Assembly: GCA_009920665.1 (NCBI GenBank)
Contig: RFZL01000020.1
Span: 1 to 40,337, forward strand
DNA length: 40,337 nt
Direction of reading: 5' to 3'
Source of the DNA: Alphaproteobacteria bacterium
GTDB taxonomy: Bacteria; Pseudomonadota; Alphaproteobacteria; Puniceispirillales; Puniceispirillaceae
How positions within the stretch are numbered: the first letter of the stretch is position 1; each line of letters starts with the position of its first letter. This document shows positions 1 to 40,337 of the stretch, one piece after another. Position numbers and translations under genes: made by a program. The notes under the pieces were generated by a model. That model saw only the letters and a list, made by a program, of their open reading frames with translations, was not told the origin of the DNA and did no database searches.

Positions 1-18
1 GCGGCACCATGGTGCCGC
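1..18. terminator. Perfect 18-bp palindrome, possible bidirectional terminator
   Basis: The first 18 bases are a perfect inverted repeat that can fold with a 7-bp GC-rich stem around CATG. Read on the plus strand it is followed by CACTTTTGTTT, so it could terminate transcription entering from the left. Read on the minus strand it lies downstream of ndk, but the bases that would form its U tract are outside the window. The structure is seen directly; the function is inferred. Confidence 0.4.
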
Positions 19-41
19 CACTTTTGTTTCAGTCTGTCTTG

Positions 42-57
42 CCTGCCAGCAGGCAGG
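42..57 (-). terminator. Short hairpin directly after the ndk stop
   Basis: CCTGCC and GGCAGG form a 6-bp stem around a 4-base loop immediately next to the ndk stop codon at 58-60. No good U tract follows on the minus strand, so it is more likely a 3'-end stabilising hairpin, or the first of two stems together with the palindrome at 1-18. Confidence 0.3.
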
Positions 58-480
58 TCAGCCAGCGATTTCGCTTCCCGAGAAGAAGAAAGCGATCTCA
101 TTGGCGGCGGTTTCCGGCGCGTCCGAACCATGTACCGAGTTGGCCTCGATGGATTCGGCGAAATCCTTGCGGATCGTGCCCTCGGCTGCTTCAGCCGGAT
201 TGGTGGCACCCATCACTTCGCGATTCCTGGCAATGGCATTCTCACCCTCGAGAACCTGCAACACAACCGGACCTGAGGTCATGAAGGCAACAAGGTCATT
301 ATAGAACGGGCGTTCCTTGTGAACGGCATAGAAGGCCTGCGCCTCGGCCTCGCTCAGCTGCTTGCGCTTCTGGGCAACGATGCGGAGACCGGCAGCCTCG
401 AGACGGGCATTGATCTGACCGGTGATGTTACGACGCGTGGCGTCCGGCTTGATGATGGAGAAGGTTCTTTCGAGGGCCAT
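58..480 (-). CDS. ndk: Nucleoside diphosphate kinase
   Basis: A cytoplasmic enzyme that transfers the gamma phosphate of ATP to nucleoside diphosphates through a phospho-histidine, balancing the NTP and dNTP pools. The 140-residue product has the usual full length. It starts [14 protein letters not shown], the family's opening strand and loop, and carries the catalytic histidine at residue 117 in the signature [12 protein letters not shown]. The gene lies 151 bp downstream of holC on the same strand. A holC terminator and a candidate ndk promoter lie in that gap, so it is probably transcribed on its own. Nothing about it is unusual. Confidence 0.97.
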
Positions 481-555
481 GGTTTTCCCTTTGACTGGAT
501 TGAACAGCTTTGAACTGGTGAAGGCAGGGGGTTCAAACCCTGCACGGACGCGGCC

Positions 556-584
556 TTAATAGGGCCAGACGCGCCACGTTACAA
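556..584 (-). promoter_or_regulatory. Candidate ndk promoter
   Basis: On the minus strand TTGTAA and TATTAA are separated by exactly 17 bp (4 of 6 matches to each sigma-70 box). The -10 box ends about 75 bp before the ndk start. It sits just beyond the holC hairpin, as expected for an independent unit. Found by eye. Confidence 0.4.
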
Positions 585-615
585 GGACAAAAGGCTGTCA
601 CAGCGGCAGTGACAG
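582..615 (-). terminator. Rho-independent terminator of holC
   Basis: CTGTCAC (595-601) and GTGACAG (609-615) form a perfect 7-bp stem with a 7-base loop. On the minus strand this is followed by CCTTTTGTCC. It lies 17 bp after the holC stop and would end the pepA-holC transcript before ndk. Confidence 0.55.
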
Positions 616-631
616 GTCCCCGCCACGGGCA

Positions 632-1084
632 TCAGGCGCGCTGCTGCCACTTTCCATCATCGTCCTGCGCGAAATACCGCATTTCAACCCCCTCCATGCC
701 GCGCCATTCCTGCCACTGGTTGCGGGCCTGCGCGACCTGCGCCTCGGATCGTCCGTCGAACAGATTGAAAACCCGCTCGAAGCTGGTCATGTCCTGACGC
801 TCGGCGCCGTGCAACAGAAACAGAAACTCGGCCTCGATCGGGTTTGCCGTCCCCTCGGAGACGATCCATGCCACGGCATGCACCGCGCCATCACCATCGT
901 CAAGCCCGTGTGGCAGCCAGGTGTCAGGCTCCCTTGTCCAGAGATCGTCATCAATCGCCTCGGCCGCCGGGCGCGGACAGTGAACCAGCACCTTGCGGCC
1001 AGCCTGGCGCGATTTTTCGATCAGCATGATCAGCGCGTCCGGCAGTTCGGATCTCGTCAGGTGATAAAAATCAACCTGTGGCAT
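632..1084 (-). CDS. holC: DNA polymerase III chi subunit
   Basis: HolC binds the psi subunit and single-stranded DNA-binding protein, linking the clamp loader to SSB at the replication fork. The 150-residue product matches the family in length. It opens with the typical strand VDFYHLTRSELPDAL and contains the conserved stretches KVLVHC and LWTREPDTWLPHG, followed by FLLHG and the helix after FERVFNLFDG. It lies 23 bp downstream of pepA on the same strand, and a pepA-holC pair is common in proteobacteria. Transcription probably ends at the hairpin 582-615. The assignment rests on these motifs and on context. Confidence 0.93.
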   Translation of the reverse strand: MPQVDFYHLTRSELPDALIMLIEKSRQAGRKVLVHCPRPAAEAIDDDLWTREPDTWLPHGLDDGDGAVHAVAWIVSEGTANPIEAEFLFLLHGAERQDMTSFERVFNLFDGRSEAQVAQARNQWQEWRGMEGVEMRYFAQDDDGKWQQRA

Positions 1085-1107
1085 GTCGTTTACCCTGCGG
1101 CGACCGG

Positions 1108-2580
1108 TCAGCGGTCATCGGTGGTGATTTCGACCGGCTGCCAGTCATCTACCAGCCTGCTGAGAAGTCGCACGCCATATCCCGTACCCCCTTTCGGTAC
1201 GGTCTTTGTGGCCTTGTCTGCCCACGCCTTGCCGGCGATATCGAGATGTGCCCAGGGTGTGTCGGTCACAAACCGTTCGAGGAAACAGGCTGCCGTGATC
1301 GAACCGCCCGCCGGACCGCCGATATTCTTCATGTCGGCGATATGGGATTTCAGCTGCTGGTGATAGGGTTTGCCGAGCGGCATGCGCCAGACAGGCTCGA
1401 GCGTCGCCGCACCGGCCGTGGAAAGCTGATCGGACAGCCCGTCACTGTTGCTGAAGACACCGGCATATTCCTTGCCAAGCGCAACAATCATTGCCCCGGT
1501 CAACGTCGCCAGATCGACCATCGCCTGCGGCTTGAACCGGGTCTGCGTGTAATGCAGGGCGTCGGCCAGCACCAGCCTGCCCTCGGCATCGGTATTGATC
1601 ACTTCGATCGTCTTGCCGGCCATCGAGGTCACGACATCTCCCGGCCGCTGCGCATTACCGTCAGGCATGTTCTCGACAAGCCCGATGACCCCGACGACGT
1701 TGCGCGCCACCTTGCGGGAAGCCAGCGCCATCATGGTGCCGGTCACGGCGGCAGCGCCGCCCATGTCGAACTTCATATCCTCCATGCCCTTGGCCGGCTT
1801 CAGCGAGATGCCGCCGGTGTCGAAGGTGACGCCCTTGCCGACCAGCGCGATGGGATCCTCATCCGCACCGCCATGCCAGTTCATGACAACAAGACGCGAC
1901 TCACGCCGGCTTCCCTGCCCCACGCCAAGAAGCGCGCCCATGCCCAACTCGGCCATTGCGTCCTCATCAAGGACAGACACCTCAACGCCAAGTTCTCCCA
2001 GCACCGTACAGCGCGCGGCAAACTCAACCGGGAACAATGTGTTGGGTGGCTCAAAGACAAGATTGCGCGCCATTTCAACACCCTTCATCAGACCCATCCG
2101 GTCGATGACAGCCGGATGCGACTCGCCCAGACCGTCTGACACAACCGTGATCTGGATCGATTTTTCCTTCCGCGTTGTCTCGGTGAAATAATCCTCGAAA
2201 TGATAGGCGGCTGACATCATGCCCATCAGAATGTCGGCCATCACCTCGTCGCCAAGCCCCTGATCAGGAAAACAGGCGCGCTTTGTTTCAAGACCGTCAA
2301 TGGCCGAGAGGATCCGGCCGCCAACCTCTTCCGCCGCGCTCCCCGGCTTGATTTCGGCACCGGTTCCAACAAGAACAAACACCCCGGATTCAAGGAACAG
2401 GGTCAACGACTTGTTCGCTTCACCGGTAAATTGCGCTGCCGCCATGGCGGCGATTACCGACGCCGCGGCGGCCTTGTCGAGCGTTGGCAACAACGTGCCG
2501 CCCTTGGCCACAAGACAAATGACCGCATGGGCACCGTCCGGCACATTCGAGGAAAAGGAGAGATCTAGTTTGGATGCCAT
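1108..2580 (-). CDS. pepA: Leucyl aminopeptidase (M17 family)
   Basis: A cytosolic hexameric dimetal aminopeptidase that removes N-terminal residues from peptides; in some bacteria it also acts as a DNA-binding factor in site-specific recombination. The 490-residue product has the variable N-terminal macro-like domain (about 1-165) and the catalytic domain (about 170-485). The metal ligands and catalytic residues of the family are visible: Lys249 and Asp254 in VGKGVTFD, Asp272, and Asp331, Glu333 and Arg335 in the signature NTDAEGRL. It is divergent from lptF across a 207-bp gap and is followed closely by holC. A candidate promoter with a perfect TTGACA lies upstream. Confidence 0.97.
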   Translation of the reverse strand: MASKLDLSFSSNVPDGAHAVICLVAKGGTLLPTLDKAAAASVIAAMAAAQFTGEANKSLTLFLESGVFVLVGTGAEIKPGSAAEEVGGRILSAIDGLETKRACFPDQGLGDEVMADILMGMMSAAYHFEDYFTETTRKEKSIQITVVSDGLGESHPAVIDRMGLMKGVEMARNLVFEPPNTLFPVEFAARCTVLGELGVEVSVLDEDAMAELGMGALLGVGQGSRRESRLVVMNWHGGADEDPIALVGKGVTFDTGGISLKPAKGMEDMKFDMGGAAAVTGTMMALASRKVARNVVGVIGLVENMPDGNAQRPGDVVTSMAGKTIEVINTDAEGRLVLADALHYTQTRFKPQAMVDLATLTGAMIVALGKEYAGVFSNSDGLSDQLSTAGAATLEPVWRMPLGKPYHQQLKSHIADMKNIGGPAGGSITAACFLERFVTDTPWAHLDIAGKAWADKATKTVPKGGTGYGVRLLSRLVDDWQPVEITTDDR

Positions 2581-2641
2581 TTGCCTGTCCTGTCTGCTGT
2601 TTTCCGGTGCGACGGCTCAGGGTCGCTGCACCGGGCGACTG

Positions 2642-2670
2642 ATAAAACAGCTTTGCTGCAACCCTGTCAA
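2642..2670 (-). promoter_or_regulatory. Candidate pepA promoter
   Basis: On the minus strand a perfect -35 TTGACA is followed after 17 bp by TTTTAT (4 of 6). It lies about 60 bp upstream of the pepA start in the divergent pepA/lptF gap, and is the best -35 box I see in the window. Confidence 0.55.
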
Positions 2671-2725
2671 ACCGATGCATGGCGGCATGGCTGTATTTCC
2701 GCCGCCAGCCCCGGATGTGATGTCA

Positions 2726-2754
2726 TTGCTTTTGCTTTTTCCGGTGTGCATATG
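2726..2754 (+). promoter_or_regulatory. Candidate lptF operon promoter
   Basis: TTGCTT and CATATG are 17 bp apart in the only T-rich part of the pepA/lptF gap, about 34 bp before the lptF start. The -10 match is weak, so the exact boxes are uncertain. Confidence 0.3.
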
Positions 2755-2787
2755 GTAATCATGCCCGCAGAGTCTCAAGGGGCCACC

Positions 2788-3912
2788 ATGCAATTTGACC
2801 GCTACCTTTTTGCGCAGATGATCCGGACCAGTATTGCCGTGTCGGTCACACTGGTCGGCATCATGTGGCTGTTCCAGACGATCCGCATTCTCGAGGTGGT
2901 TATCAATCGCGGCGCACCGATCTCGGAATTCCTTCTGATGTCGGTCACGGTGATCCCGCTCTGGCTGACAATCGCTGTGCCAATCGGCGGGTTCATTGGT
3001 GTCACCTGGGTACTTCACCGCGCCGTTGCCGACCGTGAACTCCTTGTCATGCAGGCAAGCGGCATGAGTGCGCTGCAGCTGGCGCGCGCACCGATTGCGC
3101 TTGGCGTTCTGTTGAGTACAGCGCTGATGCTGAACTCGACAATCCTGCTTCCCTTGAGCTTTGGTGTTTACAAGCAGGTGCAGTTCAAGGTCCGTAACAG
3201 TATTCCCGCCATCATGCTACAGGAGGATGTCTTCATTGATGTCGTCGACGGGATGACGATGCTGATCGGTGAGAAATACGAAGATGGGCTGGCACGGGAT
3301 ATTTTCATCCATGATGAACGTACCGAAGGCAAGGTCATCACCCTGACAGCGCGAGCCGGCCAGTTCATCGAGCGCGACGGACTTCCCGCGGTGCTCCTTC
3401 AGGACGGGGAGCGGATGGAACTTGGCAGCAATGAAAAAGCCGGGGCAAAGCTTCTTTTCGACACGCATATGGTGATGATTGCGCCGCAAGACCGGAAAGA
3501 GGCAACGCGGATGCCAATCGACATGAATGAGGATACGATCACCAACCTTCTTGATCCAGCCAAGTCGCCAAGCCCTGCCTATATTAACCAGCGTCGTGCC
3601 GAAGGCCATTACCGGCTGGTGTCACCAATATTGGCGCTTGTTCTTGTGCTGACCGCCAGCTGTGGTGTCCTGTACGGGCAGGTGCGACGTCATACATGGA
3701 CCCGCCGAACCATCATGACCTTCTGCGCAGGCATGCTCTGCATTGCGGCAGTCATCTCCTCGCGCTCGCTTGTTACGATGATCCCGGCGACCGTGCCACT
3801 TCTCTATGCCAGCCTCGTAGTGCCAGCCATCCTGATGATGGCAATGCTTGCCATGCCATCATTGACCACCACGCCATCCAATCCGGATGACCGCCTCGGG
3901 GCACTGTCATGA
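2788..3912 (+). CDS. lptF: LPS export permease LptF
   Basis: LptF pairs with LptG and the ATPase LptB to extract lipopolysaccharide from the inner membrane and push it onto the periplasmic LptC/LptA bridge. The 374-residue product has the family layout: transmembrane helices near the N terminus (including SVTLVGIMWLFQTIRI), the conserved stretch RELLVMQASGMSALQLARAP, a periplasmic beta-jellyroll in the middle, and C-terminal helices. The start at 2788 is chosen because AAGGGG lies just upstream and MQFDRYLFAQMIRT matches the family's N terminus. An open frame continues upstream to 2581 without support. The stop overlaps the lptG start as ATGA. Confidence 0.95.
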   Translation: MQFDRYLFAQMIRTSIAVSVTLVGIMWLFQTIRILEVVINRGAPISEFLLMSVTVIPLWLTIAVPIGGFIGVTWVLHRAVADRELLVMQASGMSALQLARAPIALGVLLSTALMLNSTILLPLSFGVYKQVQFKVRNSIPAIMLQEDVFIDVVDGMTMLIGEKYEDGLARDIFIHDERTEGKVITLTARAGQFIERDGLPAVLLQDGERMELGSNEKAGAKLLFDTHMVMIAPQDRKEATRMPIDMNEDTITNLLDPAKSPSPAYINQRRAEGHYRLVSPILALVLVLTASCGVLYGQVRRHTWTRRTIMTFCAGMLCIAAVISSRSLVTMIPATVPLLYASLVVPAILMMAMLAMPSLTTTPSNPDDRLGALS

Positions 3913-5012
3913 TCGGCACGGCGATTTCCGGCACATTGTTCCGTTATTTTGGTGGCCGATACGCTGCCTGGATTCTGGCAAGCGGCATCGGACTGACCAT
4001 CGTGGTATCGCTGATCCAGGCTGTTGAACTGGCCCGACGCAGCAGTAACAAGCAGATGGCAGAAGATGTCAGCATCCTGAACCTTGTCCTGCTGAACATT
4101 CCCACCGTGATCGAGATGACCCTGCCAATCATGATGATCATCGGTTCGATGGTATGTTTTGAATCCTGGAACCGGACGAATGAATTCATTGTCAGCCGTG
4201 GCTTTGGAAAATCGATCTGGTCGGTGCTCAGTCCGGTTGTGTTCGTCTCGTGTCTGGTCGGGGTGGTTTATGTCAGCATCATAAATCCAATCGGCTCGGT
4301 AACATCGCGCCATTACGAAAGCCTGATGAATTCGATTGTTGGCCAAACCGAACAACGGCTGTCCGTTTCGGCCGATGGCATATGGCTCCGTGACGAACAT
4401 CCGAACGGGCGCTTGATCATCCATGGCAAAATGCTGGAGGTCGACATGTCCAGCATCGTCAGGCCGGTGGTCTACAAATTCGATGAAGAGGCAAATCTCG
4501 TGCTCCGGATCAAGGCCAACAGCATGCAACTCACCGACAGCGGATGGGTCATCGAAGATGGTCGGGCCTGGAACCGGGAAGGCATCCTGGTTGAAAAGGG
4601 CAGCATGATGCTGCCAAGCAACCTCGGCATACTTGACCTTGGGCTTTCGAGTGAACCACCCAACACAATCGCCATCTATTCGCTACCCACTTTCATCGCG
4701 TTGCTTGAGCGGGCAGGCCTGCCAGCGTTGGAACACAGGCTTCACTTCCATAGATTGCTGGCCATGCCACTGCTACTGGTGGGCCTTGCCATGATCAGTG
4801 CCCGCGTCACTCTTACCAACATGGTCAGAGGCCGACGCGCGAGACTGTTCACGCGGGGCATGATCCTTGCTGTATCAGTCACGCTGTTCAGTCATTTCAT
4901 GCAGGTTCTTGGTGAGTCGCTCCGCCTCCCTGTTGTTCTTGCTGCCTGGGCGCCAGCGCTCTGCGTTGCCGTCACCGGCACCATCATGCTCGCCAGAATG
5001 GATGAGGCCTGA
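3909..5012 (+). CDS. lptG: LPS export permease LptG
   Basis: The partner permease of LptF in the LptB2FG exporter. At 367 residues it has the same arrangement: an N-terminal membrane part with the TLPIMMIIGSM helix and the conserved SRGFGKSIW loop, a central periplasmic domain containing SADGIWLRDE, and C-terminal helices with HRLLAMPLLLVGLAMISARV. The start overlaps the lptF stop by 4 bases, which suggests translational coupling and 1:1 production. surA begins 6 bp after its stop, a logical neighbour because SurA helps assemble the outer-membrane LPS translocon. Confidence 0.95.
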   Translation: MIGTAISGTLFRYFGGRYAAWILASGIGLTIVVSLIQAVELARRSSNKQMAEDVSILNLVLLNIPTVIEMTLPIMMIIGSMVCFESWNRTNEFIVSRGFGKSIWSVLSPVVFVSCLVGVVYVSIINPIGSVTSRHYESLMNSIVGQTEQRLSVSADGIWLRDEHPNGRLIIHGKMLEVDMSSIVRPVVYKFDEEANLVLRIKANSMQLTDSGWVIEDGRAWNREGILVEKGSMMLPSNLGILDLGLSSEPPNTIAIYSLPTFIALLERAGLPALEHRLHFHRLLAMPLLLVGLAMISARVTLTNMVRGRRARLFTRGMILAVSVTLFSHFMQVLGESLRLPVVLAAWAPALCVAVTGTIMLARMDEA

Positions 5013-5018
5013 AAGGTC

Positions 5019-6293
5019 ATGAAAAAAATGAACCAACTTGCCAAACTGCTGTTGATCCAGAGCATTGCAGCCATTTTTCTCTGGTCGGGTCTCGCCGTTG
5101 CGCAGATAAGCATCGTGGCGACAGTAAACGAACACCCCATCACAAATTATGATGTTGAACAGCGGGCCAAATTTCTGGAATTCGCGACCAATATCCGCAT
5201 CAATGACCAAAACCGTGACCGGGTCTATGAGGACGCTTTGCAACTTCTGATCGATGACAAGCTTCGGTTGGAGGAAGCAAAGGACATGATTCCCGATGTG
5301 GAATCCTCCGTGCTGCCAGAGGCACGGAATTTCATGAACCAGAATTTCGGCAACGGAGACAGGTCAGGCACCATCATATTACGTGAGGCGGGAATCGACC
5401 CGATGACGGTGCAGCAGAAATATACCAGCGACCTTGCCTGGTCGAGCTATATCAGTGGCCGGTTTCAGGAGAAATTCTCGAATATTGAAACCATGATTGA
5501 TGAAGAGTTGGCAAGAATGAGGCTCAGTGCGTCAAAGCCACAGATCCAGCTTGGCGAGATTGTCCTTGCCCCCGGACAGTCACGGGACCTGACCCAAACC
5601 GAGGCGCTGGCGAGAGAAATTGCCGCCGCCGTCAGAAAGGGGGCCAGTTTCGCCGAAATCGCGCGTCAATATTCCGCCTCGGGCAGTGCCTCGCGGGGCG
5701 GCAATATCGGCTGGGTCATGGTTGAAAAGCTGCCAAAAGCATTCCGTGACGAACTGGCCGGCATGAAGAGCGGCGAGGTCACCGACCCCGTTCTTCTCGA
5801 TGGCGCGTTCTATCTCCTTCGCCACACAGGTGAACGCAGGAACGGGCTTGTCGACAGTTCACAGTCACGCGTCTGGCTTGCCCGCGCGATCCTGCCTGTA
5901 TCCGCCGATGCCACAGATGCCGACCGTCTTGAGGCTGCCGCCAGGGTATCCCGTGACACATCGGACATTACCGATTGTGATGCGATGGAGACTCTCAACA
6001 CGGAATATGGAAGTGGCGCCTTTGCCCGGCTTGATGAAATGCTTGTCGCCGACATGGGGCCTCAAATGCAGCAATTGATCGCATCTCTTGACAGCGGCAA
6101 GCCTTCAGAGCCGCTGGTCTTCTCAGAAGGGATCGCCTCGATGATGATCTGCAAGATTATGGAGCCGGAACTGCAGCTTCCCGATCGCGAGGAAATCAGA
6201 CAGATATTCTTTGACCGTGTCTTTGGCAGCCTCAGCGAGCGCCAGGCGCTGAAACTGCGACGGACAGCGGTCATCGAGCGCCGTGACGGGTGA
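5019..6293 (+). CDS. surA: Periplasmic chaperone/peptidyl-prolyl isomerase SurA
   Basis: SurA carries unfolded outer-membrane proteins across the periplasm and has a parvulin-type prolyl isomerase domain. The 424-residue product starts with a clear Sec signal peptide (charged MKKMNQ, a hydrophobic stretch, probable cleavage after AVA at residue 28). A SurA N-terminal chaperone region with ATVNEHPITNYDVEQR follows, and then one parvulin domain (about 168-268) containing ASFAEIARQYSASGSASRGG and IGWV. The C-terminal part completes the chaperone module. E. coli SurA has two parvulin domains; I recognise only one here, as in other alphaproteobacterial forms. The stop overlaps pdxA. Confidence 0.9.
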   Translation: MKKMNQLAKLLLIQSIAAIFLWSGLAVAQISIVATVNEHPITNYDVEQRAKFLEFATNIRINDQNRDRVYEDALQLLIDDKLRLEEAKDMIPDVESSVLPEARNFMNQNFGNGDRSGTIILREAGIDPMTVQQKYTSDLAWSSYISGRFQEKFSNIETMIDEELARMRLSASKPQIQLGEIVLAPGQSRDLTQTEALAREIAAAVRKGASFAEIARQYSASGSASRGGNIGWVMVEKLPKAFRDELAGMKSGEVTDPVLLDGAFYLLRHTGERRNGLVDSSQSRVWLARAILPVSADATDADRLEAAARVSRDTSDITDCDAMETLNTEYGSGAFARLDEMLVADMGPQMQQLIASLDSGKPSEPLVFSEGIASMMICKIMEPELQLPDREEIRQIFFDRVFGSLSERQALKLRRTAVIERRDG

Positions 6294-7324
6294 TGGCACC
6301 CACAGCCTCATCGGGTGAAGTGGCGACTGCGACAGGCGCGCGCCTCATACTCACCCCGGGCGATCCTGCCGGCATTGGCGCGGAAATCACCCTGAAGGCA
6401 CATGCCGCCGGCGAACGCGGGTTCGCCATCATCGAGGATCCACGGCGCTTGGCAGAGCTTGCCGACACGCTGAAGATCGACGCCAAAACCCGCATCATCG
6501 ACACGCCGGATGACATCAGCACCGCAGATGACGATCTCCCCGTGATACCGCTGGAATGGCCGCAAACGCCCCGCGCCGGCACCGCCGATCCGCGCAACGC
6601 GACGGTCATTATCGAAAGCATTCGCAGAGCCGTCGAGTGGGCACGTGATGGCAGCGCCGCTGCCATGGTCACCAACCCGCTCAACAAGGCGGTGTTGCAA
6701 GAGGCCGGTTTCACCCATCCCGGGCATACGGAATTTCTGGCGACATTGTCAGCACCGCGTGACGGCGCTCCGGCGATGATGCTGGCATGTGATGAGCTGC
6801 GCGTCGTTCCGGTGACAATCCACATGGCCTTGCGGGACGTCCCTGATGCCCTTACAGGTGATGACATCGTCAACAAGGGCATGCTGCTTGCCGAATCACT
6901 GAGGCGGGATTTTTCCTGTCCCGACCCGCGCATCGCCGTCTGCGGCCTGAACCCGCATGCCGGGGAGAATGGCCAGTTCGGTGACGAGGATGAGCAGGTG
7001 ATCGCGCCAGCGGTTGCCAGGTTAGAAGCCGCCGGGATCAGGGCGTTTGGCCCGGTGTCGGCAGATACACTGTTCCATCGGCGGGCACGGGAAACCTATG
7101 ACGGGGTGCTGGGCATGTATCATGACCAGGTGCTGATCCCGATCAAAACGCTTGATTTCGATGGTGGCGTGAACGTGACGCTTGGGCTCGATTTCATCCG
7201 GACATCACCGGATCATGGCACGGCCTTCGACATTGCTGGCACCGGCAAGGCACAGGCAGGCAGTCTGATTGCCGCCATCCGCATGGCGCGGCTGATGGCA
7301 AAGAGTCGTCATGCCAGCAGGTAA
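6293..7324 (+). CDS. pdxA: 4-hydroxythreonine-4-phosphate dehydrogenase
   Basis: PdxA oxidises 4-phosphohydroxy-L-threonine in the DXP-dependent pathway to pyridoxal phosphate. The product is 343 residues from the ATG at 6293, which overlaps the surA stop as TGATG. A GTG at 6290 would add one residue. Family motifs include LTPGDPAGIGAE near the N terminus, VTNPLNKAVL, the metal-binding histidine regions THPGHTEFLA and GMYHDQVLIPIK, and GLNPHAGENGQFGDEDE. The 3' end overlaps rsmA by 14 bp. The surA-pdxA-rsmA order is conserved in proteobacteria. Confidence 0.96.
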   Translation: MAPTASSGEVATATGARLILTPGDPAGIGAEITLKAHAAGERGFAIIEDPRRLAELADTLKIDAKTRIIDTPDDISTADDDLPVIPLEWPQTPRAGTADPRNATVIIESIRRAVEWARDGSAAAMVTNPLNKAVLQEAGFTHPGHTEFLATLSAPRDGAPAMMLACDELRVVPVTIHMALRDVPDALTGDDIVNKGMLLAESLRRDFSCPDPRIAVCGLNPHAGENGQFGDEDEQVIAPAVARLEAAGIRAFGPVSADTLFHRRARETYDGVLGMYHDQVLIPIKTLDFDGGVNVTLGLDFIRTSPDHGTAFDIAGTGKAQAGSLIAAIRMARLMAKSRHASR

Positions 7325-8210
7325 CAGCTATCCCGAAAACGCCGCCATCGAGGCGCTGCCTTCGCTGAAGCAGCTGGTTGGCAAGCTGGACATGCGGGCG
7401 CGCAAGTCGCTGGGACAGAATTTTTTGTTCGATTTGAGCCTGACACGTCGCATCGCCCGCAGCGCTGGACGGCTGGACGGTACGACAATCGAGGTCGGGC
7501 CGGGACCGGGCGGTCTGACGCGCGCGCTGCTGCTGGAGGGGGCGCACAGGGTCATCGCGATCGAAAAGGATTTCCGCGCCGGTACCGTTCTGGCCTCGCT
7601 TCTCGGCGCTGCCGGAAACAGGCTGGAACTTGTCGAGGCGGACGCACTGAAAACACCCTTGTGGCAGATGGGGGAAGCGCCGCGCCGGATCGTCGCCAAT
7701 CTGCCCTATAACATCGCCACAACTTTACTGATCCAGTGGCTTGGCCGGGCCAGCGCCTTTGAATCGATGACGCTGATGTTCCAGAAGGAAGTCGCCGAAA
7801 GGATCACGGCACAGCCGGGTGACAGTGCTTTCGGGCGGCTTAGTATCCTCACCGGCTGGATGGCCGACGCCGCCATCCTGTTCGACATTCCGCCGGAAGC
7901 CTTTGTGCCGGCGCCAAAGATCACTTCGACGGTCGTTCATATCAGGCCGCTTGCCGCGCCACGTTATGAATGCGAGCGGGCAGCGCTGGAGCATGTCACT
8001 CGGCTTGCCTTCGGTCAGCGTCGCAAAATGCTGCGTGCGTCACTGAAGCCGATTGGCGGCGAGGCCCTGCTCACCCGCGCCGGAATCGACCCGCAAGGCC
8101 GTCCCCAGGATCTTGATATCGAGGCATTCTGCCGCCTTGCACGTGAGGTTGGCGCGCCAGAAGACGTCACGGAAGATGACAGGGCAAAGGGTCAGTCACC
8201 CTCGGCCTGA
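7311..8210 (+). CDS. rsmA: 16S rRNA dimethyladenosine transferase (KsgA/RsmA)
   Basis: Dimethylates the two adjacent adenosines in the 3'-terminal hairpin of 16S rRNA during late 30S assembly, using S-adenosylmethionine. The 299-residue product shows the N-terminal RARKSLGQNFLFD, SAM motif I as EVGPGPGGLT (about 61-70), the catalytic motif NLPYN (about 130-134), and the C-terminal domain starting at APKITSTVVHIRP. It is the last gene of the lptFG-surA-pdxA run. Its tail overlaps the convergent gmk stop by 19 bp, so neither gene has a private terminator and antisense transcription into both ends is likely. Confidence 0.96.
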   Translation: MPAGNSYPENAAIEALPSLKQLVGKLDMRARKSLGQNFLFDLSLTRRIARSAGRLDGTTIEVGPGPGGLTRALLLEGAHRVIAIEKDFRAGTVLASLLGAAGNRLELVEADALKTPLWQMGEAPRRIVANLPYNIATTLLIQWLGRASAFESMTLMFQKEVAERITAQPGDSAFGRLSILTGWMADAAILFDIPPEAFVPAPKITSTVVHIRPLAAPRYECERAALEHVTRLAFGQRRKMLRASLKPIGGEALLTRAGIDPQGRPQDLDIEAFCRLAREVGAPEDVTEDDRAKGQSPSA

Positions 8211-8848
8211 AGCGTGCGGACAAATTCCGTCAAACCGGTTTGCCTGTCGCGGCGCAGCCGTTCAGCGGCAAGAATCGCACGAACAGACCTGACCGACCGC
8301 TCCAGATCATCATTCACAACGATATAGTTATATTCGGGGTAATGGCTGATTTCATCAGACGCCTTGGCCATGCGGGCCGCAACCACCTCGTCACTGTCCT
8401 CAGCCCGCGCTTCCAGTCGCGATTGCAGGGCAGCGCGGGACGGAGGCAGGACAAACACCGATACGAGGTCATCGCCAGCCGCGTTGGCAACCTGTTGTGT
8501 CCCCTGCCAGTCGATGTCGAACAGCACATCACCACCAGCCTCAAGCACCGCCATCACATCGGCTTTCGGCGTACCATAGGAATTGCCGAACACCGTCGCA
8601 TATTCCAGAAAGGCTTCAGACGCGACCATGTCGTCAAACCGCGCCTGATCGACAAAATGATAGTCGCGGCCATCAACCTCGTTAGGGCGCGGCGGCCTTG
8701 TCGTCGCCGAGACCGACAGGGTCAGATTCACATCCTCGGCCAGCAACTGGCGCGCAATCGATGTCTTGCCCGCCCCTGACGGCGACGACAGGACCAGCAT
8801 GAGCCCCCGACGGCCGACCCCGGCGCCTGTTTGCGCAGTTCCTGTCAT
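8192..8848 (-). CDS. gmk: Guanylate kinase
   Basis: Phosphorylates GMP to GDP, feeding GTP, dGTP and (p)ppGpp synthesis. The 218-residue product has the P-loop LSSPSGAGKTS near residues 20-29, the GMP-binding segment SATTRPPRPNEVDGRDYHFV, the lid region FLEYATVFGNSYGTP, and FDIDWQGTQQV. It is the last gene of the minus-strand fab-mltG-gmk run, 24 bp after mltG, and overlaps rsmA tail to tail by 19 bp. Confidence 0.97.
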   Translation of the reverse strand: MTGTAQTGAGVGRRGLMLVLSSPSGAGKTSIARQLLAEDVNLTLSVSATTRPPRPNEVDGRDYHFVDQARFDDMVASEAFLEYATVFGNSYGTPKADVMAVLEAGGDVLFDIDWQGTQQVANAAGDDLVSVFVLPPSRAALQSRLEARAEDSDEVVAARMAKASDEISHYPEYNYIVVNDDLERSVRSVRAILAAERLRRDRQTGLTEFVRTLQAEGD

Positions 8849-8872
8849 GGCAATTCCTTCTTTCCGGCTCGT

Positions 8873-9871
8873 TCAGTTGTCACGAAGGCCAGCCTTTCGC
8901 TGCACCTCGCGGAATAATCTTACATTCCGGTTATGTTCGTCCAGCGTCCTCGCAAATCGCAACCCACCCTTGCCGTCAGAGACGAAATAGAGATTTTTGG
9001 TGATGGCCGGTGACAGCGCCGCATTGATTGATTCAAGGCTCGGGTTGCAGATTGGCGTCTTTGGCAATCCCTTGATGACATAGGTGTTCCATTCGGTCTC
9101 GCGCTTGAGATCAGACCGGCGGATGGTGCGCTTTGTATTGCCTTCCACGCCATAGAGCACTGTTGGGTCGGATTGCAACCGCATGCCGCGTTTCAGCCTG
9201 TTGACGAAAACACCGGCAACCTCCAGCCGCTCGGCGCTGTCAGCGGTTTCCAGCTCGATGATGGAGGCAAGGATCAGGGCGTCACGCGGCGTCTTGTATG
9301 GCAGGTCGGGGGCGCGGTCGATCCATGCTTCGGCAAGCGCCAGTTCACGCTTTTCCTGCATCCTGGCCAGCATCGCATCACGGCTGGTACCACGGGTGAA
9401 GAAATAGGTTTCCGGCAGCAGGCTGCCCTCGTCGAGCGCCACGGTGATATCGCCAGAAAAATTCTCATTCTTCAGGATCGCGGCACCGATCTCGGCCGAA
9501 GTCATGCCCTCGATGATGGTCAGGCGCCGCTGATGGCTTCGTCCGGCATGAATGATGTCCATGATCGCCGCCAGGCTGGCGCGCGGCGGTATCTCGAACT
9601 CGCCCTCCTTCGGCACAAAGGAGGCGCCTGCCATGATGCGGGCGGCATCATAATGATAGAGATCGCGGATCACGCCGCCACGCTTCAGCGTCCACCTTAT
9701 GGTCGCATGGCCATCGCCGGGTGATATCTGGATCAGAACGCTGTCCTTGTGTGGCCCTTCGGCCTGCAGGATCATCCTGTCAGCCGCGAACCAGCTGCCG
9801 GTGATGATCGCGGCGAGGAGGCCGAGCAGCCCCACCGTCCGGATCATGAACCGGGCGGCGGATCGAAGCAT
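8873..9871 (-). CDS. mltG: Endolytic murein transglycosylase MltG (YceG-like)
   Basis: Cleaves nascent peptidoglycan strands in the membrane-proximal periplasm and is thought to set glycan chain length. The 332-residue product has one N-terminal transmembrane helix (about 10-30, LLGLLAAIITGSWFAA), a LysM-like small domain, and the catalytic domain with DEGSLLPETYFF and the active-site glutamate (Glu206) in ASIIELETA. It also has FVNRLKRGMRLQSDPTVLYG. The start overlaps the fabF stop by one base (TGATG on the minus strand), so it is coupled to the fatty-acid genes, a common alphaproteobacterial arrangement. Confidence 0.95.
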   Translation of the reverse strand: MLRSAARFMIRTVGLLGLLAAIITGSWFAADRMILQAEGPHKDSVLIQISPGDGHATIRWTLKRGGVIRDLYHYDAARIMAGASFVPKEGEFEIPPRASLAAIMDIIHAGRSHQRRLTIIEGMTSAEIGAAILKNENFSGDITVALDEGSLLPETYFFTRGTSRDAMLARMQEKRELALAEAWIDRAPDLPYKTPRDALILASIIELETADSAERLEVAGVFVNRLKRGMRLQSDPTVLYGVEGNTKRTIRRSDLKRETEWNTYVIKGLPKTPICNPSLESINAALSPAITKNLYFVSDGKGGLRFARTLDEHNRNVRLFREVQRKAGLRDN

Positions 9872-11133
9872 CAGGTTACCTGGCCAATAATCAACGACGC
9901 ATTTGTGCCGCCAAACCCGAAGGAGTTGGACATCGCGTTGCGGACCTCACGTTTGCGCGCCTTCAGCGGCACAAGATCGAAATCGGCCACCGCCTCTTCC
10001 GGATCCTCAAGGTTCAAGGTTGGCGGCACCTCGCCTGTTTGCACCGCCTTGATCGAATAGATGGCCTCTATCGCACCTGCCGCGCCGAGAAGATGACCTG
10101 TCGCGCTCTTTGTCGAGGACATGGAAACAGAACCGACCGCGTCACCAAGAAGGCGGCGCACCGCACCGGCCTCGATCAGGTCGCCAAGCGGCGTCGAGGT
10201 GCCGTGGGCGTTGACATAATCGATATCGGCCGGCGTCAGACCGGCACGCTTCAGGGCCGCCTGCATGGCGCGGAACCCGCCATCGCCATCCTCGGCCGGC
10301 GCGGTGATGTGATAGGCATCACCCGACATGCCATAACCCTTGATTTCAGCATATATGGTCGCGCCGCGGGCCTTTGCATGCTCAAGCTCCTCAAGCACGA
10401 CAATGCCGGCCCCCTCGCCCATGACAAAGCCGTCACGGCCCTTGTCCCAGGGGCGCGAGCCTTGCTCGGGCCGGTCGTTATAGCCGGTGGACAGCGCTCT
10501 CGCGGCGGCAAAACCGGCCATGCCGATCCGGCATACAGCCGCCTCGGCGCCACCAGCCACCATCACGTCGGCATCGTCAAGAGCCACCATACGGGCGGCA
10601 TCGCCAATGGCATGCGCACCGGTGGAACACGCGGTCACAACAGCATGGTTGGGACCCCTGAAACCGTATTTGATCGATACGTGCCCCGACACCAGATTGA
10701 TCAGCGCCGAGGGAATGAAGAACGGGCTGATCTTGCGGGTGCCGCGGTCAGCCATCAGCTGGTCTGTTTTGACAATGGTCTCGAGGCCGCCAATACCGGA
10801 GCCGATCATCACACCGGTGCGGTTCTGCGCCTCGCGATCATCCGGCTTCCATCCAGAATCCTCGACCGCAAGCTGCGCCGCGACGACGCCAAGCTGGATG
10901 AACCTGTCCTGCCGGCGTTGTTCGCGGGGATCGATGAAATCGTCAAGATTGAGGCCGCCATCCTCGTCCGGACCGGGCACCTGGCCGGCGATCTGGCATG
11001 TGATATCACTAACCTCGAAATTGGAAATGCGGCTGATGCCGCTCTTTCCGGCAAGGATCCGGGACCAGTTGAGGTCGACCCCGACACCAAGCGGGGTGAC
11101 CATTCCAAGACCGGTGACAACTACGCGACGCAC
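9871..11133 (-). CDS. fabF: Beta-ketoacyl-ACP synthase II
   Basis: A condensing enzyme that elongates acyl-ACP with malonyl-ACP in type II fatty acid synthesis. The 420-residue product has the Cys-His-His triad: Cys169 in AVVTACSTGAH, the first histidine in VNAHGTSTPLGD, and the second in SATGHLLGAAGA. The C-terminal NSFGFGGTNAS is also present. It lies 106 bp downstream of acpP on the same strand, and its stop overlaps mltG. FabF is generally the temperature-sensitive elongase of C16:1; no separate fabB is in this window. Confidence 0.97.
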   Translation of the reverse strand: MRRVVVTGLGMVTPLGVGVDLNWSRILAGKSGISRISNFEVSDITCQIAGQVPGPDEDGGLNLDDFIDPREQRRQDRFIQLGVVAAQLAVEDSGWKPDDREAQNRTGVMIGSGIGGLETIVKTDQLMADRGTRKISPFFIPSALINLVSGHVSIKYGFRGPNHAVVTACSTGAHAIGDAARMVALDDADVMVAGGAEAAVCRIGMAGFAAARALSTGYNDRPEQGSRPWDKGRDGFVMGEGAGIVVLEELEHAKARGATIYAEIKGYGMSGDAYHITAPAEDGDGGFRAMQAALKRAGLTPADIDYVNAHGTSTPLGDLIEAGAVRRLLGDAVGSVSMSSTKSATGHLLGAAGAIEAIYSIKAVQTGEVPPTLNLEDPEEAVADFDLVPLKARKREVRNAMSNSFGFGGTNASLIIGQVT

Positions 11134-11239
11134 GTTTTTCTCCTGATCTGGGAACGACCAGCTCTAAAATACGCCAGGCCCCGGGCTGCGTCCACCTGCA
11201 AGGCGACGAACCGGAGGCTGAGACCATTTCATGACCTGA

Positions 11240-11476
11240 TCAGGCGGCGCTTTCTTCCAGAAAGGAGACAGCGTCCTTCACGGTCAGGATACGCTCGGCA
11301 GCGTCGTCCGGAATTTCAACACCGAACTCCTCTTCGAATGCCATGACCAGCTCGACGGTGTCGAGACTGTCAGCGCCAAGATCATCGATGAAGCTTGCGC
11401 CATCGACGACCTTGTCAGCGTCAACGCCAAGATGTTCCACAACGATGTTCCGAACACGATCTGAGATATCGCTCAT
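11240..11476 (-). CDS. acpP: Acyl carrier protein
   Basis: Carries growing acyl chains on a phosphopantetheine arm. The 78-residue acidic product has the canonical attachment site [10 protein letters not shown] with the modified serine at residue 37 and the usual four-helix composition. It sits between fabG (164 bp upstream) and fabF (106 bp downstream). The wide upstream gap holds a candidate promoter of its own, consistent with the high abundance of this protein. AGGGGGC lies just upstream of the start. Confidence 0.98.
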
Positions 11477-11555
11477 TAAAGCCCCCTTTTAGAGAAGGTT
11501 GAAACGGCCCCGACCGGAGCCCAAGATTTCAAAGTTGGCGGCAGATAACACAGTT

Positions 11556-11584
11556 TTTACACCTGCGCCACCCTAAAGAGTCAC
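11556..11584 (-). promoter_or_regulatory. Candidate acpP promoter
   Basis: On the minus strand GTGACT and TGTAAA are 17 bp apart (4 of 6 each). They lie about 80 bp upstream of acpP in the 163-bp fabG-acpP gap. The same GTGAC core recurs in other candidate -35 boxes of this window (28710, 31417). Confidence 0.35.
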
Positions 11585-11639
11585 TGCCTGATCACCTCTG
11601 CCACCCAGTGCGCGATCCGGCGGGATTGAACATGGCGTC

Positions 11640-12380
11640 TTACAGCATCGCCATGCCGCCATTCACATGAATGGTCGATCCGGTGATGTAGGCCGACTCG
11701 GCGCTGGCAAGAAACAGAACAGCCGATGCCACTTCGTCAGCCGTACCAAGACGCCCCACCGGCACCCGCCCCAGAAGCGCCTCACGCTGCGCCTCGCCAA
11801 GCTCGTCGGTCATCGGCGTTTCGATAAAGCCGGGGGCCACGACATTGACCGTGATCCCGCGGCTGGCGACCTCGGCGGCAAGCGCCTTGCTGAAGCCGAT
11901 CATGCCGGCCTTGGAGGCGGCATAATTGGCCTGTCCCGGGTTACCGGTCACCCCGACGATCGAGGAGATCGAGATAATCCGGCCGTGCCGGGCCTTCATC
12001 ATACCACGCAGGCAGCCGCGCGCCACCGTCATCGCGGCAGTCATGTTGACGTTCAGGACCTCGTCCCATTCCTCGTCCTTCATCCGCATCGCCAGATTGT
12101 CACGCGTGATGCCGGCATTGTTGACCAGGATTGAAATCGGCGCACCGGCCGCTTCCGCCGCGGCTTCGACCAGACCGGCAGCCTCGGCACGCTCGGACAG
12201 GTTTGCGGTGACGACATGCGTGCGATCACCGAGTTCGCCGGCCAGTGCGGCAAGGCGTTCAGCACGGGTGCCGTGAAGGACCACCGTTGCGCCGGCGGCA
12301 TGAAGGGCGCGGGCAATCGCCGCCCCGATCCCACCACTTGCGCCAGTAATCAGCGCGTTATTGCCTGACAGATCAAACAT
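11640..12380 (-). CDS. fabG: 3-oxoacyl-ACP reductase
   Basis: NADPH-dependent reduction of beta-ketoacyl-ACP, the second step of each elongation cycle. The 246-residue short-chain dehydrogenase has the cofactor loop TGASGGIG near residues 12-19, NNAG, the catalytic Ser in SISSIVGVTGN, the YAASKAG motif, and the C-terminal YITGSTIHVNGGMAML typical of FabG. The start at 12380 is chosen because AGGAG lies 5-6 bases upstream and MFDLSGNNALITG fits the family; an in-frame codon at 12425 has no support. It lies between fabD and acpP. Confidence 0.97.
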   Translation of the reverse strand: MFDLSGNNALITGASGGIGAAIARALHAAGATVVLHGTRAERLAALAGELGDRTHVVTANLSERAEAAGLVEAAAEAAGAPISILVNNAGITRDNLAMRMKDEEWDEVLNVNMTAAMTVARGCLRGMMKARHGRIISISSIVGVTGNPGQANYAASKAGMIGFSKALAAEVASRGITVNVVAPGFIETPMTDELGEAQREALLGRVPVGRLGTADEVASAVLFLASAESAYITGSTIHVNGGMAML

Positions 12381-12402
12381 GAAGGCTCCTGTTTTCCCCA
12401 AT

Positions 12403-12428
12403 ATGCGGACAAGACATGCGGACAAGAC
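12403..12428. repeat. Tandem 13-bp duplication in the fabD-fabG spacer
   Basis: ATGCGGACAAGAC occurs twice in direct succession (12403-12415 and 12416-12428) without a mismatch. It lies in the short spacer between fabD and fabG and looks like a recent slippage or duplication event. Confidence 0.9.
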
Positions 12429-12446
12429 GCCCGATATGTCGCGACC

Positions 12447-13394
12447 CTACAGTTCGTCCAGCACCGAGTCCAGATTGTCGGCGCTGTCCAGATTGACCAT
12501 GGTGGCCTCATCAAGCGTCCGTTTCACCAGTCCCGACAGCACCTTGCCGGTGCCGATCTCGACAAAGCGGGACACGCCGGCCGCATTCGCGGCAAGCAGC
12601 GTCTCGCGCCAGCGAACGCGTCCGGTCACCTGCGTGACCAGATTGTCCCGCAGGATGCTGGCGTCGGTTTCGGTCGCGGCGGTGACATTACAAAAAACCG
12701 GCACCGCGGCATCCTTCATGTCGGCGCCGGCAAGCGCCTCCTCCATCGCCTCGGCGGCGGGCTGCATCATGCTGCAATGGAACGGGGCGCTGACCGGCAG
12801 CTTGATAGCGCGGCGGATCCCGCGTGCCTTGGCCGATTCGATGGCATGATCCACCGCCGCCACGGCGCCGCTGACGACAATCTGTCCGGGGGCGTTGTCA
12901 TTGGCGAGCTGGATCACACCGCTTGCGGACGCTTCGGCGACGATGTCGTTCACCACATCTTCCCCGGCATTCAGGATGGCCGCCATGGCCCCCTCGCCCG
13001 CCGGCACGGCGCCCTGCATGCTGTCACCGCGAAGCCGCAACAGGCACGCCGCATCGGCAATCGACAAAGTTCCAGCCGCGGCAAGCGCCGAATATTCACC
13101 AAGCGAATGGCCAGCCACGTAATCGGCAAGGTCGGCCATATCACGGCCGGTCGCCTTTCGCAGCACCGCAAGTCCGGCCATGGAGGCGGCGAACAGCGCC
13201 GGCTGTGCATTGCGGGTCAGGCGAAGGTCATCCTCCGGGCCATCCTGCATGAGCGCGAACAGATCCTCGCCAAGCGCATCATTGACCTCGTTAAAGACGG
13301 CGCGCGCTTCGGGAAAGGCTTTGGCCAGCGAACCACCCATCCCGACGGCCTGCGAGCCCTGCCCGGGAAACTGAAAAAGGATTTTGTCCGCCAT
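12447..13394 (-). CDS. fabD: Malonyl-CoA:ACP transacylase
   Basis: Transfers malonyl from CoA to ACP, supplying extender units for fatty acid synthesis. The 315-residue product starts MADKILFQFPGQGSQ, has the nucleophile serine in AGHSLGEYSA (about residue 97), the catalytic histidine in SAPFHCSMM, and the C-terminal FVEIGTGKVLSGLVKRT. The ATG at 13394 is preferred because GGAG lies at suitable spacing; a GTG 12 bases upstream is less likely. It is the first gene of the minus-strand fabD-fabG-acpP-fabF-mltG-gmk run and diverges from rpsF. Confidence 0.97.
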   Translation of the reverse strand: MADKILFQFPGQGSQAVGMGGSLAKAFPEARAVFNEVNDALGEDLFALMQDGPEDDLRLTRNAQPALFAASMAGLAVLRKATGRDMADLADYVAGHSLGEYSALAAAGTLSIADAACLLRLRGDSMQGAVPAGEGAMAAILNAGEDVVNDIVAEASASGVIQLANDNAPGQIVVSGAVAAVDHAIESAKARGIRRAIKLPVSAPFHCSMMQPAAEAMEEALAGADMKDAAVPVFCNVTAATETDASILRDNLVTQVTGRVRWRETLLAANAAGVSRFVEIGTGKVLSGLVKRTLDEATMVNLDSADNLDSVLDEL

Positions 13395-13480
13395 GATCCA
13401 CTCCACCTGATGACCGCGGCACCACCGCGACCGACTGTTCCTTGAAAATCGCGACGTCTTTGCCGACGGATTTTGGCGAA

Positions 13481-13509
13481 ATTATGCCACATAAGGATCC
13501 GGCTGGCAC
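13481..13509 (-). promoter_or_regulatory. Candidate fab operon promoter
   Basis: On the minus strand GTGCCA and CATAAT (5 of 6) are 17 bp apart, about 87 bp upstream of fabD. This is the best candidate in the 284-bp fabD/rpsF divergent gap. Confidence 0.45.
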
Positions 13510-13532
13510 GCATCCACGCCGACACTATTCAC

Positions 13533-13560
13533 TTGCACGCCGGCGTTGTTCGTGTATGGT
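13533..13560 (+). promoter_or_regulatory. Candidate rpsF operon promoter
   Basis: CTTGCAC and TATGGT are 16 bp apart; the leading C and TTGC match the strong ribosomal-gene promoters of alphaproteobacteria. It would give a leader of about 110 bases before rpsF. Confidence 0.4.
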
Positions 13561-13566
13561 GCCGCT

Positions 13567-13678
13567 TGCACTGTGCCGGACGGTTGTCGGCAGTGCCTAC
13601 ATCACTGAAACATTCCTTGCCGGGAAACCGGTTGGCCCGTCGCAGAGATGGCGGGCGATTAGCCAGAAGGAGTCACGC
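13567..13678 (+). promoter_or_regulatory. Structured 5' leader of the rpsF-rpsR-rplI operon
   Basis: The leader can form two hairpins. CACTG/CAGTG (13569-13573 with 13591-13595) is extended by CCG/CGG (13576-13578 with 13588-13590) across a two-base bulge. CCGG-GAAA-CCGG (13620-13631) has a GNRA tetraloop. In many bacteria the S6:S18 protein complex represses translation of its own operon by binding an rpsF leader hairpin. The structure here is seen by eye; that it is such a binding site is inferred. Confidence 0.35.
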
Positions 13679-14203
13679 ATGCGCTTGTATGAAAGCGTCT
13701 TCATCGCGCGCCAGGATATTTCGTCCACCCAGGTCGAAACCATGGCCGATGAATTTGCCGGCATCATCACCGAGGCCGGTGGCAAAATCCACAAACGTGA
13801 ATATTGGGGCCTGCGGTCGCTTGCCTATCGGATCAAGAAGAACCGCAAGGGCCATTACATCATGTTCAACCTCGAGACGGACGCCGCCACTCTGAAAGAG
13901 TATGAGCGGATCATGGGCCTGAACGAGGATGTTCTTCGCTTCCTCAACATCCGCATCGAGGAGGTCGAGGAAGGCCCGTCCATCATCATGCAGAACAAGG
14001 GTGATCGTGGTGACCGGGGCGATCGTGGTGACCGGGGCGATCGTGGTGACCGGGGCGATCGTGGTGACCGGGGCGATCGTGGTGACCGGGGCGATCGTGG
14101 TGACCGGGGTTCACGCCCGCCGCGTGCCGAGGCCCCAAAGGCCGAGGCTCCGGCTGAGGACAGCGCCGAAGCGCCCGCCGAAGACAGCAAGACAGAGGAG
14201 TAG
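13679..14203 (+). CDS. rpsF: Ribosomal protein bS6 with a 12-fold Asp-Arg-Gly tail
   Basis: bS6 binds the central domain of 16S rRNA as a dimer with bS18. The start at 13679 is fixed by AAGGAG and by the family N terminus [15 protein letters not shown]; the open frame upstream is incidental. Residues 1-100 are a normal S6 fold containing [18 protein letters not shown]. After NKG comes a perfect run of twelve DRG triplets (109-144), then an Ala/Glu/Pro-rich acidic tail (145-174). Most S6 proteins end near residue 100-135, so the product is long at 174. The run is encoded by six 18-bp DNA repeats. rpsR follows after 3 bp. Confidence 0.96.
14003..14110 (+). repeat. Six 18-bp tandem repeats inside rpsF
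   Basis: Six consecutive copies of GATCGTGGTGACCGGGGC; only the last copy differs, at its final base. Each codes for DRGDRG. The two DRG triplets in each unit use different codons (GAT CGT GGT, then GAC CGG GGC). The repeat therefore spread as an 18-bp block, not as single triplets. The near identity points to recent expansion or homogenisation. Confidence 0.98.
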
Positions 14204-14206
14204 GAC

Positions 14207-14461
14207 ATGACCCAGCTCGAAATCAAACGCGAAGCCGTTCGTCGCCCGTTTGGACGCCGCCGCAAGTCCTGTCCGTTTTCCGGGCCGAACGCCCAGACAA
14301 TCGATTACAAGGACACCAAGCTGCTGGCTCGCTACACCTCCGAGCGTGGCAAGATCGTGCCGTCGCGCATCTCGGCTGTTTCAGCCAAGAAACAGCGCGA
14401 ACTGGCGGTTGCCATCAAGCGGTCACGTTTTCTGGCACTGATGCCATACGTGACCTCGTAA
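14207..14461 (+). CDS. rpsR: Ribosomal protein bS18
   Basis: A small-subunit protein that forms a heterodimer with bS6 on the platform of the 30S subunit. The 84-residue product has the conserved core with [59 protein letters not shown] in order, and the usual basic character. It starts 3 bp after the rpsF stop, so the two partners are made together. rplI follows 30 bp later with GGAAGGAG upstream. Confidence 0.98.
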
Positions 14462-14491
14462 GGCCGGACGACAGGAAGGAGACACATAATC

Positions 14492-15130
14492 ATGGAAATC
14501 ATCCTGCTCGAACGAGTCGAAAAGCTTGGCCAGATGGGCGATGTCGTATCGGTAAAGCCCGGCTATGCGCGCAATTTCCTGCTGCCGCAGGGAAAGGCAC
14601 TTCGCGCCAATAAAGGCAATCTTGAAAAGTTCGAAACCGAAAAGGCACAGCGCGAGGCGGACAATCTCGCCCGCCGTTCGGATGCCGAAACCGAATCTGG
14701 CAAGATGGAAGGTCTGGCCGTCAATATGGTTCGCGCGGCATCGGAAATGGGACAGCTTTTCGGTTCGGTCACTTCGCGCGACATCGCCGATGCGGTGACC
14801 GAGGCCGGCTTCACCATCACCCGTGCCCAGGTGGTCATGGAGAAGTCGATCAAGACACTCGGCCTTCACGACACACGCGTCCGGCTGCATCCGGAAGTCA
14901 CAGTGACGGTCACCGTCAATGTGGCGCGTTCGCTCGACGAGGCCGAAACGCAGCTTCGCACCGGCGTTGCCGTGACCGGCATGATCGACGATGACGATGA
15001 TGTCGAGGAAGAGGTTGCTGTCGGGGCAGTGGCCGCTGAAGCCGCCGCCGAAGAGGCACCGGCTGAAGAGGCTGATGCCGATGACGCGGCCGAATCAGGC
15101 GATGACGCGACGGAGGACACCGACGCCTGA
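14492..15130 (+). CDS. rplI: Ribosomal protein bL9 with a long acidic tail
   Basis: bL9 binds domain V of 23S rRNA near the L1 stalk and helps maintain reading frame. The N-terminal domain has the signature GQMGDVVSVKPGYARNFLLPQGKA, followed by a long connecting helix and the C-terminal domain with LFGSVTSRDIADAV. The usual length is about 150 residues. This product has 212, because after about residue 165 there is an extension of almost only Ala, Glu and Asp. Such acidic tails on L9 are known in alphaproteobacteria. A strong terminator follows 53 bp after the stop. Confidence 0.97.
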   Translation: MEIILLERVEKLGQMGDVVSVKPGYARNFLLPQGKALRANKGNLEKFETEKAQREADNLARRSDAETESGKMEGLAVNMVRAASEMGQLFGSVTSRDIADAVTEAGFTITRAQVVMEKSIKTLGLHDTRVRLHPEVTVTVTVNVARSLDEAETQLRTGVAVTGMIDDDDDVEEEVAVGAVAAEAAAEEAPAEEADADDAAESGDDATEDTDA

Positions 15131-15178
15131 CCTGGCGAGACCCATGCCTGGCGAGATCAATGCCTGGCGGGATCAAAG
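15131..15178. repeat. Three 16-bp imperfect tandem repeats after rplI
   Basis: CCTGGCGAGACCCATG, CCTGGCGAGATCAATG and CCTGGCGGGATCAAAG follow one another directly after the rplI stop and before its terminator. The last unit shares GGGATCAAAG with the separate repeat at 29444. Confidence 0.9.
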
Positions 15179-15182
15179 TTTG

Positions 15183-15212
15183 AAAAGCCGGGGTCCGCCC
15201 CGGCTTTTTTTT
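15183..15212 (+). terminator. Strong rho-independent terminator of rpsF-rpsR-rplI
   Basis: GCCGGGG (15187-15193) pairs perfectly with CCCCGGC (15198-15204) around the loop TCCG, flanked by A4 on the left and T8 on the right. This is the clearest intrinsic terminator in the window and separates the ribosomal operon from dnaB. Confidence 0.92.
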
Positions 15213-15340
15213 GCCCTGAGCGGCTCTGCGCGCCCCTTCTGTCTGCCTTTACACATGATACCGGAATTTTTTTTCACTTATCCCCGATCTCCACAGTCTT
15301 CACATGAAGCCTTGGCGGCAGCTTTTTGTTAGGGTGACGC

Positions 15341-16849
15341 ATGTCTGAAGAGCCAAGCAACATCGAAGCCTTTCCCGGCGGCACATCGCCGGCCGCCGGC
15401 ATCCCCACCACGCGCCAGTTGCCAAACAACCTTCCGGCCGAACAGAATCTTCTCGGCGCGCTGTTGCTCGATAATGATGTCATGGAACGCGTGGATGACA
15501 GGTTGCGGGCCGAGCATTTCTACGACCCGCTACATGGCCGCATCTTCGCCACGATGATGCGCCTGATCGACCGTGGTCAGCTTGCCAATCCGGTGACGTT
15601 GAAAACATTCTTCAGCGCCACTGAAGAGGGGCAGACAACCGAGATCGAGGATTATCTCGGCGAGCTGGCGGACGGCGTCATCAGCCTGGCACAGGCGCCA
15701 GACTACGCGGCGACGATCTATGAAACGCATCTCCGGCGCGAACTGATCCGGATTGGCGATGATGTCATCACCGATGCCAACCATCCCGATGTCGATGTGC
15801 CGGCGACAACGCAGATCGAAACCGCCGAGGCAAAACTTTTCCAGCTTGCCGAGGCGGGCGAGGCCGGCGCCGGTCTGAAATCCTTTGAAAAGGTGGCGGC
15901 GGCGGCCATCAACCTGGCGGCGATCGCGCGCAAGAGCGATGGCGGACTGTCCGGCTGCAGCACTGGCCTGACCGGGCTCAACACAAAGATGGGCGGGCTT
16001 CACAAATCCGACCTGATCATCCTTGCCGGCCGCCCGGCGATGGGCAAATCGGCGCTGGCGACCAACATCGCCTTTCATGTCGCGACCACAACCAGATCAG
16101 GCGAGACGGCGGCGCCGGTAGCATTCTTCTCGCTGGAGATGTCGGCCGAACAGCTTGGCACAAGGATTCTCAGCGAGCGGGCGCAGATCGATTCGAACAG
16201 CATCCGCCAGGGAAATCTGTCGAGCGAGGAGTTCGACCGGCTGATCGAGGCCAGCGACGCCCTTTCGGCGGCCCCGTTCTTCATCGATGACACCCCCGCC
16301 CTGTCAGTATCGCAGGTGGCGAGCCGCGCGCGCCGGATGAAGCGGACCGGCGGTCTTGGGCTGATTGTCATCGACTATCTCCAGATGCTGGCTCCGCAGC
16401 TTGGCGTGCGGCCGGAAAACCGCGTTCAGGAAATCTCCAATATCAGCCGCGCGCTCAAGGCCATGGCCAAGGAACTCGACGTGCCGGTGCTGGCGCTTTC
16501 GCAGCTGTCGCGCGCCGTCGAGCAGCGCGAGGACAAACGCCCGAACCTGGCCGATCTTCGTGAATCCGGATCGATCGAGCAGGATGCCGATGTGGTGCTG
16601 TTCGTCTATCGCGACGAATATTACCTCGCCAAGAAGGAACCGGAGCGCGAATCGCATGAAAGCGAGGAGAAATTCAATCTGCGCTATGATCTGTACCGCG
16701 AACGTCTCGAAAAGGCGCATAACAAGGCCGAGGTGATCATCGGCAAGCAGCGTCACGGCCCGACCGGCCTGATCGAGCTGCATTTCGAGAAATCGCTGAC
16801 CAAGTTCAGCGATCTTACCGACGCGGCGCAGGTTCCCGAAGGCTTCTAG
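15341..16849 (+). CDS. dnaB: Replicative DNA helicase DnaB
   Basis: The hexameric 5'-3' helicase of the replication fork. The 502-residue product has the N-terminal DnaG-interaction domain (about 27-130, starting LPNNLPAEQNLLGALLLDNDVM) and the RecA-like motor. The motor shows Walker A AGRPAMGKS near residues 227-235, FFSLEMSAEQL, Walker B LIVIDYLQML, and the DNA-binding and arginine-finger region ALSQLSRAVEQREDKRP. There is no intein. The 128-bp gap after the rplI terminator holds no convincing promoter. alr follows after 13 bp. Confidence 0.97.
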   Translation: MSEEPSNIEAFPGGTSPAAGIPTTRQLPNNLPAEQNLLGALLLDNDVMERVDDRLRAEHFYDPLHGRIFATMMRLIDRGQLANPVTLKTFFSATEEGQTTEIEDYLGELADGVISLAQAPDYAATIYETHLRRELIRIGDDVITDANHPDVDVPATTQIETAEAKLFQLAEAGEAGAGLKSFEKVAAAAINLAAIARKSDGGLSGCSTGLTGLNTKMGGLHKSDLIILAGRPAMGKSALATNIAFHVATTTRSGETAAPVAFFSLEMSAEQLGTRILSERAQIDSNSIRQGNLSSEEFDRLIEASDALSAAPFFIDDTPALSVSQVASRARRMKRTGGLGLIVIDYLQMLAPQLGVRPENRVQEISNISRALKAMAKELDVPVLALSQLSRAVEQREDKRPNLADLRESGSIEQDADVVLFVYRDEYYLAKKEPERESHESEEKFNLRYDLYRERLEKAHNKAEVIIGKQRHGPTGLIELHFEKSLTKFSDLTDAAQVPEGF

Positions 16850-16862
16850 GCGGGCCGGCAGG

Positions 16863-18035
16863 ATGAGCGGCGACACCCAGTCCCCTGATTTTGGCCATGC
16901 CGACAGTCTGATCACCGTCGATATCGGCGCGATTGTTGAAAACTGGCGCTATCTCGACAGTCTTTCCGGGCCGCGCACAGAGACGGCCAGCGTCGTCAAG
17001 GCAAACGCCTATGGACTTGGCGCCGACAAGGTGGCCCCGGCACTGGCCGGAGCCGGGTGCCGCACATTCTTCGTCATGTCGCTTGATGAGGCTGTCGCGC
17101 TGCGCCGGGTGCTGACCGAGACCGGATATAAGGAGCGCCGTATCTTTGCCCTTGGCGGCTGCCATGTCGGCCAGGAGGCGGCGTTCGCAGAATCACGAAT
17201 CATGCCGGTAATCAACAGCCTCGACCAGCTTCGGCGCTGGCGCGATGCCGGCAGCATGACGAATGGCTGGTCCGCAGCCGCGCTGCATCTGGATACCGGC
17301 ATGACCCGCCTTGGCCTTGACCCGAAGGAGACATCGTGGCTGCTGCGCCGGGTTGAGGCCGGCGACACACCGCTCGCCGGCATCGACATGCAGCTGGTGA
17401 TGAGCCATCTGAGCGCCGGCGAGGACCTTGCCGGTGACGCCAGTGACCGGCAACTTGCCAGCTTCGCACGTCTTTGCGCCGCCCTGCCCAACCTGCCGGC
17501 GAGTCTTGCCAACAGCGGCGGCACCCTTCGCGGCGGCGACTTCCACATGGCGCTGAACCGGCCGGGAATCGCCCTTTACGGCCTGCATCCGGCCGGCCTT
17601 GATACCGCCGGCGATCAGTCAGACCAGGCCGCCAGCCTGCATCCTGCCGTGACCTGGCAGGCCCGCATCCTGCAGCGCCGCACGGCGGCGGCTGGCGACC
17701 GGGTGGGCTATAACGGCACCCATCAATTGCAGCGCGAGTCGCACATCTTCACCCTTGGCGTCGGCTATGCAGACGGCTATCCGCGCAGCCTTGGCAATCA
17801 GGCGACAGTGACGATCGCCGGTATGCCGGCACCGGTCATCGGCCGCGTCTCAATGGACAGCATCACCGTCGATGTGACCGGCCTCGATCAGGCGCGGCTT
17901 GCCAACGCCAGTCATGCCGAGATTCTTGGCGCCGGCTATGCGCTGGCGCGGATGGCGGGTGACGCCGGCACCATCGGGTATGAGATCCTGACCCAGCTTG
18001 GCCGCCGCCCGACACGGCGATACGTCAATTGCTGA
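16863..18035 (+). CDS. alr: Alanine racemase
   Basis: A PLP enzyme that makes D-alanine for peptidoglycan. The 390-residue product has the PLP lysine (Lys46) in VVKANAYGLG, the TIM-barrel stretch LHLDTGMTRLGL, GVGYADGYPRSLG, and the beta-domain segment VIGRVSMDSITVDVTG. The order dnaB-alr is conserved in alphaproteobacteria. The start at 16863 has AGGCGGGCCGGCAGG just upstream. It ends 102 bp before the MlaE-like gene. Confidence 0.96.
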   Translation: MSGDTQSPDFGHADSLITVDIGAIVENWRYLDSLSGPRTETASVVKANAYGLGADKVAPALAGAGCRTFFVMSLDEAVALRRVLTETGYKERRIFALGGCHVGQEAAFAESRIMPVINSLDQLRRWRDAGSMTNGWSAAALHLDTGMTRLGLDPKETSWLLRRVEAGDTPLAGIDMQLVMSHLSAGEDLAGDASDRQLASFARLCAALPNLPASLANSGGTLRGGDFHMALNRPGIALYGLHPAGLDTAGDQSDQAASLHPAVTWQARILQRRTAAAGDRVGYNGTHQLQRESHIFTLGVGYADGYPRSLGNQATVTIAGMPAPVIGRVSMDSITVDVTGLDQARLANASHAEILGAGYALARMAGDAGTIGYEILTQLGRRPTRRYVNC

Positions 18036-18137
18036 TCCCGATCTGCCACCAGCGGCATTGGGGATGGTCAAACACCCAAATCCAAGGCATAAAGTGAGCC
18101 GGACGCCGCATCGTGGCCGCAACCGACCGGAAAGAGA

Positions 18138-18911
18138 ATGATCGGGTTTCTGCAGAATATCGGCCGAACGACTCTGGCTTTTCTTGCCGCGATCGGCCGC
18201 CTGTCGCTATTCACACTGGCAGCCGTCCGCTGGACCTTCCTGCCACCCTATTATCTTCGCCAGCTTGGCCGGCAAATGATCGATATCGGCTATTTCTCGC
18301 TTCCGGTTGTCGGCCTGACGACGCTGTTCTCGGGCATGGTGCTGGCGCTGCAATCCTATACAGGGTTCGCCCGCTTTTCGGCCGAGGATACGGTGGCCAC
18401 GGTCGTCGTCCTGTCGGTAACGCGTGAGCTGGGACCGGTACTGGCCGGGCTGATGGTTGCCGGGCGGATCGGCGCCTCGATGGCGGCGGAGATCGGCACC
18501 ATGCGGGTGACCGACCAGATCGACGCGCTGGATACGCTGTCAACGCGCCCGATGCAGTATCTTGTTGCCCCGCGCATTGTCGCCGGCACCGTCTGCCTGC
18601 CATTCCTTGTCCTGATCGGCGATCTGATCGGGGTGTTTGGCGGCTATCTTGTCGGCGTCTACCGACTTGGCTTCAACCCGTCGATCTATCTCAGCCGAAC
18701 GCTTGAATATCTGGAGATTTCCGACGTCACTCTCGGGCTTGTGAAAGCCGCCGTGTTCGGGTTTCTGATTGCCCTGATGGGATGTTATCACGGCTATCAT
18801 TCAGGCCGCGGTGCGGAAGGGGTCGGCAGGGCAACGACAAACGCGGTAGTGTCGGCATCAATCCTGATCCTGATCGCCAACTATATCGTCACAGCGCTGT
18901 TTTTCGGGTGA
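18138..18911 (+). CDS. mlaE: MlaE-family lipid ABC transporter permease
   Basis: The permease of the Mla-type ABC transporter that moves phospholipids between the inner membrane and the periplasm. The 257-residue product has the family's amphipathic N terminus and five or so hydrophobic helices. Conserved segments are FSGMVLALQSY, the ELGPVLAGLMVAGRIGASMAAEIGTM region and the YHSGRGAEGVGRATTNAVV loop. It is followed 7 bp later by the matching ATPase. No MlaD, MlaC or MlaB gene is next to it, so the partner substrate-binding MCE protein must be encoded elsewhere. MlaE is the best name on family grounds; the substrate is not shown. Confidence 0.88.
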   Translation: MIGFLQNIGRTTLAFLAAIGRLSLFTLAAVRWTFLPPYYLRQLGRQMIDIGYFSLPVVGLTTLFSGMVLALQSYTGFARFSAEDTVATVVVLSVTRELGPVLAGLMVAGRIGASMAAEIGTMRVTDQIDALDTLSTRPMQYLVAPRIVAGTVCLPFLVLIGDLIGVFGGYLVGVYRLGFNPSIYLSRTLEYLEISDVTLGLVKAAVFGFLIALMGCYHGYHSGRGAEGVGRATTNAVVSASILILIANYIVTALFFG

Positions 18912-18918
18912 TGCGCAG

Positions 18919-19722
18919 ATGACAGCTCAACGCAAAGCCAGCCCCCCGAAAATCGTCCTTCAGGGCATGACGAAATCCTTTGGTGACAAACAGGTGCTTC
19001 GCGGTATCGATCTGGAGGTCGCGGCCGAGGAATCGCTTGCCATCATCGGCACGTCGGGTTGCGGCAAGTCGGTGACGTTGAAATGCCTGCTTGGCCTGCT
19101 GCGCGCCGATGGCGGGTCGATCAGGGTTGATGGCGAGGAAATGATCAATGCCGGCCGCCATCAGATGGAAAGCATGCGCCAGCGCTTTGGCATGACATTC
19201 CAGTTCGGGGCGCTTTTTGATTCGCTGCCGATCTGGGAGAATGTCACCTTCCGGCTGCGCCAGCGCCAGCATATGACCCGCCAACAGGCGCGCGACGCGG
19301 CGGCAGAGACGATCACCCAGCTTGGCCTGGCGGCGCATGTTATCGACCAGTATCCGGCGGAGTTGTCGGGCGGCATGCAGAAACGTGTCGCGCTGGCGCG
19401 CGCCATTGCCGACAAGCCGGAGATCCTGCTGTTCGACGAACCGACATCCGGGCTAGACCCGATTACCGGCGGCGTCATTGACCGGCTGATTATCGATTCG
19501 GTGAACAGGCTTGGCGCGACGGCCGTCACCATCAGCCATGACATGGCCTCGGTCAGGCGGATCGCCGACAAGGTGGCCATGGTACATAACGGTGTCATCA
19601 TCTGGTGTGGGCCGGCCAGCGAGATGGATAATAGCGGCGTTGAAGAGGTGCATCAGTTCGTCCATGGCCTGGCGGACGGGCCGCTGACGCTGGCGGCGCA
19701 GGCCGAGGCGCGACGCGGCTGA
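18919..19722 (+). CDS. mlaF: MlaF-family ABC transporter ATPase
   Basis: The ATPase that would drive the neighbouring MlaE permease. The 267-residue product has Walker A IGTSGCGKSVT (Lys50), the Q-loop in GMTFQFGALFDSLPIWENV, which is characteristic of the MlaF/TtgA-like subfamily, the signature LSGGMQKR, Walker B ILLFDEPTSGLDP, and the switch histidine in VTISHDM. The stop overlaps the radA start by one base (TGATG). This places radA where mlaD often lies. Confidence 0.9.
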   Translation: MTAQRKASPPKIVLQGMTKSFGDKQVLRGIDLEVAAEESLAIIGTSGCGKSVTLKCLLGLLRADGGSIRVDGEEMINAGRHQMESMRQRFGMTFQFGALFDSLPIWENVTFRLRQRQHMTRQQARDAAAETITQLGLAAHVIDQYPAELSGGMQKRVALARAIADKPEILLFDEPTSGLDPITGGVIDRLIIDSVNRLGATAVTISHDMASVRRIADKVAMVHNGVIIWCGPASEMDNSGVEEVHQFVHGLADGPLTLAAQAEARRG

Positions 19723-21092
19723 TGGCAAAAAGTTCCGTCAGCTATGTTTGCCAGCAATGCGGCGGTGCCCACCGCAAATGGTCCGGACGCTGTGATCATT
19801 GCGGGGCGTGGAACACGCTTGTCGAGGAACGTGTCGAGACGGTATCCGGCCCGGGCAGGAAGGCGACCGGGCGGCGTGTCGACATGCAGCCCCTTGCCAT
19901 CTCGGCCGATATCACACCGCCGCCGCGCATGCAGACCGGCATGGACGAGTTCGACCGCGTTGCCGGCGGCGGGCTGGTCAAGGGATCGGCAACGCTGATC
20001 GGCGGCGACCCGGGAATCGGCAAATCTACTTTACTGCTGCAGCTTGTCTGCCGCCTTGCCGGGGCCGGCTTCACCGCCGCCTATGTATCCGGCGAGGAGT
20101 CGGCAGAACAGGTCCGGATGCGGGCGCGGCGGCTCGGCCTTGGCAATGCCGAGGTCGAACTGGCGACAACGACAAACGCGGCTGATATCGCGGCCTCGAT
20201 CGGCGGCAGGGATGGCCCCGATATCATCGTGATTGATTCGATCCAGACCATGTTCCTGCCGACGCTTGATTCGGCGCCCGGCACGGTCAGCCAGGTGCGG
20301 GCCACCGCGCAGGAACTGATTCGCGCGGCGAAGGCGCATGATGTGGCGTTGCTTGTCGTTGGCCATGTGACCAAGGACGGTGCCATCGCCGGCCCGCGGG
20401 TGCTGGAGCATATGGTCGACACCGTCCTCTATTTCGAGGGCGACAGATCACATCATTTCCGCATTCTGCGCGGTGTGAAGAACCGGTTTGGCGCGACCGA
20501 CGAGATCGGCGTCTTCGAGATGGTCGAGAGCGGGCTTGCCGAGGTACAGAACCCGTCCGAATTGTTCCTTGCCGACCGGCGTGACGAGGTCACCGGCGCT
20601 GTCGTGTTTGCCGGCATCGAGGGAAGTCGGCCGGTGCTGGTCGAGATCGAAGCGCTTGTCGCGCCATCCACCCTTGCCTCGCCGCGGCGTAATGTCGTCG
20701 GCTGGGACAGCAGTCGCCTTGCCATGCTGACGGCTGTTCTGGAGGCGCGCTGCGGGGTGCCGCTGTCGGGCCGCGACATCTTCCTGAATGTCGCCGGCGG
20801 GTTCAAGGTGTCGGAAACGGCGGCTGATCTTGCGGTGGCGGCGGCGCTGCTGTCATCGGTCAGCGGCAGGCCGGCGCCGCCACGATGCGTGTTTTTTGGC
20901 GAGGTGGCGCTGTCGGCAGAATTAAGGCAGGTGGCACAGGCGGATGCGCGGCTCAAGGAAGCCGCCAAGCTGGGTTTTGACATGGCGGTGATGCCGCGCC
21001 CGCGCAAGAAACTCGCCGCGCCGCAGGGCCTGTCACTGGCGCAGCCGGCAACACTTGCCGAGTTGATTGAAATCATGGGCGGTGTAGCATGA
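19722..21092 (+). CDS. radA: DNA repair protein RadA
   Basis: A RecA-like, DnaB-type helicase that promotes branch migration during homologous recombination. The 456-residue product has the N-terminal zinc finger (Cys10, Cys13, Cys24, Cys27), Walker A GGDPGIGKST (Lys101), the RadA-specific KNRFG motif in GVKNRFGATDEIGVFEM, and the C-terminal Lon protease-like domain with SGRDIFLNVAGGFKVSETAADLAVAAAL. Full length. It is coupled to mlaF by overlap and followed 31 bp later by cvpA, a conserved pair. Confidence 0.97.
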   Translation: MAKSSVSYVCQQCGGAHRKWSGRCDHCGAWNTLVEERVETVSGPGRKATGRRVDMQPLAISADITPPPRMQTGMDEFDRVAGGGLVKGSATLIGGDPGIGKSTLLLQLVCRLAGAGFTAAYVSGEESAEQVRMRARRLGLGNAEVELATTTNAADIAASIGGRDGPDIIVIDSIQTMFLPTLDSAPGTVSQVRATAQELIRAAKAHDVALLVVGHVTKDGAIAGPRVLEHMVDTVLYFEGDRSHHFRILRGVKNRFGATDEIGVFEMVESGLAEVQNPSELFLADRRDEVTGAVVFAGIEGSRPVLVEIEALVAPSTLASPRRNVVGWDSSRLAMLTAVLEARCGVPLSGRDIFLNVAGGFKVSETAADLAVAAALLSSVSGRPAPPRCVFFGEVALSAELRQVAQADARLKEAAKLGFDMAVMPRPRKKLAAPQGLSLAQPATLAELIEIMGGVA

Positions 21093-21123
21093 GCGGCATA
21101 GGCTATCATGGAGCGCGAAAGAG

Positions 21124-21771
21124 ATGAGTGTCGATCTGTCCGCCCTCACCCTGTTTGATTACGGCGCCATTATATTGCTGCTGATATCGGGGGGCCTTGC
21201 AACGCTTCGCGGCATGACCCGGGAATTGCTCGGCCTCGCCGGATGGCCGATCTCCTTCATCGCGGCCAAGTTCAGCGCCCCCTATCTGGAACCGGTGCTG
21301 ACCGACCTGATCAAGGTCGAGGGGATTAGTGCGGCGCTTGCCTGGGGCGTGCCATTTGTGATCATTGTCATATTGTGGTTCGCCTTCGCCTCGCTGGTCT
21401 CGCCCGGTCTCAGCAAGGCCGGGCTTGGCGGCCTCGATCGCTGGCTCGGCTTTCTGTTCGGCCTGATCCGCGGCTTTTTCATCGTGCTGATCCTCTATGC
21501 CGGCGCGGTGGTCGTGGCCGAGGGCGAGAGCAAGCTTCCCGGCATGGTGACAGACGCCGCCATCACCCCCATGCTGCGGGACAGCGCGCATCTGATGTCA
21601 GGCGTACTGCCAGCCGAAATGGGCGACCGGATCACCGACAATCTTCCGGGGGCAAGCGAAACGACGAAAGACATTCAGGAAGCCGGAGAAAATCTTGGCA
21701 AGGCCGGTGACAGCCTGGGGGAGGCAAGCGGGTCGGGTCTTGAACTGCTGAAAGATGAAACCGCCGACTGA
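21124..21771 (+). CDS. cvpA: CvpA family inner-membrane protein
   Basis: CvpA is a small inner-membrane protein named for its need in colicin V production; its molecular role remains poorly defined. The 215-residue product has four hydrophobic segments (about 12-30, 33-48, 75-95, 115-140), the conserved TRELLGLAGW after the first, and LGGLDRWLGFLFGLIRGFFIVL. A hydrophilic C-terminal region rich in Gly, Asp and Glu follows. It lies upstream of purF, as in many proteobacteria. Confidence 0.9.
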   Translation: MSVDLSALTLFDYGAIILLLISGGLATLRGMTRELLGLAGWPISFIAAKFSAPYLEPVLTDLIKVEGISAALAWGVPFVIIVILWFAFASLVSPGLSKAGLGGLDRWLGFLFGLIRGFFIVLILYAGAVVVAEGESKLPGMVTDAAITPMLRDSAHLMSGVLPAEMGDRITDNLPGASETTKDIQEAGENLGKAGDSLGEASGSGLELLKDETAD

Positions 21772-21796
21772 GCGCGTTCACACCGGGTGGTGCGTC

Positions 21797-21827
21797 ATTT
21801 GCCAGCTTGATTTGCCAGCTTGATTTG
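21797..21827. repeat. Tandem 13-bp duplication in the cvpA-purF spacer
   Basis: ATTTGCCAGCTTG occurs twice without mismatch (21797-21809, 21810-21822), followed by a partial third copy ATTTG. It lies 26 bp after the cvpA stop. Confidence 0.92.
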
Positions 21828-21844
21828 TGGGGGCGTTTCCCCAA

Positions 21845-21873
21845 TAACCAGAGGCCGAGAGCCGGAGCATAAT
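21845..21873 (+). promoter_or_regulatory. Weak candidate purF promoter
   Basis: CATAAT (5 of 6) lies 17 bp after TAACCA (3 of 6), about 38 bp before purF. A short GGGG/CCCC hairpin (21828-21842) precedes it. The 140-bp gap shows no recognisable purine-repressor operator. Confidence 0.25.
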
Positions 21874-21911
21874 GTGATTTCTGTCAGCAAAAACCGTTCC
21901 CGAGCAAGCCG

Positions 21912-23378
21912 ATGAATGCGACCAGCAAGGATGTCCGTGAGACGCCCGTCCAGCTTGACGGGTTTCGTGAGGAATGCGGCGTTTTCGGTGTCTATGGCAG
22001 CGATGAGGCCAGCGTCCTGACCGCGCTGGGGCTGCATGCGTTGCAGCATCGCGGCCAGGAGGCGGCCGGCATTGTCACCTTTGACGGTACCGCGTTTCAC
22101 GCGCATCGCGCACTTGGCCATGTCGGCGAGAATTTCGGTGCCGATTCCCCGCAGATGCAGGAACTATGTGGCCATGTCGCGATTGGCCATAACCGCTATT
22201 CGACCAGCGGCAATGTCAACCCGTTCATGGAGATTCAGCCCTTCTCGTCCGAGCTTGCCTTTGGCGGCTTCGCGCTGGCGCATAACGGCAACCTGACGAA
22301 TGCCGGTAAACTGCGCGCCTCGCTGATCGAAACCGGTAGCCTGTTCCAGTCATCGTCTGACACCGAAGTTATCGTCCATCTTGTCGCGCGCTCGCACCAG
22401 GCGGATGTCACCGGGCGGCTGACTGACGCGCTGAAACAGATTGACGGCGCCTATTCGCTTGTCTGCGTTGCCGACAACATGCTGATCGGCGTTCGCGATC
22501 CTTATGGCGTGCGCCCGCTGGTGCTTGGCCGGATTGGCGACAGCTGGATTATGACGTCCGAATCCTGCGCGCTGGATATTGTCGGCGCCAGCCATGTTCG
22601 CGATCTCGAACCTGGCGAGATGCTGGTGATCGACAAGGACGGGGCGCACAGTCACAAACCGTTCCAGCCGGCGTCACCACGTTTCTGCATCTTTGAATAT
22701 GTATATTTCTCGCGTCCGGATTCGGTGGTCGAGGGCCGCGGCGTCTATCACGCCCGAAAATCCATCGGTGCCGAGCTGGCGCGTGAATCGCACATTGACG
22801 CCGATCTGATCATTCCGGTACCCGACTCCGGCGTGCCGGCGGCGCTTGGCTATGCCGAGGCGTCCGGGATTGCCTTCGATCTAGGCATCATCCGCAATCA
22901 TTATGTCGGCCGTACCTTTATCCAACCGACACAGAAGGACCGCACCGATTCGGTGAAGCTCAAGCACAATGCAAACCCCGAGGCGGTACGCGGCAAGCGC
23001 ATCATCCTTGTTGATGATTCAATCGTGCGCGGCACCACATCGCGCAAGATTGTCACCATGATGCGCAATGCCGGCGCCGCCGAGGTGCATATGCGCATCG
23101 CCAGCCCGCCGACAACACATCCATGTTTCTACGGCGTCGATACGCCGAGCCGTGACCAATTGATCGCAGCGCGCCTGTCGGTTGCCGAGATAGCAGACGA
23201 AATCGATGCGGACAGCCTCGCCTTCATCACCGTCGATGGCATGTACCGGGCGATTGCCGGTGCTGTGCGCGATCCTGAAACACCGCAATTCTGCGATGCC
23301 TGTTTCACCGGTGAATATCCGATCCAGCTTGCCTCGGGCCTCAGCGCCAAGCGCGTCTCGCACGGGAGCGGTGCCTGA
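21912..23378 (+). CDS. purF: Amidophosphoribosyltransferase
   Basis: The first committed step of purine synthesis: PRPP plus glutamine gives phosphoribosylamine. The 488-residue product begins with a predicted 21-residue propeptide. Cleavage would expose the catalytic Cys22 of the Ntn-type glutaminase domain (EECGVFGVYG). Other motifs are HALQHRGQEAAGI, IGHNRYSTSG and LAHNGNLTN, then the phosphoribosyltransferase domain with the PRPP loop IILVDDSIVRGTT. Cysteines near 250 (FCIFEYVYF) and at the C terminus (CDACFTGEYP) fit the 4Fe-4S-containing B. subtilis-type enzyme. The SDR gene starts on its stop codon. Confidence 0.97.
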   Translation: MNATSKDVRETPVQLDGFREECGVFGVYGSDEASVLTALGLHALQHRGQEAAGIVTFDGTAFHAHRALGHVGENFGADSPQMQELCGHVAIGHNRYSTSGNVNPFMEIQPFSSELAFGGFALAHNGNLTNAGKLRASLIETGSLFQSSSDTEVIVHLVARSHQADVTGRLTDALKQIDGAYSLVCVADNMLIGVRDPYGVRPLVLGRIGDSWIMTSESCALDIVGASHVRDLEPGEMLVIDKDGAHSHKPFQPASPRFCIFEYVYFSRPDSVVEGRGVYHARKSIGAELARESHIDADLIIPVPDSGVPAALGYAEASGIAFDLGIIRNHYVGRTFIQPTQKDRTDSVKLKHNANPEAVRGKRIILVDDSIVRGTTSRKIVTMMRNAGAAEVHMRIASPPTTHPCFYGVDTPSRDQLIAARLSVAEIADEIDADSLAFITVDGMYRAIAGAVRDPETPQFCDACFTGEYPIQLASGLSAKRVSHGSGA

Positions 23379-24109
23379 TGACCATCACCACCCCAGACCT
23401 GTCCGGAAAGCTGGTCCTTGTGACCGGTGCGACGCGCGGCATCGGCCGGGCCGTCGCCATAGCCGCCGCATCGGCCGGGGCCGAACTGGTCATCACCGGG
23501 CGGACCATCGGCGCACTTGAAGAGGTGGATGACGAGATCAAGGCAGGTGGCGGTCACGCCACCATTGTCGAGATGGACATGCAGGACACGGCCGCCATGC
23601 CGCGGCTTGCCGCCGCCATCGCCGAACGATGGGGTCGGCTCGACGGGTTTGTCGCCAATGCCGCGATCCTGACAGCACTGACCCCCGTCGGGCATGTGAC
23701 GCCGGAAGACTGGGAGACCAACATCGCGGTCAATCTGACCGGCCAGTGGCACATGATCCGCGCCTTCGATCCGTTACTGCGCGCCGCGCCGGCCGGCCGG
23801 GCCATCCTTGTTACCTCCGGCGCCGCGGTTGGCAGCCGTCCATTCTGGGGCCCCTATGCGGCCACCAAGGCGGGCCTCGAGGCGCTTGGCAGGTCATGGG
23901 CCGGCGAAAGCGAGCAGACCGACATCAGGATCAACATGATGAATCCCGGCGGCACGGCGACAACCATGCGTGCCTCGGCCTTCCCAGGCGAGGACCCGGC
24001 AAGCCTGCCTCAGCCGGCTGATATCGCGCCGGCCTTTCTGGCGCTGCTGGCCGAAGACTGCCCCTGGCATGGCGAGGTTGTGAACGCGCGGGAGATCGCC
24101 GGACTCTAG
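23378..24109 (+). CDS. Short-chain dehydrogenase/reductase of unknown substrate
   Basis: An NAD(P)-dependent oxidoreductase of the classical SDR family, 243 residues. Visible motifs are the cofactor loop TGATRGIGRAV (about 17-27), the stabilising AANA-type region FVANAAILT, the catalytic serine region LVTSGAAVGSRPFWG, and YAATKAG with catalytic Tyr and Lys. The start overlaps the purF stop as TGATG, so the two are translated together. The substrate cannot be told from the sequence. FabG-like activity is possible, but the C terminus lacks the FabG pattern. The stop overlaps the convergent mnmC stop by 4 bases. Confidence 0.9.
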   Translation: MTITTPDLSGKLVLVTGATRGIGRAVAIAAASAGAELVITGRTIGALEEVDDEIKAGGGHATIVEMDMQDTAAMPRLAAAIAERWGRLDGFVANAAILTALTPVGHVTPEDWETNIAVNLTGQWHMIRAFDPLLRAAPAGRAILVTSGAAVGSRPFWGPYAATKAGLEALGRSWAGESEQTDIRINMMNPGGTATTMRASAFPGEDPASLPQPADIAPAFLALLAEDCPWHGEVVNAREIAGL

Positions 24110-25920
24110 TTACCGCTCTGGTTGTCGCCACTCCGGTTGTCGTCACTCCGGCTATAGCGTGCCGGCTGGATGGCATGCCATTGCGGGCCCGGCAGCGCGA
24201 CAGGCCGGCCAAGAATGGTGGCCGCCAGCAAATCACCGAGAAGCGGTGCCAGCGTGAAACCACGCGCGCCAAGCCCGCCAAGAATGAATATCCGTTCACT
24301 GTGTCGCCCAACAACCGGACGCCGGTCCGGCAGACTGGCCCGCCGGCTGACCCGCGCGCCGAAATCTGCAGAATTATTGCCGAAAGGCGCGCCAATGGCG
24401 CTGCCAAGAAGCCCCAGATTATGGTCATGCCCAGAGGCGATCGACGCCGCGTCACCTGCCATCGCCGGGTCGCGCCAGAAAGTGGCGCCAAGATCATGCC
24501 GCCCCTCCAGCGCCGGCGTCAGATAGCCGCCAAAACTGATACCCCGGTCAAGCCCGGCCATCGCATCATTCGTTGGCACCTGACTGACAAGGCCATGTGT
24601 GATCTCAAACGGCAACGCGCTGTCACATGCCGACAGCAGACCGGCGATATCCGCCCCGCCGGCGATGACGATTGCCTCGGCGGTGACCTGCCTGCCATCA
24701 CCGGCATGAAGCGCTGCCCCATCGGTGTCGGCAACAATCCGCTCGACCACAAAATCATAGACCGGATCCAGATCGCCAAACAGATGCGCCAGAAGCATGT
24801 CCGGCCGGATCGCCCGTGCCATCCGATAATGGATGGCGCCCACTTCCGACGCGCCGGCAACGTCATATCCTCCGGTGCCGGCGGTCAGCAGATCGGCCGG
24901 CCATCGCTGCGTCCGAAAAATCTCATGCCGCGCCGCCATGCGTTCCGGCGCATCGAACGCCACGACCCCCTCGCCAACAATGGCATTCGCCAGGTCCGAC
25001 AGGCGCGACGCCCATGACAGACAGGCGACCGAAAGCTGACTCATCATATTGTGATCGACCGTCAATTTGGGACTTTGCAGCGCCATCCGGTTGCCGGACG
25101 CACCGCTACCGGCCGCAGCGCCAGCATCAAGAATCACCGGCCGGCAACCGCGGCGCCGCAGTCCGGCGGCGACCGACGCACCGGCAATACCGCCACCGAT
25201 GACCACGACCTTCCGGGGCGGGTGCTGCAAGCCTGTCGCAACCCCGCCAGACCGGATGCCGGTGATCATCTCGCGCTTGCGGCCAAAGCCGGGCCGACGC
25301 GTGATCGCGAATCCTGCCGCCTCTAGGCCGCGCCTGACATGACCGGCGGCGGTAAAGCTGGCCAGGGTGCCGCCGGGGCGGGTGAGCCTCCCGACATGAC
25401 CGAGGATGCCCGGTGACCACATATCCGGATTGCGGGATGGCGCAAACCCGTCGAGAAACCAGGCATCAGCCTGAAATTCGAGCCGCGGCAGCAACGCGTC
25501 GATCTCGCCATAATGGAGATGCAGCGTCAGCCTGCCATCGCAAAGCGGTACCAGATGATAGCCCGGCCAGCGTGATGGCAGGGCCCGCCGGAGCGCCGCC
25601 GCCGGCCGGACCAGCTCGGCAAAGGCCCCTTGCGCGGCCTGCATCTGGTCATCCGTCAGCGGCGAACGCTCAACCGATATATAGTCGATCTGCATGTCAG
25701 GGTGACGCTCGAGAAGCACCATCACGGCAAGAAGGTTGAGGCCGGTGCCAAAACCCGTTTCGGCAATTGTCAGATGATCATCGGTGGCAAACCGTGCCGC
25801 CAGATCATTGCCGTCAAGAAAGACATGGCGCGCCTCGGCCAGCCCCTCGGCACCACCATAATATCCATCCGCGAAATCATCGGCATGCGGAACGCCATCG
25901 CGAAAGCTGATACGGGCCAT
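24106..25920 (-). CDS. mnmC: Bifunctional tRNA mnm5s2U modification protein MnmC
   Basis: Completes the 5-methylaminomethyl modification of wobble uridine-34 in several tRNAs. The C-terminal FAD domain removes the carboxymethyl group and the N-terminal domain methylates the amine with SAM. The 604-residue product shows SAM motif ETGFGTGLNLL, DAWFLDGFAPSRNPDMW in the methyltransferase, and the FAD loop VVVIGGGIAGAS near residue 240, with a second FAD segment GGLGARGFTLAPLLGDLLA. I chose ATG 25920 (MARISFRDGVPH); the ATG at 25965 would add 15 residues and cannot be excluded. The C terminus ends in a short Asp/Asn/Ser/Gly repeat. Confidence 0.94.
   Translation of the reverse strand: MARISFRDGVPHADDFADGYYGGAEGLAEARHVFLDGNDLAARFATDDHLTIAETGFGTGLNLLAVMVLLERHPDMQIDYISVERSPLTDDQMQAAQGAFAELVRPAAALRRALPSRWPGYHLVPLCDGRLTLHLHYGEIDALLPRLEFQADAWFLDGFAPSRNPDMWSPGILGHVGRLTRPGGTLASFTAAGHVRRGLEAAGFAITRRPGFGRKREMITGIRSGGVATGLQHPPRKVVVIGGGIAGASVAAGLRRRGCRPVILDAGAAAGSGASGNRMALQSPKLTVDHNMMSQLSVACLSWASRLSDLANAIVGEGVVAFDAPERMAARHEIFRTQRWPADLLTAGTGGYDVAGASEVGAIHYRMARAIRPDMLLAHLFGDLDPVYDFVVERIVADTDGAALHAGDGRQVTAEAIVIAGGADIAGLLSACDSALPFEITHGLVSQVPTNDAMAGLDRGISFGGYLTPALEGRHDLGATFWRDPAMAGDAASIASGHDHNLGLLGSAIGAPFGNNSADFGARVSRRASLPDRRPVVGRHSERIFILGGLGARGFTLAPLLGDLLAATILGRPVALPGPQWHAIQPARYSRSDDNRSGDNQSGN
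24115..24151. repeat. Imperfect 15-bp repeats in the 3' end of mnmC
   Basis: Two 15-bp units (24115-24129 and 24130-24144) differ at three positions and a third starts identically. On the minus strand they encode the related pentapeptides RSDDN and RSGDN, then QSGN, at the very C terminus of MnmC. Confidence 0.7.
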
Positions 25921-26002
25921 CGGCAGCTCGTAAATGGCGCCGCAATGTGGCGAAACTGGCGACATTCAGAATTCCGGTAATATTTCGTTAATAAACAACA
26001 TC

Positions 26003-26030
26003 TTGCGAAAATTCACATCTTCGATACCAT
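26003..26030 (+). promoter_or_regulatory. Candidate cfa promoter
   Basis: TTGCGA and TACCAT are 16 bp apart (4 of 6 each) in the AT-rich mnmC/cfa divergent gap, about 80 bp upstream of the chosen cfa start. Confidence 0.35.
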
Positions 26031-26110
26031 CAGGAAAGCCGAAAAGTGTGACAGTTATATATCAGAGTTCAGGCGAGTTTCACCCGCGAATAAACCGATA
26101 TGTGCGCGCC

Positions 26111-27382
26111 ATGCTTGAGAGATTTGTTCTGACTGTCCTGCGACAGTTCATCCAGTCCGGTCACCTGACCATAACCACGCCAAGTGGCAGGCAGGTTCGC
26201 CTTGGCGCGCCCGGCAGCAGCCCGGCGGCGGAGATCACCATCCATGACCGCGCAACGATGCGGCGTCTTGTAACGCGGCCCGACCTCGAATTCGGTGAAG
26301 CCTATATGGATGGCCGCCTGACACCCGGCGCCGGCGGACTTGAATCTCTGTTGGATCTGATCATGACCAATTCAAGTGTCTGGTCGCGGCACTGGGCGGG
26401 GCGGATCACGCTGGGGCTCGGCAATCTGCTGGCGGTTTTCAGGCATCTGAACCGGCCCGGGCGATCACGACGCAATGTGGCGCACCATTATGATTTGACG
26501 GATGAGCTGTTTGACATCTTTCTTGATCCCTGGCGTCAATATTCCTGTGCCTATTTCCACCGCGCCGAGGACACGCTCGAGACAGCGCAGATCACCAAGC
26601 TTGCCCGCATCGCCGCCAAGCTTGATCTGAAGGATGGCCACCGCGTCCTCGATATTGGCTGTGGCTGGGGCGGGCTGGGGCGCGCGCTCGCGCTGTGCCG
26701 CAGGAATATAAGCGTACGCGGAATCACCCTGTCGGAGCGCCAGCTTGCCCATGCGAGACGGGCCGCGGCGCAGGCTGGCCGGTCAGATTCACTGGATTTC
26801 CAGCTCCTCGATTACCGTCACCAGACAGGCCGCTTTGACCGCATTGTGTCAATCGGCATGCTGGAGCATGTCGGACCACGAAACTACAATACATATTTTG
26901 ACCGCGTCGCCGACCTGCTGGCCCCCGGCGGCGTCGCGCTGATCCATAGCATCGCCGTGCATCGACATGCCACGCCGGTGAACCGATGGCTGACGCGGTA
27001 TATCTTTCCCGGCGGTTACCTGCCATCGGTCGAGCAGCTTGTCCACGCCACTGCCGGCCGGGGCTGGAAATTGCTCGATCTCGAGGTGATGCGCGGACAT
27101 TACGCGGACACGTTGCGGCACTGGCGGCACCGCTTTCTGGCAAGCCGTGATCTGGTTCAGGCTCTTTATGACGAGCGGTTCGTGCGGATGTGGGAATTCT
27201 ACCTTGTCGGATGCGAATATTTCTTCCGCAGCCAGCGTGGCATGGTTGTGCAGCTGGTGCTGTCAGACGATCACCTTGCCGTACCCGTCAGTCGCGCCTA
27301 TCTTCACGATCTGGAAACCGAATTCAGGGCCATACTTTGTCGCAACTCCCCTTCTGGAAACAAAAAACACTCTCCGAGATGA
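26111..27382 (+). CDS. cfa: Cyclopropane-fatty-acyl-phospholipid synthase family methyltransferase
   Basis: Uses SAM to add a methylene bridge to unsaturated acyl chains of membrane phospholipids. From ATG 26111 the product is 423 residues. An N-terminal lipid-binding domain (about 1-110) is followed by the methyltransferase domain. This has HYDLTDELFDIFLDP, the active-site cysteine region QYSCAYF, SAM motif VLDIGCGWGGLG, the glutamate in IGMLEHVG and IHSIAVH. The C-terminal segment YLVGCEYFFRSQRG is typical of the family. No clear ribosome-binding site marks the start, and the frame is open back to 25934. Some family members make other lipid modifications. Confidence 0.9.
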   Translation: MLERFVLTVLRQFIQSGHLTITTPSGRQVRLGAPGSSPAAEITIHDRATMRRLVTRPDLEFGEAYMDGRLTPGAGGLESLLDLIMTNSSVWSRHWAGRITLGLGNLLAVFRHLNRPGRSRRNVAHHYDLTDELFDIFLDPWRQYSCAYFHRAEDTLETAQITKLARIAAKLDLKDGHRVLDIGCGWGGLGRALALCRRNISVRGITLSERQLAHARRAAAQAGRSDSLDFQLLDYRHQTGRFDRIVSIGMLEHVGPRNYNTYFDRVADLLAPGGVALIHSIAVHRHATPVNRWLTRYIFPGGYLPSVEQLVHATAGRGWKLLDLEVMRGHYADTLRHWRHRFLASRDLVQALYDERFVRMWEFYLVGCEYFFRSQRGMVVQLVLSDDHLAVPVSRAYLHDLETEFRAILCRNSPSGNKKHSPR

Positions 27383-27774
27383 CTGTCGAGGAATGGGAGT
27401 CGCTCTGTGACAGATGCGGCAAATGCTGTGTGCTGAAGATCGAGGATGCAGATACCGGCGAGGTTCATTATACCGATGTGGCCTGCCGGCTGCTGGATTG
27501 TGGCAATGCCAGCTGCACGGATTACGCCAGCCGCAAAACACATGTGCCTGACTGCATCACGCTGAATCCGCAGAATCTGGAGACGCTGACCTGGATGCCG
27601 GACAGCTGCGCCTATCGCATCATTTCTGAAGGCGGTGATCTGCCGTCATGGCACCCGCTTGTTTGCGGTGATCCGGAAGGGCCGAAACAGGCCGGGGCCA
27701 CGGTTGCCGGGCGGGTGTTCCCCGAAGGGTCGGTCGAGGATGATGACATGGTCGACCATATCACCGAATGGTAG
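27337..27774 (+). CDS. YcgN/UPF0260-type cysteine cluster protein
   Basis: Belongs to the YkgJ-like CxxCxxCC superfamily, thought to bind zinc or an iron-sulfur cluster; function unknown. The cluster LCDRCGKCC lies at about residues 23-31, with further cysteines in DVACRLLDCGNASC, VPDCITL and DSCAYR. DLPSWHPLVCGD is the conserved C-terminal segment. I chose the TTG at 27337 because it includes LPFWKQKTLSEM, which matches the N terminus (TPFWQSKTLDEM) I recall for E. coli YcgN. The first ATG, at 27379, would cut this off. With the TTG start it overlaps cfa by 46 bp and is 145 residues. Confidence 0.85.
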   Translation: MSQLPFWKQKTLSEMTVEEWESLCDRCGKCCVLKIEDADTGEVHYTDVACRLLDCGNASCTDYASRKTHVPDCITLNPQNLETLTWMPDSCAYRIISEGGDLPSWHPLVCGDPEGPKQAGATVAGRVFPEGSVEDDDMVDHITEW

Positions 27775-27790
27775 GGCAAGAGGCGAAAAT

Positions 27791-27970
27791 ATGAGCCGGA
27801 ATGGATGGATCCTGATTGCGCTGCTGACGGCATTGGCGCTCGCCACGATCTGGAACGCCGAGACCGGCGGCCCCAAGAAGCACTGGCAGCGGTGCAAGGA
27901 ATCACTTGTCACCCAGGTCTTTACCGGTGCCTGCACATTGCGCTTCGGCGGTGAAACGCAGCCATCCTGA
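27791..27970 (+). CDS. Small predicted membrane protein, unknown function
   Basis: A 59-residue product with one N-terminal hydrophobic helix (about residues 5-21, WILIALLTALALATIW) and a short polar tail containing two cysteines (35 and 48), probably periplasmic. The start at 27791 has AGAGGCG at good spacing. It follows the YcgN-type gene by 16 bp and looks like the last gene of the cfa run. I do not recognise a family. The two cysteines in the tail would suit a disulfide if exported. Confidence 0.6.
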   Translation: MSRNGWILIALLTALALATIWNAETGGPKKHWQRCKESLVTQVFTGACTLRFGGETQPS

Positions 27971-27990
27971 GGCTGGCCGCCGGTCTGGCG

Positions 27991-28668
27991 TCAGGCACCG
28001 AACAGCTTGTTCCATTCCTCTGCCGACAGATCGCGAAGATCGGCCCGCCATTCGGCACCGACCTTCATGCCGCGCTGCACGGCCGGGCGCTGGAACATCC
28101 TCTGACGCCATTGCACCACATTCGGATAGTCCTCGATCTCGACATTCTGGCGCTCATAGGTGCGGGTCCAGGGAAAGATCGCGATGTCGGCGATCGAGAA
28201 TTCGTCAGCTACATAATCGCGTCCCTCAAGACGCCGGTCGAGGACACCATAAAGGCGGTTGGCCTCATTGCTGTAGCGCGTCATCGCATATTCGACCTTT
28301 TCCCTGGCGTAGAAATTGAAGTGATGCGCCTGTCCCAGCATCGGGCCGATTCCGCCCATCTGCCACATCAGCCATTCCATGACCGTCTTGCGCGCGGCAC
28401 CACCAGTGGGAAGAAATTTTCCCTTTTTTTCAGCAAGATAGATCAGGATCGCACCTGATTCAAAGACTCCTGTCGATGCCCCGTCCGGCCCGTCATGATC
28501 AATGATGGCGGGGATACGGTTGTTCGGGCTGAAGGCAAGGAATTCCGGCTTGAACTGCTCCCCCTCGCCGATATTGACACGGTGGACCTCATAGGGGAGT
28601 TCCATTTCCTCGAGCGCGATCGTGATTTTGTGGCCATTCGGGGTCGGGGCGTAGTGAAGTTCAATCAT
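27991..28668 (-). CDS. Glutathione S-transferase, Nu class (YfcG/YghU-like)
   Basis: YfcG-type enzymes have glutathione-disulfide reductase activity and bind GSSG. The 225-residue product has the N-terminal thioredoxin-like domain starting MIELHYAPTPNGHKIT, in which Thr9 and Asn11 match the residues that replace the usual catalytic Tyr or Ser in this class. SPNNRIPAI and FESGAILIYLAEK follow, then the all-helical C-terminal domain with MWQMGGIGPMLGQAHHF and YVADEFSIADIAIFPW. It is transcribed alone, divergent from the flavin reductase-like gene. Confidence 0.93.
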   Translation of the reverse strand: MIELHYAPTPNGHKITIALEEMELPYEVHRVNIGEGEQFKPEFLAFSPNNRIPAIIDHDGPDGASTGVFESGAILIYLAEKKGKFLPTGGAARKTVMEWLMWQMGGIGPMLGQAHHFNFYAREKVEYAMTRYSNEANRLYGVLDRRLEGRDYVADEFSIADIAIFPWTRTYERQNVEIEDYPNVVQWRQRMFQRPAVQRGMKVGAEWRADLRDLSAEEWNKLFGA

Positions 28669-28709
28669 GGGGAGTCCGTTTCCTCATACATTGCGACAGT
28701 CCGCGCAAC

Positions 28710-28738
28710 GTGACTGCTATTGTATCCCGCTATATAAT
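28710..28738 (+). promoter_or_regulatory. Candidate promoter of the flavin reductase-like gene
   Basis: GTGACT (4 of 6) and a perfect TATAAT are exactly 17 bp apart, about 80 bp upstream of the start at 28818. It overlaps a divergent promoter candidate for the GST gene. Confidence 0.55.
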
Positions 28739-28746
28739 CGGGTTAA
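28719..28746 (-). promoter_or_regulatory. Candidate GST gene promoter, overlapping the divergent one
   Basis: On the minus strand TTAACC (4 of 6) and TACAAT (5 of 6) are 16 bp apart. The -10 box ends about 50 bp before the GST start. It occupies nearly the same bases as the plus-strand promoter at 28710-28738. Confidence 0.42.
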
Positions 28747-28817
28747 GCCCTTCTTCCAACTGCGCGGCGATTATCACTCATCCGCCCGGCACGACATATT
28801 CATTCAGGATCATCATC

Positions 28818-29438
28818 ATGTTTTTCGCTCCGATGCGGCACAAGGATGCCGGACTGTCCCACAACCCGCTGAAGGCCATCGTTTCACCACGCCCTGTTGG
28901 CTGGATTGCCTCGAAAGGCGCAGATGGCAGTTTCAATCTGGCACCCTACAGTTTTTTCAACGCCATTTCAGAAGATCCGGCAATGGTCATGTTCTCGGTC
29001 CAGTCGGACAACGCGGCGCATATCAAGGACAGCCTTCGCAATGTCGAGGAAACTGGCGAATTCGTGGTGAACATCGTCAGCCAGAACCAGTTCGAGCCGA
29101 TGAACATCTCGTCCGGGAGCTATCCCTATGGCGAGAATGAATTCACCCTTGCCGGGCTGGAGATGGTGCCGTCGAAGACGGTGGCGGTGCCGCGGGCCAG
29201 CGGCGTTCCGGCGGCGCTTGAATGCACGCATTTCCAGACAGTCAACCTACCCCGCAACGCGGCCGGTGGCGGTTACATTATGGTGATCGGCACGGTCACA
29301 GGCATTTACATCGATGACGCGATTGTCGAGGACGGGCTGGTCAAATATGACAAATTCATCCCGATCAGCCGGCTTGGCTATCGTGATTATGGCCGCAGCA
29401 CGGATATCTTTCAGGCCACGCGGCCGGGTCAGACATGA
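28818..29438 (+). CDS. Flavin reductase-like domain protein
   Basis: Belongs to the flavin reductase-like family (FMN-binding split barrel, DIM6/NTAB type), whose members reduce free FMN or bind it for partner oxygenases. The product is 206 residues from ATG 28818. The N-terminal HNPLKAIVSPRPVGWIASKGADGSFNLAPYSFFNAISEDPAMVMFSV region is the classic signature, in order. EFVVNIVSQ and the C-terminal LGYRDYGR follow. No oxygenase is adjacent, so the partner and substrate are unknown. It is a single-gene unit with a good candidate promoter; the open frame back to 28710 lies within promoter DNA. Confidence 0.92.
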   Translation: MFFAPMRHKDAGLSHNPLKAIVSPRPVGWIASKGADGSFNLAPYSFFNAISEDPAMVMFSVQSDNAAHIKDSLRNVEETGEFVVNIVSQNQFEPMNISSGSYPYGENEFTLAGLEMVPSKTVAVPRASGVPAALECTHFQTVNLPRNAAGGGYIMVIGTVTGIYIDDAIVEDGLVKYDKFIPISRLGYRDYGRSTDIFQATRPGQT

Positions 29439-29443
29439 TCCGC

Positions 29444-29482
29444 CCCCGGGATCAAAGCCCCGGGATCAAAGCCCCGGGATCA
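29444..29482. repeat. 14-bp tandem repeats between two convergent genes
   Basis: CCCCGGGATCAAAG occurs twice without mismatch (29444-29457, 29458-29471), and a third copy continues to CCCCGGGATCA at 29482. The CCCGGG elements are self-complementary and can pair with each other to form GC-rich hairpins. The array fills the space between the flavin reductase-like stop and the convergent gene, and includes that gene's stop codon. Confidence 0.92.
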
Positions 29483-30178
29483 GCGCTGCGTGCAGCTGGA
29501 AATGGTTACCGTCACATAGCCATGCAGGCTTGATTCCGCGAAATCAAGAAGCAGCACCCACTCCTCTGCCGGGATCATCGCCCGGAATGGCAGCGTGCCC
29601 TGTGTCACCTTCTGGCCATTGAGAAACGCCATCCTGACAGTCAGCGGCATCTTGCGGTCAAAGCTTGGTACCTCGCGCGATGATTTGCGGTCGGCCTCGC
29701 CCTCGACATGCAGATTGAGACCGCCATCAAACAGGGCTGCCTTGGATTCCGGCCCACCATAAATCGGTGTGGCAACAGCGATGTTCCGGCTGTCGAGCTG
29801 GCGACAGTTCGAAGGGCGGCCAAGCTTCTGTATGGCATGAATGATCTGTGCCGGGGCGACACCGCGGGCAATCTTCTTCGTCACCAGGGCCTTGAGTTCG
29901 GCATCATTGTCCTGTGCCAGCTCATCAACCTTGTTCTTCGCCCGCGCCTCGGCAAGCTCCATCTCCAGACGTTGCACCTCGGTGCTGAGTTCGGTGATCT
30001 GCTGGTTGTTTTCATACAGGGTGCGTTCCGCCTCGGCGCGCAGGCTGCCGGTCTCGGCATGGCCCCACAGCCAGCCAAGCCACAGAACCCCGCCAACGAC
30101 AAGAACCCTGAGCAGCAGCGAGATATAGCTGCGCATTTCCCGCCGCCGATATCGCTCTCTTGTTTCAAAGAAGTCCAT
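29480..30178 (-). CDS. Membrane-anchored coiled-coil protein, unknown function
   Basis: A 232-residue product I do not recognise. A basic N terminus (RERYRRREMRS) is followed by one transmembrane helix (about 18-40, LLLRVLVVGGVLWLGWLWG). A charged heptad-like coiled coil comes next (about 45-90, ENNQQITELSTEVQRLEMEL and onward), then a C-terminal domain that looks beta-rich. By the positive-inside rule, the coiled coil and C-terminal domain should be periplasmic. Two cysteines, in SNCRQL and SSCTQR near the very end, could form a disulfide. It is divergent from the HD-domain gene. It resembles division- or envelope-scaffold proteins only in overall shape. Confidence 0.75.
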   Translation of the reverse strand: MDFFETRERYRRREMRSYISLLLRVLVVGGVLWLGWLWGHAETGSLRAEAERTLYENNQQITELSTEVQRLEMELAEARAKNKVDELAQDNDAELKALVTKKIARGVAPAQIIHAIQKLGRPSNCRQLDSRNIAVATPIYGGPESKAALFDGGLNLHVEGEADRKSSREVPSFDRKMPLTVRMAFLNGQKVTQGTLPFRAMIPAEEWVLLLDFAESSLHGYVTVTISSCTQR

Positions 30179-30188
30179 GGACCGCCCA

Positions 30189-30217
30189 TTCTGTTGGCTT
30201 TTCTGTTGGCTGTTCTG
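30189..30217. repeat. Tandem 12-bp duplication upstream of two divergent genes
   Basis: TTCTGTTGGCTT (30189-30200) and TTCTGTTGGCTG (30201-30212) are adjacent and followed by a partial TTCTG. They lie 10 bp upstream of the minus-strand start at 30178, so they would be within its leader. Confidence 0.85.
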
Positions 30218-30291
30218 CGCGCCTGTTCCTGCACCTGCTCATCGGCCCGCGGCGCCCGATGAATACATCACCATGAATAAAAGGCAAGTTC

Positions 30292-30996
30292 ATGTCACTC
30301 CCGCCCCTTGAAGCGTCGCCCCGCTATCGGCAGGATGCTTGCATGCCGGTAGCAAAGACAACATCCAAATCGCCGGGCACGCCGCGACGCCGCCTCGCCC
30401 GCCCCTCACAACATCAGGGCCGCGCCTGGCAGCGTATGCTGAGTGGCAGGCGGCTCGATCTTCTCGACCCGTCGCCGATCGATATCGAAATTGTCGATAT
30501 CGCGCACGGCCTTGCGCGTGTCAGCCGATGGAACGGGCAGACAAAGGGCATATACCCCATGTCCGTCGCCCAGCACTCGATTGTGGTCGAGAGGCTGGTG
30601 TCGCGCAACGCCCCCAAACTCGACCGCCGATGGCGCCTCGCCGCACTTCTTCACGACGCGCCGGAATATGTCATTGGCGATATGATCACCCCGTTCAAAT
30701 ACGCGCTTGGCGGCATCTATCGCGAGATCGAGGACCGCCTGTCGGTGGCTGTTCATATCCGATTCGGTCTTCCGGCTAGCCTGCCTGAACCGGTCAGCCG
30801 CGCAATCAAACGCGCCGACCGCATGGCCGCCTGGCTGGAGGCAACGCAACTTGCCGGATTCAGCGAGCAGGAAGCCGCCAAAATCCTGCGACGCCCCCGT
30901 GCCACCCCCGACAACATGCGGCTACGCCCGCTACCGCCCGACCAGGCGGCAGACATGTTCCTGAAGAAATTTCGCCTTCTAGGCGGGGATAGCTGA
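30292..30996 (+). CDS. YfbR-like HD-domain hydrolase
   Basis: Most likely a metal-dependent phosphohydrolase of the HD family; E. coli YfbR removes phosphate from deoxynucleoside 5'-monophosphates. The metal ligands of the YfbR pattern are all visible: His95 (SVAQHS), His121 and Asp122 with general-acid Glu125 (LLHDAPEYVIGD), and Asp176 (IKRADRMAAWLEA). MITPFKY matches the LPTPVKY segment of YfbR. The 234-residue product has an extra basic N terminus of about 45 residues. The first start is supported by AAGG, but ATG 30343 is a possible alternative. Substrate not shown. Confidence 0.85.
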   Translation: MSLPPLEASPRYRQDACMPVAKTTSKSPGTPRRRLARPSQHQGRAWQRMLSGRRLDLLDPSPIDIEIVDIAHGLARVSRWNGQTKGIYPMSVAQHSIVVERLVSRNAPKLDRRWRLAALLHDAPEYVIGDMITPFKYALGGIYREIEDRLSVAVHIRFGLPASLPEPVSRAIKRADRMAAWLEATQLAGFSEQEAAKILRRPRATPDNMRLRPLPPDQAADMFLKKFRLLGGDS

Positions 30997-31024
30997 CAGG
31001 CCGTGGCCGACGGACCGTTCGCCG

Positions 31025-31363
31025 TCAATTGACGCTGCTGACCGAGCGCGAAAGCGCCGCCTTGCCCTTGCCGGTCTCAGCCTTGTCACCACGACCGCCA
31101 ACAAATCCCTGCGGCCCCGGACCACCTGTCAAATTCGGATCGTCCTCGACATGAACCGAATTGAGCAGCGCACCGGCACGCTGAATCAGGCTGAGCGCAT
31201 CATCAAGAACAGCCACGGCGCGCGTTGTATTGACATCATTCAAAGACGCATTCCGTTCGAAAATGTCCCAGGCAATCGAATTCAGCTGATCATTGACACG
31301 CACAAGCTTGGACTTGCCACGTTGTCTGAGATCGCGAATTTTCATATTGCGGCTCTGCGCCAT
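31025..31363 (-). CDS. Unknown small basic protein
   Basis: A 112-residue product I do not recognise. The start at 31363 has GGAGAGG at good spacing; the frame further upstream lies in the neighbouring gene. Residues 1-75 (KIRDLRQRGKSKLVRVNDQLNSIAWD and onward) look helical and amphipathic, possibly a coiled coil. A Gly/Pro-rich linker (GGPGPQGFVGGRGD) and a short Ser-rich tail follow. There is no signal or membrane segment. A candidate promoter lies 30 bp upstream, so it can be expressed separately from the CWC gene before it. Confidence 0.6.
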   Translation of the reverse strand: MAQSRNMKIRDLRQRGKSKLVRVNDQLNSIAWDIFERNASLNDVNTTRAVAVLDDALSLIQRAGALLNSVHVEDDPNLTGGPGPQGFVGGRGDKAETGKGKAALSRSVSSVN

Positions 31364-31394
31364 CTGGCCTCTCCACTTAACATCAGTGAGGCCT

Positions 31395-31422
31395 AATATA
31401 CCGAAATTTAACGTTTGGTCAC
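31395..31422 (-). promoter_or_regulatory. Candidate promoter of the 112-residue gene
   Basis: On the minus strand GTGACC (4 of 6) and TATATT (5 of 6) are 16 bp apart, ending about 31 bp before the start at 31363. Confidence 0.42.
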
Positions 31423-31439
31423 AATGCCGGACCCGGAAT

Positions 31440-31670
31440 CTATCGACTGACCCTGACAGACGTCTCACGACGCTGCCGGCGGCGTTCCTTGCGGGCCCGC
31501 GTCATGGCCTTTGCCTGCCCCATGGTCATGCAGTCCGGACATACACATTTGCCCGCAAGGTCGAAATTTTCACGAAGATTCGGCAGTTCCATGCACCAGC
31601 AATGCTCCTTGCCGGGCGGCGCGCCGCAATTGAACCGCGTGCCGCATTCCTCGCATGTCAGCTTTTGCAT
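31440..31670 (-). CDS. Cysteine-rich CWC family protein
   Basis: A 76-residue protein with the cysteine-rich CWC pattern: CEECGTRFNCG near the start, HCWCMELP in the middle, and CVCPDC later, giving eight cysteines that could bind zinc. A strongly basic C terminus (ARKERRRQRRE) may bind nucleic acid. The start at 31670 has GGAGG at good spacing. Function unknown in the family. It precedes the 112-residue unknown on the same strand with a 76-bp gap. Confidence 0.8.
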   Translation of the reverse strand: MQKLTCEECGTRFNCGAPPGKEHCWCMELPNLRENFDLAGKCVCPDCMTMGQAKAMTRARKERRRQRRETSVRVSR

Positions 31671-31756
31671 TCACGCCTCCATCATCCGGCAGCATTGCCG
31701 CAACGACGAATCGTCTGCCAATTCACCTCTCGATGCAAGCGCCGGATGCATATCGG

Positions 31757-31789
31757 CGGATGGGCGCCGACCCGGCGCCGCGCCATCCG
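31757..31789. other. Long GC-rich hairpin between the CWC gene and tRNA-Leu
   Basis: CGGATGG (31757-31763) pairs with CCATCCG (31783-31789), and an inner GGCGCC pairs with a second GGCGCC (31763-31768 with 31774-31779), with a small bulge. It has no T tract on either side, so it is a poor terminator. It may be a leader structure of the CWC gene or a remnant of a repeat. Confidence 0.5.
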
Positions 31790-31835
31790 TGCGCGGTAGG
31801 CATGGGATCATGTCTGTGATACACCCGACCGATGT

Positions 31836-31921
31836 GCGGGCGTGGCGGAACTGGTAGACGCACTGGACTTAAAATCCAGAGACCTTGGGTCGTGGGGGTT
31901 CGAGTCCCCCCGCCCGCACCA
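31836..31921 (+). tRNA. tRNA-Leu (anticodon UAA)
   Basis: An 86-nt tRNA with a long variable arm. The acceptor stem GCGGGCG pairs with CGCCCGC (31911-31917), followed by discriminator A and an encoded CCA. The anticodon stem CTGGA/TCCAG encloses CTTAAAA with anticodon TAA at 31870-31872. The variable arm GACCTTGGGTC and the T arm GGGGGTTCGAGTCCCCC are intact. It reads UUA (and UUG) leucine codons. It stands alone, next to the 3' end of an unrelated minus-strand gene. Confidence 0.97.
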
Positions 31922-31937
31922 TCTACTGCAAACCCGC

Positions 31938-33110
31938 CTATGGCTGGTGAGTGAGGGCGATCCGCAGCTGGCTGATCGCCAGATCGGGATACATCGCGAA
32001 ACCGATGACGCTCGTCAGAGGCACCGGCATGTCCGGCGTCGCAGTGGCCGTCAGCCGGCCTCCCTGCTTCAGCATCGCCTCGATGGGCGGCAACAGTCGG
32101 GCGACATTCTCCGGAAAGGTGGCGCCGACACCATCCGCCGCCAACATGCGGGCCATGCTGCGATATTCAGCCTCGCTGACACCTTCTTCCTCCGCCGCCA
32201 CGGCAAAGGCGATGTCGCCAAGCCCGGAATCATCAATGACCAGGCGGCTGCTCTCGACTGCAATGGCACCGGACAGTCCCAGCAGTGCCATGGCATTGTC
32301 CTCGGGCGCGGCAAGAAGTGGCAGCAGTCGGGCATAGACATCCTCGTCAACAGCAAAGCGGATGGCAAATTCGATGGCTGCCAGGTCATGGATGTCGGAG
32401 ACGAACTCATAGCCGACATACATTCCCGTTTCAGTCATGTCGGTGGTGGTCATGAGGATGAAATCAAGCGAGACAGCGTTCAGCCCGCGCTCGGCAAATT
32501 TGTCGACCAGCGGATTGCGGCCGCGTGTCTGTTCAAGCGGCATGACCGTCATGCCCTTGACGGCAAGACCGCCCTCGGTCACCACAATGTTGCCGGGTAT
32601 GGGCTCGCCAAGCCGAATCGGCAGGCTGCTGATTTCATCGATCGAGATCAGCGCCTCTTCGGCCTCAAGGCTCATATTGGTCATCCGGAAAAGACTTTGT
32701 TCGGTTACAACGCCCTGCGCATCCGCCATCGTTTCATCGTCCAGCGCGCCGACAAGCAGGTCCCGCACCTCAACCCGGTTGATGAACAGACCGGCCGCGG
32801 GCACCAACGCATTTTTCATCAGCAGATCGTTGATATACCAGTCATCCTCACCAATGGTCCCGTCAGCGTCGATGTTCAGGTAATCGGCAATCAGCGTCAC
32901 TTCGCCATCCTCGCTGATCTCGACGTCGTAGAGCTCACCCGACCCGCTGCGGATATCGATATCGCCATCGGCAAAGGACAGCACCACACCATCCTCAAGC
33001 TGCAGCACTGTTCGCGCGCTGGCCATCGGCGGTGTCATTATCGACATCACAAACGCCCACAAAAGGGCGCCGACAACCGGATAAAGCGGGCGGGGTGACA
33101 GTTTCATCAT
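31938..33110 (-). CDS. Exported protein of unknown function
   Basis: A 390-residue product with a likely Sec signal peptide (MMKLSPRPLYPVVGALLWAFVMSIMTPPMASA, cleavage probably after ASA near residue 32) and no later membrane helix. The mature part is acidic and rich in Asp, Glu, Leu and Ala, with alternating short strands (VVLSFADGDIDIRSGSG, VEISEDGEVTLIADYLNI). The C-terminal half has helical and strand segments and ends in RLTATATPDMPVPL. There are no cysteines in the mature protein. No family is recognised. It resembles beta-rich periplasmic proteins of alphaproteobacteria only loosely. A single gene, divergent from the rhomboid gene. Confidence 0.75.
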   Translation of the reverse strand: MMKLSPRPLYPVVGALLWAFVMSIMTPPMASARTVLQLEDGVVLSFADGDIDIRSGSGELYDVEISEDGEVTLIADYLNIDADGTIGEDDWYINDLLMKNALVPAAGLFINRVEVRDLLVGALDDETMADAQGVVTEQSLFRMTNMSLEAEEALISIDEISSLPIRLGEPIPGNIVVTEGGLAVKGMTVMPLEQTRGRNPLVDKFAERGLNAVSLDFILMTTTDMTETGMYVGYEFVSDIHDLAAIEFAIRFAVDEDVYARLLPLLAAPEDNAMALLGLSGAIAVESSRLVIDDSGLGDIAFAVAAEEEGVSEAEYRSMARMLAADGVGATFPENVARLLPPIEAMLKQGGRLTATATPDMPVPLTSVIGFAMYPDLAISQLRIALTHQP

Positions 33111-33242
33111 GTTATCATTCCATGCAAAAGTGGCGGATTGGTGGCCAACAACCTATCTGGACGATAGCCCGCAAGCGCGCTGGCGGTCGAGTCCCGCCGG
33201 CTACGGTGACGACAAAGAGCGAAAGAGGCAGCAGGACAGCAC

Positions 33243-34202
33243 ATGTTCTTTATTCCCCTGTTTGATGACAACCCGTCCCGGCGCACCCCATGGGTCGCCT
33301 GGATGATCATCACCGCCTGCGTGATTGTCTTCATGTGGCAGCAATCCCTGCCGCCGCAGGCCGAACGGCTGGCCTTCTTCCAATATGGTTTCATCCCGGC
33401 CAATGCCAGCGGCGTCGCGCCCCTGCCGCCTGAAATCGCCATTCTGCCGGCCTGGGCGACGATGATTTCGGCCATGTTCCTGCATGGTGGCTGGATGCAT
33501 ATCGGCGGCAACATGCTGTATCTCTGGATTTTCGGCGACAATGTCGAGGATTCGATGGGGCCGTGGCGCTTTGTTGTCTTCTATCTGCTATGCGGCGCGG
33601 CGGCGGCGCTGGCGCAGTATATGATCGGCCCCGCCTCGCGCGTGCCAATGGTCGGCGCCTCAGGCGGCATCGCCGGTATCCTTGGCGCCTATCTGATCCT
33701 GCATCCGCGCGCCGCGATCCGCACCTTTCTGCTGATCCTGATCTTCATCCGCTTCATCAATCTGCCGGCCTGGATCGTTCTCGGTATCTGGATCGGCGGC
33801 CAGTTTGTCGCCGTCCCGAACGCGCTCAGTGGTGATGATGGCGGCGTCGCCTATTTCGCGCATATCGGCGGATTTCTGGCCGGCATGGCGCTGATCCCCT
33901 TCTTCAAACGGTCGGATGTGCCGCTGTTCGGCGCCAATGACACGCCGCCGGACCACCTGCCCGGACGCCCCATCCCATTCTCCGAAATCCGGCAGGAAGC
34001 CAGATATCGCTATGGTCGCCGCACCAATGATCCGCTGCGCTCACGCGTCGTGGTTCGCGATGCCGGTCCGGCAGATGATGGCGAAGATGCAGATGACAGC
34101 GTTTCGCCCTGGCAGGCCGGAAGCGGCGATGAGACGCGCGATAAAAGGAGCGCTCGCAAACGCCGCGGATCGGTCCCGGGGCTCAGACGCCGGCAGGACT
34201 AG
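33243..34202 (+). CDS. Rhomboid family intramembrane serine protease
   Basis: Rhomboids cut transmembrane segments within the membrane. The 319-residue product has six or so hydrophobic helices. The catalytic dyad is visible as Ser140 in VGASGGIAGILGAY and His207 in YFAHIGGFLAGM. HGGWMHIGGNMLYLWIFGDNVED is the conserved second-helix segment. After about residue 225 there is a hydrophilic cytosolic tail of about 95 residues, ending in a strongly basic stretch. The N terminus MFFIPLFDDNPSRRTPW is typical of the alphaproteobacterial subgroup. The stop overlaps the convergent CinA-like gene by 4 bp. Substrate unknown. Confidence 0.94.
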   Translation: MFFIPLFDDNPSRRTPWVAWMIITACVIVFMWQQSLPPQAERLAFFQYGFIPANASGVAPLPPEIAILPAWATMISAMFLHGGWMHIGGNMLYLWIFGDNVEDSMGPWRFVVFYLLCGAAAALAQYMIGPASRVPMVGASGGIAGILGAYLILHPRAAIRTFLLILIFIRFINLPAWIVLGIWIGGQFVAVPNALSGDDGGVAYFAHIGGFLAGMALIPFFKRSDVPLFGANDTPPDHLPGRPIPFSEIRQEARYRYGRRTNDPLRSRVVVRDAGPADDGEDADDSVSPWQAGSGDETRDKRSARKRRGSVPGLRRRQD

Positions 34203-34921
34203 ACCCCGCCACCCTCGCCAAGCGGCATGATCTCGGCAGCAGCACCAAGGTCGCGCACACCGGCGGCAAGCGCCTCGGCGGCGGCCATGGTGATGTGCGG
34301 GTCAAGACCACTGACAACGGCGGCGGTGCCGAACTGGCCCGGCTTGAACCAGGGATAGCTGCCAATGCTGACGCCTTCATGGGCGGTCTGGACAGCTTCC
34401 ATGATCGTGGCGATAGTGCCTTCGCCGATGGCGCATTGCACGGTCAGACGCGTCATGGCGACACCACCCGGAAGCTGGTCACGCAGCCCCTCGAACATTG
34501 CCTGAAGAATGGACGGCACGCCGGCGAAGACATGGACATTGCCAAGGATGTACCCCGGCGCGGCACTCAGCGGATTGTCGATCAGCGCGGCGCCCTCGGG
34601 AATGTCCGCCATCTTCTGGCGGGCGGCGTTGAACTCGATATCCGTGCCCTCGTAATGCGCGATCAGCCGCGCCTCCGCCTCGGGATGATCATCATGTGTC
34701 GGCCCGATTCCGCCGCTGGTGAAGACAAGATCGTGCGCCGCCGACAGCAATTGCACGGTTTCGATGATCACCTCTCGGATATCCGGGATCACCCGCGCCT
34801 CGCGCAGCATGATCCCTTGTGAGCCAAGCTGCTCGGCAAGCCATCCGATATTCCTGTCCTTCGTGCGGCCGGAGAGGATTTCGTCACCAATCACGATGAT
34901 TGCAGCTGTCGGGTTGGCCAT
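34199..34921 (-). CDS. CinA-N/molybdopterin-binding domain protein
   Basis: A 240-residue member of the MoaB/Mog-like fold, corresponding to the N-terminal half of CinA. In CinA this half acts on nucleotide compounds (ADP-ribose type), while the missing C-terminal half deamidates NMN. Visible motifs are IVIGDEILSGRTKDRN, LVFTSGGIGPTHDDHP and VFAGVPSILQAMFEG. The standalone form without the amidase half is frequent in alphaproteobacteria. The start has AAAGGA at good spacing. The stop overlaps the rhomboid stop by 4 bp. Confidence 0.9.
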   Translation of the reverse strand: MANPTAAIIVIGDEILSGRTKDRNIGWLAEQLGSQGIMLREARVIPDIREVIIETVQLLSAAHDLVFTSGGIGPTHDDHPEAEARLIAHYEGTDIEFNAARQKMADIPEGAALIDNPLSAAPGYILGNVHVFAGVPSILQAMFEGLRDQLPGGVAMTRLTVQCAIGEGTIATIMEAVQTAHEGVSIGSYPWFKPGQFGTAAVVSGLDPHITMAAAEALAAGVRDLGAAAEIMPLGEGGGV

Positions 34922-35114
34922 GTCCGGTTCCTTTGAAGATCGCTGAAAAATACCTCACAGGGAGATAGCGTCTTTCCGGCGCCGGTCAAGCCCGGACTGA
35001 CGGCAACATGGCCATGCACCGGACGGCTTTGCCTAAATGGCTTGGCAAGCCGATGTTTTGTGATTAGTGGTATCGGCGCAATACACCGATCAGAAACGCA
35101 GAAACAAGGCAGCC

Positions 35115-35903
35115 ATGCGCACCGATCCTGTGATCCTTCATGATGAAACCGGCTTTGCCGGCATGCGCGCCGCCGGCAGTCTGGCGGCGGCGGTGCTGGA
35201 CATGATCACACCACATGTCGCGGTCGGCATCACGACCGAGGAGCTGGACCGTATCTGCCATGACTATATCACCGCGCAAGGCGCGGTCCCGGCACCGCTG
35301 AACTACAAGGGGTTTCCGAAGGCTACCTGTATTTCGCTGAACCATGTTGTCTGCCACGGCATCCCGGGGCCGAAGACGCTGCGTGACGGCGATATCCTGA
35401 ACATCGATATCACGGTCATTCTCGATGGCTGGTACGGCGATACATCGCGGATGTATTTTGTTGGCGAACCGTCGGTGAAGGCGCGTCTGCTGACGTCGGT
35501 GACCTATGAATGCCTGATGCGCGGCATCGAGGCGGCAAGGCCCGGCAACACTCTTGGCGACATCGGTCACGCTATCCAGAGCCATGCCGAGGCGCAGCGA
35601 TTCTCGGTGGTGCGTGACTTCACCGGCCACGGCCTTGGCCAGACCTTTCACTGCGCGCCGACTGTGCTGCATTTCGGCACGCCCGGTGGCGGCATGACGC
35701 TGGAACCCGGGATGATCTTCACCATCGAGCCGATGATCAATGCCGGGCGCGCCGAGACGAAGATTCTGGGTGATGGCTGGACAGCGGTGACGCGCGACCG
35801 ATCGCTGTCGGCACAGTTCGAACATTCCATTGGCATCACCGACGGGGAAGCGGAAATCTTCACCCTGTCGCCGGCCGGCCATACGGCACCGCCCTACCCT
35901 TAG
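35115..35903 (+). CDS. map: Methionine aminopeptidase, type I
   Basis: Removes the N-terminal methionine from new proteins. From ATG 35115 the product is 262 residues and shows all five metal ligands: Asp98 (NIDIT), Asp109 (GDTSRM), His172 (GHGLGQTFH), Glu205 (IEPMINAG) and Glu236 (FEHSIG). It also has the conserved NHVVCHGIP. A GTG at 35067 is open but lacks a good ribosome-binding site. The 193-bp gap upstream, towards the divergent CinA-like gene, holds a small GGCTT/AAGCC hairpin (35039-35051) followed by TTTTG and no promoter I can defend. Confidence 0.96.
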   Translation: MRTDPVILHDETGFAGMRAAGSLAAAVLDMITPHVAVGITTEELDRICHDYITAQGAVPAPLNYKGFPKATCISLNHVVCHGIPGPKTLRDGDILNIDITVILDGWYGDTSRMYFVGEPSVKARLLTSVTYECLMRGIEAARPGNTLGDIGHAIQSHAEAQRFSVVRDFTGHGLGQTFHCAPTVLHFGTPGGGMTLEPGMIFTIEPMINAGRAETKILGDGWTAVTRDRSLSAQFEHSIGITDGEAEIFTLSPAGHTAPPYP

Positions 35904-35989
35904 GCCAATCACCGGCAAAAAGACCTAACTTCATCAGGCTGGCGGAATCTTAACGCTTTCTTTAGCCGTAATGGATTATCCCTGTGGGT

Positions 35990-36751
35990 ATGACCAGCCC
36001 ACCCGACACGCCACCCGACACGCCGCCCGACGCGCAGAACATGTCACCGGATGGCCGCGATCCGGCGCATGCGCGGTATCCCGATCACCAATCCGGACAT
36101 CGCGCCCGCATGCGGGGCAAGCTGCTGGCGAAGGGTGCCGCTGCATTCAGTGAACTGGAATTGCTGGAAATGCTTCTCTATGCCGGCAACCCGCGCGGCG
36201 ACACCAAACCGCTGGCGAAGGATCTGATGACCAGCTTCGGGTCGCTGTCGGCGGTGCTGCGCGCGCCGGCGAAGGCGCTGCGTGACCATCGCGGAATGGG
36301 TGACGCGGCGGTCGCGGCGCTGAAAATCGTCGAGGCTGCCGGGCTGCATCTCAGCCATTCGGACATTCACAACCGGCATGTCCTGTCGAGCTGGAGCGAG
36401 GTTCAGCATTACTGCATCACCCGCCTTGCACATGAGCCGATCGAGCATTTCATGATGCTGTGCCTCGACAACCGTAACCGGCTGATCGCCGAGGAAAGGC
36501 TGTCCAGCGGCACCATCGACCAGACGCCTGTCTATGTTCGCGAGGTTGTCGCCGCCGCGCTGCGTCACCATGCCAAGGCGGTGATCCTCGTCCATAATCA
36601 CCCAAGCGGCGAAACCGAGCCGTCGCGCGCCGATATCGACATGACAGCCGAATTGCGCGCCGCGCTGGCGCTGGTGACCGTGACGCTTCACGACCATCTG
36701 GTCGTCGCCGGTCAGGAGGTGGTGAGTTTCAAGAGCCTTGGCCTGCTCTAG
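35990..36751 (+). CDS. radC: RadC family JAB-domain protein
   Basis: RadC proteins carry a JAB1/MPN-type zinc metalloprotease-like domain; the old claim of a role in DNA repair is not supported for E. coli and the function is unsettled. From ATG 35990 the product is 253 residues. It has a proline-rich N terminus made by a DNA repeat, a helix-hairpin-helix-like region with FSELELLEMLLYAGNPRGDTKPLA, and the MPN domain with ILVHNHPSGETEPSRADIDMT (the HxH-x10-D metal motif). A GTG 6 bases upstream is possible. It is convergent with a 64-residue gene. Confidence 0.93.
   Translation: MTSPPDTPPDTPPDAQNMSPDGRDPAHARYPDHQSGHRARMRGKLLAKGAAAFSELELLEMLLYAGNPRGDTKPLAKDLMTSFGSLSAVLRAPAKALRDHRGMGDAAVAALKIVEAAGLHLSHSDIHNRHVLSSWSEVQHYCITRLAHEPIEHFMMLCLDNRNRLIAEERLSSGTIDQTPVYVREVVAAALRHHAKAVILVHNHPSGETEPSRADIDMTAELRAALALVTVTLHDHLVVAGQEVVSFKSLGLL
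36001..36036 (+). repeat. 12-bp tandem repeats at the start of radC
   Basis: ACCCGACACGCC occurs twice without mismatch (36001-36012, 36013-36024) and a third degenerate copy follows to 36036. The repeats encode the PPDT units of the RadC N terminus (SPPDTPPDTPPDA), only four codons after the start. Confidence 0.9.
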
Positions 36752-36770
36752 GCAGCGCTTGGGGTGGCCT

Positions 36771-36965
36771 CTATTTCGGGTCGGTGATGTCGTTGATCTT
36801 GTCCCGCGCCTTGCGCGTCAGCTGGCCGGCCTTCCGGCTGGCTTTCATCAGATTCGGACGCGCCTGTTCCAGCGCCTTGCCGGCCGCCTCGCCGGCTTTT
36901 TTCTGCACCGCCGGATTGCGGGCGACCATCAACAGGGCGTTGACTACAAGCCGTCGGATGAACAT
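36771..36965 (-). CDS. Small helical protein, unknown function
   Basis: A 64-residue, strongly basic product that begins MFIRRLVVNALLMVARNPAV and continues with Lys/Ala/Arg-rich helical sequence. The start at 36965 has GAGGAA at good spacing. The open frame continues far upstream (to 38153), but that part is only the antisense of purB. An amphipathic N-terminal helix could bind the membrane surface. Similar small proteins next to unrelated genes are, to my recollection, common in alphaproteobacteria, without a known role. It is convergent with radC, with 19 bp between the stops. Confidence 0.6.
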   Translation of the reverse strand: MFIRRLVVNALLMVARNPAVQKKAGEAAGKALEQARPNLMKASRKAGQLTRKARDKINDITDPK

Positions 36966-37013
36966 CGCTTCCTCGCGCCTCGCGGATTGAATTAACCGGC
37001 CAGCGGCGGCCCT

Positions 37014-37040
37014 TTGCACCGGGTTACGCACTGGTATTTT
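37014..37040 (+). promoter_or_regulatory. Weak candidate pur operon promoter
   Basis: TTGCAC and TATTTT are separated by 15 bp, short of the optimum, about 55 bp upstream of purB. The boxes look reasonable but the spacing lowers confidence. Confidence 0.3.
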
Positions 37041-37094
37041 CACCTGCCTGATGCTACAACCACGGCGCTGAAAGTGGCAAAGGAAAACAGCTCG

Positions 37095-38396
37095 ATGATT
37101 CCCCGATATTCGCGACCGGAAATGACCTCCATCTGGTCCGAACAGAGTAAGTTTCAAATCTGGTATGAAATTGAGGCACATGCCTGTGACGCGATGGCGG
37201 AACTGGGCATGATCCCGCGTGAGGCGGCGAAAGCGGTCTGGGAACGGGGCGGTTTCGATATCGACCGAATCAACGAGATCGAGCGCGAAACCAAGCATGA
37301 TGTCATCGCATTCCTGACCAGCCTGGCCGAACATGTCGGCGAGGAAGCCCGCTTCGTGCATCAGGGCATGACCTCCTCGGACGTTCTTGACACAACCCTC
37401 GCCGTGCAAATGACCCGCGCCAGTGATCTGCTGCTTGCTGGCATGGACCGCCTGCTGGCCGCGCTCAGAACCCGCGCCGAGGAACATCGCTATACCCCGA
37501 CAATCGGGCGAAGCCACGGCATCCACGCCGAACCGACAACCTTTGGCCTGAAGCTGGCAACATTCTTTGCCGAATTTACCCGCTGCCGCCAGCGACTGGA
37601 AGCGGCACGCGCCGAGATCGCCACCTGTGCCATTTCCGGCGCGGTCGGCACCTTCGCGCATATCGACCCGGCGGTCGAGGTGCATGTCGCCGCAAAGCTG
37701 GGACTGACCCCCGAGCCGGTTTCGACGCAGGTGATCCCGCGCGATCGCCACGCCATGTTCTTCGCCACCCTCGGCGTGATCGCAAGCTCGGTCGAACGGC
37801 TGGCCACCGAAATCAGGCATCTTCAGCGGACCGAGCTTCGCGAGGCGGAGGAGTTCTTCTCCGCCGGGCAGAAGGGCTCGTCGGCGATGCCGCACAAACG
37901 CAATCCGGTACTGACCGAGAACCTGACCGGACTGGCACGGATCGTTCGCGCCGCCGTGACGCCGGCGCTGGAAAATGTCGTTCTGTGGCATGAGCGCGAC
38001 ATCTCGCATTCGTCGGTCGAACGTGTGTTCGGACCCGACGCCACGATTGCCCTCGATTTCGCGTTGCAGCGCCTCGCCAGCGTTGTCGAGAAGCTTGTGG
38101 TCTACACCGATTCCATGCAGGCCAATCTTGACCAGCTTGGCGGGCTTGTCCATTCACAGCAGGTGATGCTGGCGCTGACACAAAAAGGCGTCAGCCGCGA
38201 GGATGCCTATGTCATGGTGCAGCGCAACGCCATGGCCACCTGGAAGGATGGCGGCAGCTATCGCGACAGGTTGAAGGCTGATGCGGATGTGCAGGCGGCC
38301 CTGAGCGCGGTGGATATCGACGCGCTGTTCGACCTCGACCAGCATTTCCGGCATGTCGATACGATCTTTGCCCGCGTCTTCGGCGGGGGTTCGTGA
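37095..38396 (+). CDS. purB: Adenylosuccinate lyase
   Basis: Acts twice in purine synthesis: it releases fumarate from SAICAR to give AICAR, and from adenylosuccinate to give AMP. From ATG 37095 the product is 433 residues, starting [23 protein letters not shown] as in the family. [27 protein letters not shown] (with the catalytic histidine) and the lyase signature [11 protein letters not shown] near residue 262 are present. The frame is open back to 37014 but without a proper start. It is the first gene of purB-purC-purS-purQ-purL; its stop overlaps purC. Confidence 0.97.
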
Positions 38397-39127
38397 TGGG
38401 GGAGCGACAGCCACTTTACGAGGGCAAGGCCAAGATCATCTATCCCGGGCCCGATGCCGGCACGCTGGTGCAATATTTCAAGGATGACGCCACCGCCTTC
38501 AACGCGCAGAAGAAGGATGTCATCACCGGCAAGGGCGTGCTGAACAATTTCATCAGTGAGTATATCATGGGGCGGCTTGCCGAGGCCGGCGTGACGACGC
38601 ATTTCATCGAACGTCTGAATGACCGCGAACAGCTGATCCGCGCGCTGGAGATCATTCCGGTCGAGGTGGTTGTCCGCAATGTCGCCGCCGGGTCGATCTG
38701 TCCGCGCCTTGGCCTGACTGAAGGCGATGACATGCCATCGACGCTGGTCGAGTTCTGCCTGAAGGATGACGCGCTTGGCGACCCGATCATCGCGCGCGAA
38801 CATATTCTGACATTCGGCTGGGCCAGCGCCGCGGAATTCGATGTCATGGTCGCCGAGACACACCGCATCAACGCCTTGCTGACCGACATCTTCGCCGCCA
38901 TCGATGTGCGGCTGATCGACTTCAAGCTGGAATTCGGCCGGCCGGCCGATGGCAGTGGCGGCATCATGCTTGCCGACGAGATCAGCCCCGACAATTGCCG
39001 TCTCTGGCAGGTCGGTACCGACGAGAAAATGGACAAGGACAGGTTCCGCCGCGATCTTGGCGGCCTGGCCGAAGCCTATGAGGAGATCGCGCGCCGCCTC
39101 GGCGTGACCATACCGAAGGCAAGCTGA
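38396..39127 (+). CDS. purC: SAICAR synthetase
   Basis: Joins CAIR and aspartate with ATP to form SAICAR. From ATG 38396 the product is 243 residues; a GTG at 38393 would add one. Motifs are [10 protein letters not shown] at the N terminus, [30 protein letters not shown], and LIDFKLEFG followed by [13 protein letters not shown]. The start overlaps the purB stop as TGATG. Its product is the substrate of PurB, so their joint translation makes sense. purS follows 37 bp later. Confidence 0.97.
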
Positions 39128-39164
39128 CCGCCTGCCCCAACCGCCCGATGCAAAGGACATATCC

Positions 39165-39419
39165 ATGCAGGTAATCGTCAACATCTCGCTGAAAGAAGGC
39201 GTTCTCGACCCGCAGGGACGCGCCATCGGACGCTCGCTCACCGATCTCGGATTTCAGGAGGTCGGCGAGGTCAGGGTCGGCAAGCGCATTTCCCTCGATA
39301 TCGACGAGAGCGATCCGGCACGGGCCGAACAGCGTGTGGCGCGCATGTGCGAGACGCTGCTGGCGAACACCGTGATCGAGGATTACGAGATCGAGATCGC
39401 CGGGGAGAATGGGGCATGA
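39165..39419 (+). CDS. purS: FGAM synthase subunit PurS
   Basis: The small subunit of the three-part FGAM synthase (PurS, PurQ, small PurL). It bridges the glutaminase and the synthetase so that ammonia can be channelled. The 84-residue product shows the typical VIVNISLKEGVLDPQGRAIGRSL and the C-terminal LANTVIEDYEIEI. Its stop overlaps the purQ start as ATGA. The presence of PurS shows that the downstream purL is of the small type. Confidence 0.96.
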   Translation: MQVIVNISLKEGVLDPQGRAIGRSLTDLGFQEVGEVRVGKRISLDIDESDPARAEQRVARMCETLLANTVIEDYEIEIAGENGA

Positions 39420-40120
39420 GCCTGAGCGCGCTTCGCGTCGCCATCATTGTCTTTCCCGGATCAAATTGCGACCGCGACATGATGGTGGCTGTCGAAAGGC
39501 TGGCCGGGCGACGGCCAGCCCTTGTCTGGCACAAGGAAACAAGCCTTGACCCGGTCGATCTGGCCATCATCCCCGGCGGCTTTTCCTACGGCGACTATCT
39601 GCGCTGCGGCGCGCTGGCAGCACGATCGCCGATCATGGAGGCGGTTCTCGACCATGCCGCACGCGGCGGCGCGGTGATGGGAATCTGCAACGGCTTTCAG
39701 GTGTTGCTGGAGGCCGGCCTTCTCCCCGGGGTCCTGGTCGAGAATGCCGGTCTGAAATATGTCTGCCGCAACACCTGCATCGAGGTTGTCGACGGCACCG
39801 GGTCACCCTTCACCGCCGGCCTTGTCCCGGGACAGAAAATGGTCATCCCGGTGGCGCATAACGAGGGCAATTACTTCGCCGGCGACGATGATTTGCAGCG
39901 GCTGGAGGATAATGGCCAGATCGCCTTTCGCTATGTCGACAGCGACATTCACGGCCCGGCCAACCCGAATGGCGCGGCGCGCGACATTGCCGGCATCATC
40001 TCGGCGAATGGACGGGTGATGGGTATGATGCCACATCCCGAACGCGCCATTTCGCCAGAGCTTGGCAGCGCCGACGGCGCCACCATGCTGACCGCCAGTC
40101 TGGAGGCCCTTGTGTCATGA
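39416..40120 (+). CDS. purQ: FGAM synthase glutaminase subunit PurQ
   Basis: A class I glutamine amidotransferase that supplies ammonia to PurL. From ATG 39416 the product is 234 residues. It starts with [14 protein letters not shown], has the nucleophile Cys91 in [17 protein letters not shown], and the catalytic His and Glu in MMPHPERA near the C terminus. It also has [16 protein letters not shown]. The start overlaps purS and the stop overlaps purL, both as ATGA, so the three subunits are translationally coupled. Confidence 0.97.
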
Positions 40121-40138
40121 GCGATATCATGAGCGCAC
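40115..40138 (+). repeat. Near-duplicate 12-bp units at the purQ-purL junction
   Basis: TCATGAGCGATA and TCATGAGCGCAC are adjacent and match at 9 of 12 positions. Each contains ATGAGC in the same frame, so purL has two possible starts, at 40117 and 40129, of which only the first overlaps the purQ stop. Confidence 0.7.
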
Positions 40139-40337
40139 CACACCAGCACCCGGCCATGACCTTCGAGAACGCCGCTTCTATGGGGCTGTCGCGTGAGGAA
40201 TGGGACCTCATCCGGACGCGGCTTGGACGCACGCCGAATCTGTGTGAGCTGGGTATCTTCTCGGCCATGTGGTCGGAGCATTGTTCATACAAATCCTCGA
40301 AAAGATGGCTGAAAACCCTGCCGACCGAGGGGCCGCA
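40117..40337 (+). CDS. purL: FGAM synthase large subunit PurL (partial, 5' end only)
   Basis: The synthetase subunit that turns FGAR into FGAM. Only the first 73 codons are in the window; the gene runs off the right edge in an open frame. The recognisable family segment is [37 protein letters not shown], in which [10 protein letters not shown] is a PurL signature. The first ATG overlaps the purQ stop as ATGA; a second in-frame ATG lies 12 bases on. With purS and purQ separate, this should be the small (about 730-residue) type. Confidence 0.95.

Follow-up and report, generated by a model that had tools for sequence, protein, structure and literature searches.

We found that ribosomal protein bS6 of a SAR116-like alphaproteobacterium carries a C-terminal run of twelve Asp-Arg-Gly (DRG) tripeptides with an acidic end, and comparison with relatives, which carry the same kind of tail with other numbers of units, indicates that the repeat is genuine and that its length changes between species. 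In the window (the whole stretch of 40,337 nucleotides that was analysed), rpsF occupies 13679..14203 on the + strand, from an ATG at 13679 to a stop codon that ends at 14203, and encodes a protein of 174 aa (PF01250, 102.1 bits, cut-off 27; TIGR00166, 82.4 bits, cut-off 42.9) made up of the S6 domain at residues 4-92, a short linker, (DRG)12 and a 30-residue acidic end. The run (14003..14110, + strand) consists of six 18-bp units GATCGTGGTGACCGGGGC, in which the codons GAT CGT GGT alternate with GAC CGG GGC; five of the six are identical and the sixth ends GGT, with T instead of C. Tandem Repeats Finder placed the array at 13999-14109 (period 18, 98% matches) with a score of 215, by far the top of the window, where the runner-up scored 78. 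Translation and repeat detection together uphold what the initial annotation had described, namely a bS6 with a twelve-fold DRG tail from an 18-bp unit in five identical copies out of six, and the acidic tail that it placed after the run appears in the translation at 14111..14200 (+ strand). The protein ends in Glu-Glu, as it does in all six genus members read. Its assignment to bS6 follows from a Ribosomal_S6 domain above the cut-off and from the rpsF-rpsR-rplI neighbourhood, with rpsR (bS18, 84 aa, 14207..14461, + strand, PF01084 at 80.1 bits) and then rplI (bL9, 212 aa, 14492..15130, + strand, PF01281/PF03948) directly downstream. The gene had also been called essential, a wording that is unsafe, since E. 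coli S6 has been reported to be dispensable (PMC6821194).

The window is one ~40-kb contig of an assembly that totals 2,693,903 bases, has 214 contigs and is 99.15% complete. The nearest named records to its bS6 core, among the best 80 of 582 relatives, were alphaproteobacterial and SAR116-cluster assemblies, with core identities of 94% (L032) and 92% (L033, SAR116 MED-G116), in a comparison that may omit records from the genome of the window itself; on these sequences we regard the organism as SAR116-like. Several other features were observed in the window. On the - strand, the repeat opens a 136-codon frame (13855-14265) rich in Ser-Pro-Arg, which in all likelihood is a side effect of the codons for DRG. 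bL9 has an acidic C-terminal extension of ~67 residues beyond residues 1-145, which are matched by TIGR00158. Upstream of rpsF, CACTGAAACATTCCTTGCCGGGAAACCGGTTGG (13603-13635) showed at most one change in five genus relatives when compared by eye and is a candidate leader for bS6-bS18 autoregulation; an Rfam search of 13300-14300 with E up to 1 returned no bS6-bS18 leader and a single match, symR, at 19 bits against a gathering score of 61. A 16-bp unit, CCTGGCGAGATCAATG, is present in 2.9 copies at 15131-15176, adjoining the rplI stop codon, and a perfect 14-bp repeat, CCCCGGGATCAAAG, in 2.8 copies at 29444-29482, just past an open reading frame; the core of the latter, GGGATCAAAG, also occurs at 15169, its three matches being what is expected by chance.

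Within the genus, 12 genomes were searched and a bS6 match was obtained in six, the own genome included, the other six being incomplete assemblies (58-82%). Counting D or E as first and G or S as last residue of a DRG-type unit, the tails had 12 (own), 10 (G002), 7 (G007), 7 (G001), 6 (G009) and 6 (G005) units, and the pure DRG runs in the same order were 12, 9, 7, 5, 2 and 4. No single copy number, the outcome set beforehand as a refutation, is shared by these six genomes; copy number differs between related genomes, as in a variable-number tandem repeat. The variation that the initial annotation suspected between strains is seen here among related species. Indeed, G009 has a 107-residue core identical to that of the window (306/321 bases the same) and six units, two of which are ERG, and G007, the nearest in core DNA (312/321 bases), has seven. 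The 18-bp alternation was also found in G007, G009 and G002 with different synonymous codons (lag-18 identity 0.86-0.90 against lag-9 identity 0.69-0.80), and the two alternating synonymous codon sets support 18 bp as the unit of expansion. In the window array, lag-18 identity reaches 0.99, and because it is nearly homogeneous the array is probably a recent expansion of one 18-bp alternating unit.

Outside the genus, most family tails lack a long DRG run, and such runs recur in distant members of the class. In the family set (49 genomes with a match, 47 after the partial G014 and G032 were left out), 39 of 41 tails from other genera had no DRG run longer than two, the exceptions being L115 (4 units) and L121 (5 units) in two different genera; with D/E and G/S allowed, runs of at least four occurred in 3/41, and DRG runs of at least four were present in 7 of the 47 complete tails. 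From the class sample (192 genomes that are 90% or more complete, of which 188 had a match), tails were read for the 110 better-scoring genomes (30 loci and 80 more), G249 being omitted as cut at a contig end, and 109 complete tails were counted, with the open tail of G237 excluded and L159 counted despite a masked stretch. DRG runs of at least three were found in 12/109 and of at least four in 7/109, the latter spread over six family codes with the own one included (f1, f46, f47, f59, f100, f125), and 51/109 tails had no DRG at all. In the relatives' contig set (best 80 of 582 relatives, 77 complete tails after three open ones were excluded), the corresponding counts were 12/77 and 6/77. Both wide sets are biased to nearer relatives because best-scoring rows were taken, and the three sets overlap, identical proteins falling into 16 groups across the loci. 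A DRG run of three was never seen when the residues of the tails were shuffled (300 times each, four sets), and the twelve units of the window are the longest DRG run in the sets examined. On a FastTree phylogeny of 214 distinct cores, the 16 tips with a run of at least four needed at least 13 changes, which, on cores of ~104 residues that are short and poorly supported, is to be read as "many times" and not as a number. Tail length differed in 24 of 43 distinct-sequence pairs with core identity of at least 95% (pairs share members). A long tail is not generally needed, since L219 and L175 have bS6 tails of just 7 or 8 residues. From the sequences read, the window tail is an extreme case of a tail present on most alphaproteobacterial bS6, rich in Arg, Asp and Gly proximally and more acidic distally. 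Two Inquilinus limosus records, MP06 and DSM 16000 (L055:725-1177 and L057:2001-2429), encode bS6 of 151 and 143 aa, the difference being 8 Asp/Arg/Gly tail residues, and are a possible cultured case of tail-length variation.

The codons of these runs suggest that the peptide is what selection acts on. Distant runs are composed largely of distinct 9-base units (8/9 in L094, 6/8 in L103, 6/7 in L148, 7/8 in L157), and units differ mainly at third codon positions, second positions differing in one of 21 runs and first positions in 7/21; the first-position differences are partly CGN/AGR and Gly/Ser changes, and some of the third-position ones are Asp/Glu. Conservation of first and second positions is partly built in, as runs were picked as [DE]R[GS], and units that arose from one another by duplication do not count as independent, so that the codon-position counts were used without probabilities. 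For the window run itself such a probability would be invalid, its two codon sets having been copied together. With these caveats, scattered third positions beside constant second positions suggest selection on the peptide, and synonymous codons so scattered with the tripeptide kept would be hard to obtain by recent neutral copying alone.

We also characterized the tail as a polypeptide. An AlphaFold2 model from 70 aligned sequences gave pLDDT of 78-96 per block of ten over residues 1-100 and 48-67 over the rest, where a short helix (102-109) is followed by unstructured chain; the tail is predicted to be disordered, and the low pLDDT agrees with the flexible charged tail that had been proposed. 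At pH 7 the charge is -0.2 for the DRG segment and -5.2 for the whole tail, and for this reason the tail is not a cationic RGG-like one but a mixed-charge chain whose end is acidic. Of 103 class tails of at least 20 residues, 91 were more positive in the first half than in the second, and 7 were ties.

Several other explanations were weighed against these data. RGG/RG RNA-binding motifs have spaced RG dipeptides, RGG triplets and net positive charge and bind RNA. The window tail resembles such proteins in disorder and in the regular spacing of several RG dipeptides a few residues apart (RGDRGDRG...); it differs in that the Asp before each Arg neutralises the run (first half 0, not positive; whole tail net -4 to -5), in the absence of RGG triplets and, by reading, of aromatic residues, and in the lack of net positive charge, which weakens the likeness to RGG-type tails drawn in the initial annotation. 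An RNA-binding tail whose arginines hold rRNA or mRNA near the platform is unlikely in our estimate, even with a positive net charge of the proximal tail halves in the class set (median +2), with Arg-rich low-complexity regions enriched in RNA-binding proteins according to the part of the survey seen (PMC6821194), and with a bS6 that in Bacteroidia helps to build the pocket for the 16S 3' tail, as an excerpt of PMC9976891 describes. Neutral slippage, by which a non-essential disordered end would tolerate any in-frame expansion, we consider slightly more credible than RNA binding, with perhaps a one-in-a-few chance of being the answer. It agrees with near-identical units (lag-18 identity 0.99), a variable copy number and the absence of the run from near relatives outside the genus; it fits poorly with the identity of the tripeptides repeated three times, which in the class set are DRG in 13 tails against ERG in one and DSR in one (plus XXX, which is masked sequence) and in the relatives' contig set DRG in 13 against GGR in 6, and with synonymous scatter in runs whose peptide is kept. 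An assembly artefact, in which the count of 12 would be a collapse or expansion in a probably short-read assembly, would draw on the 214 contigs of the genome, on a 108-bp array of 18-bp units that may be close to short-read length, and on the known tendency of tandem repeats to cause assembly error (PMC6868369, in the part seen). The five other genus assemblies, however, carry a similar array of 6-10 units; in the window, the repeat keeps the reading frame and lies far from the ends of its 40-kb contig, and we hold this explanation to be quite improbable.

A DNA or RNA element lying in the coding sequence by coincidence, such as an mRNA hairpin ahead of rpsR, is very improbable. The segment 13999-14113 does fold to -57.5 kcal/mol (z -2.38 against dinucleotide shuffles), the window run had z -2.49 against its own codons reshuffled, and two of the 11 other runs were similarly low by the latter measure (L003, -2.53; L006, -2.44). 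Against random synonymous coding of the same peptide, however, the window had z +0.79, with the 12 runs spanning -1.89 to +2.49, in the genus member L005 the reshuffled codons gave the more stable fold (z +2.16), and relatives differ in the codons that they use; the RNA element was rejected on the ground that the fold, though strong, is no stronger than that of synonymous coding of the same peptide. The uninterrupted Gly-X-Y pattern scored above the Pfam Collagen threshold (PF01391, residues 108-145, 30.9 bits against a gathering score of 27.2) and gave weak PDB matches to collagen chains and collagen-like peptides, which would accord with a trimerising strand that links ribosomes. Collagen-like repeats, however, typically have proline at X or Y, and the twelve triplets at 14003-14110 have none; bS6 is present in one copy per ribosome, the NCBIfam collagen-like adhesin models were far under their cut-offs, and the Pfam match is what any G-X-Y repeat would presumably give, which leaves this explanation with next to no probability.

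The explanation that we favour is a genuine disordered mixed-charge extension of bS6, driven in length by slippage, kept by selection at the peptide level and acting as a soft spacer; taken as a whole, we see the case for and against it as evenly balanced, and its part on structure and origin is held with considerable confidence. The tail would lengthen and shorten as units of 9 and 18 bp slip in frame or are exchanged unequally, and selection, to go by the codon patterns with the caveats given above, would retain the Asp-Arg-Gly make-up and not the exact length. The tail may then act at the outer edge of the 30S platform as a soft spacer of mixed charge, which would tune weak electrostatic contacts with mRNA, rRNA or a neighbouring ribosome, the exact repeat number mattering little; this mechanism, drawn from position and chemistry, is the one that we judge most likely, and it remains tentative. 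When two E. coli ribosomes form a non-rotated disome, the leading ribosome contacts the queueing one through its bS6, which touches uS4, and through its bL9, which reaches the 16S rRNA; rotation abolishes the bS6-uS4 contact (PMC10897467, in the part seen). By virtue of the bS6-uS4 contact between E. coli ribosomes, the tail is placed where a neighbour ribosome could be within its reach, and the suggestion that it touches other ribosomes is to this extent plausible by position; the disome contact itself is one of bS6, and the part of that source seen does not mention a tail. Further, we raise as a long shot that the DRG tail of bS6 and the acidic extension of bL9, encoded in the same operon, form a length-tunable inter-ribosome tether that would set the packing of translating or stalled ribosomes and be reset fast between lineages by minisatellite slippage. 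If so, the recurrent DRG runs in six class family codes would be convergent adjustments of polysome spacing.

Tails of this kind are already known. A survey, in the part seen, counts S6 as one of the bacterial ribosomal proteins for which 20 or more low-complexity orthologues exist, describes such regions of S6 in at least 20 genera, their role being unknown there, and finds most low-complexity regions of bacterial ribosomal proteins to be C-terminal and on the ribosome surface (PMC6821194). The tail in the window is likewise C-terminal and on the surface; the average surveyed region is rich in Ala, Glu and Lys, whereas here there is a neutral Asp-Arg-Gly array from an 18-bp minisatellite that varies in length between close species. 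In E. coli and Pseudomonas, RimK adds glutamate to bS6 post-translationally (PMC10931766, PMC11957791, both in the parts seen), which also results in a charged C-terminus of variable length and charge, and the window tail ends in Glu-Glu; unlike that of RimK-modified bS6, its extension is encoded in the gene. The RimK model NF007764 gave no match above cut-off in any of 61 family genomes, with weaker matches in 56, and matched above cut-off in 1 of 14 control genomes, E. coli being among the controls; with TIGR00768, the best match in G000 (79.9 bits against a cut-off of 143.4) was the glutathione synthase gene, with two weaker matches besides. Modification of the window tail by RimK, with none above cut-off in the 61 genomes, is unsupported in the family. 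As in bacterial intragenic minisatellites (VNTR), the unit is tandem and in frame and its copy number differs in relatives; it differs from them in that the array sits in a ribosomal protein gene. The variation read here is that between species. Among open-licence papers, none was found on DRG repeats in bS6, on a SAR116 tandem repeat in a ribosomal protein, or on "ribosomal protein bS6" together with "C-terminal tail", and a literal search for the peptide in them returned none on ribosomes, as judged by titles and the starts of abstracts. What is new is therefore the DRG instance, its 18-bp origin, its variation in length and the recurrence of DRG, and not the kind of feature.

Ribosomal proteins are usually seen as fixed, and here a surface tail of bS6 varies in length between species with the same core while its composition is kept. 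That distant alphaproteobacteria carry this tripeptide run too provides a case in which selection on a disordered tail of the ribosome can be tested; should the tail prove functionless, it would still be a useful example of how much expansion the ribosome surface tolerates.
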